This document shows positions 1 to 64,000 of a stretch of 64,000 bases of DNA, in pieces (positions within the stretch are counted from its first letter, which is position 1; each line of letters opens with the position of its first letter). This DNA is from Flavobacteriales bacterium. GTDB lineage: Bacteria; Bacteroidota; Bacteroidia; Flavobacteriales_D; Crocinitomicaceae. The position numbers and the translations under genes were made by a program. Location of the stretch: the NCBI GenBank assembly GCA_947497485.1, contig CANMHB010000006.1, forward strand, positions 1 to 64,000, given 5' to 3'. The notes under the pieces are model-generated. The model worked only from the letters and a program-made list of their open reading frames with translations. It searched no databases and was not told where the DNA came from.

Positions 1-2115
1 TCTTAAAACTGAATCACAACCTTTGTTTGTGGAAAGTGTATCGTAATAGATTCCAGCTGTTGTTTGATTTGCTCCGCCCAATAAAATACTTTCTCCTTGA
101 CAAATTTCAGCAGTTAGGTTCGTCAAATAAATTGGATTGACAGTCAACGTAGTTCGAAGAACTGAATCACAGCCTTTATTCGTTGAAAGTGTGTCATAGT
201 AAATTCCAGCGGAAGTTTGACTTGCGCCTCCCAACAAAATGCTTTCGCCTTGGCAAATTTCAGCCGTTAGATTCGTCAAATAAACCGGATTCACGGTTAA
301 CGTGGTTCTTAGCACCGAATCACAACCTTTGTTGGTTGAAAGTGTATCGTAATAGATTCCGGCTGTGGTTTGGTTTGCTCCGCCCAACAAAATGCTTTCT
401 CCTTGGCAGATTTCAGCGGTAAGATTTGTCAAATAAACCGGATTTACGGTTAACGTTGTTCTTAAAACTGAATCACAACCTTTGTTCGTTGAAAGTGTAT
501 CGTAATAAATTCCAGCTGCGGTTTGATTTGATCCACCCAACAAAATGCTTTCTCCTTGACAGATTTCAGCGCTTAGGTTGGTCAAATAAATCGGATTCAC
601 GGTTAACGTTGTTCTCAAAACCGAATCACAACCTTTGTTGGTTGAAAGTGTGTCATAGTAAATTCCAGCGGTTGTTTGGTTTGCTCCGCCCAATAAAATA
701 CTTTCACCTTGACAGATTTCAGCGGTAAGATTTGTCAAATAAACCGGATTTACGGTTAACGTAGTTCTCAAAACCGAATCACAGCCTTTGTTTGTGGAAA
801 GTGTGTCGAAGTAAATTCCAGCGGTAGTTTGACTTGCGCCTCCCAACAAAATGCTTTCTCCTTGACAGATTTCAGCTGTTAGATTGGTCAAATAAACGGG
901 ATTTACGGTTAACGTAGTTTTTAGCACTGAATCACAACCTTTGCTAGTTGAAACCGTGTCGTAGTAAATTCCGGCAATCGTTTGATTTGCGCCGCCCAAC
1001 AAAATACTTTCTCCTTGACAGATTTCAGCTGTTAGATTTGTCAAATAAACCGGATTTACGGTCAACGTGGTTCGAAGTACTGAATCACAACCTTTGTTTG
1101 TTGAAAGTGTGTCGAAATAGATTCCAGCAGTTGTTTGATTTGATCCACCCAACAAGATACTTTCTCCTTGACAGATTTCAGCAGTTAGATTCGTCAAATA
1201 AACTGGATTTACTGATAACGTAGTTTTTAGCACTGAATCACAACCTTTGCTAGTTGAAACCGTGTCGTAGTAAATTCCGGCAATCGTTTGATTTGCGCCG
1301 CCCAACAAAATACTTTCTCCTTGACAGATTTCAGCGGTTAGATTTGTCAAATAAACTGGATTTACAGTTAAGGTTGTTCGTAAAACTGAATCACAGCCTT
1401 TGTTGGTGGAAAGTGTGTCGTAGTAAATTCCAGCTGTTGTTTGATTTGCTCCTCCCAACAAAATGCTTTCGCCTTGACAGATTTCAGCAGTTAAATTGGT
1501 CAAATAAATAGGATTTACAGTTAACGTAGTTCGAAGCACCGAATCACAGCCTTTGGTTGTTGAAAGTGTGTCGTAATAAATGCCGGCAGTCGTTTGATTT
1601 GATCCACCCAATAAAATGCTTTCTCCTAGACAGATTTCAGCCGTTAGATTGGTCAAATAAATTGGATTGACTGTTAACGTTGTTCGCAGAACTGAATCAC
1701 AGCCTTTGTTTGTGGAAAGTGTGTCGTAGTAAATTCCGGCTGTGGTTTGATTTGATCCCCCCAACAAGATACTTTCACCTTGGCAAATTTCTGCTGTTAG
1801 GTTGGTCAAATAAACTAGGTTTACGGTCAACGTTGTTCTCAGAACTGAATCACAGCCTTTGTTGGTGGAAAGTGTGTCGTAGTAAATTCCGGCAGTCGTT
1901 TGATTTGCTCCGCCCAACAAGATGCTTTCACCTTGACAGATTTCAGCACTTAGGTTCGTTAAGTAAATTGGATTTACTGTCAACGTAGTTCTAAAAACGG
2001 AGTCGCAGCCAAATGGCATTGGATAAGTTAGATCGTAGTTTCCTGCTGTTTTTCTATAAACTCCATTGATTAGCGCACTATCTCCTTGACAAATGGAAAG
2101 ATTTACTTGATAAAA
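1..2115 (-). repeat. In-frame tandem array, 153-bp (51-aa) repeats
   Basis: The GCDS-coding anchor recurs exactly every 153 bases: on the plus strand it begins at 11, 164, 317, 470, 623, 776, 929, 1082, 1235, 1388, 1541, 1694, 1847 and 2000. The unit nearest the N terminus (anchor 2000) is divergent; the other 13 are closely similar at DNA level. The array continues past the left edge. Because 153 is divisible by three, copy-number change would keep the reading frame. Bases 911-1029 and 1217-1335 are identical over 119 nt, exactly two units apart, a sign of recent exchange between copies. Confidence 0.95.
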
Positions 2116-3663
2116 TGGAGCAGGTATTACGGTTACATCTAAATGAATATTTGAAGCTAAGTTGTTACATGGAGCAATTACATCAACTGAATATCTTCCT
2201 GATGTAAAAACAGTAATTGATTGGGTTGTTGCCCCTGTTGACCACAAGTAAGTTGGACTTTCGGGAGCTGTTAATACGACTGAATCCCCTTGACAAAAAG
2301 TCAACGGACCATCTGGCGTTATAATATTTGGTGTTTCGTTTAGAACAATATTTACATTTTTTGTTTTAATCGCTCCTCCATGGGAAAGCAGACGTCCTTC
2401 AATAAACACATTCTCTAATATAGTCTCAGCTCCATTTGCGGCAATTATTGTTCCTCTAAATATCGAAAATGGAGCAATCCCAACATTTCCGCTGATTACC
2501 CAAAAAATATTACGAGCCTGCGCACTATCCAAAAGAACAACATTGGAATACGAATTCGCATCAAAATTCCCTCCTACTTGCATGATAAAAACAGCATCCG
2601 GGTTACCTTGTGCGTCAAAATAGAGGGTATCGGAAATTTTTGTATTCGATCCAAGACAATACGTATGAGGCGTTAAACGAAGACCATAACCCAACAAAAT
2701 AGGTTCTAATAATTCTATATCACAGGAAACCGCATTGAGTTCATTGTAGAGCGCCAAATTGTCGATCTCCCCTTGTATAGTCCATGCATCTGGTACATAG
2801 TGAATCATTCCGTTTACACCTGCTGGATCAAAACCATCAACAATTCCGCTGTTTGTGCCTACATCACCAGTAATGTTTGTTGTACCTGTGTTTTTTATGG
2901 AACCGTTATCATTAAAGATTGAAAAACAACCCAATGAACCAACATTCGGATAATTAGGCCCGATTAATTCAGGCAAACCACAACCCAATGGAATGAATGC
3001 TCGGACTAAATTCAAAATAATCGTTCCATTCTTAGTCAAGCAACGTCCTTCCAAGTTAGCGTTTGTCGCAAAAGTTATGTTTCCATTGGTTAAACAATTT
3101 CCTTTCATCACTGCGCCATTGGAAAGCGAAGTTGTGCCATTAATTAGCCAAAATACGCGACATGCTTGCGTTCCGTTCGTTAAGATAACTTTTGACAAGG
3201 CATTCGCCTGGAGATTTCCTGAAATTTTGATGATGAAACAAGAATTCGTATCACCTTGACCATCCAAATACAGATTTCCGTTGATGGTCGCAGAACCAGA
3301 AATACCATGTACTGCAGGAGTCAAGGTTTGTCCATTTCCTAATGTATTTCCGGGAAATGAAGTTGGAGTTTGAGCGGATAATGCATTATAAGCACTAATT
3401 AAATCAGAGGCCGCTGTCGACGTTGAACCGTCCGTATCGTGAAATGTCCCATTGATATTATAGGTGAATCCAGAAATAGACCCAGAATTTGTTCCGATAT
3501 CTCCAATTATTTTTGAATTGCCGTTATTCGAAACATTTCCATTCGATGTAAAGAAAACGTAGGAACTGAGTGAGCCCATCGATGGAGCCGTCTGTCCTAA
3601 AAGAATTGCGGACAAATTCATTGTCAACAAAGCTAAAAATGAGTTTCGTATGTATTTTTTCAT
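1..3663 (-). CDS. Large secreted adhesin-like protein with two DUF3494 domains and tandem repeats (partial, 3' end outside window)
   Basis: The gene starts with ATG at 3663 and stays open to the left edge, so 1221 residues are visible and the C terminus is missing. A signal peptide (about residues 1-23, ending near ILLGQ) is followed by two DUF3494 ice-binding-protein-like domains at about 25-225 and 235-440. Both show the family pattern GDIGTNSG or GDVGTNSG, then TLTP, LYLDGQGD or LYFDAQGN, and FWLINGT or FWVISGN. An Ig-like domain (CQGDSVVL, LWSTGATT) comes next, then 51-residue repeats with ICQGES and GCDSV motifs. DUF3494 is known from ice-binding proteins and from cell-surface adhesins; the repeat stalk suggests an adhesin exported by T9SS, with the sorting domain beyond the window. 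This function is inferred. The 271 nt upstream hold no other gene. Confidence 0.85.
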   Translation of the reverse strand, partial: MKKYIRNSFLALLTMNLSAILLGQTAPSMGSLSSYVFFTSNGNVSNNGNSKIIGDIGTNSGSISGFTYNINGTFHDTDGSTSTAASDLISAYNALSAQTPTSFPGNTLGNGQTLTPAVHGISGSATINGNLYLDGQGDTNSCFIIKISGNLQANALSKVILTNGTQACRVFWLINGTTSLSNGAVMKGNCLTNGNITFATNANLEGRCLTKNGTIILNLVRAFIPLGCGLPELIGPNYPNVGSLGCFSIFNDNGSIKNTGTTNITGDVGTNSGIVDGFDPAGVNGMIHYVPDAWTIQGEIDNLALYNELNAVSCDIELLEPILLGYGLRLTPHTYCLGSNTKISDTLYFDAQGNPDAVFIMQVGGNFDANSYSNVVLLDSAQARNIFWVISGNVGIAPFSIFRGTIIAANGAETILENVFIEGRLLSHGGAIKTKNVNIVLNETPNIITPDGPLTFCQGDSVVLTAPESPTYLWSTGATTQSITVFTSGRYSVDVIAPCNNLASNIHLDVTVIPAPFYQVNLSICQGDSALINGVYRKTAGNYDLTYPMPFGCDSVFRTTLTVNPIYLTNLSAEICQGESILLGGANQTTAGIYYDTLSTNKGCDSVLRTTLTVNLVYLTNLTAEICQGESILLGGSNQTTAGIYYDTLSTNKGCDSVLRTTLTVNPIYLTNLTAEICLGESILLGGSNQTTAGIYYDTLSTTKGCDSVLRTTLTVNPIYLTNLTAEICQGESILLGGANQTTAGIYYDTLSTNKGCDSVLRTTLTVNPVYLTNLTAEICQGESILLGGANQTIAGIYYDTVSTSKGCDSVLKTTLSVNPVYLTNLTAEICQGESILLGGSNQTTAGIYFDTLSTNKGCDSVLRTTLTVNPVYLTNLTAEICQGESILLGGANQTIAGIYYDTVSTSKGCDSVLKTTLTVNPVYLTNLTAEICQGESILLGGASQTTAGIYFDTLSTNKGCDSVLRTTLTVNPVYLTNLTAEICQGESILLGGANQTTAGIYYDTLSTNKGCDSVLRTTLTVNPIYLTNLSAEICQGESILLGGSNQTAAGIYYDTLSTNKGCDSVLRTTLTVNPVYLTNLTAEICQGESILLGGANQTTAGIYYDTLSTNKGCDSVLRTTLTVNPVYLTNLTAEICQGESILLGGASQTSAGIYYDTLSTNKGCDSVLRTTLTVNPIYLTNLTAEICQGESILLGGANQTTAGIYYDTLSTNKGCDSVLR

Positions 3664-3934
3664 AACCTGAGATTTAAGTTCAAATTGAATTATAAAGCAA
3701 AATTAGAGTCGACTAAAAGCCAATATGTTGTAGATGTTAATCTTTGGTTTGTAGGAATCGCGTTCCTTACAGATTCATCCTTTCTGTTTGGATAATTGTG
3801 TTGAACTTATTTTTTGTTTCACAGAAAAAAATCTATTTATTTCTAAATTTTTTGGATTATGCTTTGTTAAAAAACAGTAAATTAGAATAGTCGTTTTGGA
3901 CATCAAGAAAAACGTGTAAAATCAAAAAATTATT

Positions 3935-6886
3935 TTGAAAACTCATTCCCATTTCAGTTTGAAATATGGCATTTTATCGCCAGAAGAAATTGTTGATTTA
4001 GCAATTGAATTGGGTTATAAATCTGTTTTACTTACTGATATCAATACAACAGGCTCTGCACTTGCGTTTATTCGAGCAGCAAAAAGCAAAGGCATTAAGC
4101 CGATCGTAGGTGCAGAAATAAGAAATGGATTACAGATAATCGGAACAATCATTGCCAAAAACAAAGATGGTTTTCATGAACTAAATTCGTTTTTATCAAA
4201 ATATTTGGCTTCTAATCAAATTTTTCCAGATCGATTTCCGGTATTTAAAAATTGCATTGTTAGCTATCCTATTTCTAAAATAAATCACATATTAATAGAA
4301 AATGAATTTACTGATATTCAATTAAATGAAATATATAATTTAAACTATAAGTATAGATATATTGACCAATCCAAATTGATCGTTTTAGAGCCAATGACTT
4401 TTCGTTCGAAACGCGATTTCAACACCCATCGATTGCTTCGAGCCATTGCGAACAACACCTTACTTTCGAAATTACCGAAGAATGAACAAGCAAATGAAAA
4501 TGAAAAGTTCATTTCAAAAAATCAATTTCAAAAATCGTTTGAATTTTATCCAGAAATCCTGACGAAAACGTGGGAGCTATTTGATACTTGCGAACTCGAT
4601 TTTGAATTCGGTGATGATGCTATTCCTCAGAATCCTATTTCGTATACGGAATCGATCGAATCTGACAAGGCCTTGCTTAAAAAATTATGCTTTGAAGGGC
4701 TTGAATTTCGATATTCTGAGGTAACAGAGAAAATTCTAGCTCGAATCGAAGTGGAAATCGATATTATTGCCGAAAAACATTATCTATCTTACTTTTTAAT
4801 CGCCTGGGATTTTACTTCTTACGCTCGCTCAAAGGGATATTTCTACGTTGGAAGAGGAAGTGGCGCCAATAGCATTGTGGCTTACCTACTCCGAATAACA
4901 GACGTTGATCCACTCGAGTTGGATTTGTATTTTGAGCGATTTATTAACCTTTATCGGAAAAACCCACCGGATTTCGATATCGATTTTTCTTGGAAAGACC
5001 GCGATGATGTCGTAAATTATATTTTCAACAAATTTCCTAATTCAGCTTGGCTTTGCACTTATAATACATTTCAATATCGAGCAGCTGTTCGAGAACTAGG
5101 AAAAGTATTTGGTTTACCCAAAACCGAAATAGATCTTTTGTGCTCAGGAAAATATTCACTTGAAAAAATTGACGAAATTTCGAAACTCGTATTGAAATAT
5201 TCCAAGCTAATTGAAGGCCTTCCCTCCTATTTAAGTGTTCACTCCGGCGGAATTGTAATCAGCGAAAAACCAATAACGTATTTTTCATCGACCTTTCTTC
5301 CTCCAAAAGGCTTTCCGACGACACAATTCTCGATGATGGAAGCAGAAGATGTTGGACTTTATAAGTTTGACGTTTTAAGTCAGCGTGGACTTGGGAAAAT
5401 TGAGGAATGCCTTGAAATCATTGCCTACAATCAACCAAATGCAGACATTCATGACATACATGACATCGCATTTTTTAAGCAAGATAAAAAAATTGAGCAA
5501 TTACTAGTTGAAGGAAAAGCTTTGGGCTGTTTCTATGTTGAATCTCCAGCTATGCGGATGTTGATGTTAAAGTTGAATGTCCGAACGTATTTGGAATTAG
5601 TCGCCGCAAGCTCGATTATTCGTCCTGGGGTTTCGCAATCAGGTATGATGCGGGAATACATTCTTCGCCATAAAAACCCGGAACTACGAAAAAAAGCCCA
5701 TCCCGAATTATTAAAAATAATGCCTGAAACATACGGTGTTATGGTTTACCAAGAAGATGTCATCAAAGTCGCACATCATTTTGCAGGTCTATCGCTAGCT
5801 GAAGCAGATGTCTTGCGCAGAGGCATGTCAGGGAAATTTCGCTCGCGGGAAGAATTTCAATCGGTTAAAGATGCTTTTTTTGTTAACTGCCAAAAGAAAG
5901 GATTTGATTCAGAATTAACAACAAGTGTTTGGCATCAAATTGAAAGCTTCGCGGGATATGCTTTTTCGAAGGGACATTCAGCTTCCTATGCTGTTGAAAG
6001 CTACCAAAGCTTGTATTTGAAAGCCTATTTTCCGTTGGAATACATGACCGCTGTCATCAATAATTTTGGCGGCTATTACCGAACAGAAGTGTACGTTCAT
6101 GAAGCGCGAAAGTGGGGCGCAAGCATTGAAGCGCCATCGATAAATGAAGGATCCTTTTCTTGTATCTTAAACGGAACACGACTTATTTTAGGATTTAATT
6201 TAGTTGATGGAATTGAGACAAATCTTATTTTAGCGTTGATAAAAGAAAAGTTTCAAAATGGAATTTTCGAAGATTTCGAAGATCTGATGAAACGATGTGT
6301 AATCCCGCTGGAACAACTATCGATTCTCATTCGGATTAACGCGCTTCGCGACTTTAAAGAAAGTCGAAAAGAACTACTTTGGAAAGCCCATTTTTGGCAT
6401 CAAAACAGTAAGCCAAATCAGAAGACTATTAAGCTTTTCGAAGTTGAAACCACTAATTTCTCAATTCCTGAACTCAGTGAAAATAAGTATGAACTAATTT
6501 TTGAACAAATGGAATTACTGGGATTTCCACTTTGCAATCCATTTGAATTATTGAAAAATGAAATTCCTAAAACTCATGTAAAAGCAACTGAAATAAAAGA
6601 TCATCTCGGGAGAATCATTGAAACCTATGCCTATTTAGTAGCAATCAAACAATCAAAAACGCAACGAGGCGAAATTATGAATTTTGGGACTTTCCTTGAT
6701 GTTGATGGAAATACATTGGACACTGTTCATTTTCCTGAAAGTACACGAAAATACCCGTTCAGAGGAAAAGGAATTTATTATTTGAAAGGATTTGTTAGCG
6801 AGGAATTTGGCTATTATACCCTTGAAGTCGGAACAATGGAAAAGCTTCCTTTTATGGAAGATGTCAGATTTGATGAACCACTATAA
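3935..6886 (+). CDS. Short DnaE-type DNA polymerase III alpha subunit
   Basis: This 983-residue C-family DNA polymerase is much shorter than the main replicative DnaE of Bacteroidota (usually over 1400 residues), so it is probably the accessory, damage-tolerance-type copy. An N-terminal PHP domain begins with THSHFS; the usual TDH of active PHP domains reads TDIN, which suggests lost metal-dependent exonuclease activity. The palm has VGRGSGANS at about 305 and the catalytic PDFDIDF at about 344-350; RRGMSGKF and FSKGHSASYA are typical finger motifs. The start is TTG; only ATT codons separate it from an in-frame stop at 3917, and no ATG is available. No imuA, imuB or lexA gene lies beside it. 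Its 3' end overlaps aat by 6 nt, convergently. Confidence 0.9.
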   Translation: MKTHSHFSLKYGILSPEEIVDLAIELGYKSVLLTDINTTGSALAFIRAAKSKGIKPIVGAEIRNGLQIIGTIIAKNKDGFHELNSFLSKYLASNQIFPDRFPVFKNCIVSYPISKINHILIENEFTDIQLNEIYNLNYKYRYIDQSKLIVLEPMTFRSKRDFNTHRLLRAIANNTLLSKLPKNEQANENEKFISKNQFQKSFEFYPEILTKTWELFDTCELDFEFGDDAIPQNPISYTESIESDKALLKKLCFEGLEFRYSEVTEKILARIEVEIDIIAEKHYLSYFLIAWDFTSYARSKGYFYVGRGSGANSIVAYLLRITDVDPLELDLYFERFINLYRKNPPDFDIDFSWKDRDDVVNYIFNKFPNSAWLCTYNTFQYRAAVRELGKVFGLPKTEIDLLCSGKYSLEKIDEISKLVLKYSKLIEGLPSYLSVHSGGIVISEKPITYFSSTFLPPKGFPTTQFSMMEAEDVGLYKFDVLSQRGLGKIEECLEIIAYNQPNADIHDIHDIAFFKQDKKIEQLLVEGKALGCFYVESPAMRMLMLKLNVRTYLELVAASSIIRPGVSQSGMMREYILRHKNPELRKKAHPELLKIMPETYGVMVYQEDVIKVAHHFAGLSLAEADVLRRGMSGKFRSREEFQSVKDAFFVNCQKKGFDSELTTSVWHQIESFAGYAFSKGHSASYAVESYQSLYLKAYFPLEYMTAVINNFGGYYRTEVYVHEARKWGASIEAPSINEGSFSCILNGTRLILGFNLVDGIETNLILALIKEKFQNGIFEDFEDLMKRCVIPLEQLSILIRINALRDFKESRKELLWKAHFWHQNSKPNQKTIKLFEVETTNFSIPELSENKYELIFEQMELLGFPLCNPFELLKNEIPKTHVKATEIKDHLGRIIETYAYLVAIKQSKTQRGEIMNFGTFLDVDGNTLDTVHFPESTRKYPFRGKGIYYLKGFVSEEFGYYTLEVGTMEKLPFMEDVRFDEPL

Positions 6887-7483
6887 AATAAATTTACACT
6901 CCTTTGTAATTGAGCGGCGAAGTTTTTCAAGAAAGGAATCCTTCGAAATTTCAATAGCTCCATATCTTAAAACATTTTCATTCATGAATTGCGTATCCAA
7001 AAGTTCAAATTCATTTTTTCGCAAAATTTCTATCAAATAATGAAAAGCCACCTTGGATGAATTCGAAACCAATGAAAACATCGATTCGCCATAAAAAACA
7101 CCTCCAATTTGAACACCATAAAGTCCACCGACGAGTTCATCGTTTTGATAGGCTTCAATGGAATGAGCATATCCTAATTGATTTAAATTGGAATAAGCTT
7201 GAATCATTTCTTCTGATATCCAAACACCATCGCCTCGATATCGAGGCAAAGCACAGTGACGCATTACCTGCTCGAATTGTTGATTGATTCGAATTTCAAA
7301 AACATTTCTATTCAAAATTGGCCGCAATGATTTAGATGGTCGATAGGTATCAATCGGAATAATCGCTCTTGGATCTGGGCAATACCAACTAATTTCCCCT
7401 CGCCTATCTGCCATCGGAAAAATTCCCTGACAATAGGCTGAAAACAATAATTTTGAAGTTAAATGTTGCGTTGATTTACCCAA
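6881..7483 (-). CDS. aat: Leucyl/phenylalanyl-tRNA--protein transferase
   Basis: The product (200 aa) transfers Leu or Phe from aminoacyl-tRNA to proteins with N-terminal Arg or Lys, marking them for the ClpS/ClpAP N-end-rule pathway in the cytoplasm. Family signatures are visible: LFSAYCQGIFPMAD near the N terminus, ISWYCPDPRAIIP, VFEIRINQQFEQVMRHCA, and in the core GGLYGVQIGGVFYGESMF with FELLDTQF. The length fits the shorter bacterial form. The start appears to be TTG at 7483; an ATG at 7488 is in another frame and is soon stopped. It converges on the DnaE-type gene with a 6-nt overlap. Confidence 0.93.
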   Translation of the reverse strand: MGKSTQHLTSKLLFSAYCQGIFPMADRRGEISWYCPDPRAIIPIDTYRPSKSLRPILNRNVFEIRINQQFEQVMRHCALPRYRGDGVWISEEMIQAYSNLNQLGYAHSIEAYQNDELVGGLYGVQIGGVFYGESMFSLVSNSSKVAFHYLIEILRKNEFELLDTQFMNENVLRYGAIEISKDSFLEKLRRSITKECKFIL

Positions 7484-7516
7484 AACATTTTTAGCTAAAA
7501 TAGTAAAATTAATATT

Positions 7517-7837
7517 TCAAGTCACAAGTAACTCATTACACAAATAAGCACAGTGTTTGCAGGTTTTCATACATTCAGCACAGCAATGGTGGTGAGAGGC
7601 ATGTTTTGAACATTCGTCGGAGCAAGCTTGGCAAACCTTTGCACAAATTGCATAAAGTTCTGTTCTAAATTTCGAGCCTCGCGCCTTGAAATTCAGCGTT
7701 AAAGAACAAATATCAGCGCAATCGCGGCAAATGGCAATGCATTCGTTGTTCTTCTGAATGATTGAGTCCGTAAAACATATTTCACAATTGATGATACAAG
7801 CCTCGAGTGCATCCGTTAATTCTTTGAAGTTATTCAT
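7517..7837 (-). CDS. Cys-rich four-helix-bundle copper-binding-type protein (DUF326/Csp-like)
   Basis: This 106-residue protein contains about 17 cysteines spaced along predicted helices (CIINCEIC, CIAICRDCADIC, CAKVCQACSDEC, CCAECMKTCKHC) and a His cluster HASHHH. That pattern matches the DUF326/copper storage protein family, whose four-helix bundles bind many Cu(I) ions through inward-facing cysteines. There is no signal peptide, so a cytosolic form is likely. Copper storage or buffering is inferred from the family. No copper regulator or exporter lies next to it. Confidence 0.85.
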   Translation of the reverse strand: MNNFKELTDALEACIINCEICFTDSIIQKNNECIAICRDCADICSLTLNFKARGSKFRTELYAICAKVCQACSDECSKHASHHHCCAECMKTCKHCAYLCNELLVT

Positions 7838-8017
7838 AGCATATCATTTTCTACAAAGATGACATACTTGGATTCAAATTTCTTTGTAAAACTGAAGTAA
7901 TATTTTGTGATTTAATGCCTTTGACTATAGTTCATTAATAAAGATGAAATAAATGCAAATTGTATTTGAATTCTGATAAATAAATGTTGGATTCTACAGC
8001 TAATTTTGACAAAAAAA

Positions 8018-8476
8018 ATGGAAATTTCGGCAGGATTAAAACAAGCTTATATAGAAGCAAGATCACGTCTAAAATTATTAACCGATCAAATTACTGAACC
8101 AGATTTAAGTAAACGCCTAGCTTCAGTTCCAAATTCCATCGGATTTTTGCTCAGGCATATTGGCGATGTAGAACTGCTGTTCGCTAAAAACGTATTCAAG
8201 GCAACGGAGATAGACGTTAAGGCTCGAACAGTAATCGACAAAAAAGATACTGGAGAATGGATAAATCTTGATGAACTAGTCGAATATTTGGAAAAATCAA
8301 ATTCCACAATAACTAAAATAATTGAAAATCAACTGAACGAATCTTGGGATGAATTAATTACAACCAACGAATTCGGAACAAAGACGAAAATCGAAGCTTT
8401 TGGTAGAATTATTTCTCACACAGCTTATCACACGGGACAAGTTGCACTTCTTCTCAAATATGGTAATCTTAATTGA
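8018..8476 (+). CDS. DinB/YfiT-fold putative metal-dependent enzyme
   Basis: The product (152 aa) has the four-helix DinB pattern: an N-terminal helix with SIGFLLRHIGDVE carrying the first conserved His, and a C-terminal HTAYHTGQVALLLKYG carrying the HxxxH pair. These three His residues normally bind a divalent metal. Members include thiol-dependent transferases, but most have no assigned substrate. The ATG at 8018 is preferred; a TTG four codons upstream (8006) is also in frame. It converges on the cold-shock gene with only 3 nt between stop codons. Confidence 0.8.
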   Translation: MEISAGLKQAYIEARSRLKLLTDQITEPDLSKRLASVPNSIGFLLRHIGDVELLFAKNVFKATEIDVKARTVIDKKDTGEWINLDELVEYLEKSNSTITKIIENQLNESWDELITTNEFGTKTKIEAFGRIISHTAYHTGQVALLLKYGNLN

Positions 8477-8491
8477 TAATTAAGCCTTTTT
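8468..8491 (+). terminator. Hairpin spanning the stops of two convergent genes
   Basis: A perfect 7-bp stem CTTAATT/AATTAAG with a GAT loop (8468-8484) is followed by TTTTT at 8487-8491. It overlaps the stop codons of the DinB-fold gene and of the convergent cold-shock gene, so it could end plus-strand transcripts. The stem is AT-rich and therefore weak. Confidence 0.4.
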
Positions 8492-8929
8492 CACATGAAC
8501 TGCATTCCAACCTTTATGGCCCTTTACGCGTTCAAAGGTAACATTGTCATTTTCGCTCACAGAATCAATTAGACCATTAATATGAACAAAAATTGTTTCT
8601 TGCGTTAATTGATCCTTAATGAATCCGTATCCTTTTGAAGTATTGAAAAATGCAACTTTTCCTTTTCTAACTTTGTCCTCAGGTTCTTCAGCTTCTCTTC
8701 TTTGAACCCCAATTTCAATTGATTCAGCACTAACGGATTTGCGCATTTTCGGATCAATCGGTTCGTCGGTGATATTACCATATTCATCAACATAAGCCAT
8801 CATGCTTTCTAGCGAACCACCTTTTGAAGAAGCTTTTCGTTCTTCTTTTTTCAATAATTTATCTTGTCTTTTTTTTTGCTTATTTTTCTCTTTGTCCTTC
8901 TTCAGGTAGGTTTCTTGCGATTTAGCCAT
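8480..8929 (-). CDS. Cold-shock-domain protein with charged N-terminal extension
   Basis: The 149-residue product has a strongly basic Lys/Glu-rich N-terminal third (KKDKEKNKQKKRQDK) followed by an acidic linker and a C-terminal cold-shock domain at about 88-149. RNP1-like KGYGFIKD and RNP2-like IFVHI are intact, so single-stranded RNA or DNA binding is expected. Proteins with this layout are common in Flavobacteriia as stand-alone genes. It is transcribed away from the retron and lies 149 nt from the predicted retron RNA. I see no firm sign that it belongs to the retron. Confidence 0.9.
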   Translation of the reverse strand: MAKSQETYLKKDKEKNKQKKRQDKLLKKEERKASSKGGSLESMMAYVDEYGNITDEPIDPKMRKSVSAESIEIGVQRREAEEPEDKVRKGKVAFFNTSKGYGFIKDQLTQETIFVHINGLIDSVSENDNVTFERVKGHKGWNAVHVKKA

Positions 8930-9078
8930 TTAAATTTACTTTTCCGTTTTAAATTAATTGTTATAGAGTCTCTAAAAACGAAAAAAAATCACAATGATAC
9001 GAGGGATAAAAATTCGGTTTAAATCTATTTGATAAAGTTAGTGATTTTCTTTGAATCTCACGACCGCAAAGTCAGAAA

Positions 9079-9375
9079 GAGACAAATTTTTAACCTTTTT
9101 AAATCTTTAGATTACGAATAATTTCAACGAGAAATTAAATTTTACACAAATTACGGAATGTAACTATTTTCAAAAGCAACGGCATTAATTTCGTTTTAGA
9201 AAGTTGAATCGGAATTAGCAATTAGATGGATTACGATTCGTAATTCTTGCGAGTTGTTTGATTATGAAATTTGCTACTCAAATTTCCAAAAATGAAAACG
9301 CAACCCGCTTCGCAAGTCTGTTTTCAGAACAGAAAAGTTTTTCCGATTCGGCTTTCTTTTTAAAAACTTCGTCTC
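9079..9375 (+). ncRNA. Predicted retron msr-msd non-coding RNA
   Basis: The 447-nt gap 8930-9376 has no convincing ORF but is full of secondary structure, laid out as a retron RNA should be. The a1 segment (GAGACAAATTTTT, from 9079) pairs with a2 (AAAAACTTCGTCTC, ending 9375): five GC-containing pairs, then 2+4 pairs with two mismatches. The msr part (about 9094-9197) holds a 7-bp hairpin TAATTTC/GAAATTA (9119-9137) and TTAC/GTAA (9151-9163). The msd part (9198-9357) is one long hairpin. a2 ends one base before the reverse transcriptase ATG. A TTTCTTTG box at 9046-9053, with TTTG at 9028, is a weak promoter candidate. The branching G was not identified with certainty; the TTTAGATTACG stretch near 9108 is one option. 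Confidence 0.78.
9198..9357 (+). other. msd hairpin: 17-bp basal stem with internal arms
   Basis: AGAAAG (9198-9203), TT (9204-9205) and GAATCGGAA (9206-9214) pair without interruption with TTCCGATTC (9341-9349), GG (9350-9351) and CTTTCT (9352-9357); the two central pairs are G-U wobbles in RNA. Inside are CTTGCGA (9246-9252) with TCGCAAG (9310-9316), GTTG/CAAC, a tip hairpin GAAATTTG/CAAATTTC with a 5-nt loop (9266-9286), and TCTGTT/AACAGA (9317-9333). Such a structured block next to a2 is what a retron RT copies into msDNA. The pairing is seen directly; the msDNA role is inferred. Confidence 0.75.
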
Positions 9376-9376
9376 A

Positions 9377-10486
9377 ATGAAAATTTCAGAATTAAAATTA
9401 AATCCTCCGAAAGAAGAACTTACCAATTTCCTTTTGAATTTGGAATATGATATTCCGTTAAACGATGGTTTTTACAACGAATTGGTTTTATTCAAAAAAA
9501 ATAAAAGAAAACGCATTATCCATGAACCAATCGAATCTTTAAAGAAAGTTCAACGTGAATTGCTTGCAATTTTATATCAAGCCATTGAAAAGAATAAAAT
9601 TCTTAATCGAGAAAATTCATCGATTGACATGAATAAAATTAACCCAGGATTTATTCGAGGAGTAACCGCATATCGTCCTTCTTGTTCCGTCATCAGAAAC
9701 GCACATTTTCATAAAAATAAAGAGTTAATCATTAAACTAGATATCAACAATTTCTTTGGTTCTGTTTCTGAAAAACAAGTTAATGACGTTTGGAGAAATA
9801 TTTGGAGTCATACACCAAAACAGCTCGAAAATGGAAATCAAATGAATTATTCTGCTGACGAAATTCATAGACTTACAGTGAACTCAAATAAACTGGCAAC
9901 GTTGAATGATTCTCTACCTCAGGGTGCTCCAACCAGCGGATACATTGCGAATTGTGTTTTGGATGAGTTTGATAAACGTGTATTATTTTTCTGCTGTAAA
10001 AGAAATTTAAGTTATTCAAGGTATTCAGACGACATAACCATTTCAGGGTCAAAACGAACTTCAAAGGAAATTGCCGAAATCATCTCATTTGTTGCGAATC
10101 AATTAAAGAAATATGATTTTGAACTTCACCAACGAAAAATTAGAGTCCTTAAAAAACATAATCGTCAAATTGTAACAGGAATTGTCGTCAACGAAAAATT
10201 ATCAGTTCCTCGAAAACTAAAAAAAGCGCTGCGTCAGGAAGTTTACTTTCTTTTCAAATTCGCTGAAAACCATGTCAAAAGGCATCACAGCAATGTTCAA
10301 AAATACCTCAATCGTTTAAGTGGAAAAATTAATTGGGTTATACAGGTCGAAAAGGAGAATCGCGAATTTCTTTCGTATCGTTCAAGCTTAAAAAATCTAA
10401 ATTCCAATCTTCAGAATAAAAATTTCTCACTATATGATGCTTGTCGTATAACCTTAGAAAATCCTGAACTTTTTGTAATTGACTGA
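9377..10486 (+). CDS. Retron-type reverse transcriptase
   Basis: This 369-residue RT carries the motifs that separate retron RTs from other bacterial RTs: NAxxH (NAHFH, 108-112) before motif A, and VTG (266-268) in IVTGIVVNEKLSVPRK. Motif A is LDINNFFGSV (121-130), motif B is PQGAPTSGYI (181-190), and the catalytic box is RYSDDI with Asp218-Asp219 (YSDD rather than the more usual YADD). RRI-like RKRIIHEPI lies at 44-52. It would prime from a branching guanosine in the upstream RNA and copy the msd region, giving an RNA-DNA hybrid. No extra enzymatic domain is fused to either end, and the next plus-strand gene starts 99 nt downstream with its own leader. Retrons usually act as anti-phage systems with an effector; none is evident here. 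Confidence 0.93.
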   Translation: MKISELKLNPPKEELTNFLLNLEYDIPLNDGFYNELVLFKKNKRKRIIHEPIESLKKVQRELLAILYQAIEKNKILNRENSSIDMNKINPGFIRGVTAYRPSCSVIRNAHFHKNKELIIKLDINNFFGSVSEKQVNDVWRNIWSHTPKQLENGNQMNYSADEIHRLTVNSNKLATLNDSLPQGAPTSGYIANCVLDEFDKRVLFFCCKRNLSYSRYSDDITISGSKRTSKEIAEIISFVANQLKKYDFELHQRKIRVLKKHNRQIVTGIVVNEKLSVPRKLKKALRQEVYFLFKFAENHVKRHHSNVQKYLNRLSGKINWVIQVEKENREFLSYRSSLKNLNSNLQNKNFSLYDACRITLENPELFVID

Positions 10487-10585
10487 TTTCGAAATTGAAA
10501 GATTTTCAAAAAAAATCAAATCATTAAAGGCAACCAAATTTTTAATTTGAAGTCTTTGGTTTAAATCACCTTAAACTTTAAAGCC

Positions 10586-12052
10586 ATGAAAACATTATTT
10601 TCGCTTTTTGCACTTTCAGTAAGTGTAGCTTTTGGACAACAAATCACAGTTACCAAAGCTGAATATCAAAATTTAAAGCAATCTGGACTTATTAACCCAA
10701 ATGCCCAATATTCGTTTTCAGACCAGGCTTTTCCTTCCAATATTAAATACGTTGGATCCGCTGAAAAAAATGGATTATGTGATTGCATGGTTCCATTGGA
10801 TTCAACGTTTACATTAGCAATGCTTCCGAATGACGACGAATCATCTGAGTTAATAAATTTACCTTTTACGTTCGATTTTTATGGAAATCAGTATAACGCA
10901 CTTTATATCAATAATAATGGAAATATTTCTTTTGTAAGTCCTTATATAACTTGGACTTCCAATTCATTTCCGGATTCAACATATAATATGATTGCTCCAT
11001 TTTGGGGAGATGTTGATACAAGAGGAGGAATGGATAGCTTGGGTAACTTCATCGGAAATGGAGGAGGCGTTTGGTATAAAATTACTCCAAGTGCATTGAT
11101 TGTTAATTGGAATCAAGTGGGTTATTTTAATATGCACTCAGATTTAGTTTCAACATTTCAATTAATCATCTCTAATGGTGCTGATTCATTAATATCTGCA
11201 GGTGGAAATGTTTCATTTTGTTACCAAGACATGCAATGGACAACCGGCGACGCATCTGGCGGATTTGGTGGATTCGGAGGTTCGCCCTCAACCGTTGGAG
11301 TAAATATTGGAAATGGCGTGGATTTCTTCCAAGTTGGCCAATTTGATCAAACTGGAACAAATTTCGATGGACCTGTAAACAACAATGATGGTATCGATTT
11401 TCTAGATGGACAGGAAATCTATTTTAATGTTGCAGGGATCAACCCTTCCAATACTCCTCCCCTTCTCGTTAGCAGCGCAATTTGTGACACAATTGATGTT
11501 TACACCGGAGATACATTACAAAAAAGTATCAACGCTGTTGAATTTTCCATCGGTGTAATGACTCCAGAAGTTGATCAAACAATAACAATGGAATTTAATT
11601 CAAATGCACCTGAAAATGCTTTCTCATTCCAAATAAACAATCTTGGAAATCAATTTTACAACATCAATGCGTCTTTTGATGCAACTGGTGTTGCTCCAGG
11701 AATTTATATAGTTAACCTTACAGCGAGAGACAATGGAACTCCAGTTGGAATTACAACTAAACAATTTATTTTCAATGTAAAATACGATGCGTCTTTAGGC
11801 TCTAATGAATTAGCTTCAAATGATGTGGAAATATACCCGAATCCGACTAATGACAAAGTTAATTTTGTTTTGAAAAATCAAAATATTGCAGACCAAATCG
11901 TTATTCAAGATCTTTCTGGTAAAATAATGATTACACAACATATTGGAAATGATCCACAAATAGATTTAAGTGAATTATCAAATGGAATTTATTTGATAAC
12001 CTTCTATTCAAATAATCAAGTTGTTGCGGTTGATCGTGTGATCAAAGAATAA
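10586..12052 (+). CDS. Secreted nidogen-like protein with T9SS sorting domain
   Basis: The 488-residue product begins with a signal peptide (cleavage near VAFGQ, about 18). Residues about 70-285 resemble a nidogen-like (NIDO) domain: LPFTFDFYGNQYNALYINN, NMIAPFWGDVDTRGG, VWYKITPSALIVNWNQ and a Gly-rich SPSTVGVNIGNG segment. A cadherin/Ig-like domain follows at about 300-400, then a T9SS type A sorting domain (VEIYPNPTNDKVNF, LSELSNGIYLITF, ending VIKE). The protein should be exported by T9SS and anchored on the surface or released. Its ligand is unknown. It follows the retron RT by 99 nt but looks like an ordinary surface protein. Confidence 0.87.
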   Translation: MKTLFSLFALSVSVAFGQQITVTKAEYQNLKQSGLINPNAQYSFSDQAFPSNIKYVGSAEKNGLCDCMVPLDSTFTLAMLPNDDESSELINLPFTFDFYGNQYNALYINNNGNISFVSPYITWTSNSFPDSTYNMIAPFWGDVDTRGGMDSLGNFIGNGGGVWYKITPSALIVNWNQVGYFNMHSDLVSTFQLIISNGADSLISAGGNVSFCYQDMQWTTGDASGGFGGFGGSPSTVGVNIGNGVDFFQVGQFDQTGTNFDGPVNNNDGIDFLDGQEIYFNVAGINPSNTPPLLVSSAICDTIDVYTGDTLQKSINAVEFSIGVMTPEVDQTITMEFNSNAPENAFSFQINNLGNQFYNINASFDATGVAPGIYIVNLTARDNGTPVGITTKQFIFNVKYDASLGSNELASNDVEIYPNPTNDKVNFVLKNQNIADQIVIQDLSGKIMITQHIGNDPQIDLSELSNGIYLITFYSNNQVVAVDRVIKE

Positions 12053-12075
12053 ACTCTTAATTATTAATCTAAATT

Positions 12076-12106
12076 AAAGTGCATCATTTTCGGTGAACTT
12101 TTTTTA
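12076..12106 (+). terminator. Intrinsic terminator between convergent genes
   Basis: AAAGT-G-CATC (12076-12085) pairs with GGTG-A-ACTTT (12092-12101): nine pairs including one wobble, one mismatch and a 6-nt ATTTTC loop. It is followed by a T tract to 12106. It should end the nidogen-like gene transcript and may also slow the convergent SDR transcript. Confidence 0.65.
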
Positions 12107-12123
12107 TTCTAAAAAATGAACTT

Positions 12124-12924
12124 TTACGTTGCGGATTGTTTCTTGATTATCTTCCAAAAAAGAGCTGGAAAGTAACGTTTAATTCGAACAGCCCAAATCT
12201 CTTTATTTCCGATTAGAACTTCCCGTTTCTTTGACTGGAGGGCATGCAACATTTGTTTTACACAGACGGCAACAGGCATTCCCGTTTCCTGATTGTGATC
12301 CATAATTCCATGTTTATTTCCTTCTGCATTTATTGCATTGGTAGAAATGGGCGTATTGATTTTTCCTGGACAGACAATCGTTACAGAAATCCCATTGTGT
12401 TCTTCTTCCAATGCCAAGCTTTCATAGTAACCATGAAGTGCATGTTTGGCTGCACTGTAAGCTGATCTCAAGTAGAATCCGAATTTCCCTGCGACACTAC
12501 TTATCACTAATATTTGCCCAGATTTCTGCATTTGCATAAAGGGCAATACAGCTTTCGTCAATGCAATATTTCCAAAGAAATCAACTTCCATGATTTTGCG
12601 GTTAACCTCCATCGAAGAATCGCTAGCATTTGCTCGTTGACTGATTCCTCCGTTATTTATTAGAATATCAATTCTACCAAATTCATCAAAAACCTTCTTT
12701 GCCAATTCATCAAAATTAGATGAATCCTCTAAATCTAAAGGAACAATTAAATGTTTTTTATGATTGCTAAGATTTTCTCTGAGCATTTGAAGCTTTTCTT
12801 TGTTTCTTGATGACAAAATTAAATGTGCTCCTTGCGGTGCCAGTTGTTGTGCTAATTCCTCGCCTATTCCGGAGGATGCTCCCGTAATCCAAACAACTTT
12901 GTTAGAAAAATAGGTGTTCGACAT
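12124..12924 (-). CDS. SDR family NAD(P)-dependent oxidoreductase
   Basis: This classical short-chain dehydrogenase/reductase (266 aa) shows the [10 protein letters not shown] nucleotide-binding loop, NNGG, ISSVAG with the catalytic Ser, and YSAAKHA with the catalytic Tyr and Lys. The C-terminal [15 protein letters not shown] resembles the DHRS7/YqjQ-like subgroup. The substrate cannot be told from sequence. The ATG at 12924 is preferred over a TTG four codons upstream, because [15 protein letters not shown] gives the normal short N terminus. It is divergent from gmhA. Confidence 0.9.
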
Positions 12925-13006
12925 AATGAATTTCAAATATACGAAAGTTAGAGAGAATTACTCAGTTGAAGAGTTTTTAAGTAAATTTGATTTACGAAGA
13001 GAATAT

Positions 13007-13585
13007 ATGAATTTAAAAGAGCAAATTGAAAATCAATTTTCAGAGGCATCAACCGTTTTGAAAGCATTTCAAACAGAAGAAAACTATCTTAAAATTGAGC
13101 AAGCTGTTCACTACATGGCCTTAGCATTAAGACATGGGAATAAAATCATTAGTTGCGGAAACGGAGGGTCGATGTGCGATGCGATGCACTTTGCAGAAGA
13201 ATTAAGTGGTCGTTTTCGTGATAATCGACAAAGCTTGGCAGCTGTTTCAATTTCTGATCCTTCACATATTTCATGTGTGGCAAATGATTTTGGCTATCAG
13301 TTTGTTTTCTCGCGCTATCTCGAGGCTCTAGGTAAAGAAGGTGACGTGCTTTTGGGTATTTCTACTTCCGGAAATTCGGAAAATGTTATCCTAGCTGTCG
13401 AAAAAGCAAAAGAACTTGGGATAAAGACGATTGTATTAACAGGTAAGGATGGTGGAAAATTAGCCGATTTAGCTGATTTAGAAATTAGAGCGCCTCATTC
13501 AAAGTACGCGGATCGCGCCCAAGAAATTCATATTAAAATCATTCACAATTTAATACTAGGAATTGAACAAACACTTAAACTTTAG
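13007..13585 (+). CDS. gmhA: Sedoheptulose 7-phosphate isomerase
   Basis: GmhA converts sedoheptulose 7-phosphate to D-glycero-D-manno-heptose 7-phosphate, the first step towards ADP-heptose for the lipopolysaccharide core. The 192-residue product matches the length of E. coli GmhA and keeps its landmarks: [20 protein letters not shown] (SIS domain), [31 protein letters not shown] and [13 protein letters not shown] with the metal-binding Glu and His. An in-frame GTG start 93 nt upstream would add a 31-residue tail not found in the family, so the ATG at 13007 was chosen. No other heptose gene is adjacent. Confidence 0.93.
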
Positions 13586-13599
13586 TAAAATTAAATGCC

Positions 13600-13752
13600 A
13601 TGAATATTTTTAGAGTTATACTAGCCATTGTTTTTCCGCCATTAGCAGTAGTAGACAAAGGTTGTGGTTCATTTTTAATTGTCTTTATCCTGACCTGTCT
13701 CGGATGGATACCCGGCGTGCTGGGTGCTTTGATAATTATGAATAAAGATTAA
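13600..13752 (+). CDS. YqaE/Pmp3 family small membrane protein
   Basis: This 50-residue gene lies 14 nt after gmhA. It encodes two hydrophobic helices with the Pmp3 signature: an N-terminal VILAIVFPPLAVV segment, then KGCGSF, and a second helix ending LGWIPGVLGALIIM. The family (proteolipid membrane potential modulator, PF01679) occurs in bacteria, fungi and plants and is linked to salt and low-temperature stress and to membrane potential. It may be cotranscribed with gmhA. The exact role here is not known. Confidence 0.85.
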   Translation: MNIFRVILAIVFPPLAVVDKGCGSFLIVFILTCLGWIPGVLGALIIMNKD

Positions 13753-13834
13753 GCGGAATTAAATAATAATTACGGATTCATTTTTATAAAATAATAATTA
13801 AAAGAAATCAATTTAAATAATACTGAATCATTCA

Positions 13835-14767
13835 ATGAAATTTGAAAATATCCAACAAAACTTAAATAAAATAAGTGCTTTCGTAATCATTCTCAGTGCT
13901 TTTCTTATTGGTATCGAGACATCTTTTCGTGATGAAGAAAATTTAAAGGTTATATTCAGAATTACAGACATCTTAATTTTTATTTACTTTTCATTAGAAA
14001 TCATTTTCAGGATATTTAGTTCAAAATCCTCAGTTTCTGATTTTTTTAAAACAATCATCTCTAAGGTGAAAGTTGAAAGTAATGTAGTTGAGAAAGAGAA
14101 AGAAAATGATATAATAGAAGAATGGCTTTGGATTGCTTTTGATTTTTCATTGGTTGTTCTAAGTTTGTTGTCTTTTCTTAGGCATTTTCTAGAACATCCA
14201 CAACTAGTCTTAATTCTTAGATTATTTGGCGTTTTTAGAATTTTTCGTGTTTTTGAACTAAATGATACCTTGAAAAGAATTGAAAGAAAAATAATTTCTG
14301 TAATACCAACAATCTTAACATTTTTCTTTTTGATAGCTTTAATGATTTACACCTATTCAATTGTTGGGATGCACTTATATAATTATGAAAAATTTCAATA
14401 CATTGACTTCAGTAATTTATATTCTTCGATGACCTCATTGTTCATCCTAATGACAAATGGTTGGTCTAATGTTCTATTCGAGCTTCGTCAAGTTGATCAT
14501 GTCGCTATTTTAGTAACGGATGTGTATGTTATTTCTTTTTTCATATTTTCCGTACTTATAACATTGAATGTTTTCCTTGCTGTTATGACCTCTCAAATTG
14601 AAGAGAAACTGACAGATGATTTAAAAAAAATGAAAGAATCTGATGAGGAGATTAAATCAGAAATAATCAAGCTGGATCAAATCGATAAAATTGAAAATGA
14701 GGTTATTTTAGAGAAAATGAATCAAATTCTGAAGGAAATAGAACAGCTTAAATCAAAAAAAGAGTAG
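13835..14767 (+). CDS. Six-TM voltage-gated-type ion channel
   Basis: The 310-residue protein has the layout of a single-subunit voltage-gated cation channel: S1 about 12-28, S2 40-60, S3 97-116, an S4-like LRLFGVFRIFRVF (129-141), S5 157-180, a pore loop with LMTNGWSNV (205-213), S6 229-251, and a charged C-terminal coiled coil (255-310) that would support tetramers. S4 carries only three or four Arg residues, and the filter TNGW differs from the LESW of NaChBac-type sodium channels, so ion selectivity is open. It stands alone, with its own short AT-rich leader. Confidence 0.82.
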   Translation: MKFENIQQNLNKISAFVIILSAFLIGIETSFRDEENLKVIFRITDILIFIYFSLEIIFRIFSSKSSVSDFFKTIISKVKVESNVVEKEKENDIIEEWLWIAFDFSLVVLSLLSFLRHFLEHPQLVLILRLFGVFRIFRVFELNDTLKRIERKIISVIPTILTFFFLIALMIYTYSIVGMHLYNYEKFQYIDFSNLYSSMTSLFILMTNGWSNVLFELRQVDHVAILVTDVYVISFFIFSVLITLNVFLAVMTSQIEEKLTDDLKKMKESDEEIKSEIIKLDQIDKIENEVILEKMNQILKEIEQLKSKKE

Positions 14768-14846
14768 TTTCTAAAATAATTATTTATTTGCATTGGTGAA
14801 TACAATCACTTATTAAAGTATTTAATACTGAACTTTTAAAATCAAA

Positions 14847-15482
14847 TCAAAAATTAATTTTATCAATTATTTTAACTCTTGATTTGTGCACATATCCTTT
14901 CAAAGAAACACCTTCATAAACGAAATTAACTTTTAGCCAACTTGGATCATTTGTAGTAAAAAAGTAAAATGCCTCGATATCAATTTCAGAAGGTTCAATT
15001 TTACCCGTAATTTTTGATTTTGTATTCATTTCACTTCTAACATTTACATAGCCATCTGGATCTACGATTTCACCAACAACTGGAATTACTAAGTTTCGTG
15101 GCTTGACAATCGCACCTGATAGGTTGAGGTTTGTAACAACCCAACCCTGACATGCGAAATCAAACACACCTTCATTACAAAGATGAACGATATATATAAA
15201 TTCAATATCAAGTTCAGATCCAATATAGTTCTCCATCGAATCAATAGGAATACCTTTATAGATGTTACTTGTTAAAACAAAATCATTCATACTCAAATTG
15301 AAATCCTCTCCAGAATCAGAATTTGTAAATAAAAATCCTCCTATTTGAGAATCATTATCAATTCCATTTAATCTTAGTGTCATTTTTTTCGTGTCTCCAA
15401 TTTTTTGACAATTAGCAAAAAAATTGTTTATTAAAAAAATCACAAAAAATATATTCAAATAATTAACTCTAATTTTCATCAT
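14847..15482 (-). CDS. Secreted or lipoprotein-type protein with bacterial SH3 domain
   Basis: The product (212 aa from the MM start; either ATG at 15482 or 15479 is possible) begins with a hydrophobic signal segment ending FFANCQK, which may be a lipoprotein box with a lipidated Cys. The middle part is unrecognised. Residues about 140-210 form a bacterial SH3-like domain (DGYVNVRSEMNTKSKITGKI, SWLKVNF, LKGYVHKSRV), usually a cell-wall or ligand-binding module. A longer in-frame reading from 15563 would put 27 extra residues before the signal segment and is unlikely. It is last in a same-strand block of uncharacterised genes. Confidence 0.7.
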   Translation of the reverse strand: MMKIRVNYLNIFFVIFLINNFFANCQKIGDTKKMTLRLNGIDNDSQIGGFLFTNSDSGEDFNLSMNDFVLTSNIYKGIPIDSMENYIGSELDIEFIYIVHLCNEGVFDFACQGWVVTNLNLSGAIVKPRNLVIPVVGEIVDPDGYVNVRSEMNTKSKITGKIEPSEIDIEAFYFFTTNDPSWLKVNFVYEGVSLKGYVHKSRVKIIDKINF

Positions 15483-15629
15483 TTCTATTTTGAATTGGAA
15501 TAAAGATAAAATGAAATTAACTATTTTATTTAGAAATAGATTGAAATAATTGAGTGGTTTCAAAAATTAGAAATATGAATAAATTATTTTTTTACTAAAA
15601 CCAGATTTTAATTATCTTTTTGTATTTGT

Positions 15630-17432
15630 CTAACTCAAACCATTTTCTTTCGCCCAAATTTTAATGATTCGATCTTCAAAAGGTTTGCAAAATCTGTTTC
15701 GTTTTCCTTTTTTCTGAACTATTCTATTATTATTTATTTCGATTGTAATTAAATTAATTTCTTTCGGAACTTCTGAATCAATCAATTTACGAAGAGAAAA
15801 AATAAATGATCCAAATTTCATACATTTATTTGTGTAGGATCCAACGCAATGAGAAAGAGCATTACCTTCGAACATCAACTCTCTATTTGATTTCAATTGT
15901 TTAATTATAAATTTTTTATCATTTTCTTCGTACTTAAAAGGTGATATTGAAGAGTAAGGTAGCTTTATGAGTGGGAAAGTTTTACCATATCGTGTGTTTT
16001 CCATTGCCAGATGCCAACGATTTGATTCCTCAATCAAATTTGAGATTTTCTTACTTTTAAAATTGATAGCGCGTTGCAATGTGAACACCTGATTATCAAT
16101 ATAATCCATAATTTCGGATATGTGCTCATTTGATCTAAGTCCATTTTTATACAATTGTATCATAACTTTCACCCAAAACTCCGTATTTCCTGTTGTTTGA
16201 ATATAATGTAATACCGTATTAGTGTAATTAAGATCTTTCAGTTCAAACATAAACGCACTCCAAATTAATCCATTTGTTACCGATAAATTATTGATGGATT
16301 GATTCCACTCATCAGCATACAGATTGTTTTGAAATTCACCTCTCCAATCATTCGAAACAGTATTAAATTTGTGAATTATTTTTTTATTCAAATCAAAAGG
16401 TAGGTTATTCGAATAAAAAAGATTTTTTCCTTGAACAACATTTTTGAACCACTCTAATTCGAGGTAACTCAATCTACTTTCATTAAAATTTCGAATAAAG
16501 AAATAGGATATTCCATAATTACTTAGCAATTTTTCAATTATCTCTTTTCGGAAAGTTTTAAATCGAAGCGCATTTGAATCAGCTAAAAAAGTAAAATCAA
16601 TCGGATCAATTTTATCGTATATATGCCTATTGCAATTATAAATAAAAAACAATTTTTCCCAATCTATAGTGGAAAAATCAGCTAGACTCTTATTAGGTAA
16701 TTTTATTAAGTAAAGCTCAAGAAATTCAAAAAATTTTGAGTCATAGACGAAAGGAGCCCTTTCTTTTTTGATAAACTGGATGAAAAACCTTTCATATACT
16801 TCTGCATCCAAATTAAATTTCTTAATAATTGAAAATAAGTTTTCAAGCGTTTTCGTGTTTTTTAAGTCCTGATTGGTGAGAACAAAACCCAAAATGTTTG
16901 CCCCTATTCTATAATGGACTAGCGCCTTTGAAATTGAATCTTGACAATGATTTAAAATAAAACCAAAGAAAATATTGAATTTGTCGTAATTTTCAGATGT
17001 GAATATTTGTTTGGCAATTTTACAAAATGTATTCAGTAGATTCTGTTTCGATTTAAAAGTTTCTCGAGGTCCTAGAATTAAAAAATAAACAAATTGCCCC
17101 CAAAATCCTGCCTCCTGTGCAAAAGGTTTCTTTCCTAATTTCAAAATGCAATAACGCAAACACGAGAAAACCTCTTTATTTTTTATGAATTTACGAAACA
17201 AGCAAAGGGTATCAGCAATATTTAAAAGAGGAAGATTTGTTTGTTCGTAAATTGCTTGAAGCTCTATGAAAAATGATGTTTCGTATTGCCTATTTTCCTG
17301 CTTTATCAACGCAGAAATTCCCGATCTATAGTTGTGTATGCGCGATTCATCAGCACTTAATAGTCTATTTCCCGGATTCCCACTATTCAGAATTTCCCCA
17401 TTTAAATTGAGGAATATCTCCTTTAAAGTCAT
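15630..17432 (-). CDS. PcfJ-like domain protein of unknown function
   Basis: The first about 500 residues of this 600-residue protein are Leu/Phe-rich, probably helical and unrecognised. The C-terminal about 82 residues match the PcfJ-like family: EGNALSHCVGSY (His528, Cys529), GSFIFSLR, then ITIEINNNRIVQKKGKRNR and a final helix. PcfJ was named from an enterococcal conjugative plasmid; its biochemical role is unsettled, and related proteins occur on mobile elements. No signal peptide or membrane helix is evident. The protein two genes upstream has a related Cys-centred motif. Base composition is AT-rich like its neighbours. Confidence 0.7.
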   Translation of the reverse strand: MTLKEIFLNLNGEILNSGNPGNRLLSADESRIHNYRSGISALIKQENRQYETSFFIELQAIYEQTNLPLLNIADTLCLFRKFIKNKEVFSCLRYCILKLGKKPFAQEAGFWGQFVYFLILGPRETFKSKQNLLNTFCKIAKQIFTSENYDKFNIFFGFILNHCQDSISKALVHYRIGANILGFVLTNQDLKNTKTLENLFSIIKKFNLDAEVYERFFIQFIKKERAPFVYDSKFFEFLELYLIKLPNKSLADFSTIDWEKLFFIYNCNRHIYDKIDPIDFTFLADSNALRFKTFRKEIIEKLLSNYGISYFFIRNFNESRLSYLELEWFKNVVQGKNLFYSNNLPFDLNKKIIHKFNTVSNDWRGEFQNNLYADEWNQSINNLSVTNGLIWSAFMFELKDLNYTNTVLHYIQTTGNTEFWVKVMIQLYKNGLRSNEHISEIMDYIDNQVFTLQRAINFKSKKISNLIEESNRWHLAMENTRYGKTFPLIKLPYSSISPFKYEENDKKFIIKQLKSNRELMFEGNALSHCVGSYTNKCMKFGSFIFSLRKLIDSEVPKEINLITIEINNNRIVQKKGKRNRFCKPFEDRIIKIWAKENGLS

Positions 17433-17496
17433 AAAATGTAAAACGAAATTTAATTTAAAACCAAAATGTTATTGTAAGAAATTTTGAAATCAATTT

Positions 17497-18012
17497 TTAT
17501 CTAGATTGAACCTGTTTCATTTTATGCATTCGTTCCATAGCCTCATACTTAGCTTTAAAAGATGGCAAAGCCATTAAGAATAATATCGAGGTTAATAACA
17601 CTGAAAATATCAAAACAGAATCAGCGTTTGGAAAAGTAATCGTGGAATGATTCTTACTGAAAGTCATGATAATTAAGAAAACTAACAAGATGATATTTAT
17701 CAGAATTAAAATTTTGTATCCAGGATAATTATTTACTCCGAAAATGAATGTGATAAGAAGAAATGAAATCCAGCCATAAAAAAGCTTTTCTGATTTCTGA
17801 ATATTCACTTGTAACGATGAATAAAAGAAATAAACTGTAAACAACATTACTCCCATTTGGAAAAATAAAAAATCGCCTGGGATTCTTGGTGAACCTAAAA
17901 CGAAAGAACAAAGAATAGAAAGCCCACTCAAAAAGAATATTATTATCGAGGCCAATCGAATATTACCAAGGATATTCGCAAATTTTTTAGAAGCAAGAAA
18001 TGAAGAAGACAT
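17497..18012 (-). CDS. Hypothetical multi-pass membrane protein
   Basis: This 171-residue product has about five hydrophobic segments (roughly 17-40, 48-67, 80-95, 98-118, 128-150) and a basic cytoplasmic-type C terminus (EAMERMHKMKQVQSR). I do not recognise a family. It sits 64 nt upstream of the PcfJ-like gene on the same strand, so cotranscription is plausible. Confidence 0.6.
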   Translation of the reverse strand: MSSSFLASKKFANILGNIRLASIIIFFLSGLSILCSFVLGSPRIPGDFLFFQMGVMLFTVYFFYSSLQVNIQKSEKLFYGWISFLLITFIFGVNNYPGYKILILINIILLVFLIIMTFSKNHSTITFPNADSVLIFSVLLTSILFLMALPSFKAKYEAMERMHKMKQVQSR

Positions 18013-18153
18013 AATATTAAAATTTAAAAATGAAACACTAATTTACTTTTGAGAATTCAATAAACTTGAAATGATAAATTGGTTACAAATAATCCTTAAA
18101 ATAAAAATTATCATAACAAGAATTTCAAATAATCAATTCAAACTAAATAAATA

Positions 18154-18816
18154 CTACTTTTCGAAAAGTTTCGAATTAGAAAGTATCCCTACACCAAAAT
18201 ATATCAAATAAAAACCTGGACCACCAGCAGAAATGAAAAATATTTTAAAATAAATAGAATTAAAAAAAAACGAATAAATTATTGGTAAAATACCGAACCA
18301 AAACAAGAAAGACGATAAATATGGGAAGTCTTCATGTAAAGTAGAAATATTAAAAATTTTTGTAAAACAAAAAAACATAGATAGCAAAACAAATAAAGGC
18401 GATAAAAAAAGTATTTTACCAATGAAAGAAAAGTTTCTGAAATACTTAAATTTATCAAAGATGTCTTTTACTTTACCCCAAAAATTATTTGAAGGAAGAT
18501 TGTCCACTTGAAAACTATTCACCAAATCATTAAATTGAACATTTTGATCATCCCAAAAAGGTAAAAATGTAGAAAATAAAACAATTAGCATAAGAGGTTT
18601 TTGGTATTTCAAAATTAAATTGACTGAGGGATTTTCAACTTTTTTCTCAGAATTATGAAATTCTTTCTTATTCTGTTGATTTTGAATTTCATTCATTAAA
18701 TGTTCATCTTTATCTATTTCCTCATCGTCATTAACTGTATTGTTTTTTAATTTCCAAGCATAAAAATCATTTAAGGTCTTACCTGGATTATTTCTAAGCC
18801 ACTTTTGAACATTCAT
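18154..18816 (-). CDS. Hypothetical membrane protein with charged N-terminal domain
   Basis: The 220-residue product has a soluble, charged N-terminal about 70 residues (NVQKWLRNNPGKTLNDFYAWKLKN resembles a short helical domain), then about four hydrophobic helices between 75 and 215. No family is recognised. It lies between the 171-residue membrane gene and the 812-residue gene, all on the same strand. Confidence 0.6.
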   Translation of the reverse strand: MNVQKWLRNNPGKTLNDFYAWKLKNNTVNDDEEIDKDEHLMNEIQNQQNKKEFHNSEKKVENPSVNLILKYQKPLMLIVLFSTFLPFWDDQNVQFNDLVNSFQVDNLPSNNFWGKVKDIFDKFKYFRNFSFIGKILFLSPLFVLLSMFFCFTKIFNISTLHEDFPYLSSFLFWFGILPIIYSFFFNSIYFKIFFISAGGPGFYLIYFGVGILSNSKLFEK

Positions 18817-18930
18817 ACTAATTCTAATTTTTACAACAAAATACGCAGTCTTATTTCTTATTTAAATATTATAAGTATATAAAATTTAACGTAAAATTTT
18901 TAAAAAAATAACGAAATGAAAAATTGTATA

Positions 18931-21369
18931 TTAAAAAACAGAAGTAATTCGTTTGATTCGAATATTCAATTCCGGAATAAAATCTCCCTCTCGCTTATTT
19001 AAAATGAATTGAGCTTCCGTGCTGTCGATAGAAATAAATTGATGACCTTCTTTTTTTATTCCAATTGAATATAACGCCAATTCACCGTCAATTTCTAATT
19101 CAACAAGACAACCAGTATGAACCCTCATTGCATCGGAAGGACTAATGTAATTGAAATAGAAATTCTCGGGTAAATTTTTATTATTTATCAAATATCCGAG
19201 CTGAATGTGGTTTTTCATATGAAAATAATTAAGTAAGTCACGATGTGGATCAGGCTTAACTCCTTCCTTTCTTTTTGGATGCAACGGCTCAATCAAATTT
19301 TGCATTTTTACATAGGTTAAATTGGTTTTCAAGGACGAATATAGAATTGCAAGTTGATAAGCTGGTATTGCACGCATGCGATTTGATGATTTATTGTAAT
19401 ATTTACCTTGTGGTCCGAATGAATTTACTAAAGTCATAAAAATATGGTGATTCCGAAGTGCTGCATATGAAAGGTATACTCGTTGGAAAGAATTGACTTT
19501 TTTCCAAATTCGAGATGGATTTTTTTTAAGGATTTCACTCCATCCTTTGACATATGCTCTTAATAATGATTCATGGTACTTTACTGAATTTGGAACTTTT
19601 CCTTCAGACTCTAAGTACCATGGTCGTGATTCAATCGATTGTATCCACTTATTTAACATAGTTACTTTTTTCTCATCGATTTCAGTTTGAGGTTTCCAAA
19701 CTTTATCTTGAATCAAATCAACTGGGAAAGCGAAATAATAAGTAGGATTCTTAATAACAGCCTTTAGCCATGCCTGTTTACGAATTTCCTTGAAATTAGG
19801 ATGTTTTAAAATCTCATCAGAAAAGATAACATCCGTAAAATCAGAACTTTTATTTTGAATAATATCCTCTGTTGCGCGTAATACAGTTATTTCTAATGAT
19901 TCATTTTTATCAAAAGCTAAATAATCCTCCAGTCGAACCGGATTAAATCGTTCAGTATAATTCTTTCCTCTTCGCACAATTTTTTCAAAACTCTTTGGGA
20001 AATGAGTTTGAAGACGATTTTTTATTTGAGAACTTTCTTTTACAAACTCAGGTAATGAACTAAATTCTGTAATGGTAATATCATTCAAGACTAATCTATT
20101 CAAAGTGCCCTCAATACACGCATTCTTAATAGCATCTGTTTCTTTAAATACCATCTCACTATACAAATTAGGGTATTGCTTAATCAAATTCACAAAGTCT
20201 TTTTCAGAATATTTAATTCCATATTTATCAGCAAAACCTAATTTCAAATAGAAACTATTCGTTAAAAGTTCATTCTGTTTAAATTCTATTTTCGTTTTCA
20301 ATTCATTTGGAACATATTCAAATGATGCAGGCCATTTGTCAACAATTTCTTGCCACCATTCTAAATTATTCGCATTTAATTTTAACGAATTTTCAATAAT
20401 TGTGCAGAAATTTGGAAGCATGTAGCTCAATTCCCAATTATTTTGTAAGCTTTCGGGAGTTGAATACTTCGGAAAAATTGTATTTATAAAAAACCAAATT
20501 TCCGGATAATATTGAAGAGCAACATCGTTATTTTTCCCCCTAATTTCTAGTATATGGCTATATTTTTTACCCACTCGACATGCTACAATTGGTTTTCCGT
20601 TTTCTCTCAAAATGTAAAAATCACAACTTTTTATATATTGATGAGCAAAATGATAATCAGCAACACACCAACCGCTACCAGCAGATGCAGAAGTTAATTT
20701 AGAAACATTTGAATTAGAAGCAGGAATATACTGCCAGCCATTTAATACCCTACCCGATAATCCATAAATCAATCGCAATCTATATTCAGAAGCAAAGTTC
20801 GTATTCGGATTATACATCCCGTTATCCATTCTGTTAAAAAGCCATTTCAAAACACCCGTATCTGGAGCGGCAATTGTTCTCCTCGAATTATAACCAGATT
20901 GTTCGATTATTGGTTTTAAGATAAGGTATTGAAAAGCAAGATTTTTCGGATATTTCTTTTTTAAATAATCAAACCAAACTTTAAAAGCATCTTCCTTACG
21001 CTTATTTAAAGTTAGCCACATACTTTTTGCGATATTTCGCCTTATGTCTGTGTTGTTTAAGTCTTTATAATTTTTTAGAATTTGTTTTCGTTCTTCCTGA
21101 GAAAAAAGATCTATTTGAAGAAATAAATCAACATCAACATCACGGATATTTATAAAAAAACTCTTACCTAAATTTGAAAAAGTATCCTCCTCTGAAAATT
21201 TCGTTTTATTTTCTAATTCAGGGATTAAAACATCTTTTAAATAACTATTAAAAGTACTTTCATCTTTAACGATCGATTGCCAAGGAATTATCTTCTCGTA
21301 TTTTATGGTAATCAATTGGAGAAAAGAATCCTTTATTCCAAATTTTTTAAATTTAGTTGATTGAATCAT
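18931..21369 (-). CDS. Large uncharacterised protein with GSGWC motif and Gre-like C-terminal domain
   Basis: This 812-residue protein is not recognised as a whole. At 229-282 it has SAGSGWCVA, FYILRENGKP and LEIRGKNND, a Cys-centred pattern resembling the PcfJ-like domain two genes downstream. The middle is helical and repeat-like. The last about 65 residues (RVHTGCLVELEIDGE, QFISIDSTEAQFILNKREGDF) resemble the C-terminal FKBP-like domain of GreA/GreB transcript cleavage factors, which binds RNA polymerase. There is no Gre-type N-terminal coiled coil. Contact with polymerase is therefore only a hypothesis. It follows the NADAR gene by 57 nt on the same strand. Confidence 0.6.
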   Translation of the reverse strand: MIQSTKFKKFGIKDSFLQLITIKYEKIIPWQSIVKDESTFNSYLKDVLIPELENKTKFSEEDTFSNLGKSFFINIRDVDVDLFLQIDLFSQEERKQILKNYKDLNNTDIRRNIAKSMWLTLNKRKEDAFKVWFDYLKKKYPKNLAFQYLILKPIIEQSGYNSRRTIAAPDTGVLKWLFNRMDNGMYNPNTNFASEYRLRLIYGLSGRVLNGWQYIPASNSNVSKLTSASAGSGWCVADYHFAHQYIKSCDFYILRENGKPIVACRVGKKYSHILEIRGKNNDVALQYYPEIWFFINTIFPKYSTPESLQNNWELSYMLPNFCTIIENSLKLNANNLEWWQEIVDKWPASFEYVPNELKTKIEFKQNELLTNSFYLKLGFADKYGIKYSEKDFVNLIKQYPNLYSEMVFKETDAIKNACIEGTLNRLVLNDITITEFSSLPEFVKESSQIKNRLQTHFPKSFEKIVRRGKNYTERFNPVRLEDYLAFDKNESLEITVLRATEDIIQNKSSDFTDVIFSDEILKHPNFKEIRKQAWLKAVIKNPTYYFAFPVDLIQDKVWKPQTEIDEKKVTMLNKWIQSIESRPWYLESEGKVPNSVKYHESLLRAYVKGWSEILKKNPSRIWKKVNSFQRVYLSYAALRNHHIFMTLVNSFGPQGKYYNKSSNRMRAIPAYQLAILYSSLKTNLTYVKMQNLIEPLHPKRKEGVKPDPHRDLLNYFHMKNHIQLGYLINNKNLPENFYFNYISPSDAMRVHTGCLVELEIDGELALYSIGIKKEGHQFISIDSTEAQFILNKREGDFIPELNIRIKRITSVF

Positions 21370-21426
21370 ATATACTATTGCCCATTAATGATAAGTAAAT
21401 TAAATCATTTAATATGTAATTACTAT

Positions 21427-21903
21427 TTATTTGATGCTGAATCCTTTTCGAATTTCCATTAAAATTTCTCCCAACATATTCTTTCCCTCCGCCTTATTTT
21501 CACTAATCTTTCTGGCACCCCAAAATTTATCATTTTCCTTTTTTCTTTCATTTATATCTTCAAAAATCAAACTTTCTCCTGTATCAATCAATAACTTCCT
21601 TAAATCAGCATGCTGCTCAAATTTCAACCGGATGCACATTTTCATATTTTCCACATCTCTGCCTGACATAGGAACTACAATTCTTTTGCTTACATAAATT
21701 CTCTTTTTAGCCTTCATTTTTGCTGCCATTGGACTTTTTTCTTTCCGAATAATCTCTTTTATTTCTTCATCATCATACCTCAAAGACTGAAATAACGCCT
21801 CACTTGTTCCCCAAATTTTCCCTTCAAATAAGATTGGATAAGGAGCCATATTACTCATCCATCCATTTTCCTCTTTTACAGCACTAAACCAAATAATATT
21901 CAT
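21427..21903 (-). CDS. NADAR (YbiA-like) domain protein
   Basis: The 158-residue product shows the NADAR pattern: GWMSNMAPYPILFEGKIW, TSEALFQSLRY, SPMAAKMKAKK, and FWGARK followed by GKNMLGEILMEIR. NADAR proteins act on ADP-ribose-type N-glycosidic bonds: YbiA in riboflavin intermediate turnover, and others removing ADP-ribose from guanine as the antitoxin of DarT-like toxins. No DarT-like ADP-ribosyltransferase is recognisable next to it. It is first in a same-strand run of six uncharacterised genes, which makes a role in conflict or defence possible but unproven. Confidence 0.8.
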   Translation of the reverse strand: MNIIWFSAVKEENGWMSNMAPYPILFEGKIWGTSEALFQSLRYDDEEIKEIIRKEKSPMAAKMKAKKRIYVSKRIVVPMSGRDVENMKMCIRLKFEQHADLRKLLIDTGESLIFEDINERKKENDKFWGARKISENKAEGKNMLGEILMEIRKGFSIK

Positions 21904-22130
21904 ATAAATTAATTTTAAAACCTAGCCATGAACGAAAAAAGAACCAAAAAATAACAAATTCTAAGTATTTAAATCGAAAATTTAATAAAGATAAAATTTC
22001 AAAACAAAAATGATATTTGAATTCAAAGTGTATTGAATTGATTATTAATTCAAGATTAATAAGAATTAACCGCTAAAAAAATGATTTTAGAGCATTTAAA
22101 GCATAAAGAACAGATTATTTTCTAATTGTC

Positions 22131-23015
22131 CTAAACTATAGCTCCTTCCTTCAAAGAAAGAGGCGAAACAAAAATACGTTTCACGCCTAACTGTTGAATA
22201 ACCCACTTTGTTTTGACCGCTGCAATCGGGGCCATTTTTTTTCGAATTGGAATGATAAAATCATTTTGATCACGCTCGGCTTGGGTTGAATCTATAATAC
22301 CATTAAGTTCATTCAAAAATGCTGAAAACTCAATTTCTTGTGGATTCCGTTTTGAAGGGAATTGTTGTCTGTGTGTCAACTCATAAAATGTTTCAAAACT
22401 ACCTGATGCACCAATAAGTATATCACAATCTTTATTATCAAAGAATCCTCGACTGTTTGTAAGGAGAAAATGTTCTATTCTTTCTATATCATCTATGGAC
22501 AACGGATCCTGAAATTCAAACATTTGAAAAATTCGAGAAACACCAATGTCCAAAGAAATCAAATCAATGATTCCATCTTGATCTGCCAATATAAACTCCG
22601 TGCTTCCACCACCAATATCCATTACGATTGATTTCTCTGAAAACGAATAGGTTTGTTTTATACCTTGGTATATCAATCGAGCCTCTGCTTCACCTGAAAC
22701 AACTTGAATTGCAATGCCCGTTTGGATTTGAACTTGTTCTAAAAAAGCCTCCTTATTAACTGCGTCACGAATAGCCGATGTTCCAATTGCTGAAATTTGT
22801 GCAACCTTAAATTCATCACAAATGACTTTGAAACGCTTTAAGCAATCAATTGCTCGATTAAGCGCATCATCTGAAATACGTTTTTGATTAATCCCGCCCA
22901 TGCCTAAAGCCACACCCTCTTTTGTAGAATACAAATTTTCAATATTTCCATTAATAACATTGGCGATAATGAGATTGAACGTATTTGTTCCTAAATCGAT
23001 AAGCGCTTTTATCAT
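22131..23015 (-). CDS. Ppx/GppA phosphatase family protein
   Basis: The 294-residue product has the actin-like ATPase fold of exopolyphosphatases and pppGpp phosphatases: ALIDLGTNTFNL, IGTSAIRDA, VSGEAEARLIYQG and MDIGGGSTEF. It is the short form (about 300 residues) lacking the C-terminal HD domain of E. coli Ppx/GppA. Polyphosphate or (p)ppGpp hydrolysis is inferred from the family. It is last in an operon of the ABC exporter, CPBP, dnaJ and grpE genes; only 1 nt separates it from the permease stop. Confidence 0.9.
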   Translation of the reverse strand: MIKALIDLGTNTFNLIIANVINGNIENLYSTKEGVALGMGGINQKRISDDALNRAIDCLKRFKVICDEFKVAQISAIGTSAIRDAVNKEAFLEQVQIQTGIAIQVVSGEAEARLIYQGIKQTYSFSEKSIVMDIGGGSTEFILADQDGIIDLISLDIGVSRIFQMFEFQDPLSIDDIERIEHFLLTNSRGFFDNKDCDILIGASGSFETFYELTHRQQFPSKRNPQEIEFSAFLNELNGIIDSTQAERDQNDFIIPIRKKMAPIAAVKTKWVIQQLGVKRIFVSPLSLKEGAIV

Positions 23016-23016
23016 C

Positions 23017-24348
23017 CTACGACTTTTTAAGCCAAGCCAGTATGTTCTTAATTCTCAAATGGTGACCGAATTGCAAAATACCGTTTTTATAAAGTCGACC
23101 AGCAATCATTAAAAACATATAGGACGAGATTGCTAAAATTAAAACTGAAATAATCGCGAAATAGTGCGTTCCATTTGGATAACCTTGTGCCACTTTTACC
23201 ATCACTACAACGGGAGAAGTAAAAGGAATAAACTGCATCCATTGCGTAAAAGATGAATCCGGTAAAATGATTGCGTAATATCCGGCATAAAGCGAGAATC
23301 CAAGAATAAAAATCACCGGGAAAAGAAATTGTTGTCCGTCGCTTTCCGTTCCTGCCGTTGCACCAATAGCACTAAAAAAAGCACCGTAAAAATAGTAAGC
23401 TAAAACAAACAATATCGCAAAATGAGCAAGCATGTATCCAAAGTTTATTCGTTCGTAAATCAATTCAATAAACTGGTTATAGCGCCCTACTGGCGTTGAG
23501 TCAATTATTTGTTGCTGCACATCAGCCGAAACTTGAATTCCTTCCCAATTGGACAAATCGAGCATATCTGGGAAAATCGTTTCTCTAAAAATAACTAGCC
23601 CCAAGGAAATTAAAATAGTCCAACCAAAAATTTGGATAAGCGCGGCGATTCCAATCCCGGTTATTTTCCCAAGCATCAACTGAGATGGCTTGACAGATGC
23701 CAATAAAACCTCTACAATGCGATTGCTTTTTTCTCGGGTTGTACTTCGAAGAATCGTCATTCCAAATAGAAGGACAAACAAAACGATGATTGCTCCAAAA
23801 ACAAATCCAACCCAACCTTCCATATCAGAGGATTCATTTTTTGGATCGTAAACATTTCTGAAATCGACATTCAGTGGCTGTTTGATTTGACGAAATTCAT
23901 CCACAGAAAGTCTTGTGAATTCTTCAATCATTACCTCTTCTACCCTTCGTTCCAATTGAAATTTAAGTTGCATTTTAAGATCTGGTGATGGATTTTCACG
24001 ATAAAAAACAAAGGCTTTTTTATTGATGAGGATTTTTTCATTGACTTCCATCAATGCATCGAAATCTTGGTATTTTTTGGCATTTCGAAATTCTTCAACC
24101 TCAATGTATTTATCGGTAAAATAATAGTCAATTGTTTTTCCTTCCTGTGCAACGATTTTGTTATCCATCAAATTGATTGGATCTACGATTAAAATTTTTA
24201 GTGAAGCTTTTCCTTCGTCTCCGGCTTTGAATAACAAATAAATCAAAAACAAACTGATCAACGGACCGATGAAAAGCATCCATAGAAATGCGCCATTCGA
24301 AAGTCGTTCTATCAATTCTCGTTTAGCGATAAGCCAACTATTTTTCAT
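23017..24348 (-). CDS. ABC-2 type transporter permease (NatB-like)
   Basis: The 443-residue product has one N-terminal helix (about 20-40), a large extracytoplasmic domain, and five or so C-terminal helices (175-420). That is the layout of NatB-type ABC-2 permeases; TILRSTTREKSNRIVEVLLASVKPSQLMLGKI is characteristic. It overlaps the ATPase gene by 11 nt and must form the exporter with it. NatAB is known for sodium export, but the substrate here cannot be told. Confidence 0.88.
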   Translation of the reverse strand: MKNSWLIAKRELIERLSNGAFLWMLFIGPLISLFLIYLLFKAGDEGKASLKILIVDPINLMDNKIVAQEGKTIDYYFTDKYIEVEEFRNAKKYQDFDALMEVNEKILINKKAFVFYRENPSPDLKMQLKFQLERRVEEVMIEEFTRLSVDEFRQIKQPLNVDFRNVYDPKNESSDMEGWVGFVFGAIIVLFVLLFGMTILRSTTREKSNRIVEVLLASVKPSQLMLGKITGIGIAALIQIFGWTILISLGLVIFRETIFPDMLDLSNWEGIQVSADVQQQIIDSTPVGRYNQFIELIYERINFGYMLAHFAILFVLAYYFYGAFFSAIGATAGTESDGQQFLFPVIFILGFSLYAGYYAIILPDSSFTQWMQFIPFTSPVVVMVKVAQGYPNGTHYFAIISVLILAISSYMFLMIAGRLYKNGILQFGHHLRIKNILAWLKKS

Positions 24349-25267
24349 CTTCCACCTCCTTTCGCTGCGTTAATTCAATGAAAACTTCCTGCATTGACGG
24401 ATAGCGTTCCTCGACTGCTTCAATTTCGACGTTGCCCATCAAGGACTTAAGCAAATCATCAATCTTATTTCCACCACGCATTTTAACCGTTGTTTCATAG
24501 CGCATCTCTCCAATTTCCTTTTTTTCGATCAATTCAAATCCAATCCAAAGTGCATTTGCAAAAGCAATCATGTTTCCTTTAAAACGAATTGTAAACTCAC
24601 CTTTCTTTTGAGCTTCACGCAAATTCCAAATGGTATCCTCAGCAATTTTTTTGGATTGATGAATCAAAGCCGCGCGATCACAAATTTCTTCCACGCTTCG
24701 CATGTTGTGAGTTGAAAGAATAATTGTTCGACCTTGCTCTTTTAAAGATTTCAACTCATTTAATATCAGTTCGACATTCACAGGATCAAATCCACTTAAT
24801 GGTTCGTCTAGGATTAAAACATCAGGTTCATGAAGCAATGCAGCTATGAATTGAATTTTCTGCGCCATTCCTTTGGAAAGTTCTTCAATTCGTTTTTTTG
24901 ACCAGTCCTGAATATCAAATTTCTCCAGCCAATGAAGAGCGTTTCTTTTGGAATCTGAATAATTTAACCCACGAATTTGAGCGAGAAATATCAATTGATC
25001 TAAGACGCGCATCGTTTTATACAAACCTCTTTCTTCGGGCAAGTATCCGATGAATCGCAAATGCTCTTCCGTCATTAATTTACCATCGAAATGAATTGTT
25101 CCGCTATCCTTTTGAATGATTTGATTGATGATTCGTATTAAGGTTGTTTTACCAGCTCCGTTTGGACCAAGCAAACCAAAAATTTCGCCTTTGTTCATCT
25201 GCATGGAAACAGCGTCAAGTGCAAATTTTCGATTGAATGATTTCGTGATTTCAGTTACCTTAAGCAT
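24338..25267 (-). CDS. ABC transporter ATP-binding protein (NatA-like)
   Basis: This 309-residue nucleotide-binding subunit has Walker A GPNGAGKTT, signature LSKGMAQK, Walker B VLILDEPLSGFDP and H-loop STHNM. The C-terminal about 90 residues are the extension (DUF4162-like) common in ABC-2 export ATPases. It pairs with the permease gene that it overlaps by 11 nt. Confidence 0.92.
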   Translation of the reverse strand: MLKVTEITKSFNRKFALDAVSMQMNKGEIFGLLGPNGAGKTTLIRIINQIIQKDSGTIHFDGKLMTEEHLRFIGYLPEERGLYKTMRVLDQLIFLAQIRGLNYSDSKRNALHWLEKFDIQDWSKKRIEELSKGMAQKIQFIAALLHEPDVLILDEPLSGFDPVNVELILNELKSLKEQGRTIILSTHNMRSVEEICDRAALIHQSKKIAEDTIWNLREAQKKGEFTIRFKGNMIAFANALWIGFELIEKKEIGEMRYETTVKMRGGNKIDDLLKSLMGNVEIEAVEERYPSMQEVFIELTQRKEVEDEK

Positions 25268-25304
25268 ACTTAGGTAAAACTAAAAAAAGTCTTTGAATTT
25301 AAAA

Positions 25305-26207
25305 TCAGGCATTCCATTTTTCTTTCAACGAATGCCAGTTGTATTTTTTGTGATAAATAAAAAATATGGTTGGCAAAACAACCAAAATACCAATCAAAAT
25401 ATCAATCCCATTGCCTGGTGGAGTGGTATCTAGAAACATCGCATCTGTTTGAAATGCTTGCCAATCGTTTGTCACAACAATGGCTCCAAAAATATTGTTG
25501 GCCGCGTGATAACCAATTGATAATTCCAAACCATTATCAAAAAGTGCCACAATCCCTAGAAAAATTCCTACCGCAAAGTAGTATATTAAAATGTGATATC
25601 CAATCACTTGAATTTCAGGATTTCCAACGTGTATTGCGCCAAACATTATTCCGGAAATGATAACAGCAAACTTGTTACTTTTTAAACGCAATTTCAAGCC
25701 TTGCATCAAGTAAGATCGAAATAGAATTTCCTCGCAAGTCGTTTGCAAAGGAATCATAAGTAATGCTATCAGTAGCAATGGAAAAAATTTATTGAAATCA
25801 AACTGAAAATTCATATCCAGCATAATCCAGCTTTGAATCCATAGTGAAACAGATAGAATTCCGAAAAGCAACAGAAAAGAAAACAAAACACGTTTCCAAT
25901 CCAATTGCGTTCTACTCGTAAAAATTGATAGAATAGGTCTTTGGTGAACTTTTCGAACGTGGATTAATATTCCACCTAATACCAATGCAAACGGAACTGT
26001 TAACCAAAACAAGAATCTGGTTTTTCCGATAAGTCCAACAATTCGGTTTTCAGATAAATTTTCGATTTGTTCATTTGGAAAACCAGAGATTACATCAAAG
26101 AATAACAATGAATTTCCAAGAAAAAATAAGCCAATGATTAAAGCAGCGCCAGTTAGGTAAGTTAAAAAACTATTTTTTCCGATTGAAGCGTTGTCAATGA
26201 ATTCCAT
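25305..26207 (-). CDS. CPBP family intramembrane metalloprotease
   Basis: The 300-residue membrane protein has about seven or eight helices and the three motifs of the CAAX protease/Abi (CPBP) family: CEEILFRSYLMQGL (EExxxR), FGAIHVGN (FxxxH) and GYHAANNIFGAI (HxxxN/B). These Glu and His residues form the glutamic-type active site in Rce1. Bacterial members take part in peptide maturation and self-immunity. The ATG overlaps the dnaJ stop by 1 nt, so translation is probably coupled. Confidence 0.9.
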   Translation of the reverse strand: MEFIDNASIGKNSFLTYLTGAALIIGLFFLGNSLLFFDVISGFPNEQIENLSENRIVGLIGKTRFLFWLTVPFALVLGGILIHVRKVHQRPILSIFTSRTQLDWKRVLFSFLLLFGILSVSLWIQSWIMLDMNFQFDFNKFFPLLLIALLMIPLQTTCEEILFRSYLMQGLKLRLKSNKFAVIISGIMFGAIHVGNPEIQVIGYHILIYYFAVGIFLGIVALFDNGLELSIGYHAANNIFGAIVVTNDWQAFQTDAMFLDTTPPGNGIDILIGILVVLPTIFFIYHKKYNWHSLKEKWNA

Positions 26208-27319
26208 TAGGAGAACATATCACGCATTCTTCCAAAGAAGCCTTTTGATTTCGCATCTGCTCCAGGGATGAAATTCTCGCTTGTTTTCAGCTTCTCAACC
26301 AACTCACGTTCTTCCTTTGAAAGTTTTGTTGGTGTATAAATATTGATATGAACAAACTGATCACCAGTTGAATAGCCTTGTAAACTAGGTAAGCCTTTTC
26401 CTCTCAAACGAAGCACTTTACCACTTTGTGTTCCTGGATCAATTTTAATTTTCGCTTTTCCTGAAATGGTTGGAACTTCGATTGAATCACCCAAAACAGC
26501 ATCTGCAAAATTAATTACAGCGTCGTAGTGAACATTATCTCCATCACGACGCAATTCTGGATGTTCGGCTTCTTCAATTTGCACAATTAAATCACCTGCA
26601 ACGCCATTGAAAGGACCAGCATTTCCTTTTCCTTGAAAACTCAATTGAATCCCCTCGTCCACCCCTGCAGGAATGTCGATTTCAATAACGTCTTCTTGTC
26701 TTTTCAATCCTTGCGCATCTGCGTCTGCCGGTTTTTTGTCGATCATTTTTCCTGCACCCTGACATACATGGCAAGTCGATTGGGTTTGCATTGCTCCCAA
26801 AAATGTTTGAGCAACACGTGTTATTCTTCCACTTCCATTACACGTTTGGCAATTTTTGAAGGTAATTCCTTCGGCATTAACCAATTTGTTGACCTTGATT
26901 TTCTTTTTAACCCCTGTTGCGATTTCTTCTAAAGTGAGTTTCATTTTAACTCGAAGGTTCGTTCCTTTAACGACTCTGGATCCACCGCGACTACCACCAA
27001 AACTTCCTCCACCTCCAAAAGCGCTTCCAAAAATATCTCCGAACTGAGAGAAAATGTCGTCCATGTTCATGCCTCCTCCGAAGCCACCCTGTCCCATCCC
27101 TGCATGTCCGAAACGATCGTACTGTGCTCGCTTTTCAGAATTACTTAAAACTTCGTATGCTTCAGCAGCTTCCTTAAACTTCTCTTCAGCTTCAGAGTCA
27201 CCTGGATTTTTATCTGGGTGATACTTCAAAGCCATTTTACGATAAGCCTTTTTAATTTCGGCTTCATCAGCATTTTTTGGAACTCCTAAAATTTCGTAAT
27301 AATCTCTTTTCTGACTCAT
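26207..27319 (-). CDS. dnaJ: Chaperone DnaJ (Hsp40), reduced zinc-finger type
   Basis: The 370-residue co-chaperone stimulates DnaK ATPase and delivers clients. The J domain has YHPDKNPGD (HPD), followed by a Gly/Phe-rich linker with [13 protein letters not shown]. The central region shows only two CxxCxGxG repeats (CQTCNGSG and CHVCQGAG) where E. coli-type DnaJ has four, so only one zinc site is expected; the linker between them is short. The C-terminal client-binding domains are complete. grpE lies 16 nt upstream in the same transcript. Confidence 0.95.
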
Positions 27320-27335
27320 AAAAATTTATCAACGT

Positions 27336-27881
27336 TTATTGTCCAACGACAACTTTAGCAAATCGTATAACTTTGTCATTCAAGTAATAACCCTTTTCTA
27401 CATCATCTATAACTTTACCTTTCTGTTCTTCCTCAGAAACTGGAATATTGGCAATTGCTTCATGTAATTCACTATCGAATACTTCACCTTTGGCGTTCAT
27501 AACTTTCAAACCCTTTGCATCTAAAATCGATTTGAATTTATTCTGAATTAAAACAAATCCTTCTTTTAGAACCTCAGCATCAGTTACTTGGTCATTATTT
27601 GAAATCGCACGATCAAAATCATCCAAAACAGGTAGAAGATCTTTTAGCAAGCCTGCATTAGCCGAACTAATTACGTCTAATCGTTCTTTATTTGATCTTC
27701 TTCTAAAGTTTTCAAATTCTGCGTATAATCGAATGAATCGATCATTCAATTCCGCATATTTTTCTTCTGCAGTTGGCTCTGAACTTACCTGCTCCTGATT
27801 TTCAACCTGTTCTCCACCCTGCTCATTGGAATTTTCTTGAGCATTTGATTCTTCGTTTAGTTCTTCGTTTTCTGTAGACAT
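27336..27881 (-). CDS. grpE: Nucleotide exchange factor GrpE
   Basis: GrpE releases ADP from DnaK. The 181-residue product has an acidic Glu/Gln-rich N-terminal tail, the long coiled coil (YAELNDRFIRLYAEFENFRRRSNKE is split by family-typical RLYAEFENFRRR), and a C-terminal beta domain with LHEAIANIP and KGYYLNDKVIRFAKVVV. It is the first gene of the operon leading to dnaJ. A TATCTTTG promoter box lies about 28 nt upstream of the ATG. Confidence 0.95.
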   Translation of the reverse strand: MSTENEELNEESNAQENSNEQGGEQVENQEQVSSEPTAEEKYAELNDRFIRLYAEFENFRRRSNKERLDVISSANAGLLKDLLPVLDDFDRAISNNDQVTDAEVLKEGFVLIQNKFKSILDAKGLKVMNAKGEVFDSELHEAIANIPVSEEEQKGKVIDDVEKGYYLNDKVIRFAKVVVGQ

Positions 27882-27908
27882 CTTGAATTAATTTGACTCA
27901 TTTGATTT

Positions 27909-27916
27909 CAAAGATA
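27909..27916 (-). promoter_or_regulatory. grpE promoter, -7 box TATCTTTG
   Basis: Read on the minus strand, the sequence is TATCTTTG, a full match to the TAnnTTTG -7 element of Bacteroidota housekeeping promoters. Transcription would start near 27902, giving a leader of about 20 nt before grpE. Three TGTCA pentamers lie further upstream (27943, 27957, 27975). A clear -33 TTTG at standard spacing was not found. Confidence 0.45.
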
Positions 27917-28041
27917 CTGCCAATGATTCGAATCAGACATGCTGTCACTTAATTTTTGTCAAAGTTTGTAAAAGTGTCAGTCTTTACAACTTTCAAGAAT
28001 TAATTTTGTTGAATATTATAAATAAAAAAATACGCAACAAA

Positions 28042-28764
28042 ATGTATTCGAACGAGTTTCAAGAAATAGTGAATTTCAGACGTTCAAATCGTGCTTTCGA
28101 TGCTAGAATCGAATTGCCAGATGATGTTATTCAAAAAAGTTTAGAGCGAGCCGTACTATCACCCAACAGCAGCAACATGCAACTTTGGGAATTCCATTGG
28201 ATAAAAACGAAAGTAGAACTTGAGAAATTCATTCCACTTTGTTTGAATCAGCAAGCGGCAAAAACGGCAAAAGGGATGGTGGTTTTTGTAACCCGAAAAG
28301 ATAAATGGCGGGAGCGAGCAAAATGGAATTATGAACGAGTTTTGGAAACCATTGATGGTGAGCCGAGTAAGCTTCAAAAGGGTGGTTTAGATTACTATAA
28401 AAAAGTAATGCCATTGCTTTATTCAAACGATCCTTTCGGATTTATGTCGTTGATACGCCGTTCAATCAGCTTTTTCATGGGTTTGAGAAAACCATTTTTT
28501 AGAACAGGAGGAAGTGCTAACCAACGGATCATGGTTCACAAATCCTGTGCTTTGGCTGCTCAAACGTTTATGTTATCTATAGCCGCAGAAGGATTTCATT
28601 CTTGTCCGATGGAAGGATTTGATGAAAAAAGGGTTAAAAAAGCACTAAACTTGCCTCGCGGAGCAGAAATCAACATGATTATTTCATTTGGAAAAGGAAC
28701 CGAAGAAGGCATCTGGGGTCCGCGGTTTAGAGTTCCGAATAAGGAAGTGATAATTTACCATTAG
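28042..28764 (+). CDS. Nitroreductase family protein
   Basis: The 240-residue product shows an N-terminal NFRRSNRAFD, then SPNSSNMQLWEFHW (FMN-binding loop), and a C-terminal CALAAQTFMLSIAAEGFHSCPMEGFD and FGKGTEEGIWGPRFR. This matches FMN-dependent nitroreductase/oxidoreductases. The substrate is unknown. The ATG at 28042 is preferred over an upstream in-frame TTG (28006). It is divergent from grpE and shares a 160-nt intergenic region with it. Confidence 0.88.
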   Translation: MYSNEFQEIVNFRRSNRAFDARIELPDDVIQKSLERAVLSPNSSNMQLWEFHWIKTKVELEKFIPLCLNQQAAKTAKGMVVFVTRKDKWRERAKWNYERVLETIDGEPSKLQKGGLDYYKKVMPLLYSNDPFGFMSLIRRSISFFMGLRKPFFRTGGSANQRIMVHKSCALAAQTFMLSIAAEGFHSCPMEGFDEKRVKKALNLPRGAEINMIISFGKGTEEGIWGPRFRVPNKEVIIYH

Positions 28765-28768
28765 ATCA

Positions 28769-28810
28769 TTTTTTCGTTCGAATTTGTTTTTAAATCGAAA
28801 AACGAAAAAA
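28769..28810 (+). terminator. AT-rich hairpin after the nitroreductase gene
   Basis: TTTTTTCGTT (28769-28778) is the exact reverse complement of AACGAAAAAA (28801-28810), with a partly paired CGAATTT/AAATCG core between. It begins 4 nt after the stop codon. It lacks a long trailing T tract, so it may end transcription weakly or protect the 3' end. Confidence 0.4.
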
Positions 28811-28914
28811 TTTACAGAAGTTTCGAAATAAATACTATTTCAAAAAACTTTGTAACGTTCTGAATTTTCTGAATTTATTTCATATGATTAAACAACTACC
28901 TAAATTTTTATGTC

Positions 28915-29865
28915 ATGAAAGTAAAATGGTTGGTTGTATTATCGATTTATTCATCGAATAATTTTTTCTCTCAAGTTTCGGAAGCTTATGTAATGGAAAC
29001 CCTTAGGAAATATTCTCCATCATCTTATTTTATTGTTTATCAGTTCAAAGTAAATGGAAATTCCATTTCATACGACAATTCATCAACTAGTTCTTCCATG
29101 GAACATCTAAAGTACTGTATTTTATCTGACACAAAGAGTTTTCTGTCTTCAATTTCAACAACAGTTCATGAAACTACCCACGCCTTAGATTCCCAAATTC
29201 CTTATATGTTTGCAAAACAAGGTATATTTAGCTTTGACAACCGTGGTCACGAAGGTTTTATTTTTGATCAGAACTATAAATTAGCCTATTCTTACTCTGA
29301 AAAATCTTTTTTTCAAAGTAGAGAACTTGCAAAGGTCATACCCCTAAATCTTAGAACATTTCGTTATGATACTTACATTGAATCAAAATCGAATATTCAA
29401 TCTACCCAGAGTAATGGAGTTATTGGATTGATGGAAGAATTTAATGCCTATTACCATGGATCCAAAGTAGAATATGATCTTCTACCTGTATACAAAGAAG
29501 TGTATGGGAACAATTTTCTTTGGTCATGGTCGTCTAATTTTACTTCAAATGCTGACGCTTTCTATGAATTTGATTTTTGGATAAAAGAATACCTACTTTT
29601 TTGTAAGACTCATAACCCAAAATTATATGATGCACTTTCCAAGGACGAAAACTTTAAGACCATTTACAAAAATATCAGATCTAGATTCAGCGACTTGATT
29701 TTACAATACGAAAAAAAATATGACGAATTCAATACTTTGGCTCAAAAGTCAAAAGAATACATTTACAGTTCGAAAAAACACTCAGAATCTATTTACCGAA
29801 TTTTATCAGAGCAAATAAAATCTAGCAGATATGCAGAAATTGAACGGATTTTTTTGAATTATTAA
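28915..29865 (+). CDS. Putative secreted zinc-metallopeptidase-like protein (HExxH)
   Basis: The 316-residue product begins with a probable signal peptide (cleavage near NNFFSQ, about 20). It carries a VHETTHALD segment whose HETTH (85-89) fits the HExxH zinc-binding motif, and GLMEEFNAYYHG at about 171-182 supplies a Glu that could be the third ligand as in gluzincins. The C-terminal third is charged and helical. No named family was recognised, so protease activity is an inference from the motif only. It overlaps the convergent MORN-like gene by 4 nt. Confidence 0.65.
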   Translation: MKVKWLVVLSIYSSNNFFSQVSEAYVMETLRKYSPSSYFIVYQFKVNGNSISYDNSSTSSSMEHLKYCILSDTKSFLSSISTTVHETTHALDSQIPYMFAKQGIFSFDNRGHEGFIFDQNYKLAYSYSEKSFFQSRELAKVIPLNLRTFRYDTYIESKSNIQSTQSNGVIGLMEEFNAYYHGSKVEYDLLPVYKEVYGNNFLWSWSSNFTSNADAFYEFDFWIKEYLLFCKTHNPKLYDALSKDENFKTIYKNIRSRFSDLILQYEKKYDEFNTLAQKSKEYIYSSKKHSESIYRILSEQIKSSRYAEIERIFLNY

Positions 29866-30776
29866 TATTCTTCACAGCTACCGCTGCATTTTAGGAGTTT
29901 ACCCATATTAAATGAGCCTTTTCCTTTAAATTCTGAGCTATCTTCACTGAAAAATATGAATTCACCCTGCTTTTGATTATTTAAATAATTTCCAATTGAA
30001 AGAATTCCTCCCGTGTAACTATTTGTAATCCATTTTCCATTTTTCTTGCCTTTTGCCATTTCACCGAAAGAACTAATATACCCCCCTTCATTTGAATTTA
30101 TCATAAGTCCTGTTTCAAAACCATTTTTGAAATACCCTAAGAAATAAAAACATGCACCCATTTCATTTAAGTAACATACTCCACTAAAGGGGGTTCGGTT
30201 CTTATTAAAAATTCCATTTTTTATATTAAAATCCTCATTATTTCCATTACGACCATTTTTATCAATCAATTCAGTACCTAATTCTGAAGAAGAATTAAAA
30301 ACAAACACTCCTCGATTATAGCACACCTCAGATTCCTGAATTGCAATTTTATTTTTGGAGTACAACATTTTACCATTTAAATAGATATAATAATCACTAA
30401 TTTGACCATAATTATCCTCATTTGAAATATCTGAGTTACAGCTAATCAAAATTCCTGACATTAAACCATTTTTTAATTCACCAATAACAACAATTCTTTT
30501 GTCTATCACTTGATAAAAAACACCTGAATATGGTATGCCATTTTGATAAATAACATTTTCAAAGTTGGCCGCTTTAAAATTCATTTTACCATAATGATTA
30601 CCTTTATCATCAAATAGATATCTCTTCGATGATTCCATAGGTCCATTCAATGAATAAAATCCATTTTCGTGAAGATCATAATCTGATTGAGAATAGCAAT
30701 AATTACAACACAAATAAATTATGGAAAAGAGCTTCCATTTCCTAAAAAAATTAAATGATATTAGCTTTACTTTCAT
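29862..30776 (-). CDS. Secreted MORN/YwqK-like repeat protein
   Basis: After a signal peptide ending near CNYCYSQ (about 30), this 304-residue product consists of loosely repeated beta strands of the MORN-variant type, such as GKKNGKWI, GILSIGNYLNNQKQGEF and GYFKNGFETGLMI. Such repeats occur in many Bacteroidota secreted proteins of unknown role. The C terminus has a Cys pair (KCSGSCEEY). It converges with, and overlaps by 4 nt, the HExxH gene; whether the two work together is unknown. Confidence 0.65.
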   Translation of the reverse strand: MKVKLISFNFFRKWKLFSIIYLCCNYCYSQSDYDLHENGFYSLNGPMESSKRYLFDDKGNHYGKMNFKAANFENVIYQNGIPYSGVFYQVIDKRIVVIGELKNGLMSGILISCNSDISNEDNYGQISDYYIYLNGKMLYSKNKIAIQESEVCYNRGVFVFNSSSELGTELIDKNGRNGNNEDFNIKNGIFNKNRTPFSGVCYLNEMGACFYFLGYFKNGFETGLMINSNEGGYISSFGEMAKGKKNGKWITNSYTGGILSIGNYLNNQKQGEFIFFSEDSSEFKGKGSFNMGKLLKCSGSCEEY

Positions 30777-30837
30777 ATTTCTATTTTAAGAACGAAAGTA
30801 AAAAAATTATTTTAGGACTTCGAGTATTTTATGAATA

Positions 30838-33258
30838 TTACTTTTTGGCTCTTTTGGCAGCAAACTCCAAAATAATTCCAATTGTTGGCTGAACAATTCC
30901 ACTTGTGTTTTCGATCAACTTTGTTTTGTAACGTGTCGGATCGTTAGGATCCGTAATTGGAACACCATTTGAATCTTTTTCAACCAAAAGAATAGGAGCA
31001 ACCTTGGTCTTATAGCCATAAAGATTTTGTATATCAAGATAAAAGTTCATGGAAAATTTTTCAAGAAATATCTTTTTATCTACTCGAACATTCAATTGAT
31101 GAAATGCAGCTTCTCGCTCCGTGTTTAACTGATTGTAATCGAGTAAACCTAGACCATTGATATCCCAATTCTGTTTTAAACTTGAAGTTGGTATATCGTA
31201 TGGCGTGTAGGGAGAGCCACCCGAATAAAGCCATCTGAAACCAAATTGCCAACCTTTCTTGAATATTTTACCACCAGTAAATGAAACGATATGTTTACTA
31301 TCCCATGATGTTGGAACATAACTACCATTTTTATCTTTAAATTCAGAGTTTACAAATGTGTACGCTAAAATTGCGTAGTATCCTTTGAACATTTTCTGTT
31401 GATAAAGAAATTCAAAACCATAAGTTCTGCCCTCAGAAATCGATTTGACAGCCTCATTTCCAACAACGCCGAAGTCTGAACCAACGTTTGCCAAAGAAAG
31501 TGAATCCTTGATTGAAAAAGGATAGTTTTGATAATTCTTGAAGAATCCTTCCAAAGTGAATCGTGCATTGAATTTGGATAAATACTCTGTACCGAAAACA
31601 AAATGATCCGCTGAAATATATTTTAAGTCATTTCCCTTATTTACAAGCGTACCATTTGCATCGCGGTATCCTAAAATGGTGTAAGAAGGTAATTGGTGAT
31701 ATCGAGAAATATTACCATTTATCGCCCATTGTTCGTTCAATCGATAATTCAAAGAAAAACTAGGCGATAGCTGATTCATCGGGTTCATCAAGCTTTTGGA
31801 ATAATTTGAAAAATCTGTTCTTAAACCGAAAGAAAGATTTAAACGCTCATTATAAAATCCTTTACTCAATTGACCAAACAAAGCCATTTTACTCAAAAAC
31901 AAATTGGATTCAAAATCGATTTCAACGGGGAAACCTTGGACTGTGATGTTATTGTATGTGGAATTAAAATATCGTGCATATTCATACCCGAAACCAGTAT
32001 TTAAACGCCAACCATTTTTAGTGTAAGTATGCTCAAATCGAAATTTATTTTCTGCTTCAAAAGACTTATAATTGAGAAGTAAATTTTCAGGTGTTTCAAT
32101 TAAATTTTTGTAACGAGTGGAAGTATTATTGAGCATATTGCGACTTACAACAATATTCTGATATGAATTTTTCGAGTAATGTACCCAATTGACGCCAACG
32201 GTATAGTTCCATTGATTTTGAATAGGTAAATTATTTAGAATAAAACTATTGTATTCTCGTTGAGAAGAGTCAGTTACTTTGTCATTAACCTTTTGATAAA
32301 GTTGAAACAAATCGATTGCTCCAAGACCAATAAACGTTACTTTATTTTTATCATTCACGTTGAGATTAACTTTGTATTGAAAGTCATTGTACTCTGGTAA
32401 AATTGGAAGTTTTAGTGCAGTAAATAAAAATTGCAAGTAGGATTTTCGCGCAGAAAAAATAAAATCAGCTTTTTTTCCTAAAGGGCCATCAAATGTCAAT
32501 GCGATATCGCTAGATCCTAAGGCAAAATTCGTAATCAAGGCATCTTTATTTCCATCTTTTTGTTTAAACGATAAAACTGAACTCAATCCATTAGCACGAT
32601 TTGCTGGAAAAGCACCAGAATAAAAATCAACCTCACGAATAAAATTCACATTCAGTAAACCAACTGGACCACCGCTACTTCCTTGCGTAGCAAAGTGATT
32701 GATATTTGGAACTTCAATTCCATCCAAATAGAATTTATTCTCACCTGGTGAGCCTCCTCGAATAATAATATCATTTCTAAATGTTGCTCGCGAAGCAACT
32801 CCAGGAAGGGCAGCAATTACCTTACTTACATCTCTTCCTGCTCCTGGAAGACGCTCAATTTCCGTTGAATTAAGCGTTTTTAAAGAAACAGGAGACTCTG
32901 TTTTCCGGATAAACGGACTTGCTTTTACAACTACCTCCTTATTTTCTAAAACGAACACCTCCATCGCAAAATCCAAATCAACTGAACGAGCATTGGTGAC
33001 AGTAATTTCATTAAAAATCAACTCGCGATATCCAGGTGCCGTTGCTTTGAATGAATAAACTCCTGGTGGAATGCTTGTAAATTCATACAAACCATTATCA
33101 TCAGAAATTGTCCCTTTGGTTAACTCAATAATTTGAATTTTAGCTTGGCCAATCGGCTCATTGTTTGATACGTTGTAAATTCTACCTTTAACCAAACCCG
33201 ATTGTGAGAATGCGAGTAAATTGATTGTGAAAAAAGTAATTGTAAAAAGTGATTTCAT
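30838..33258 (-). CDS. TonB-dependent receptor with CarboxypepD_reg-like domain
   Basis: The 806-residue outer-membrane protein has a signal peptide (about 1-18), a CarboxypepD_reg-like domain at about 20-110 (VKGRIYNVSNNEPIGQAKI, LVYEFTSIPPG-type turn), and a plug domain at about 120-240 (GRDVSKVIAALPGVA, IIIRGGSPGENKFYLDGIEVP). The rest is a 22-strand-type barrel ending in PTIGIILEFAAK. No SusD partner is adjacent, so it belongs to the non-SusCD TonB receptors. The substrate is unknown. Confidence 0.92.
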   Translation of the reverse strand: MKSLFTITFFTINLLAFSQSGLVKGRIYNVSNNEPIGQAKIQIIELTKGTISDDNGLYEFTSIPPGVYSFKATAPGYRELIFNEITVTNARSVDLDFAMEVFVLENKEVVVKASPFIRKTESPVSLKTLNSTEIERLPGAGRDVSKVIAALPGVASRATFRNDIIIRGGSPGENKFYLDGIEVPNINHFATQGSSGGPVGLLNVNFIREVDFYSGAFPANRANGLSSVLSFKQKDGNKDALITNFALGSSDIALTFDGPLGKKADFIFSARKSYLQFLFTALKLPILPEYNDFQYKVNLNVNDKNKVTFIGLGAIDLFQLYQKVNDKVTDSSQREYNSFILNNLPIQNQWNYTVGVNWVHYSKNSYQNIVVSRNMLNNTSTRYKNLIETPENLLLNYKSFEAENKFRFEHTYTKNGWRLNTGFGYEYARYFNSTYNNITVQGFPVEIDFESNLFLSKMALFGQLSKGFYNERLNLSFGLRTDFSNYSKSLMNPMNQLSPSFSLNYRLNEQWAINGNISRYHQLPSYTILGYRDANGTLVNKGNDLKYISADHFVFGTEYLSKFNARFTLEGFFKNYQNYPFSIKDSLSLANVGSDFGVVGNEAVKSISEGRTYGFEFLYQQKMFKGYYAILAYTFVNSEFKDKNGSYVPTSWDSKHIVSFTGGKIFKKGWQFGFRWLYSGGSPYTPYDIPTSSLKQNWDINGLGLLDYNQLNTEREAAFHQLNVRVDKKIFLEKFSMNFYLDIQNLYGYKTKVAPILLVEKDSNGVPITDPNDPTRYKTKLIENTSGIVQPTIGIILEFAAKRAKK

Positions 33259-33300
33259 TTAATTTGTTTAGGAATCTAAACATCAAAATTAAACAAATGT

Positions 33301-33864
33301 TCAATTTTCAATAGAGGAAAGAAAATTCGCCAAGATTTGTTTACCAAATGGCGTCATAATAGACTCAGGATGAAATTGTACACCATACATTTTATCTTGT
33401 GGGAATTCCATAGCCATTAAAACTCCAGAACTGCTCACCGCACTTATTTTCTTATCTAAACGATCATCGACCATCCAAGAATGATATAGACCAACTTCAA
33501 GTTGATCAGGCAACCCTTTAAAAAGGAGATTTTTTGACAATACATTTATGGTTTCAGAAACTCCATGCTTTACTTGTTTTTGATTTTTCAATTCATAACC
33601 TAAATATTGTGCAATTCCTTGAAATCCCAAACAAATTCCCAAGACAGGTATTTTACCTCTAGACAATTCTAGTATCTTGAACAAGTTTTGCTTTTCTTTT
33701 GGAAGCCCTGGACCTGGAGATAGTATGATAGCATTAAAATCTGTGAAGTCTGAAAATACAATTTTATCCTCTAAAATTACAGACACTTCACAATCAAGAC
33801 CTTCTAAAAAGTGCACTAAATTGTAGGTAAAGGAATCATAAAAATCTACCACAAGTACTTTCAC
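33301..33864 (-). CDS. Glutamine amidotransferase, anthranilate/aminodeoxychorismate synthase component II
   Basis: The product (188 aa from a GTG start) is a class I glutamine amidotransferase of the TrpG/PabA type: VLVVDFYDSFTYNLVHFLE at the N terminus, LSPGPGLP, the catalytic Cys in GICLGFQGI, and the His-Glu pair in GVQFHPES. It supplies ammonia to a chorismate-using partner. It is not next to trp genes, so the folate (PabA) role is slightly favoured. The GTG at 33864 fits the family start; an ATG at 33903 would add 13 unusual residues and nearly abut ridA. Confidence 0.88.
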   Translation of the reverse strand: MKVLVVDFYDSFTYNLVHFLEGLDCEVSVILEDKIVFSDFTDFNAIILSPGPGLPKEKQNLFKILELSRGKIPVLGICLGFQGIAQYLGYELKNQKQVKHGVSETINVLSKNLLFKGLPDQLEVGLYHSWMVDDRLDKKISAVSSSGVLMAMEFPQDKMYGVQFHPESIMTPFGKQILANFLSSIEN

Positions 33865-33918
33865 TTGACACGAATTTTGTTTCTTTGCAAAAATAGAAAA
33901 CATTCTTGATCGAATCCT

Positions 33919-34302
33919 ATGTCTAAGAAAGCAATACAAATTCCCAATGCACCTGCTCCAGTTGGCCCATATAGTCAAGCAATTTTATCAGGCAACACTT
34001 TATATGTGAGTGGTCAAATACCATTGAATCCTGAAACTGGTAAACTTGAAATTGACACGATTGAAACGGCAACAAATCGCGTTCTTAGTAACATTGGAAA
34101 ATTGTTAGAAGCTGCCGGATTTAACTTTGATGAAGTGGTAAAATGTTCCATCTTTTTGAAGGATCTGAATGACTTTGCAGTTGTAAACGGAATTTATGCT
34201 TCTTATTTCCAAGGGGTTCCACCCGCCAGAGAAACAGTACAAGTAGCAAGATTACCTTTGGATGTAAACATCGAAATTTCTTGCATTGCAGTTAAAAACT
34301 AA
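33919..34302 (+). CDS. ridA: RidA family enamine/imine deaminase
   Basis: This 127-residue protein hydrolyses reactive enamines and imines such as 2-aminoacrylate. Landmarks are APAPVGPYSQAI, LYVSGQIPLNPETG, the conserved Arg region PPARETVQVARLP, and EISCIAVKN at the C terminus. The stop overlaps the ATG of the glycosyltransferase gene (TAATG), so the two are probably cotranscribed. Confidence 0.94.
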   Translation: MSKKAIQIPNAPAPVGPYSQAILSGNTLYVSGQIPLNPETGKLEIDTIETATNRVLSNIGKLLEAAGFNFDEVVKCSIFLKDLNDFAVVNGIYASYFQGVPPARETVQVARLPLDVNIEISCIAVKN

Positions 34303-36257
34303 TGTCAGAAACAAAAAAAACATACGATTTATCAGTCGTCATTGTCAACTACAATGTTGTTTTCTTTCTTGAACAATGCTTAAATTCTGTTAAAGCTGCC
34401 TCAAAAAATTTAAAAGTTGAAATTTTTGTCGTTGACAACAATAGTGTTGATGGTTCGGTTGAACTTATCAAAGAAAAATTCCCTGAAATAATATTAATTG
34501 AAAACAAGGTCAATACAGGCTTTTCAAAAGCTAACAATCAAGCGATATTAAATTCGAAAGGACGTTATGTGCTCTTACTAAACCCAGATACCGTTGTTGA
34601 AGAGGATACATTCGATAAAACGGTCAAATTTATGGACCAACAATCTGACGCTGGTGGTTTAGGCGTAAGAATGATTGATGGAAAAGGTAAATTCCTTCCC
34701 GAATCAAAACGTGGATTCCCATCCCCGGCTGTTGCTTTTTTCAAGATTTTTGGGTTATCACGTTTGTTTCCAAAATCAAAATTTTTTGGAAAATATCACC
34801 TCGGTTATCTTTCTGAATTTGAAACAAATGAAGTAGACGTTTTGAGTGGTGCTTTTATGCTAATGCGAAAAGAAACCCTCGACAAAGTTGGCTTGCTTGA
34901 TGAAACCTTCTTTATGTACGGCGAAGACATTGATTTATCTTATCGAATAACTTTAGGCGGATATAAAAACTATTACTTTCCAGAAACGAAAATCATTCAC
35001 TACAAAGGCGAAAGCACAAAAAAGAGTTCTGTAAATTACGTTTTTGTATTTTACAATGCGATGATAATATTTGCGAAAAAACATTTTTCACAAAAAAATG
35101 CTAAACTATTTTCTTTAGCTATTAATCTGGCAATCTATTTCCGAGCTTCAGCGGCTATATTAAATCGGTTTTTAAAAAAAATAAGTCTTCCTTTTTTTGA
35201 TTATGTTATCTCGTTATTGGGCTTGTTTGCTTTAGCAAACAGATGGGCTCAACATGACATACACTTTCCTGATCGGGCATACTACGTTTCTTTCCCATTC
35301 TATCTTTTAATTTGGCTCACTTGTAATATTTTGAGTGGTCTTTACGATAATAAAAATAATCGTTTACTGATTTGGCAAGGTACCTTTATGGGGACAGCAA
35401 TAATTTTAATATGTTATGCTTTACTCCCGAAAGAATGGCAATTTTCCAGACTATTTACAATAATAGGTTCACTCTGGTATATTGGTCAATATTATCTATC
35501 ACGATTAATTATCAATTTATATAATAATCATCGCTTTTCATTTCCAAGAACTCCAAAAAAACGATTTGCTATTGTTGGAAACGAGGAAGAATTCAAACGT
35601 GTAGAACAGCTGCTTACCGAGACATATCCAAACATAGAATCGATTATTGCTGTATCAGCCAGCAAGCGTTTTCAAGGATCCACTGGAGATTTTAACCAAA
35701 TTTCTGAAATAATTACAATTCATCGAATTAATGAACTAATATTCTGTTCAAAAAACCTATCAGCCAAAGAAATTATTTCTGGCATGGCCAATATCACAAA
35801 CCATGAAATAGAATTTAAAATCGCTCAACCAGAAACGACATATTTAATTGGTAGTAACTCAATCGATTCATCAGGCGATTTATATATTTTGAATTCCAAC
35901 AATTTGAGCAGACCTGAAAACATTCGCGCCAAAAGAATTTTAGATTTATTTGGGTCGCTTTTTTTTATTTTAACAACACCTGTTTTAATTTGGGCTTTTC
36001 AGCGCAAAAAAAAGCTTCTAAATAATTTATTTAATATTTTTAGAGGAAAGAAAAGTTTCGTTGGATATATCGATTTAAATCAAGTGCAAAGCAATACACT
36101 TCCATCACTCAAGCCAGGTATTTTGAATCCATATAATCCGAGTAAAAACATGTCTGATGAGACATACGAAAGATTGAATCTATTGTATGCTAAAAACTTT
36201 AGTCTTTTTTTAGACCTTCAAGTGATATTTGCTAATTGGAAAAAACTCGATCAATAG
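34302..36257 (+). CDS. Family 2 glycosyltransferase fused to a degenerate sugar-transferase region
   Basis: The N-terminal about 240 residues of this 651-residue protein form a GT-A domain of the rhamnosyltransferase type (LSVVIVNYNV, FVVDNNSVDGS, LLLNPDTVVEED, MYGEDIDLSYR). Hydrophobic helices follow at about 290-410, then a Rossmann-like piece (FAIVGNEEEF). The tail (RAKRILDLFGSLFFILTTPVLI, KSFVGYI, KPGILNPYNP, SLFLDLQVIFANW) follows the pattern of WcaJ-type sugar transferases but lacks most catalytic residues. It probably makes or modifies surface polysaccharide at the inner membrane. Confidence 0.85.
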   Translation: MSETKKTYDLSVVIVNYNVVFFLEQCLNSVKAASKNLKVEIFVVDNNSVDGSVELIKEKFPEIILIENKVNTGFSKANNQAILNSKGRYVLLLNPDTVVEEDTFDKTVKFMDQQSDAGGLGVRMIDGKGKFLPESKRGFPSPAVAFFKIFGLSRLFPKSKFFGKYHLGYLSEFETNEVDVLSGAFMLMRKETLDKVGLLDETFFMYGEDIDLSYRITLGGYKNYYFPETKIIHYKGESTKKSSVNYVFVFYNAMIIFAKKHFSQKNAKLFSLAINLAIYFRASAAILNRFLKKISLPFFDYVISLLGLFALANRWAQHDIHFPDRAYYVSFPFYLLIWLTCNILSGLYDNKNNRLLIWQGTFMGTAIILICYALLPKEWQFSRLFTIIGSLWYIGQYYLSRLIINLYNNHRFSFPRTPKKRFAIVGNEEEFKRVEQLLTETYPNIESIIAVSASKRFQGSTGDFNQISEIITIHRINELIFCSKNLSAKEIISGMANITNHEIEFKIAQPETTYLIGSNSIDSSGDLYILNSNNLSRPENIRAKRILDLFGSLFFILTTPVLIWAFQRKKKLLNNLFNIFRGKKSFVGYIDLNQVQSNTLPSLKPGILNPYNPSKNMSDETYERLNLLYAKNFSLFLDLQVIFANWKKLDQ

Positions 36258-36289
36258 GTTTTAAATTTTATTTTTTAGCCTAATTTTTC

Positions 36290-36297
36290 TATCTTTA
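36290..36297 (+). promoter_or_regulatory. Candidate -7 box (TATCTTTA) before the E2 gene
   Basis: TATCTTTA differs from TAnnTTTG only at the last base and would place the start near 36303, about 27 nt before the ATG at 36330. The short GC-rich CCGCGCGAAAATGCGG sequence follows directly in the leader. A TTTT stretch lies about 20-25 nt upstream. Confidence 0.35.
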
Positions 36298-36329
36298 CCG
36301 CGCGAAAATGCGGAGAAATTAATATTAAA

Positions 36330-37709
36330 ATGGCAGAAATAGAAATTCGTTTACCCAAAATGGGAGAAAGTGTTACGGAGGCGACAATCACAAATTGGCT
36401 AAAAAAGACCGGAGATTACGTAACAATCGATGAACCTTTGGTTGAAGTAGCAACAGATAAAGTTGATAATGAATTACCATCCGAAGCAGCAGGAACTTTG
36501 GTTAAAATATTATTTGAAAAAGACCAAGTTGCTCAGGTAGGAGATGTTATTGCTATTCTATCCTCTGATGGTTCAGTGTCTGAAAAAGAAGAAGTTAAAA
36601 ACGACGCGACTGAAACAAAAACTGAGGTTACTGAGACTGCTAAAGTGAATGAAAATAAATCGTCTATTGAAATTTCAGCAAATTCATCTAACGGTTCCGT
36701 TATTGCAAAAAATGGATCAAACGGAAAGTTCTTTTCACCATTAGTTCGAAGTATTGCACAGAAAGAAAATATTTCTCAATCCGAATTAGAATCAATAACA
36801 GGAACCGGGCAAGAAGGAAGAGTTACCAAAAATGATTTGATGAGCTACATTTCTAATCGCTCTGCGAATACGAAACCATCTTCCATTAATGCCAAAGAAA
36901 CCGAAAAATCAATTAGTTCGGCTACTCCAACAGTTACTTCAAACGTGCAAACTGGAGGATTACTCAGTAACATTAAAGAACCGATTGTGCTTCCTAATCC
37001 CGGGGACGAAATTATTGAAATGGATCGCATGCGCAAGCTTATTGCTGATCACATGGTAATGTCTGTGCACGTTTCACCGCATGTTACATCTTATGTGGAA
37101 GCCGATGTAACCAATATTGTAAATTGGCGTAACAAGGTTAAAAAGAAATTCTTAGAACGTGAAGGTGAAAACATTACTTTTACCCCAATACTCATTGAAG
37201 CAATTGTTAAAGCAATTAAAGATTTTCCAATGGTAAATGTTTCTGTTTCGGGTACATCAATTATCAAAAGAAAAGATATAAATGTTGGTATGGCCACAGC
37301 TCTTCCTTCAGGAAATTTGATTGTTCCAGTTATCAAAAATGCTGATCGTTTGAACTTGACAGGTTTAACTAAAACAGTCAATGAACTGGCAAACAATGCA
37401 AGAAACAATAAACTAAAGCCTGAAGACATTCAAGGAGGAACTTACACTGTCACCAACGTTGGATCATTTGGAAATGTAATGGGCACTCCAATAATCAATC
37501 AGCCCCAAGTAGCAATTCTTGCTTTGGGTGCAATTCGAAAAGTACCTGCAGTAATTGAAACACCAGAAGGTGACTTTATTGGAATTAGACATAAAATGTT
37601 TCTTTCACATTCGTACGATCATCGCGTTGTAGATGGAGCCCTAGGTGGTCAGTTTGTTAGACGTGTCGCTGATTACTTAGAAGAATTCGATATAAACCGG
37701 GAGTTTTAA
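36330..37709 (+). CDS. 2-oxoacid dehydrogenase complex E2 (dihydrolipoamide acyltransferase)
   Basis: The 459-residue E2 has a lipoyl domain (EVATDKVDNELPS, lipoyl-Lys at about 44), a Thr/Glu/Ser-rich linker, a peripheral-subunit-binding domain (FFSPLVRSIAQKENI, TGTGQEGRVTKNDLMSYI) and an acyltransferase core with SYDHRVVDGALGGQF (catalytic His). It transfers acyl groups to CoA inside the E1-E2-E3 complex. Sequence style suggests the branched-chain or 2-oxoglutarate type rather than pyruvate, but this is not settled. The E3 gene at the right edge of the window (lpdA) may supply the partner. Confidence 0.92.
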   Translation: MAEIEIRLPKMGESVTEATITNWLKKTGDYVTIDEPLVEVATDKVDNELPSEAAGTLVKILFEKDQVAQVGDVIAILSSDGSVSEKEEVKNDATETKTEVTETAKVNENKSSIEISANSSNGSVIAKNGSNGKFFSPLVRSIAQKENISQSELESITGTGQEGRVTKNDLMSYISNRSANTKPSSINAKETEKSISSATPTVTSNVQTGGLLSNIKEPIVLPNPGDEIIEMDRMRKLIADHMVMSVHVSPHVTSYVEADVTNIVNWRNKVKKKFLEREGENITFTPILIEAIVKAIKDFPMVNVSVSGTSIIKRKDINVGMATALPSGNLIVPVIKNADRLNLTGLTKTVNELANNARNNKLKPEDIQGGTYTVTNVGSFGNVMGTPIINQPQVAILALGAIRKVPAVIETPEGDFIGIRHKMFLSHSYDHRVVDGALGGQFVRRVADYLEEFDINREF

Positions 37710-37728
37710 TTATTCTATATAACCAATT

Positions 37729-40044
37729 ATGAAAAAACTTATCCTATTACTTACTTCAAGCTTTTTTATCAATGGATTAATGGCTCAGTTTACAGAAACT
37801 GAAGTAAAAACAATGATTTCGCAGGCATCTGAAAAAGAACTTGTTTTCAATTGCTCCCGATTTTTGCAAGAAAATCATTATCACTTCGCTGAATTGATAA
37901 CTAACAGACTTCTAGAAATTAATCCTGAAAGCCCTAATTATAACTACCGAAAAGGCTTTATTGTCCTTGGAATGAGAAGGGATGAAACAACAGCAATAAA
38001 GTACTTATTAAAGGCTACCAAAGATGCAAAAATTCAAAAGTTTTATGATATGTATTCCGTTGGTGAAGATGCTGTTCCTGCAGATGCTTTTTTTCACCTT
38101 GGCCGATCTTATCATTTAGATGAACAATTTGACAAAGCTGTAGAAAATTACAAGAAATTTTTACAATATACTGCCAAAGAATCTGAGTTAATACCTGAAG
38201 CGAAAAAGCGAATTGTACAATGCAATGTAGCACGAAAATTAATGGCTTCTCCACTAAACGTTGGTATAAAAAACATGGGGGAAACAATAAATGGAGAATA
38301 TGCTGACTTTTCATCCAATATTTCCCTTGAAGGTGGTGCGCTTTACTACACGTCGAGAAGACCATGGGCAGATAAGTCTTCAGACAACTTTAGAGACCCG
38401 ATGCTAAACCATTTCCCTGAAGACATTTATCAAGCTTCACGAAATGGCGAATCATGGCAAACGCCTAACAGAATGGGTATGTGTAAACCTCAATTCAATG
38501 AGGCTACAGTAAGTGTTAGTATTGATGAAAGACGGGTATATACCTACAACGATAAAGTTGGTATAGGAGACTTATACTATAGTGACTATAGTGAAGGTAA
38601 ATTTAGCGATATCCTGCCTGTTGATTTTAAAGATGTAAATGATAATAAGTGGTGGGATACCCATTACACCGTTTCACCTGATGGCAATATGATCTTTTTT
38701 GTTTCTGATAAACCAGGAGGTTATGGGAAACGAGATATTTACTTCATGGAAAAAGTAAATGGTGATTGGTCAAAGCCTGAAAACATTGGAGGAAATATAA
38801 ATACTTGGAGCGACGAAGAAGCTCCGTTTATGGGATTGGATAATAATACGCTCTACTTTTCGAGCAATGATTCATCAAGTATGGGGGAATTTGATATTTT
38901 CATGACCGTAAGAGATGAAAATGGAATTTGGTCAGACCCTGTAAATTTAGGATATCCCATAAATAGCGTTGGTGATGATATTTTTTACACGCACACTGCC
39001 GATGGTAAGAAAGCATACTTTACATCCTTCAGAAAAGGTGGATTGGGTGAAAGAGATATTTACGAAACAGATTTAATGGTTAGTAATGTTAAGAATGTTG
39101 GATTCTTAAATGGTCTAATTATTCACGCCCAAGGAAAATCAATACCTGAAACATCTTACATCACTTTGAAATGTCTTGATTGTGAGGATAAATCTGAAAA
39201 CATCATTAATCCGAGAATTAGAGATGGTGTTTTTCTTTCCAAATTGGATAAGTGTAAGAAATATGAATTGAAGTATTATTACAGTTCTGAAGATAAAAAG
39301 CCTTTAAAACAATCTTTTGAGACTAACTGTGATTTAGCTTATCAAGAAATTAGAAGAAAAGTAATCCTTGATGAAACCGATCAAACAATTAAACCTGTTT
39401 ACGAGTACCGTTTTGAAGGTTTTGTTGCAGATAAGTCTAATGGTAAACCAATTGAAAATGCTAAGATTCAAATTACTGCAAAAAGTAACGGTATAGAAAC
39501 TAACATTTCGGCAAGCAATGGTATTTTTAAATCCAATATTGCGAAAGGCAAATCATATGGAGACTCTTTAATTTATGAGGTTAATATAACTGCTGATGGA
39601 TATTTAGCTCAATCATTTGAAATCAAAGAAGGATTGTCCATTGATTCTGTAATTAAAAAGTCATTTTTATTAGATAAAAAGGCTCCTGGGACAGATCTCG
39701 GTCCATTCTTGATCCTTTATAATTTTGATAAATATGACTTGAGACCAGATGCCATCGTTATTTTGAATAAAATTGTTGATGTGATGAATCAAAATCCAGA
39801 TATCAAAATCGAACTAGGATCACATACCGACAGCCGAGGTGTAGCTATATACAACGAATACCTATCTCAAAAAAGAGCTGAATCGGCTGCTAAATACATA
39901 GCATCAAGAATATCAAATCCTTCTCGAATAACATACAAAGGTTATGGTGAAACCAAACTAAAAAACAAGTGCGCAGATAGAGTTAAATGTAGCGAAGCAG
40001 ATCACCAAGTGAATAGACGAACCGAATTTATTATTACAGAGTAA
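37729..40044 (+). CDS. PorE-like TPR/beta-propeller/CRD/OmpA protein
   Basis: The 771-residue product has a signal peptide (about 1-20), TPR-like helices (30-170; AFFHLGRSYHLDEQFDKAVENYKKF), PD40/WD40-like propeller repeats (190-440; YTVSPDGNMIFFVSDKPGGYGKRDIY), a CarboxypepD_reg-like domain (560-640) and an OmpA peptidoglycan-binding domain (655-771; NFDKYDLRPDA, ELGSHTDSRG, NRRTEF). This domain order matches PorE, which links the type IX secretion apparatus to peptidoglycan; Bacteroidota also have paralogues of similar layout. A strong terminator follows at 40051. Confidence 0.88.
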   Translation: MKKLILLLTSSFFINGLMAQFTETEVKTMISQASEKELVFNCSRFLQENHYHFAELITNRLLEINPESPNYNYRKGFIVLGMRRDETTAIKYLLKATKDAKIQKFYDMYSVGEDAVPADAFFHLGRSYHLDEQFDKAVENYKKFLQYTAKESELIPEAKKRIVQCNVARKLMASPLNVGIKNMGETINGEYADFSSNISLEGGALYYTSRRPWADKSSDNFRDPMLNHFPEDIYQASRNGESWQTPNRMGMCKPQFNEATVSVSIDERRVYTYNDKVGIGDLYYSDYSEGKFSDILPVDFKDVNDNKWWDTHYTVSPDGNMIFFVSDKPGGYGKRDIYFMEKVNGDWSKPENIGGNINTWSDEEAPFMGLDNNTLYFSSNDSSSMGEFDIFMTVRDENGIWSDPVNLGYPINSVGDDIFYTHTADGKKAYFTSFRKGGLGERDIYETDLMVSNVKNVGFLNGLIIHAQGKSIPETSYITLKCLDCEDKSENIINPRIRDGVFLSKLDKCKKYELKYYYSSEDKKPLKQSFETNCDLAYQEIRRKVILDETDQTIKPVYEYRFEGFVADKSNGKPIENAKIQITAKSNGIETNISASNGIFKSNIAKGKSYGDSLIYEVNITADGYLAQSFEIKEGLSIDSVIKKSFLLDKKAPGTDLGPFLILYNFDKYDLRPDAIVILNKIVDVMNQNPDIKIELGSHTDSRGVAIYNEYLSQKRAESAAKYIASRISNPSRITYKGYGETKLKNKCADRVKCSEADHQVNRRTEFIITE

Positions 40045-40050
40045 CAATAA

Positions 40051-40077
40051 AGCCCAATGAAAGTTGGGCTTTTTTTT
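40051..40077 (+). terminator. Rho-independent terminator after the PorE-like gene
   Basis: AGCCCAA (40051-40057) pairs perfectly with TTGGGCT (40064-40070) around a TGAAAG loop, followed by seven T residues. It lies 7 nt after the stop codon, and the next gene (ATG 40087) begins just beyond it. Confidence 0.9.
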
Positions 40078-40086
40078 AATGCAAAT

Positions 40087-40929
40087 ATGAAACTTACACT
40101 TACAAAGCCTTTATGTGTTTTCGATTTAGAAACAACTGGAACACAAATTACAAAAGATCGAATCGTACAAATAGCAATTATAAAGGTTTTACCAAACGGA
40201 GAACAGATAGAATACAATCAATTAATCAATCCTGAAGTTTCAATTCCTAACGAAATCGTTTCAATCCACGGAATTTCAAATGAACGCGTTAAAGATTGTC
40301 CTACATTTAAAGATAAAGCAGCTGAAATTGCAGATTTTATAGGTGATTCAGACTTAGCAGGTTACAATTCCAATAAATTTGATATTCCTGTATTAGCTGA
40401 AGAATTTCTACGTGCAGAATTTACTTTTGATTTATCAAATCGCAAATTTGTCGATGTTCAAAATATATTTCATAAAATGGAGCAACGAACCTTGGCCGCT
40501 GCGTATAAATTCTATTGTGACAAACAGATTGAAAATGCACATGACGCATTATTCGATACGAAAGCCACTTTGGATGTATTTTTAGCTCAAATAGAAAGAT
40601 ATTCTGATCTAAAAAACAATGTTGAATTTTTAGCGGAATTTTCGAGAGTTGGAGAAAATGAATTAATTGATTTTGCGGGTAGAATTGCCCGAAATAAAAA
40701 AGGTGAACCAATTTATAATTTCGGCAAACATAACGGTAAAACATTAAAAGAAGTAATGAAAATTGAACCAGGGTATTATGGATGGATGCTTGATGCTGAT
40801 TTTCCTTTATATACAAAACAATGTTTAAGGAATGAAATGCAAAAAATAAAAGAGCAAAACCTTCTAAATGATAATCAATCTATGGATGATAAAATTAATT
40901 TACTCAAAGAAAAATTTAATAAGCGATGA
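40087..40929 (+). CDS. DnaQ-family 3'-5' exonuclease
   Basis: The 280-residue product has the DEDDh exonuclease motifs: CVFDLETTGTQ (ExoI, Asp and Glu), LAGYNSNKFDIPVL (ExoII) and ENAHDALFDTKATL (ExoIII with His). About 100 extra C-terminal residues include NFGKHNGKTLKEV and GYYGWMLDADFP, a DUF3820-like segment often found with such exonucleases. Proofreading or nucleic-acid repair is likely. The ATG at 40087 was chosen because an earlier in-frame ATG (40057) lies inside the terminator. Its TGA overlaps the next ATG by 4 nt. Confidence 0.9.
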   Translation: MKLTLTKPLCVFDLETTGTQITKDRIVQIAIIKVLPNGEQIEYNQLINPEVSIPNEIVSIHGISNERVKDCPTFKDKAAEIADFIGDSDLAGYNSNKFDIPVLAEEFLRAEFTFDLSNRKFVDVQNIFHKMEQRTLAAAYKFYCDKQIENAHDALFDTKATLDVFLAQIERYSDLKNNVEFLAEFSRVGENELIDFAGRIARNKKGEPIYNFGKHNGKTLKEVMKIEPGYYGWMLDADFPLYTKQCLRNEMQKIKEQNLLNDNQSMDDKINLLKEKFNKR

Positions 40930-41534
40930 AAATTATTTGCATTGGCAGAAATTATGCCGAACACGCAAAAGAATTAAAAAATGACCTACCGGATGAACCT
41001 CTTTATTTTCTGAAGCCAGATACCGCGCTTTTAAAAGAAAAAGATTTTTATTACCCTAACTTCACGAAAGACTTGCATTATGAATGCGAAATAGTAGTAA
41101 AGATTGATAAGATTGGAAAAAATATAGAAGAAAAGTTTGCACATAAATATTATTCAGAAATCACTTTAGGAATTGACTTTACAGCTCGTGATATTCAAGA
41201 AAAATGTAAACTAAAAGGATTACCATGGGAAAAAGCAAAGGGCTTTGATAATAGCGCTCCAATATCATCCAAATGGATTAAGTTAAATGAAATAGATTTT
41301 AATAAAACAGCGTTTGAATTTTTCCAAAATGGAATTCCGAAGCAAAAAGGATTTACGCATGATATGATTTTTTCAATCAATCAAATTATTGCTCATGTTT
41401 CAAAGTACATAACCTTAAAAACAGGAGATCTTATTTACACAGGCACCCCAGCTGGAGTAGGTCCAGTGGAAATTGGAGATGTATTAACTGCAGAATTGAA
41501 CGGCACTCCAATGTTTCATTTTGAAGTGAAATAA
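40926..41534 (+). CDS. Fumarylacetoacetate hydrolase family protein
   Basis: The 202-residue FAH-fold enzyme has IICIGRNYAEHAKE, the metal-binding YECEIVVKI (Glu pair), FTARDIQ, KGFDNSAPIS and GDLIYTGTPAGVGPV. Members include acylpyruvases and oxaloacetate decarboxylases; the substrate is not settled by sequence. It is translationally coupled to the exonuclease gene through ATGA and abuts the convergent FG-GAP gene. Confidence 0.9.
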   Translation: MKIICIGRNYAEHAKELKNDLPDEPLYFLKPDTALLKEKDFYYPNFTKDLHYECEIVVKIDKIGKNIEEKFAHKYYSEITLGIDFTARDIQEKCKLKGLPWEKAKGFDNSAPISSKWIKLNEIDFNKTAFEFFQNGIPKQKGFTHDMIFSINQIIAHVSKYITLKTGDLIYTGTPAGVGPVEIGDVLTAELNGTPMFHFEVK

Positions 41535-43766
41535 CTACTCCTTTATGATTTTATATGTCTGGGTGTTTATTCCTCGAATGAAATAAATACCTGATGCCAA
41601 ATCTTGTAGGTTGATTTTAGTTTTATCAGAATTTACTTCAAATTTCATTAAAATTTGACCTTGAAAATTAGAAAGCGTTAGTTCATTCGGCCATTTAAAT
41701 AACTCAACTGTCAATTCATCATTTGCAGGATTCGGGTAAAGAGTTATTTCTTCAGAAATTAGATGGTTTTCAACAACAACCAAACTACTTTCTGAATCAT
41801 GTTCTAAATGAAAAACTCCACCTAAATCTTGTCCGACTAACAAATTCAATGCATTATCATTGTCTAAATCTGCCATAGCACAGGCAGAATATGCTCCAAT
41901 AATATTTTTAAGACCAAGAAAATCACCATTATTCAAATGGAATTGACCAGCTAAATTATTATCAATACTATCAAAAAATTGAATGCACCCCTCCCCTGTT
42001 CCGATGAACAAAAAGGTAGTATCATTATGTCTAATGAAATGTGGAATTGGATATCCATCAGGAGAGGTTGTAATTACATCAACAGATCCGAAAAAATTAC
42101 TCTTAAATTCGAAAGATGGGGAAGTTGTGGTGCCAATATTTTCGTAATAGACTATTTTACCCGTTTTTTCCCCTATTACTAAATCAAGTTTTCCATCCTT
42201 ATTTAAATCAAACAGTTGAGGCGCTGCATATTGACCAACATTTATCGTAACACCGGTATTATCTGTATAATTTACGATTGGGTTATTAAAATTTGGATTT
42301 GAGTTAGAACCATTGTTTTTAAAATAAACTAAACTTCCATTTTCTAACCCTAAAAACATATCATTTTTTCCATCGGCATCTAAATCACCAAAGGTAGAAA
42401 CGATTCGCAACCCGTAATTTAACTGACTGATATTCATAAAATCATCATCAATAAATGTAAAAATCGGGTTTGTCGAGGTGCCTGTATTTTTGTAATACGC
42501 TAATTTGCTTTCCTTTAGAAAAGTTGGTTTATACGAATAAAAATTACTGACAACTAAGTCTAATAAGCCATCTCCAGTTAGGTCAACCAGCACTGGAATA
42601 GAGCCGGAACCATGCTCTATCATGTCTTCCTGTAAAAATGATTTTGTTTCAAAAACAAAATTTGAAACGGTGTTAGAGCCTGTATTTTTATACTTAGCCA
42701 CACTTTGTTCATTTTCGGAAACATTTTTTGCATTTGGAGCAACGATTAAATCTTTCACTCCATCGAAGTCGACATCTACCCAATATCCAGCAGGAAAAAG
42801 CGTCATATTTATCGGTGTGGAATTAGAAGGAAATGTAATATCTTGTGAAATCATCTTCGAATTCATGTTAGGCTCTGTGCCGCCATTGATTAATAAATTC
42901 AAATTTGAATAAGCTACATCTCCAAGAATCAAATCCATTACACCAGATCCATCTACATCAAATGCTAATACGGTTGATCCAGCATGTGCCTTAACAGTTT
43001 CATTCGGCTTTAATTGTGGATTTGGCACGTTACCATTTTGACAAGGAGAAGTTTGATCATTCAGAAATAGAAAATTTGAATTAACATCTTCGCGAAAGCC
43101 ACCCCAACATTCATTCTTCAATTCAAAGATTAACGAATCGGAATGATTATAGAGCTCCTGACTTTGATTCTGATGATATTGCATGTATTCACCACTGATA
43201 TGATACGTTAAAACATCCAGATCTCCATCATAATCGACATCAGTAATTGCAGGAATATCACCAGAACTAACATACAGATTCATTAACGTACCCCAATTGT
43301 TTGAATAAAGCAAGTTCTTTGCGACCTCCCATTGCAATCCAATTGTTGCATTTCCAGTGTTTTTATAAACTTTTATTCCACCAATTCCATAGGTAAATAG
43401 ATCATTTTTACCATCTCCATTATAGTCAATTGTCGTAGCTCGATAACGCATGTCAGAAGGAAATTTGAAACCAGCGATTGGATCCAACCGATAGTATTTT
43501 TGTATGCCATTTAATTCTTGACTAAAAACTCTAACTTGATTATTACTTCGATCAAAAACGAACAAATCCAAATCCCCATCAAAATCATAATCTATATCTG
43601 AAAACTGCGCATTGTTAAAACCTCCGCTCCATGGTTTACTTAATGGAACGCCATTTTTAAATACCTGAACTGAATCATTAAAATTGAACTGAAATTGAGA
43701 AAAAACGTGTAATTTCAATCCGAAAAAGAAAAATACTAAGCAAAGTTTAACAACCGTTTTTTTCAT
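41535..43766 (-). CDS. Secreted FG-GAP/VCBS repeat protein with T9SS sorting domain
   Basis: This 743-residue product has a signal peptide (about 1-24), about nine Ca-binding-type FG-GAP repeats (for example DIDYDFDGDLDLFVFD, DVDYDGDLDVL, LFDLNKDGKLDLVIGE) that would form beta-propellers, and a T9SS type A sorting domain (ITLYPNPANDELTV, LASGIYFIRG). It is probably a surface or secreted adhesin-like protein. Its start lies only 29 nt from the divergent SGNH gene, so their promoters must overlap. Confidence 0.9.
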   Translation of the reverse strand: MKKTVVKLCLVFFFFGLKLHVFSQFQFNFNDSVQVFKNGVPLSKPWSGGFNNAQFSDIDYDFDGDLDLFVFDRSNNQVRVFSQELNGIQKYYRLDPIAGFKFPSDMRYRATTIDYNGDGKNDLFTYGIGGIKVYKNTGNATIGLQWEVAKNLLYSNNWGTLMNLYVSSGDIPAITDVDYDGDLDVLTYHISGEYMQYHQNQSQELYNHSDSLIFELKNECWGGFREDVNSNFLFLNDQTSPCQNGNVPNPQLKPNETVKAHAGSTVLAFDVDGSGVMDLILGDVAYSNLNLLINGGTEPNMNSKMISQDITFPSNSTPINMTLFPAGYWVDVDFDGVKDLIVAPNAKNVSENEQSVAKYKNTGSNTVSNFVFETKSFLQEDMIEHGSGSIPVLVDLTGDGLLDLVVSNFYSYKPTFLKESKLAYYKNTGTSTNPIFTFIDDDFMNISQLNYGLRIVSTFGDLDADGKNDMFLGLENGSLVYFKNNGSNSNPNFNNPIVNYTDNTGVTINVGQYAAPQLFDLNKDGKLDLVIGEKTGKIVYYENIGTTTSPSFEFKSNFFGSVDVITTSPDGYPIPHFIRHNDTTFLFIGTGEGCIQFFDSIDNNLAGQFHLNNGDFLGLKNIIGAYSACAMADLDNDNALNLLVGQDLGGVFHLEHDSESSLVVVENHLISEEITLYPNPANDELTVELFKWPNELTLSNFQGQILMKFEVNSDKTKINLQDLASGIYFIRGINTQTYKIIKE

Positions 43767-43795
43767 CGAATAAATTTAAGAAAAAACAGCTATTT

Positions 43796-45049
43796 ATGAA
43801 ATATATAATAATTCTACTTTTTTTAATTTTTGGGAAGATATTTTGGGCGCAAGACAGTCTTTCGGTTCTTTTTATTGGTAACAGCTATACATATACATTT
43901 GATTTACCGAATGTTTTTAAAAATCTTGCTAATTCGCTTGGAGATGGGGTTTTCGTTGATTCTAAAACCAATGGTGGATTCACTTTTCAAAATCATGTGA
44001 ATGATCCAATTACTTTTCAGAAGATGCATTCTCAAGACTGGGATTATGTCGTAATACAAGGCCAGAGTCAAGAACCTTCTTTTCCCTACAGTCAAGTTAA
44101 TTCTTCAACACTACCCTATGCAGTTCAACTAGCAGATTCTGTCAAAGCAAATTATTTGTGCTCGCAAGTAAACTACTTCATGACTTGGGGACGTCAAAAT
44201 GGTGATCCTCAATGGGATTCAATCAATACTTTTGATAAAATGAACCTGAGACTTCGAAATGCTTACATGCGAATTGCAGACTCAGCTCAATCTAGTGTCA
44301 CACCGGCTGGTATTGCTTGGAAATACGTCAGAGATAATTTCCCAACAATTAATCTTTTTTCAAGCGATGGCTCACATCCAAGTTTAGCTGGCACATATCT
44401 AAATGCTTGTACCTTCTATGCATCTTTGTTTCATAAATCGCCAGTTGGGTCTCCCTACCTCGCAGGACTTGATCAATTTACAGCAGAAACGCTTCAAAAT
44501 ATTTCAGCCATTGTTGTTTTAGATAGCATGGGAACTTGGAAATTAAAACACCATGATTCACTTGTGCAAGCAAATTTTACGATGAATCAAACAAACCCAC
44601 CTTTTGAATATCATTTTGAGAGTAATACTTCCTATGTTACTAATTTTTTCTGGGAATTTGGTGATGGGCTTTATAGCACTGAGCCTAATCCTAATCACAC
44701 CTACTCTGAATCTGGAGCTTATCAAATAATATTGATAGGAGAAAGTGTTTGTGGTGTTGATACCGCTTTTCAAACAATCCAAATTACCACTACTGAATTA
44801 AATGAATTAGGAAATAATATTGTGAACGTTTTTTCAGATGGAAACGGAAACCTACACCTCGTTTCGAAAATTGCAAACTCTATTGAAAGCTTCAAATTAT
44901 ACAACCTAATTGGAGAAGAAATTTCATATGACATCCTTGAAAAAAGCAACAATCAAATCATAATAAAAAACTCAGAACGTAAAATACTCTTTATTAGAAT
45001 TGAAACGAAATACGGATTGATTAATAAAACAATCTATCTAAATGAATAA
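43796..45049 (+). CDS. Secreted SGNH-hydrolase-like protein with PKD and T9SS sorting domains
   Basis: The 417-residue product has a signal peptide (ends near KIFWAQ), an SGNH/GDSL-type domain at about 22-250 (FIGNSYTYTF with the nucleophile Ser, YVVIQGQSQEP, and DGSHPSLAGTY with the Asp/His pair), a PKD domain (FFWEFGDGLYSTEPNPNHTY) and a T9SS-type C-terminal domain (IESFKLYNLIGEE, ILFIRI). Esterase or carbohydrate deacetylase activity on the cell surface is inferred. Confidence 0.85.
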   Translation: MKYIIILLFLIFGKIFWAQDSLSVLFIGNSYTYTFDLPNVFKNLANSLGDGVFVDSKTNGGFTFQNHVNDPITFQKMHSQDWDYVVIQGQSQEPSFPYSQVNSSTLPYAVQLADSVKANYLCSQVNYFMTWGRQNGDPQWDSINTFDKMNLRLRNAYMRIADSAQSSVTPAGIAWKYVRDNFPTINLFSSDGSHPSLAGTYLNACTFYASLFHKSPVGSPYLAGLDQFTAETLQNISAIVVLDSMGTWKLKHHDSLVQANFTMNQTNPPFEYHFESNTSYVTNFFWEFGDGLYSTEPNPNHTYSESGAYQIILIGESVCGVDTAFQTIQITTTELNELGNNIVNVFSDGNGNLHLVSKIANSIESFKLYNLIGEEISYDILEKSNNQIIIKNSERKILFIRIETKYGLINKTIYLNE

Positions 45050-45184
45050 CACACAAATACATGTTGATTTAGGAACAATATTTTAAATCAAATTATTGAA
45101 CTAATAACTATCCATGGATTGTCAAAAAAACAAAATGTTTACTTTTACCAATAAGGAAATTTTAAAATTAATTTTTGAATTAAA

Positions 45185-45946
45185 ATGAAAATCATATCGT
45201 TCAACGTAAATGGAATTCGTGCGATTGTTGCAAAATCTTTTATTACTGATATGAAAGAGCTCAATCCTGATGTTATTTGTCTTCAGGAAACAAAAGCTAC
45301 GGAAGAACAAGTTAAAGAAACAGTTGCCCCATTGAACGGATATCATGTTTATGCCCATCATGCGGATCGAAAAGGATATTCTGGAACGGCTATTTTAAGC
45401 AAAGAAAAACCGTTACATGTTTCATACAAAACGGGCATGGATGATCATGACATGGAAGGAAGAACGGTCTGTTTGGAATTTGAAAAGTTCTATTTAGTAA
45501 ACGTATATGTTCCGAATTCCGGAAGTGAATTGCTGCGTTTGGAATACAGGCAAAAATGGGACAAAGATTTCCTGAGTTATTTAAAAAAACTTGAAAACAA
45601 AAAACCAGTCGTTGTTTGCGGAGATTTTAATGTTGCGCACAGGGCAATTGATCTGGCTAGACCAAAAGAGAATTATAATAAAGCTGCAGGTTTTATGCAA
45701 GAGGAAATAGATGGAATGGATGCATTTACACAAAATGGATTAGTAGATACTTTTCGTCATTTTAACGGAGATGAAATAAAATATACTTGGTGGAGCTATC
45801 GCGCAGGAGCTCGAGGGAAGAATATTGGATGGAGAATCGATTATTTTTTAGTGTCTCAAAAGTTTATTCCTGAAGTAAAAAATGCTTTCATTCTAAACGA
45901 AATAATGGGTTCTGACCATTGTCCAGTAGGAATAACATTAAAATAA
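45185..45946 (+). CDS. xth: Exodeoxyribonuclease III
   Basis: This 253-residue AP endonuclease/3' exonuclease of base-excision repair keeps IISFNVNGIRA, CLQETKA (catalytic Glu), YVPNSG, VCGDFNVAHRAIDLARPK (Asp/Asn), WSYRAGARGKNIGWRIDY and SDHCPVGI (His). The length is normal. It is followed after 33 nt by a secreted protein of the same fold. Confidence 0.95.
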   Translation: MKIISFNVNGIRAIVAKSFITDMKELNPDVICLQETKATEEQVKETVAPLNGYHVYAHHADRKGYSGTAILSKEKPLHVSYKTGMDDHDMEGRTVCLEFEKFYLVNVYVPNSGSELLRLEYRQKWDKDFLSYLKKLENKKPVVVCGDFNVAHRAIDLARPKENYNKAAGFMQEEIDGMDAFTQNGLVDTFRHFNGDEIKYTWWSYRAGARGKNIGWRIDYFLVSQKFIPEVKNAFILNEIMGSDHCPVGITLK

Positions 45947-45979
45947 CGTTCATTTAATTTTAAATCTCGAAATTCGCTA

Positions 45980-46942
45980 ATGCTAAAATTGATGCACATG
46001 AGAAACCTTCTTTTCATATCAATGATTGTAACAATGAATCTTGCTTACAGTCAAAAATCTATAAAAATCGCCTTCTATAATACCGAAAACTTTTTCGACA
46101 CGATTGATGGTTCAAATGATGATGCTGAGTTTCTTCCTTCGTCTAAATTGAAATGGAATAACGAAAAATATCAGGAAAAGAAAAAACACATAACCGAAAT
46201 AATTACAGCGCTTAATTTTCCTTTAATTATGGGGTTTTGTGAAATAGAAAACAAAGAAGTTCTTTCAGATTTGATAGCAAGTCATAAAAAATTAAAGCGC
46301 TTCGATATTGTGCATTATGACAGCCCTGACCTTCGGGGGATTGATGTAGGTTTCATCTACAATAAACATCTTTTAAAATTATTAGATTCAGGAAATATCC
46401 GATTCACCCTTCCTGGCGATAGTGAGCCTCGATCAAGAGATATTGTTTGGGCTAAATTTGCCATGAAAAAAGACACCATTTTTGCAATGGTTAACCATTG
46501 GCCAAGCCGAAGAACCAATGATAGTGAACCAAAACGGATTAAGGCTGCAGAAAGTGCCAGATTATTTATCGATTCCTTATTAACTAAGAATCCGAATACA
46601 AAAATTGTTTTTATGGGGGATTTAAACGATCATCCAGAAGACAAAGCGCCTTCGCTCATTTCAGAAAAACTTACACCTATGATTGTGAAATCATCTGGTG
46701 AATTTGGCGGAACACATGCATACAAACAAGAATGGGGAATTTTGGATCATATTATGGTTTCAGCAGGATTTTCAACAGGGAAAATATCTGTGATTCCGAA
46801 TTCCGGAAAAATTAATAGTTTTCCATTTTTAATGGAGGAATACAAGGGATTTAAACAGCCAAAGAGAACCTATGTAGGTGAAAAATACCTTGGAGGATAT
46901 TCAGATCATCTTCCAGTATCGATTGATTTAATTCTAAAGTGA
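45980..46942 (+). CDS. Secreted endonuclease/exonuclease/phosphatase-fold protein
   Basis: The 320-residue product carries a signal peptide (MRNLLFISMIVTMNLAYSQ; the start could be the ATG at 45998) and an EEP domain: IKIAFYNTENFFDT, GFCEIENKEVL, VNHWPSRR, MGDLNDHPED and SDHLPVSI. This subtype is common in Bacteroidota as an exported phosphatase/nuclease, probably for phosphate or nucleotide scavenging. It overlaps the convergent WD40 gene by 9 nt. Confidence 0.9.
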   Translation: MLKLMHMRNLLFISMIVTMNLAYSQKSIKIAFYNTENFFDTIDGSNDDAEFLPSSKLKWNNEKYQEKKKHITEIITALNFPLIMGFCEIENKEVLSDLIASHKKLKRFDIVHYDSPDLRGIDVGFIYNKHLLKLLDSGNIRFTLPGDSEPRSRDIVWAKFAMKKDTIFAMVNHWPSRRTNDSEPKRIKAAESARLFIDSLLTKNPNTKIVFMGDLNDHPEDKAPSLISEKLTPMIVKSSGEFGGTHAYKQEWGILDHIMVSAGFSTGKISVIPNSGKINSFPFLMEEYKGFKQPKRTYVGEKYLGGYSDHLPVSIDLILK

Positions 46943-47830
46943 TTGAATTCTCCTAAATAGTTTTATTGAACGGTCATCACTGCAAGTTGCAAAACTAGAA
47001 TCACTAATTTTCATGATTGAATTTACAGAGTGTTTATGCCCTCTGGATTTAGCATCAATTTTTTGAATAACAGATAACTCATTTGCATCCCAAATTTTGA
47101 TTGATTTATCTCTACTTATTGATACAAATACGTTTTCATTCAAAAATTCAATGTCGTAAATAACAAAATTGTGGGCCGGTATGCTTTTTAGACATTTTTT
47201 TGAATCTAGGTCCCAAAGCTTTAAATGTGCGTCTTTACCACCCGTTAGAATCTGATTTTCTTTAACTGAAACGCAAGTTGCCCCATCATGGTGTGCATAA
47301 AATTCATCTATTTGATTGTAAAATTCCGTTTCTATAATTCGAATTGTTCCGTCTTGGCAAGCTAAAAACAATTTAGAACCATCATGATTTAATCTTAATC
47401 GCCTAATTTTCCCACATGCAAAGGGAAGAAATACTTTAAGATTCAAAGTTAAACTGTCCCAAACGGCAATATTTCCGTCGGCATCACTTGTGTAGAATTC
47501 GTTTTTTAATTTATTTTCTAGAGCATAAAAAATTGCAGAACGATGTTGTTGGTAAAATTTGATCTCCTTTTTTAATCTCAAATCAAAAATATGTAAATCA
47601 CCATTTTCCAAGCCGACAACTAACTTGGATTGATCTTCAATTAAACAAATCGAATAAGGTGATTTTTCAAATCGAATTGCAAATTTGTCTTGTGTTTCAG
47701 AAGTTAAATCCCACCTCGCAACAAATTTGTCTGAAGCTGCAGAATAAATATAATTTCCGTCAAATGCTAGTGAAAAAATTTGTCCAGCGTGACCAATAAA
47801 TTCTTTCGATTTCTCAAAAAATGGAATCAT
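46934..47830 (-). CDS. WD40-repeat protein
   Basis: The 298-residue cytosolic protein consists of about seven WD40-type blades (for example FIGHAGQIFSLAFDGNYI, ARWDLTS, LKLWDLDSKKCLKSI, IKIWDANELSVIQKI and ATCSDDRSIKLF), enough for one closed propeller. It presumably mediates protein contacts; the partner is unknown. Its ATG overlaps the stop of the ComA-like gene by 4 nt, so the two are coupled. Confidence 0.88.
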   Translation of the reverse strand: MIPFFEKSKEFIGHAGQIFSLAFDGNYIYSAASDKFVARWDLTSETQDKFAIRFEKSPYSICLIEDQSKLVVGLENGDLHIFDLRLKKEIKFYQQHRSAIFYALENKLKNEFYTSDADGNIAVWDSLTLNLKVFLPFACGKIRRLRLNHDGSKLFLACQDGTIRIIETEFYNQIDEFYAHHDGATCVSVKENQILTGGKDAHLKLWDLDSKKCLKSIPAHNFVIYDIEFLNENVFVSISRDKSIKIWDANELSVIQKIDAKSRGHKHSVNSIMKISDSSFATCSDDRSIKLFRRIQSL

Positions 47831-48648
47831 TCTGCTTCCTCGTCAACTTCCTCTTCGTCGTTTACTTGCTTTAATCTATCAGCAAAATCTTTCGGCAAAA
47901 ACTCAAAGAAAGTATCTCCGCGAAGTCCGAGCCTCAAGCATTCTAATGGAATAATATCATTTGGAGCGATATTTCCCAAATTAACTTCTGCACCAAAAAG
48001 TTTAATGAACCACACTTGTTGATTTTTCTGAGGAGCCTCCCATAGAATATTTTCTGGCGCTACTTTAGCAATAATCCTGTTTATAAGCAATGTATGAGCT
48101 GTTCCATTGGGACGAAAAACACCTACATTGCCGGCCTCACGTCCTTCTGCAATCACTTTCCAACTGCCTGCTTCAAGTTCTGCACTCATTAAACGCACCC
48201 ATTTGGCAGGTGAAATTAATATTCCCGAATCCTTTGAACCAACTTCTGACAATACTGTTCGATTCTTCGCAATTTTTGAAATCAATTCACACTTTTCATC
48301 GTGCGGAATAATGATTGATCCATCAGAAACCTCAGCCAAATCCAAATCATACTTGTCAAGTAACTTCAAATAATCATTAAACTTGCCTCTTGCGTAGAAA
48401 GCCTCGAACAAAGTACCTCCAAAATATGGTCGAATTCCTGCTTGCTTGTATAATTTAATTTTCTCCTCGAGTTTATTTGTCACGAAGGACGTTCCAAAAC
48501 CAAATTTCACCAAATCTGTTAAATGTTCCGATGCTTCAATAAAGTGCTCGGTTTCAGTTAAACCCAAGCCTTTATCCATCATCATTGTAACACCTTTATT
48601 ACGAGGTTTTTCGCTTCTTTTTGGTATGTATGATAATTTAAAATTCAT
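47827..48648 (-). CDS. ComA-like phosphosulfolactate synthase family protein
   Basis: The 273-residue TIM-barrel-type product has the ComA family pattern: KPRNKGVTMMMDKGL, LVKFGFGTSFV, GTLFEAFYARGKF, AEVSDGSIIIPHDEK, VLSEVGSKD and KVIAEGREAGNVG. ComA joins sulfite to phosphoenolpyruvate giving phosphosulfolactate. In Bacteroidota homologues are linked to making the sulfonate head group of sulfonolipids, which are typical of gliding members; that role here is inferred. The acidic tail (NDEEEVDEEAE) is unusual. It overlaps the WD40 gene by 4 nt. Confidence 0.83.
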   Translation of the reverse strand: MNFKLSYIPKRSEKPRNKGVTMMMDKGLGLTETEHFIEASEHLTDLVKFGFGTSFVTNKLEEKIKLYKQAGIRPYFGGTLFEAFYARGKFNDYLKLLDKYDLDLAEVSDGSIIIPHDEKCELISKIAKNRTVLSEVGSKDSGILISPAKWVRLMSAELEAGSWKVIAEGREAGNVGVFRPNGTAHTLLINRIIAKVAPENILWEAPQKNQQVWFIKLFGAEVNLGNIAPNDIIPLECLRLGLRGDTFFEFLPKDFADRLKQVNDEEEVDEEAE

Positions 48649-48650
48649 TT

Positions 48651-50051
48651 TTAATCCTGTGATAAGTTCAAAAAATCCTGATCATCCAATAAATCTGGAT
48701 TAATCTCAAAAATCGTTTTAGCTTTTTTCTCGTTTTCATTTAGACAATCAACAAACAAACTTTTTGCATTATCCCTCTGTCCTAAAATCCAATATAAGTT
48801 TACTTCTAGAATTTTTGCAATCGGATTCGAATCGTTCTCTGAATTGAATTCTTGTAACTTTCTAAAAGCCTCAATAGGTGATTTTTCGGTCAATAGATTA
48901 ATGTAATCAGACAAACAATCTTCATCTGTTGAGTCTAGTTCCAATGATTTTACATAATTTTCAATGGCCAAATCCCATTCTTCGATTTTTTCGTAAGCTC
49001 CAGCGAGGACGTGATAAATCCCTGCATTTAACGGATCTAATTCAAGCGCTTTTTGAATTAACACAATCCCTTCTCTCGTTTTACCCTCCAAATCATCAAT
49101 GATTCCTAATCCTAACCAAGCCTCTGGGAGCATAGGTGCCAACTCCAAACTCTTTCTATAAAAATGACGAGCTAATTCAAACTCATTTAATTGTTCGTGT
49201 GCCTCACCGATGTAACATAGGGCCATCGCATCATCTCCGTCAAGTCGCATACACTCATGAAAATGCTCAATTGATTTGTGATATTTTTCTTGCGACAAAT
49301 AAGCGTTTCCGAGATTAAAATGCGCTGGTCCAAAATCAGCATTAATCAAAATGGAATAATCGTAAGCCCAAATCGCTTTTTCGTAATTTTCTAGTTTGCT
49401 GTATGTATTACCGAGATTATACCAAGCTGTAAAAGAATAAGGATTTTCATCAATAAATTCGGTGTAACAATTTATAGCTTGCTCATAATCCCCCATGTGA
49501 TCGTAACAATAAGCTATTTCATATAGAGCGCCTTCATTCGAACTATTGAATTTTAGGGCCTCCTTCAAAACTTCTACTGCCTCTTTAAATTGATTCAAAT
49601 TTTGATACTCCATTGCCATGTCCATGTAAATTTCATCCCGATCTTCTGGATCACAAATTTCCATAGCCATTCGAAAATATCGAATTGAATTACGAGCATC
49701 TTTTAACTGACTAAATAAGGCCGCTTTCGTTAATAAAATTTCAGCTGATGCCATTTCAGTTTTCTCCAATTGATTTATGATTTCAAGAGCGTCATTCAAC
49801 AACCCCATTCCACTTAATGACTGAGCTTGTCTTAATTTAAAAAGTGAATTATAACCAAAATGATAAATACCCAATTCAGATGCAGATTTTGCTTTTGCAT
49901 ATTGACCATTAATGATATAATGATCTATAATTGCCTCCAAACGATCACTATCTATAAATCCTATTGAATTCCCTTTGAGATGAGCTTCAAATTGCTCAAT
50001 ATCGTCGTTTAAACTGCTCTCAGAAAAATCATCATCTTCGTCGTCAAACAT
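48651..50051 (-). CDS. Tetratricopeptide repeat protein
   Basis: The 466-residue product starts with an acidic segment (FDDEDDDFSESSLNDD) and contains about ten TPR units, such as AWYNLGNTYSKLENYEKAIWAYDY and AHFNLGNAYLSQEKYHKSIEHF. No signal peptide is present, so it is a cytosolic scaffold. It lies 2 nt before the ComA-like gene on the same strand. A TATCTTTA element about 15-23 nt upstream of the ATG may be its promoter. Confidence 0.88.
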   Translation of the reverse strand: MFDDEDDDFSESSLNDDIEQFEAHLKGNSIGFIDSDRLEAIIDHYIINGQYAKAKSASELGIYHFGYNSLFKLRQAQSLSGMGLLNDALEIINQLEKTEMASAEILLTKAALFSQLKDARNSIRYFRMAMEICDPEDRDEIYMDMAMEYQNLNQFKEAVEVLKEALKFNSSNEGALYEIAYCYDHMGDYEQAINCYTEFIDENPYSFTAWYNLGNTYSKLENYEKAIWAYDYSILINADFGPAHFNLGNAYLSQEKYHKSIEHFHECMRLDGDDAMALCYIGEAHEQLNEFELARHFYRKSLELAPMLPEAWLGLGIIDDLEGKTREGIVLIQKALELDPLNAGIYHVLAGAYEKIEEWDLAIENYVKSLELDSTDEDCLSDYINLLTEKSPIEAFRKLQEFNSENDSNPIAKILEVNLYWILGQRDNAKSLFVDCLNENEKKAKTIFEINPDLLDDQDFLNLSQD

Positions 50052-50139
50052 GCTTTGGCTTTTAAAGAATAAAGATACAACCTTTAAAAGTTACAACGAA
50101 ATTTAGTTTTGCTTATTTTCCAACATTGTTAAAAACTTG

Positions 50140-50174
50140 AAAAACACCCCAAATAATTGATGCTAAATGGGGTG
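50140..50174 (-). terminator. Rho-independent terminator ending the guaB-to-lipoprotein run
   Basis: On the minus strand CACCCCA (50174-50168) pairs with TGGGGTG (50151-50145) around a 16-nt AT-rich loop, followed by TTTTT (50144-50140). It begins 13 nt after the stop of the small lipoprotein gene and isolates this unit from the TPR gene. Confidence 0.78.
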
Positions 50175-50186
50175 CTTAATTTTCGA

Positions 50187-50402
50187 TTAATGACCGTGAC
50201 AATGAACCTCATAGGTGCCAGTGGAATCGGTGTAAGTTCCTTGTGCCTCTAAATTCTCGAGTGCTTCACCACAATATTCACCCATTTCAACTTCAGCTCC
50301 AGCCTTATCATAATGGCAATCATGACATTCGTCACGCTTACACGAATAAAGTGCCAATGAGATGGCCACAACAACTGAGCTTTTAAGAACTACTTTTTTC
50401 AT
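50187..50402 (-). CDS. Small Cys/His-rich lipoprotein
   Basis: The 71-residue product has a signal peptide with lipobox LALYSC, then a short domain dense in potential metal ligands (CKRDECHDCHYDK, EYCGEAL, HCHGH at the very C terminus). No family is recognised. It overlaps the upstream TonB receptor gene by 4 nt, which suggests a joint role in binding or sensing a metal ion outside the inner membrane. Confidence 0.75.
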   Translation of the reverse strand: MKKVVLKSSVVVAISLALYSCKRDECHDCHYDKAGAEVEMGEYCGEALENLEAQGTYTDSTGTYEVHCHGH

Positions 50403-52648
50403 AACTTATTTGATTTTAGATTTTGATTGATTAAAAAATTGAGACTTAAATAAAAATTTCTTCCCATTCCTGGCATTTCAATATTCTTTAGTCGGGAAAG
50501 GTGATCGATAAATTGTTCGTTGAAAATATTCTTACATCCAATAGCAAGACTGATGGTTTGTTTTAAATTGATAGATGCATTCAAGGAAACGTTCACTAAA
50601 TTGTATGCTTTTGTTGGCAATTCATTAAATGCAACTTTATTTTGAGCCGCCATAAAGGTGTGTTGTACAATGAAATCTTTTAATTGAAATTTCTTGCCAA
50701 CATTGAATGAATAACGCAAGCTTGTATTCAAACGGGAAGGAGGAAGGAGTGAAATGCTGCTGTCGGATTGTGTAAACGTATTTATCAAAGAAAAATTCGA
50801 TTCTACATGGAGGTTGTGCGCAAAATGAGGATGGTAATGAACACCAAAATCACTTCCATAAAACAAAACAGCATTGGTTTGCTCAAAGTTGAAAACTGGA
50901 ATCCCATCTACCAAGGAATCAATAGGTTGCAGATAGATGTAATTGGTAATGTAATTGACGTATGGATTTACTACCAAAGCCAAATGTTCATTTTTATACT
51001 CAAACGTTAAATCGAGCTGCGTGGCTTTCTCAGGTTTTAAGTTTACGTCGCCAATTTCAAAGCGAAGAGCTCCGTGATGAAATCCGTTGGCGAGCAGTTC
51101 CGTCAAATGAGGGGCTCTAAATCCACTCGAGATGTTTGTTCGAAAGGTAAAATTGTTAGTATTATAGACCAAACCGAGAGCGGCATTTGGGGCACTGTAA
51201 TTTTTTGTTATCGGATTATTTATTTCCTTTGTCTCGAATGCTTTCAAAATACGTAAATCATATCGAACTCCAGCTTGGAATATCCAACGACCCCAATCGT
51301 AAACCCAATTTGCAAACAGGCCGTTATCAAAGGTGTTTGCGTTCGGAATTAATATATCTGAAGCGTTTTGTGCATTTGCATTATTCTGCGCCATTCCCTG
51401 AATACCGATTGTCAATTTAGAGGAATTCGACCATTTTTTATTCCATTTCATGGAGTAAAGTCCATTGTTTAATCGCATACTTAAACTTGGAATGGTCACT
51501 TTTTCATCGTATTCAATCAAACGATTACTTGTTGCTCCAACGAAAAATTGCAAGTCACTGGATTTGAAAAACCATTTGTTGTCAAATGAAAGAAAGTGAT
51601 TTTGAAAAAACTGTGCAGGTAACTCGTATTTTCGTTTTTGCAGAGTCACTTGGAAATCAGAGAAAACAGCTAAACTATCGTGCGTATGTCCAGGAATTCC
51701 AGTAACAGAAGCATTGAAGGCATAGCGAAGATGATGAACACTATTTTTTCCATTAAATGAAAGTGCATATTTCAGAACGGATTCATCGAAACGCGAGTTT
51801 TTGGCAAACTTTCCATTTGGTAGCTGAAAATCAGCGTGATTCGAATAACTTCCACCGATGAGCCAACGCAGTTTTTTTCGAGATTCTTTGTATAAAAACC
51901 GAACCGAACCGCCTTGTGTATTTGATTGATAAAGACTTTGAACGCTTAACGAACGCGTGTTGGTTGCAGCATACGGTTCGTCGGAAAAATAAAGAACTCC
52001 GCCCAATGCATCCGCTCCGTAAAGCAAAGAGGCAGGACCTTTGATCACTTCAACAGATCCGATTCCAATTTCTGATAAACCCATTCCGTGATCGCCTCCC
52101 CATTGTTGACCTTCGATTCTCAATCCGTTTAGAAGGGTAACAACACGCATTCCTTGCAAACCGCGAATTACGGGTTTAGAGATTCCATTTCCTAAACTAG
52201 ACTGATAAACACCCGGTATTTTGGCAATCGCTTCTCCTAAATTCATCGTAGCGACTCCATTCAAATCCGACAATTTCCTTGTTTCAACGTGAAAAGGAGA
52301 TTTGTTTTGCATCACGTTAGCTCCAGTTGAAACAGTTATTTCTTCCAAATCAACGTGCTTTTCGGTTAACTTTATTTCGATCGCATTTGAATTCGAAAAA
52401 GAAAAATTTAAAATTTCTGTTTTAAATCCAACAGCTCCGACTTTCAATTGAATGTTCTCCGGGAAATTTCCTTCGAAGATAAATTCGCCTTTAAGATTCG
52501 AATACGTGCGATCACCCGTTTCGATTATTTGTATTTGAGCGGCATCAATTCCGAGGTTTGTTTCCTTGGTTTTTATGACGCCTGTCAATTTCTTTTGACC
52601 ATATACTGCGAAAGAAAAGAGTATAAAGCCTAATAAAATTCTTTTCAT
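50399..52648 (-). CDS. TonB-dependent receptor, probable metal or metallophore uptake
   Basis: The 749-residue outer-membrane receptor has a signal peptide (about 1-17), a CarboxypepD_reg-like domain (20-95), a plug (105-220; GEAIAKIPGVYQSS, PVIRGLQGMRVVTLLNGLR, GPASLLYGADALGG) and a barrel ending MGRNFYLSLNFLI. The His-containing QQWGGDHGMGLS plug loop resembles ZnuD-like receptors. Small Cys/His-rich proteins on both sides support zinc or copper as cargo, but this is inference. Confidence 0.87.
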   Translation of the reverse strand: MKRILLGFILFSFAVYGQKKLTGVIKTKETNLGIDAAQIQIIETGDRTYSNLKGEFIFEGNFPENIQLKVGAVGFKTEILNFSFSNSNAIEIKLTEKHVDLEEITVSTGANVMQNKSPFHVETRKLSDLNGVATMNLGEAIAKIPGVYQSSLGNGISKPVIRGLQGMRVVTLLNGLRIEGQQWGGDHGMGLSEIGIGSVEVIKGPASLLYGADALGGVLYFSDEPYAATNTRSLSVQSLYQSNTQGGSVRFLYKESRKKLRWLIGGSYSNHADFQLPNGKFAKNSRFDESVLKYALSFNGKNSVHHLRYAFNASVTGIPGHTHDSLAVFSDFQVTLQKRKYELPAQFFQNHFLSFDNKWFFKSSDLQFFVGATSNRLIEYDEKVTIPSLSMRLNNGLYSMKWNKKWSNSSKLTIGIQGMAQNNANAQNASDILIPNANTFDNGLFANWVYDWGRWIFQAGVRYDLRILKAFETKEINNPITKNYSAPNAALGLVYNTNNFTFRTNISSGFRAPHLTELLANGFHHGALRFEIGDVNLKPEKATQLDLTFEYKNEHLALVVNPYVNYITNYIYLQPIDSLVDGIPVFNFEQTNAVLFYGSDFGVHYHPHFAHNLHVESNFSLINTFTQSDSSISLLPPSRLNTSLRYSFNVGKKFQLKDFIVQHTFMAAQNKVAFNELPTKAYNLVNVSLNASINLKQTISLAIGCKNIFNEQFIDHLSRLKNIEMPGMGRNFYLSLNFLINQNLKSNKL

Positions 52649-52759
52649 TGATTACCTTCTTTGAAAATTTTATTTCTTAATAACAATAACTGAAATTCCC
52701 AAGAAATTAGGAATTAATTCATTTATACCCTCAAAAAAACATATAGTATAAATGAAAAA

Positions 52760-53068
52760 CTAAATTGTTAGAGAAGGTGGGCCACGTAGGGCAAGTAAAT
52801 CAAATGAAGGGATAGATACTTCTTCAAAAAGGATGTCTTTAACGACTGAAACAACTGATTTTTGAATTTGGAAAAAATCATAAGAATGAACCGTAAACAC
52901 ACTTAAATCGTGGTCACAGAAATCACAATCAACTGATTTTTCTGTAAAAACTTTTTCTTTTGAATTTGAAGTTTCAATTTTATGATCACAATCATGCCAC
53001 CAAGATTTTGGTGTATTCAAAATGAATACGCTTAATAACAAGATTATGGAAACAATTCTATACTTCAC
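52760..53068 (-). CDS. Small secreted His/Asp/Cys-rich protein of metal-receptor loci
   Basis: The 102-residue product (GTG start) has a signal-type helix (YRIVSIILLLSVFILN) and a ligand-rich segment (WWHDCDHKIE, VDCDFCDHDLSVF), and ends in LRGPPSLTI. From memory, short proteins with this C-terminal RGPP ending occur beside TonB receptors in Bacteroidota; the function is unknown. It lies 111 nt before the receptor and 9 nt after moxR on the same strand. A periplasmic metal-binding role is possible. Confidence 0.7.
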   Translation of the reverse strand: MKYRIVSIILLLSVFILNTPKSWWHDCDHKIETSNSKEKVFTEKSVDCDFCDHDLSVFTVHSYDFFQIQKSVVSVVKDILFEEVSIPSFDLLALRGPPSLTI

Positions 53069-53077
53069 ACTACAAAA

Positions 53078-54031
53078 TTACAACAATTCTTCAATAATTC
53101 GATCCATGGAGTAACCTTCTGCTTCTGCGCGGTAATTTCGAACCAAGCGGTGACGGAGAATTGCTTTAGCGACAGCTTTAACATCCTCAATGTCTGGTGA
53201 ATATTTTCCTCGAATGGCTGCATGACATTTAGCACCTACAACTAAATATTGTGATGCTCTTGGACCTGCTCCCCAAGTAATAAAATCCTTACTTATTTTC
53301 GGTGCATCTGCGGAATTAATTCGTGTCTTACCAACCAATTTTACAGCATACTCCAAAACATTGTCCGCAACTGGAATTCTTCGTATTAAATTTTGGTATT
53401 CAATAATCTGCTCAGCGTTTAATATTTCGTTTAGCTCTATTTTTGAATCAGTCGTGGTTGATTTCACAATGGCTAGTTCTTCCACATACGAAGGGTAATC
53501 AACCCAGATATTGAACATAAAACGGTCTAATTGAGCCTCAGGCAAAGGATAAGTTCCTTCTTGTTCAATAGGGTTCTGTGTAGCTAAAACAAAAAATGGA
53601 GATGGTAATGTATATGTTGTTCCAGCGGCAGTAACTCTTCGTTCCTGCATCGCCTCAAGTAACGCTGATTGCGTCTTCGGAGGTGTACGATTTATTTCAT
53701 CAGCTAAAATAACATTTGAAAATAAGGGTCCCTTTATAAATTTAAAATTTTTCGATTCATCTAAAATTTCTGAACCAACGATATCTGAGGGCATCAAATC
53801 GGGTGTAAACTGGATACGATTAAAACTTAATCCAAGTGTTTGTGCAATTGTATTAACCAACAACGTTTTTGCAAGACCAGGCACTCCTACCAACAAACAA
53901 TGAGCGCGCGAAAAAATTGATATCAAAACTTGATCAACAACTTCATCTTGACCGATAATCACTTTATGAATCTCGTTTTTTAACTCCTGATAGTGAACCA
54001 CTAATCGGTCGATTGATTCTTTGTCTGACAT
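53078..54031 (-). CDS. MoxR family AAA+ ATPase
   Basis: The 317-residue ATPase shows Walker A GVPGLAKTLL, Walker B VILADEINRTPPK, sensor I FVLATQNPIEQEGTYPLPEAQLDRF and the C-terminal lid. MoxR proteins act as chaperones that activate partner proteins, often with von Willebrand A domains. The usual DUF58 and VWA partner genes are not next to it. It follows the SurA-like gene by 4 nt on the same strand. Confidence 0.93.
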   Translation of the reverse strand: MSDKESIDRLVVHYQELKNEIHKVIIGQDEVVDQVLISIFSRAHCLLVGVPGLAKTLLVNTIAQTLGLSFNRIQFTPDLMPSDIVGSEILDESKNFKFIKGPLFSNVILADEINRTPPKTQSALLEAMQERRVTAAGTTYTLPSPFFVLATQNPIEQEGTYPLPEAQLDRFMFNIWVDYPSYVEELAIVKSTTTDSKIELNEILNAEQIIEYQNLIRRIPVADNVLEYAVKLVGKTRINSADAPKISKDFITWGAGPRASQYLVVGAKCHAAIRGKYSPDIEDVKAVAKAILRHRLVRNYRAEAEGYSMDRIIEELL

Positions 54032-54035
54032 ATTT

Positions 54036-55391
54036 TCAATTATTTGTATTTATCCAGTTCGACTTAAATTCACAATTCTGAAAATCTTCGTCAATTCGAA
54101 TATATGCATTTCCAATTTTATTGTTTACCCAATTGGTTATCGTCTTTTGTTTTTTATCGTTTTCGGTAGCACGTTTAATCAATGCATAGTCATCTTTTAA
54201 ATTTGCCTTATGAGGTTCATAACGTTCCATTAATCGAACGATACGAACTCCTTGTTTTCTTTCATAAATATCAACGTATAAACTAGGGCGAGAAACGTCC
54301 CCCTTCTCCATAGCATCAGTTAATACATAAATTTGTTGATCAACTTCATTCAAATCTTCCATATCCCAAGTTGGTTCACCTGTTATAGGATTGGTAATTA
54401 CTCCCCTATTTTGTTTGGTCAACTCATCATTCGAAAAACGAAGAACAGCATTATCCCAAGTTATTTTATTTTCCTTAAGCATAGCATAACACGAATCCAT
54501 TTTCATTGCAGAAAGGTTAATGGCCTCAGGACTAAATTCAGGCATGATTAAGATATGAAGGCAAACATAATCATCTCCTTTTCGAGAAATTAGCTTGATG
54601 ATATGATATCCGTACATTGTTTCAAGGATTTCTGATACCTCGCCAATCTTTAGATTAAAAACAGTTGATTCGAATTGAGGAACCATCATACCACGTGAAG
54701 CTTCAATTCTTCCGCCTTGAGGTCCACTTCCTGGATCCATAGAGTGTATTCGAGCCATTGTCTCGAAACTTTTTCCATTCGCAACTATATCCGTTCGAAT
54801 TTCAGAAAGCGCATCATAGGCTCTTTTTTTATCGGCTTTTGTAATTTCTGGATAGTTAACAATTTGCTGAAATCCTAATTTCATATTAATGTATGGTATG
54901 CTATCCTTTGGAATAGAAGCGTAGAATGTCGAAACTTCCTTGGGTGTAACACTTAAATCTCGAGTTAATTTAGCCTCCATTTCTTGGGCGAGCATTTTAT
55001 TTTTAATTTGGACCCGAAATTCATTTTTAATTTCAGCTGTGGATTTCCCATAAAATTCTTCAAGTTTTTGGCGGCTCCCCATTTTGGATTCGATTATTCT
55101 TAAACGGTTTTCCATCTCTGCGTCAACGCTTTGATCAGTAACAACCAAACTGTCAAGTAGTGCCTGATTTAAAAGTAATTCCTCAATTAACAATTGTTCT
55201 AGTATTGAACATTCTGTGGGGAAATTCACCTGATTTCCTTCGGACGACATCTGAAGTTTTTGAACCTCTAAATCAGATAATAACACAACGTTATCTCCGA
55301 CCTGAGCAACAACTTTATTTATAACCTTTCCTTGTCCAAATATTTGAATTACAGAAATTAATGAAGCAAGAAAAAGAAAAGATTTAAGCAT
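54036..55391 (-). CDS. SurA-like periplasmic peptidylprolyl isomerase
   Basis: The 451-residue product has a signal peptide (cleavage near IQIFGQ), a SurA-type N-terminal helical domain (VNKVVAQVGDNVVLLSDLE), and a parvulin domain at about 170-275 (SMDPGSGPQGGRIEASRGMMVPQFE is represented by GSGPQGGR and GYHIIKLISR). A second, degenerate rotamase-like part follows. It should help outer-membrane proteins fold in the periplasm. The stop of the 654-residue PPIase gene is 2 nt before its ATG. Confidence 0.88.
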   Translation of the reverse strand: MLKSFLFLASLISVIQIFGQGKVINKVVAQVGDNVVLLSDLEVQKLQMSSEGNQVNFPTECSILEQLLIEELLLNQALLDSLVVTDQSVDAEMENRLRIIESKMGSRQKLEEFYGKSTAEIKNEFRVQIKNKMLAQEMEAKLTRDLSVTPKEVSTFYASIPKDSIPYINMKLGFQQIVNYPEITKADKKRAYDALSEIRTDIVANGKSFETMARIHSMDPGSGPQGGRIEASRGMMVPQFESTVFNLKIGEVSEILETMYGYHIIKLISRKGDDYVCLHILIMPEFSPEAINLSAMKMDSCYAMLKENKITWDNAVLRFSNDELTKQNRGVITNPITGEPTWDMEDLNEVDQQIYVLTDAMEKGDVSRPSLYVDIYERKQGVRIVRLMERYEPHKANLKDDYALIKRATENDKKQKTITNWVNNKIGNAYIRIDEDFQNCEFKSNWINTNN

Positions 55392-55393
55392 AA

Positions 55394-57358
55394 TTAGTTT
55401 TTGTTCAAATTATAAAGAACATCGTAATTTATTTTTATCGGATATTTTAGTTTTAATTCTTCCAACCAAGTTTTTTCCAAATAATTTTGATAATCTGAAG
55501 TGGCTGCGCCCCTTGCTTCTGAAAATTCTTTTTTCATCACGGGTAATTCCTGATTGAGTTTTACCACATAATGTTTGCCCTCAAATTGGTAAGGAATATT
55601 TCTTCCAACTACAAAAGTTCTTCCCTTTAAAATCGGTGTGATTTCAGGATCAAATTTATTGGTCTTAACTTTTAAATTCAACTCTGAGGTGGCATTCACT
55701 TTTTCAATAATTTCCTTTGAAGTATTCTTTTTCTTTTTAAGCATTTTGTACACTAAATTGGCATTCTCAGGAGAGTTACATTCATAAATTTCTGCATCAA
55801 ATCGTTTTGGCCATTGGTAATTAACTCTATTTTCTTCAAAGAATTTTCTTAAACCAGCGGTATCCTTTGATGCTTTGTTCCATACTTTGTCAGACATAAC
55901 TTCATACAGAATTATTCCATCGTGATATTCATTAACCAAGGCTTTGTAATCAGGATATTTTGACATCAACTTCGATTCCTCATATTCTAGAATAGCAGTT
56001 TTTTCCCAGTTATTGTATTGGTTGGCAACTAATTTTGTAAACTCGTCTTTCTTCGCCGTTCTGAAGGCTTTTTCGAGAAAGGCACCAAATTGTTTCTGTG
56101 TAAAAGATTTTCCGTCCAAATTAAATAATTCGTTGTCTGTTGTTAATTTGTCGCATTTCCATTTACCCTGATAGAAGGAAGAATCAATATTTGCAACGAA
56201 CCAATTTAAATCAGCTGGCTGTTTTGCCGATTTCTTGTAATTGTATTGTTGCTTCAATTTTAGCACAAAAGAATCTTGTGTTTTTTTAGACCTATCATCT
56301 TTATTTACCTTATTTTGAAGTTCTTTCTTCATCGTTTCAAATGGTTGAACATCCTTCCACTCGATTCGCTTGATTATGTGAAATCCATATTCCGTTTTGA
56401 TTGGCTTACTGATTTCGCCATCTTTTTTAAGTGAAAATGCCGCATCCTCAAATGAAGGAACCATGCGTTGCGAAGTACCCGAACCGAAAGCCGGAAGCTC
56501 TCCTCCTTTTTTAGAAGACCCTGGATCATCAGAATGAGCAACCACTAATTCTTCCCATTTTGAACCTTGCATCAATTTATCATAAAGTTCATTTATTTTT
56601 TTCTCCGCATTTGCGATGGTCTCTGGTTTTGCCTCTTTTCCAACAGCTACCATGATGTGAGCAACTTTAATTGTTCCTCTGGCTGGTCTTTTATCTGTTA
56701 CTTTAACAATGTGAAAACCATATCGAGTCCGAAATGGATCAGAAATAGCACCAACAGGCGTTGTAAAGGCTTTCTCTTCAAAAGGATAAACCATTTGAAA
56801 AGCAGTAAAATAACCAAGATCACCTCCATTTGTTGCTGCAGATGGGTCATCCGAACCACCTTTCATTTTTGCAACGGAGGCAAAATCTTCCCCCTTTTCA
56901 ATACGTTTTTTAAGACCTAATATTTTGTTATAGGCCTCAAGCGTATCCTTTGGATTTGCATTCGGATCTACTTTGATTAAAATATGTGATGCTCTTACTT
57001 CGGTCTTTATACGGTCATAAGCTTGTTCAACCAACGACTTATTTTCTGCAGAATCTATTAAATACGGATTAGCTAGTTGTTTCCTATACCCCTCAAGTTC
57101 TTTCTTTAACTTCGGAATCGTATCATAACCCAATGCTTCTGCTTCGGCAACTTTCAATTTGAATTTCTTAAACATCTCAATGTATTCATCCATTGAAGCC
57201 TGATCGTATTTTGGATTATTATTATTCTTCAAATAAATCTGAAGAAATTCGCTTTTCGTAACAGGCTTACCGTTAACTTCCATTACAACTGGATCAGTTT
57301 GAGCATTCGATAATTGAACTGCAAAAAACAAATTAGTAATCAAAAATATTTTCTTCAT
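55394..57358 (-). CDS. Periplasmic peptidylprolyl isomerase with two parvulin domains
   Basis: This 654-residue chaperone has a signal peptide (about 1-19), an N-terminal helical part (VNGKPVTKSEFLQIYLK), and two tandem PpiC-type rotamase domains at about 118-220 (VRASHILIKV, GGDLGYF, GFHIVKV) and 225-325 (IKVAHIMVAV, GGELPAFGSG, GFHIIKR). A long C-terminal domain is unassigned. Together with the SurA-like protein it probably forms an envelope-folding pair. It lies 62 nt after guaB. Confidence 0.9.
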   Translation of the reverse strand: MKKIFLITNLFFAVQLSNAQTDPVVMEVNGKPVTKSEFLQIYLKNNNNPKYDQASMDEYIEMFKKFKLKVAEAEALGYDTIPKLKKELEGYRKQLANPYLIDSAENKSLVEQAYDRIKTEVRASHILIKVDPNANPKDTLEAYNKILGLKKRIEKGEDFASVAKMKGGSDDPSAATNGGDLGYFTAFQMVYPFEEKAFTTPVGAISDPFRTRYGFHIVKVTDKRPARGTIKVAHIMVAVGKEAKPETIANAEKKINELYDKLMQGSKWEELVVAHSDDPGSSKKGGELPAFGSGTSQRMVPSFEDAAFSLKKDGEISKPIKTEYGFHIIKRIEWKDVQPFETMKKELQNKVNKDDRSKKTQDSFVLKLKQQYNYKKSAKQPADLNWFVANIDSSFYQGKWKCDKLTTDNELFNLDGKSFTQKQFGAFLEKAFRTAKKDEFTKLVANQYNNWEKTAILEYEESKLMSKYPDYKALVNEYHDGIILYEVMSDKVWNKASKDTAGLRKFFEENRVNYQWPKRFDAEIYECNSPENANLVYKMLKKKKNTSKEIIEKVNATSELNLKVKTNKFDPEITPILKGRTFVVGRNIPYQFEGKHYVVKLNQELPVMKKEFSEARGAATSDYQNYLEKTWLEELKLKYPIKINYDVLYNLNKN

Positions 57359-57420
57359 AGTTATAAATTCTATTATTCGAAATTAAATGCAAACAAGTTT
57401 AAGTACGTTGTTTTTAACAA

Positions 57421-58893
57421 TTATTTTAAACTATAATTTGGTGCTTCACGTGTTATGGTAACGTCATGCGGATGAGATTCTTTGACACCTGCGGAGGTAA
57501 TGCGAACGAATTTAGAGCCTTTTAATTTGGAGATGGTTGGTGCTCCACAATAGCCCATTCCTGCTCTCAAGCCACCAATAATTTGAAACATAACTTCCAT
57601 TAAATTACCTTTGAAAGGAACTCTACCAGAAATACCCTCTGGAACAAGCTTTTTGATATCATCTTCTGCATCTTGGAAATAACGATCCTTTGAACCCAAT
57701 TGCATAGCTTCAATTGAACCCATTCCGCGATAAGATTTAAATTTTCTCCCCTCGTAAATAATTGTCTCCCCTGGAGATTCTTCAACGCCAGCAAACATAG
57801 ATCCAAGCATAACCGAATCTGCACCTGCAGCTATTGCTTTCACAATGTCACCTGTATACCTGATTCCACCATCGGCGATTACCGGAACACCTGTTCCTTC
57901 GAGAGCAGCTGCTACATCATTTACCGCCGTTAATTGAGGAACTCCAACACCAGCAATTACACGAGTTGTACAAATTGAACCTGGTCCAATTCCAACTTTT
58001 ACAGCATCGGCACCAGCCTCAACTAAATATTTGGCAGCATCGGCAGTTGCAATATTTCCAACAACTACATCAATTTTAGGGTATTTTGCTTTAACCTCCT
58101 TTAATTTATCTACAACACCTTTCGAGTGACCATGCGCTGTATCAATGACGATGGCATCAACACCAGCCTTTACTAACGCAGCAACTCGATCCATCGTATC
58201 ATGTGTTACACCAACAGCAGCAGCCACTCTTAGTCTACCTAAATGATCTTTACAAGAAATTGGATGCTCTTTTACTTTTATAATATCACGATAAGTAATT
58301 AAGCCTATCAGCTTGTAATTTTTATCAACGACTGGTAATTTTTCTATGCGATTCTCTTGAAGAATACCTTCAGCAGTGGTTAAATCAGTCCCATCGCCTG
58401 TGGTAATCAAATTCTCAGAGGTCATTATTTCTCGAATTGGACGATCTATGTTCTTTTCAAAACGTAAATCTCGGTTTGTCACAATTCCTTTTAATATATT
58501 GTTCTCGTCAACAACAGGAATTCCTCCTATGCTATTTTCTTTCATTAATTGAAGTGCATCACGAACCAATGAAGCTTCTAATAATGTGATCGGATCTATT
58601 ATCATACCGCTCTCTGAACGTTTAACTTTTCTTACGTTCGTAGCCTGAAGTTCGATGCTCATATTTTTATGAATAACTCCAATACCACCTTGCTGTGCAA
58701 TTGCGATAGCTAATTCGGCTTCAGTGACGGTATCCATTGCCGCTGAAATTATAGGCGTATTGAGCGGAATATTTCGAGAGAAAAAACTATTTAATTTAAC
58801 TTCTCTTGGTAGAACCTCAGAAAACGAAGGGACTAATAAAACGTCGTCGTAGGTTAACCCTTCAGTGATTTGCTTTAAATTATTGAGAGACAT
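57421..58893 (-). CDS. guaB: IMP dehydrogenase
   Basis: GuaB oxidises IMP to XMP, the first step of GMP synthesis. The 490-residue product is full length: [12 protein letters not shown], two CBS domains (about 95-205; [24 protein letters not shown]), [11 protein letters not shown], the catalytic Cys loop [28 protein letters not shown], and the flap with [10 protein letters not shown]. It heads a minus-strand run with two folding chaperones and MoxR. Confidence 0.96.
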
Positions 58894-58919
58894 GAATCTA
58901 TTTTTCTAATAAATTCCTG

Positions 58920-58927
58920 CAAAAATA
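58920..58927 (-). promoter_or_regulatory. guaB promoter, -7 box TATTTTTG
   Basis: Read on the minus strand, TATTTTTG fits TAnnTTTG and would give a start near 58914, about 20 nt before the guaB ATG. Because the region is AT-rich a chance match is possible, and no well-spaced -33 element was seen. Confidence 0.35.
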
Positions 58928-58979
58928 AGAAAAAAATCAACGTCTCTTGTCTTAGACTTGAAATAGAATTAAGCAGTAA

Positions 58980-59450
58980 TTAACAACCGGGCTCATACGG
59001 TGTAAGATCGTTCAGATCAATCCAACCAGAAGTTGTTTTATCGTATTCATAATTATGAAATTCAACATAACCAAAACCATTTATTGTTCGAAGAACTTCA
59101 ACCTGATCGCCTGAAACTAAAAATTTTCGATTTGATTTAAATTTACTTTCTGGCTGAGAGTGAAAATAGGATTTATTTACGATGACGTTTGCATAAGTAT
59201 GACTTGGAAACATTTGCTCTAATTTCATTATTTGTTCTTTTTTTATTTGTTGCTCTCGTTCTTGTTCTATTCGATCCTGCTCCAATTCCTGCTTTTCCTT
59301 TTCTAATCTCAATTTTTCACGTTCAAGCTCAACTTTTTGTTTTTCTAATTCAATTTCAGAAATTTTATCATTTTCTCCTCCTTCTGATGAACAAGCAAAT
59401 AAATAAGAAAAAACAAAGGATACGACAAGTAAATGGAATAGTATTCTCAT
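58980..59450 (-). CDS. SH3-domain lipoprotein with coiled coil
   Basis: The 156-residue product has a lipobox (FSYLFACSS, Cys at about 20), a long Glu/Lys/Gln/Arg coiled coil (about 30-75; EREKLRLEKEKQELEQDR), and a C-terminal bacterial SH3-like domain (NKSYFHSQPESKFKSN, LVSGDQVEVL, SGWIDLNDL). It is probably a periplasmic lipoprotein that contacts the cell wall. It is 86 nt downstream of guaB's start on the same strand, but separate from it. Confidence 0.78.
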   Translation of the reverse strand: MRILFHLLVVSFVFSYLFACSSEGGENDKISEIELEKQKVELEREKLRLEKEKQELEQDRIEQEREQQIKKEQIMKLEQMFPSHTYANVIVNKSYFHSQPESKFKSNRKFLVSGDQVEVLRTINGFGYVEFHNYEYDKTTSGWIDLNDLTPYEPGC

Positions 59451-59573
59451 AATCTAAAATTTTGAAAATTAAAAATAGTATTTTTCGTTAAGATTGAATA
59501 TATTTTTGTTAAAATAGGTCAAATTTTAGGTTTGGTGTTCAATTATAGTTAACCTTGTTTGAAGATTGAAACA

Positions 59574-60206
59574 ATGAAAACAATTTTTATTTTAACGTTT
59601 CTATTAGTTTATACTTTCAATTTTGCCCAAAGAGGCGACATTGACACGAGTAAAATTATTCAACTTTCCGGTGTTGTAGTTTCAGAGGAAGATTTAGCCC
59701 CAATGCCATACATAACAGTTTATGATAAATCAATTCGAAAAGGTGTTTTTGCAGATTACTATGGGTTTTTCACCTTGGTTTCCTTTCCTGGTGACACAAT
59801 TTGTTTTTCTTATTTCGGATATAAAACATCAACTTATATAGTTCCTGATACTTTGAAAGATAATCGTTACAGCATTATTCATATGTTACAGCGAGACACA
59901 GTTAATCTTCCTGAAGTAACAGTATATCCATGGCCTTCAAAAGAAGAGTTTGCAAACTATTTTGTAAACATGAAACCCTATGATGATGCAATGCGCAGAG
60001 CACAAAAAGAACTTTCTGGTGAATCACTTGCATTTTTCTCAGCTAGATTAGACAGTGACCCTTCGCTGGCTTATGGATATGCACAAAATCAGCGCTATAC
60101 CAAACTATACACAAATGGTCAATTACCCGTAAACAATTTATTAAACCCATACTCATGGGCAAAATTGATCAAAGATTGGAAGGAAGGCAAATTAAGCCGT
60201 CAATAG
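59574..60206 (+). CDS. CarboxypepD_reg-like domain protein
   Basis: The product (210 aa from the ATG; a TTG 15 nt earlier is in frame) has a signal peptide (ends near FNFAQ) and a CarboxypepD_reg-like beta-sandwich (about 32-110; IQLSGVVVSEEDLAPMPYI, GVFADYYGFFTLVSFPGD, YFGYKTSTY). The remainder, with VTVYPWPSKEEFANYF, resembles plug-preceding segments, but no barrel follows. Short stand-alone proteins of this kind are frequent in Flavobacteriia; the role is unknown. Confidence 0.78.
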   Translation: MKTIFILTFLLVYTFNFAQRGDIDTSKIIQLSGVVVSEEDLAPMPYITVYDKSIRKGVFADYYGFFTLVSFPGDTICFSYFGYKTSTYIVPDTLKDNRYSIIHMLQRDTVNLPEVTVYPWPSKEEFANYFVNMKPYDDAMRRAQKELSGESLAFFSARLDSDPSLAYGYAQNQRYTKLYTNGQLPVNNLLNPYSWAKLIKDWKEGKLSRQ

Positions 60207-60260
60207 ATTAATTTCATCAGAAAATGTTTGCTTTTGATATTCAATTAATTGAATACTAAC

Positions 60261-60268
60261 TACCTTTG
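60261..60268 (+). promoter_or_regulatory. map promoter, -7 box TACCTTTG
   Basis: TACCTTTG matches TAnnTTTG fully, with a TTTG 24 nt upstream (60233-60236). Transcription would begin near 60273, giving a leader of about 20 nt to the ATG at 60295, like other leaders in this window. Confidence 0.5.
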
Positions 60269-60294
60269 CCCGAATGTCATTTCTAGATAAATAC

Positions 60295-61068
60295 ATGATC
60301 CGATATAAAACAAAAGAAGAAATTGCAATCATGCGCGAAGCAGCGCTAATTGTAAGTAGAACACTTGGATTAATTGCTAAGCATATTCGACCGGGAAAAA
60401 CACCTAAAGAATTAGACCAAATGGCTGAGGCATACATTCGTTCTCAAAATGCGATTCCCGGATTTCTTGGATTGTATGGTTGCCCAAGCACCCTACTAAT
60501 TTCTGTAAATGAACAAGTTGTTCATGGTTTACCAACAGAACGACCGTTTGAAGAAGGCGACATAGTATCTGTAGACTGCGGTTCACTTTACAAAGGATAT
60601 TACGGAGATCATGCATTTACCTTTGAAGTAGGTGAAGTTAAGCCCGAAGTCAGAAAATTGCTAGAGGTAACGAAAGAATGTTTATATTTAGGAATTGAAC
60701 AATGCACCACTTCAAACCGAATCGAAGACATCGGATGGGCAATTCAACAGCACGCAGAAAACCATGGTTATGGTGTTGTTCGAGAATTAGTTGGTCACGG
60801 ACTAGGTAAAGCATTGCACGAAGAACCTCAAGTTCCAAATTATGGGCGAAGAGGAAGAGGTAAAAAAATTCAAAACGGTCTAACCATCGCTATTGAACCG
60901 ATGATCAACATGGGAACAGAAAAAGTAATGACACTAGATGATCAATGGACTGTTGTTACGGCAGACGGAAAACCTAGTGCTCATTTTGAACATAATGTAG
61001 CGATTGTTAATGGCCAACCTGAAATTCTTTCCACATTCGATTATATATACGACGCATTGAAAATGTAA
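60295..61068 (+). CDS. map: Methionine aminopeptidase, type I
   Basis: Map removes the initiator Met from nascent proteins. The 257-residue product has the five metal ligands in VSVDCGSLYKGYYGDHAF (two Asp), VGHGLGKALHEEP (His), IAIEPMINMG (Glu) and AHFEHNVAI (Glu). The start at MIRYKTKEEI matches the family; an ATG seven codons upstream (60274) would coincide with the expected transcription start. Its stop overlaps the ATG of the next gene (TAATG). Confidence 0.94.
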   Translation: MIRYKTKEEIAIMREAALIVSRTLGLIAKHIRPGKTPKELDQMAEAYIRSQNAIPGFLGLYGCPSTLLISVNEQVVHGLPTERPFEEGDIVSVDCGSLYKGYYGDHAFTFEVGEVKPEVRKLLEVTKECLYLGIEQCTTSNRIEDIGWAIQQHAENHGYGVVRELVGHGLGKALHEEPQVPNYGRRGRGKKIQNGLTIAIEPMINMGTEKVMTLDDQWTVVTADGKPSAHFEHNVAIVNGQPEILSTFDYIYDALKM

Positions 61069-61646
61069 TGTATAGAGAAAAAAGAGCGGTTTCATTAGTT
61101 ATACTTACGATTTTCGTTTATGCCATAAACATTTATTTCGAATCCAATTCGTTCATTTTCCCTTTTCCTATTTTCGATTTTATATTGTTAATCTTAGCAT
61201 TTCAATTCGCTTATTGGAATTTAAAGGATCTAATAACCTTCAGAAAATGGTATTTCCATATATATATCATCGCACTTTTGTTCAAGTTATTGATGAACCC
61301 AATATTATGGGGTTTATTCTTGAATGAAATTGATTTAGAAAAGTTTCTCGAAAAAAATTATCTGGAGTATTTCAAATTAACTTTTGCGCTATTGAGCATT
61401 GGTGTTTTTGCTAGTTGGAGTTTTGTTGAAAAGCTCAAATCAAAGATTGTTTGGATTGCGATTATATCAACTATTCAAATACTCGGATTATTTGAGTTTA
61501 GTTATGCAGGTTTATACTTGAGCTACGCGATTTTCGCTGGATACGTCTTATATCAAAAGCCTTCAAATTCATTGAGTTATATCCTTTCATTACATGCAAT
61601 ATTGGATATAATTACTTTGCTAATTTTATTTACTAAAATTAATTAA
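61068..61646 (+). CDS. Hypothetical membrane protein, CPBP-like in appearance
   Basis: This 192-residue product has about six hydrophobic helices and few charged residues. I do not recognise conserved catalytic motifs; the final SLHAILDIITLL with one His recalls the end of CPBP proteins but is not enough to assign it. It is coupled to map by a 1-nt overlap and converges with the PIG-L gene (8-nt overlap). Confidence 0.65.
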   Translation: MYREKRAVSLVILTIFVYAINIYFESNSFIFPFPIFDFILLILAFQFAYWNLKDLITFRKWYFHIYIIALLFKLLMNPILWGLFLNEIDLEKFLEKNYLEYFKLTFALLSIGVFASWSFVEKLKSKIVWIAIISTIQILGLFEFSYAGLYLSYAIFAGYVLYQKPSNSLSYILSLHAILDIITLLILFTKIN

Positions 61647-62535
61647 TCGATGGTTTTAATACTCTAAAGAACTCCCGATTAAAAACTGAAAAATATTTTT
61701 TTGCATTACTTTTTTCAAAATAAGGAACATAGAATCCTATTGTTTTTCTTTCTCGTTCATTAAATGTACGAAGATATCTCATTTTTTCTTCGGCACATGA
61801 TTCTATATTTATTTGAACATCTGGCTCCGGCATGCCATCCAACTTATACATCTTTAAAGCCGACATATAACTGTTGGGGAAGCCCCACTTTTTCATTTGA
61901 TTGGTTAATCGGTCCTTCAAAATTTTATCTTCCATACTATTCGTATAAACACTTTGATATAATCTTTCTGGATTTATCTGATTGTTTTTAAATGCATTAA
62001 AAACAAATTCACTTAAAAGAACATGTTCTGGATGTCCATAGCCACCCATTTCATTATCAAGTGTAAAAATCACAGTAGGAGCGAATTCATTTATTTTAGT
62101 AAGCACAATTGAATGAATTTTTTCTAAATCAAATTTTGAAGAAAATTCACTTTTGGGAATAGGCATGTAAGGAATGATTGAAGAATCAAAATCTAATCTT
62201 CGCATTTGAGGGGGAATATTAATAAATTCAATTTCATTTAAAAATATTTTTGACGCTATAAGCATTGCTGAATCTCTCGATTGATTACCACTTGTAAAAC
62301 ACAATTGCTTAATTTTCCACCCCTGTTTTTTTAGCATAGTCAAGGTGCCCGACATTGCAGCTGGATCATCATCATGAGCAACAACGATCATTGCCTTTTT
62401 CGAAGTGGATATTTTTAGAAACTCATCTTCAGGATAGACTTCAATCGCAGCGTATTTGTTAAGTTTCTTAATTGAAACTCCACAACTGAATAAATAAAAA
62501 GAAAAAAATAACAATATAATATTCAATCGTTTCAT
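61639..62535 (-). CDS. PIG-L family deacetylase, lipoprotein
   Basis: The 298-residue product has a lipobox (FYLFSCGVS, Cys at about 18) and a PIG-L/LmbE-type domain. The usual AHPDDE loop reads AHDDDPAAMSGTL, keeping the metal-binding His and Asp but losing the Pro and Glu. The second motif is GYGHPEHVLLSEF. Family members remove N-acetyl groups from sugars such as GlcNAc derivatives. An envelope-bound deacetylase is likely, but activity should not be assumed given the changed loop. Confidence 0.82.
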   Translation of the reverse strand: MKRLNIILLFFSFYLFSCGVSIKKLNKYAAIEVYPEDEFLKISTSKKAMIVVAHDDDPAAMSGTLTMLKKQGWKIKQLCFTSGNQSRDSAMLIASKIFLNEIEFINIPPQMRRLDFDSSIIPYMPIPKSEFSSKFDLEKIHSIVLTKINEFAPTVIFTLDNEMGGYGHPEHVLLSEFVFNAFKNNQINPERLYQSVYTNSMEDKILKDRLTNQMKKWGFPNSYMSALKMYKLDGMPEPDVQINIESCAEEKMRYLRTFNERERKTIGFYVPYFEKSNAKKYFSVFNREFFRVLKPSIN

Positions 62536-62665
62536 AGTAATTGTTTTATATTTAAATGTTGAGAAAAATAAATAAAAAACAATTTAATTCACTGAATTTC
62601 AATTTATTACTTCAAATTATCGATTAATTACTCAATTAAAATTTCAAAGAGTAAAAAATTTAAAA

Positions 62666-64000
62666 TTAAAGGTGAATCACCTCACCATAAGCAGCAGCAG
62701 CAGCCTCCATAATGGCTTCTGACATTGTTGGGTGTGGATGAACCGTTTTAATTAATTCTTCGCCTGTTGTTTCTAACTTACGAACAGCTACTAATTCTGC
62801 AACCATTTCAGTTACATTAGCTCCGATAAGATGACCTCCAAGTAATTCACCATATTTAGCATCAAAGATTAATTTTACAAATCCATCTTTTGCACCTGCA
62901 GCACTTGCTTTACCTGATGCTGAAAACGGGAATTTACCTACTTTGATTTCATATCCAGCTTCTTTCGCGGCTTTTTCAGTCATACCAACTGATGCCACTT
63001 CGGGTGAACAATACGTACAACCCGGGATATTACCATAATTTAAAGGCTCAGGGTGATGACCCGCTAGTTTCTCAACACAAATTATTCCTTCAGCAGAAGC
63101 AACGTGAGCCAATGCTGGCCCTGGCACTACATCTCCAATCGCATAATATCCAGGAATGTTTGTCTGATAATAATCATTTACCAAAATTCGTCCTTTATCT
63201 ACAATTACACCTACTTCCTCTAAACCGATATTTTCAATGTTTGACTGAATACCAACAGCGGAAAGAACTACATCACATTCAATTTTTTCTTCTCCTTTTG
63301 CCGATTTTACAGTTACAACACAACCGCTACCTTTGGTATCAACTGATTCAACAGATGCGTTAGTCATAACATTTATTCCTGCTTTTTTGAATGATTTTTC
63401 CAATTGCTTTGAAACATCTTCATCTTCTACAGGAACGATATTAGGCAAATACTCAACGATTGTTACTTCCGTTCCAATCGCGTTATAGAAATAAGCGAAT
63501 TCAACACCAATAGCTCCTGAACCAACAACCACTAGTTTCTTCGGTTGCTTTGCCAAAGTCATTGCCTGGCGATAACCAATAATCTTCTGACCATCTTGAG
63601 GTAAATTTGGTAACTCACGAGAGCGAGCACCTGTTGCTATGATAACTCCTTTTGCAGCAGAATATTCAGTAATTGTTCCATTTTCATCAGTTACAGCAAC
63701 TTTTTTTCCAGCCTTGATTACCCCATTCCCTTTGATGACATCAATTTTATTCTTTTTCATTAAAAATTGGATACCAGCACTCATTCCATTTGCAACATCA
63801 CGACTTCGTTTAATCATAGCATCGAAGTCAGCATTTACATTTCCTACAGTGATACCATAATCTGATGCATGAGAAAGATATTCAAAGACATTTGCTGACT
63901 TTAACAAAGCTTTTGTTGGGATACAACCCCAGTTTAAACAAATTCCACCTAACGATTCGCGTTCAACAATGGCTGTTTTTAAACCTAATTGGGATGCTCT
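62666..64000 (-). CDS. lpdA: Dihydrolipoyl dehydrogenase (E3), partial, 5' end outside window
   Basis: The visible 444 residues lack only the N-terminal FAD-binding GxGxxG. At the right edge LGGICLNWGCIPTKALLKSAN carries the redox-active disulfide (CLNWGC). Then follow the NAD site VVGSGAIGVEFAYFYNAIG, the second FAD site YAIGDVVPGPALAHVA, and the interface HPHPTMSEAIMEA with the catalytic His-Glu. It regenerates lipoamide in 2-oxoacid dehydrogenase complexes, which fits the E2 gene at 36.3 kb. Confidence 0.95.
   Translation of the reverse strand, partial: RASQLGLKTAIVERESLGGICLNWGCIPTKALLKSANVFEYLSHASDYGITVGNVNADFDAMIKRSRDVANGMSAGIQFLMKKNKIDVIKGNGVIKAGKKVAVTDENGTITEYSAAKGVIIATGARSRELPNLPQDGQKIIGYRQAMTLAKQPKKLVVVGSGAIGVEFAYFYNAIGTEVTIVEYLPNIVPVEDEDVSKQLEKSFKKAGINVMTNASVESVDTKGSGCVVTVKSAKGEEKIECDVVLSAVGIQSNIENIGLEEVGVIVDKGRILVNDYYQTNIPGYYAIGDVVPGPALAHVASAEGIICVEKLAGHHPEPLNYGNIPGCTYCSPEVASVGMTEKAAKEAGYEIKVGKFPFSASGKASAAGAKDGFVKLIFDAKYGELLGGHLIGANVTEMVAELVAVRKLETTGEELIKTVHPHPTMSEAIMEAAAAAYGEVIHL

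Follow-up and report, generated by a model that had tools for sequence, protein, structure and literature searches.

The DNA analysed here, a window of 64 kb (positions 1-64,000 of the forward strand of contig CANMHB010000006.1 in the Flavobacteriales bacterium assembly GCA_947497485.1), very probably holds a solitary retron cassette, in which a 5' ncRNA at ~9198-9357 is followed, after 19 nt, by a retron reverse transcriptase (RT) at 9377-10486. Retrons are usually drawn as an ncRNA at the 5' end, an RT and a toxic effector. In the window the ncRNA and RT stand in that order and probably share one transcript, although promoter scans gave nothing above expectation and no convincing promoter, and no effector gene was found beside the RT in the window, the flanking genes being conserved in other genomes of the genus without it. 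An earlier, sequence-only reading of this DNA had called the locus a complete retron core. The order of ncRNA and retron RT stands, whereas the anatomy of the RNA had been misassigned and no effector adjoins. The core itself is supported, at the level of sequence, by the motifs, profile matches, tree position and predicted fold of the RT and by an ncRNA homologous to the RNAs of its nearest relatives. The features of the locus are as follows.

9042..10560, no strand assigned: cassette, approximate limits; no counterpart in the sister genome G375 between two conserved flanks
9198..9357, plus strand: predicted retron ncRNA (msr-msd), ~160 nt; from the fold z-score and a held-out model
9198..9214, plus strand: a1 arm (corrected); 17 pairs with 9341-9357
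9216..9219, plus strand: TAGC priming motif with predicted branching guanosine G9218; from the sequence, with TTTTAGC at the matching place in five relative RNAs
9228..9246, plus strand: msr hairpin GGATTACG-ATT-CGTAATTC; 8 pairs, standard in 6/6 sequences
9247..9340, plus strand: probable msd template region, its boundaries drawn from its position between the msr hairpin and a2
9341..9357, plus strand: a2 arm (corrected); pairs with 9198-9214
9377..10486, plus strand: retron reverse transcriptase, 369 aa; from motifs, profiles, tree and fold

By blastn of L140 and L170, the DNA of G375 matches the window to ~9041 and resumes from ~10561, which leaves ~1.5 kb for the cassette. The two flanks lie on different contigs of G375 with other neighbours there and, since the sister site is rearranged, G375 offers no clean empty site. 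The genes downstream of the cassette are conserved in comparison with the sister and genus genomes.

The reverse transcriptase among retron RTs

The RT motifs listed by the sequence-only reading, NAHFH at 108-112, QGAPTSG at 182-188, YSDD at 216-219 and VTG at 266-268, are all present in an intact ORF, and they include the region X NAxxH and the VTG at the start of region Y that mark a retron RT. Fifty PADLOC families matched the protein at E 0.001; the best 25 of these 50, headed by RT_III-A at 267 bits and RT_Ec107-like at 232 bits, are retron-set RT models (two carry the label other or outgroup). True members score far higher on their own profiles (Type III-A RTs: 483 bits for L043 and 467 bits for L011; Ec107-like RTs: 340-468 bits for the seven scanned), and the window RT therefore lies outside both groups. 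Retron Ec67 was its best PDB match by sequence (1.6e-23). When the AlphaFold model of the RT (mean pLDDT 82.7) was compared with the PDB by Foldseek, the 18 best matches were all retron RTs, with enzymes of DRT, group II and DGR type ranking below them; this suggests a retron-like fold, albeit with loose superpositions (rmsd above 11 Å, and TMq 0.41-0.52 across these 18).

Single-sequence searches of genome contigs and viral contigs returned no relatives; an alignment-based search did, and of its 162 relatives the best 79 were kept as loci, the distant ones being cut. In a tree of 103 rows, from which 11 rows had been removed beforehand, the window RT and six fused RTs form a clade with support of 100/100, and the same clade is recovered at 100/99 in a tree of 84 rows. 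In both trees the window RT is the first branch, beside rather than within the six. The sequence-only reading had counted an RT outside the retron clades against itself, and the window RT does fall among retron RTs. Seven of the 240 family genomes hold the clade, namely that of the window and the six with fused RTs. Judged by its sequence, the RT comes from a small lineage of Bacteroidota that lies near Type III-A and Ec107.

Neither of these neighbours matches the locus fully. Type III-A, which joins a PRTase and a winged-helix protein to the RT, provides the best RT profile, but the window has no PRTase or winged-helix homologue (searched with models from L009, L010 and L030, classic III-A loci in the same family of genomes) and the III-A N-terminal extension is absent from its RT. 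Retron-Eco5 (Ec107) is similar in its layout of a short ncRNA with a1, TAG(C) and an msr hairpin with a 3-nt loop, followed by the RT, and the window locus, like Ec107-like loci, is intergenic and consists of ncRNA and RT only. It differs from the Ec107-like group in that its RT scores best on the III-A and not the Ec107-like profile, in that the hairpin loop is ATT, not AGT, and in that the first msr stem of many Ec107-like RNAs is missing. According to the review PMC6868368, Eco5 is an intergenic cassette without a mobile element. Another solitary III-A-like retron is L011:1162-2226 (G381): its III-A RT has a well-folded upstream RNA, and the locus of 3.7 kb shows no adjacent PRTase or winged-helix gene.

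The RNA upstream of the RT

The sequence-only reading had predicted structure upstream of the RT, and this was borne out: 9070-9380 folds at z -2.56 (1/100 shuffles), and a second test of the upstream region gave z -3.73 (0/60 shuffles), with values of -1.63 to +1.26 for four other qualifying gene-upstream regions of the window. The segment 9195-9360 folds at z -4.68 (0/200 shuffles), and the complementary DNA of 9246-9340 folds with z -3.18. What had been described as a 17-bp msd hairpin is a real 17-pair helix near the 3' end, but with 126 nt and further stems between its arms it does not qualify as a simple hairpin; because TTAGC follows its first arm, a1/a2 is the better reading. The helix 9198-9214/9341-9357 comprises 15 Watson-Crick and two G-U pairs, and its score was matched by 0/400 random window segments in each of two scans. 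TTAGC (9215-9219) comes directly after a1, which ends one base before TAGC. According to the review PMC6868368, TAGC is the commonest retron priming motif, and the a1 stem contains the priming G or stops just before it, mostly in TAGC. The window RT thus has an adjacent ncRNA with an a1/a2 stem and a candidate priming G beside a1, at positions other than those first proposed.

The hairpin at 9228-9246, with GATTC in its 8-pair stem, is the only GA[GT]TC hairpin with a stem of at least 7 on both strands of the window; CGANTCG hairpins with a stem of at least 6 arose in 55/20000 shuffles of the upstream 205 nt. No Rfam family reached its gathering score in the window, and two minus-strand Rfam matches from 8930-9480, with E up to 5, were rejected as chance.

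Homology was assessed with a covariance model, R2, built from the 3' ncRNAs of five relatives of the fused group with the window left out. With filters off, its best site in the 64-kb window was 9195-9351, matched over its full length at 16.9 bits; E was 0.0013 on 2.2 kb (next match 6.9 bits) and 0.015 on 24 kb (runner-up 14.9 bits), and the best score on the other 40 kb of the window was 13.4 bits. The site was missed with default filters and also in a genus-wide search with stricter filters. R2 thus gives modest support for the window ncRNA. In an alignment of the window with the five relatives, TAGC and the hairpin line up unforced for most rows, and in the msr hairpin 48/48 cells are paired, four pairs are changed on both sides and the covariation score was reached in 0/500 shuffles. 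Given the R2 match, the alignment and the hairpin covariation, there is good evidence that the msr part is homologous to that of the relatives; the msd parts differ between them. Covariation among homologues was a check that the sequence-only reading had proposed, and it is seen in the msr hairpin across the window and relatives and, for a1/a2, in the alignment of the five relatives, which does not include the window. R2 also gave a weak match at G196:C24:105796-105923 (23 bits, E 0.06); G196 itself has no RT match of the clade.

A further model, R1, came from 25 Ec107-like/III-A msr regions picked for showing the hairpin, so that its loop conservation is partly circular. It scored the window ncRNA at 13.2 bits (E 1.8), third in rank, with a higher chance match elsewhere; among the III-A controls three scored 15.5-20.4 bits and L030 and L043 were not listed. 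The 3' RNAs in the fused loci came to light through R1. A scan for a1/a2 with TAG placed 20/74 relatives above the null maximum of 27.2 and the window at 37.6, surpassed by five relatives; since only these 20 pass, the scan is specific but misses many true members. The layout of a1/a2 and TAG seen in the window also occurs in Ec107-like relatives such as L057, L061, L092 and L102. A GAG[TC]C hairpin lies within 420 nt upstream of the RT in 60/74 relatives (L038-L111); L060, one of the 14 without it, has hardly any sequence upstream.

Fused relatives with a 3' RNA

The closest RTs, with 35-45% identity to the window RT, come from six genomes (L032-L037), where each forms the N-terminal domain of a protein of 1417-1452 aa. 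Downstream of the fused RT gene lie genes for an LRR protein, an AAA ATPase of MoxR type (AAA_5) and a VWA/DUF2201 protein. In G145 the RT and partner genes are split over two contigs, and an extra gene of ~405 aa stands ahead in 2/6 loci. The only match in the region that joins RT and LRR was a weak one to FISUMP, in one fused protein (19 bits vs a cut-off of 41.65), and the predicted structure of this region has a pLDDT of 37.6, too low for use. L178 is counted with L032-L037 among the loci of these RT-LRR fusions with LRR, MoxR AAA and VWA genes and an ncRNA behind the last gene.

No structured RNA was found upstream of the fused RTs (z -1.90 to +0.62 for the six loci), and the GA[GT]TC hairpin is absent there in 6/6. 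A retron-like ncRNA instead lies 3' of the VWA gene in all six genomes: TTTTAGC and the hairpin stand directly behind the VWA stop in five loci, and G145 has the RNA too. The hairpin core is GAGTC in L033, L035 and L036 and, as in the window, GATTC in L032 and L037. In the alignment of five RNAs, 14/35 pairs are changed on both sides, six of these in the 8-pair a1/a2 helix. A terminator-like hairpin follows the ncRNA in L036 and, by eye, in the other four.

The window locus therefore shares with this lineage, for which no name was found, the RT clade, a homologous ncRNA, TAGC and the msr hairpin, but it differs in that its RT is unfused, in that LRR, MoxR and VWA partners are lacking and in that its RNA is 5' of the RT. 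The last point also speaks against our reading of the window as a solitary retron with a 5' ncRNA, the RNA of its nearest relatives being 3' of the operon.

With their 3' ncRNA, the fused relatives appear to form a retron type not yet described. In the literature searched we found no retron ncRNA downstream of the RT, and no retron joined with MoxR and LRR or VWA except in PMC7159879, which concerns DGRs; types present only in the Mestre et al. classification may be missed by this search. PMC7159879 describes MoxR-vWA conflict systems with diversity-generating RTs. The fused relatives likewise combine MoxR, VWA and RT, but the RT here is of the retron class. A DGR reading of the fused loci was rejected, as L032, L035, L036 and L037 contain no direct repeats of at least 35 nt, and no TR/VR direct repeats of at least 35 nt were found in window positions 6000-15000. 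An operon of MoxR AAA, 907-aa LRR and VWA genes without an RT gene occurs in G208 (L177:3323-8341), whose distant RT match is on a different contig from this trio; the trio is possibly an ancestor or a partner-less form of the fused systems.

With only slightly better than even confidence, we lean towards a broader model in which a new retron type would exist mainly in a form coupled to a MoxR-VWA machine, with the window RT as its solitary member with a 5' ncRNA. In that main form an RT fused to an LRR-bearing part of ~1050 aa would be followed by the LRR, MoxR AAA and VWA genes and by a 3' msr-msd RNA before the terminator, and the msDNA would serve as a tamper sensor gating an NTP-driven LRR-MoxR-VWA response. 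Within this one lineage the ncRNA would have shifted between the operon ends. If true, retron sensing would be joined to NTP-dependent conflict systems, a use of retrons there that is new as far as we have searched. Should the fused RT use the 3' RNA as its template, such retrons would escape any annotation restricted to the sequence upstream of RTs. The solitary member in the window is a compact natural system in which to study how RT and RNA recognise each other in the lineage.

Proposed mode of action and alternative readings

In the mechanism that we propose for the window cassette by analogy with known retrons, the RNA would fold with G9218 of TAGC held in place as the 2'-OH primer by the 17-bp a1/a2 stem, and the RT would recognise the msr hairpin at 9228-9246, begin copying beside a2 and reverse-transcribe the msd. 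The product would be a branched RNA-DNA, with DNA of at most ~95 nt, that stays bound to the RT. Since no LRR, MoxR or VWA partner adjoins the window RT, we believe that the cassette would act either with an effector encoded elsewhere or as a stand-alone producer of msDNA like Retron-Eco5. Eco5 is among several retrons without a known effector.

An effector in trans, encoded elsewhere in the genome, is the first of these options and we consider it rather unlikely. It would suit a retron with no cis effector, and the genome does hold a second retron-class RT with an adjoining 294-aa gene, but nothing links the window directly to that locus, where the RT is distant (26% identity, best profile RT-Protease_XI) and the neighbour belongs to no Pfam family. 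The second RT (G000:C5, L022:8122-9312, minus strand) has 395 aa, matches RT-Protease_XI at 324 bits and carries no fused protease; the 294-aa gene that comes after it has no Pfam match. Besides the window RT, two weaker RT matches were found in its own genome.

It is improbable that the window locus is a decaying remnant of the fused RT-LRR systems, one that has shed its effector part and ceased to make msDNA. Every other clade member found is fused and in an operon, no LRR/MoxR partner of that kind is adjacent, and none is present in the window's own genome, where the relatives' MoxR partner had 0 matches at E 1e-60. Against this, the ORF is intact with all catalytic and retron motifs and the stems of the ncRNA are perfect and compensated; the window RT branches beside the fused group and has its RNA at the 5' side, so that it is not a simple truncation.

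The RNA drawn by the sequence-only reading, of 297 nt at 9079-9375, is very unlikely to be the functional msr-msd. The full region does fold better than shuffles, but the signal sits in 9195-9360 (z -4.68 vs -2.56) and the corrected ncRNA measures ~160 nt. Its proposed arms, a1 at 9079-9091 and a2 at 9363-9375, pair at 11/13 positions, near chance with 20/400 random window segments scoring equally, and this a1 has no TAGC next to it, the first G past it, G9110, being 18 nt beyond its last base and within TAGA.

There is scarcely any prospect that the locus is a Type V-like retron with the cold-shock protein at 8480-8929 (minus strand) as effector, a candidate that we rejected as a common genus gene: PADLOC CSD_V matches it at 28.9 bits and the Se72 effector model at 27.5 bits, far under the cut-off of 82, but its gene is transcribed divergently from the RT, the protein occurs at full length and at least 54% identity in 19 others of 86 genus genomes, G375 has it (95%) without an RT match, its synteny is conserved without the RT, and the RT profile is not Type V.

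Two other genes of the window may be recorded. A small ion-channel gene (Pfam Ion_trans) lies at 13835-14767, ~3.3 kb downstream of the retron, and is not tied to it because several conserved genes stand between. The minus-strand gene at 15630-17432 encodes 600 aa with a PcfJ-like domain, of a family often found on mobile elements.
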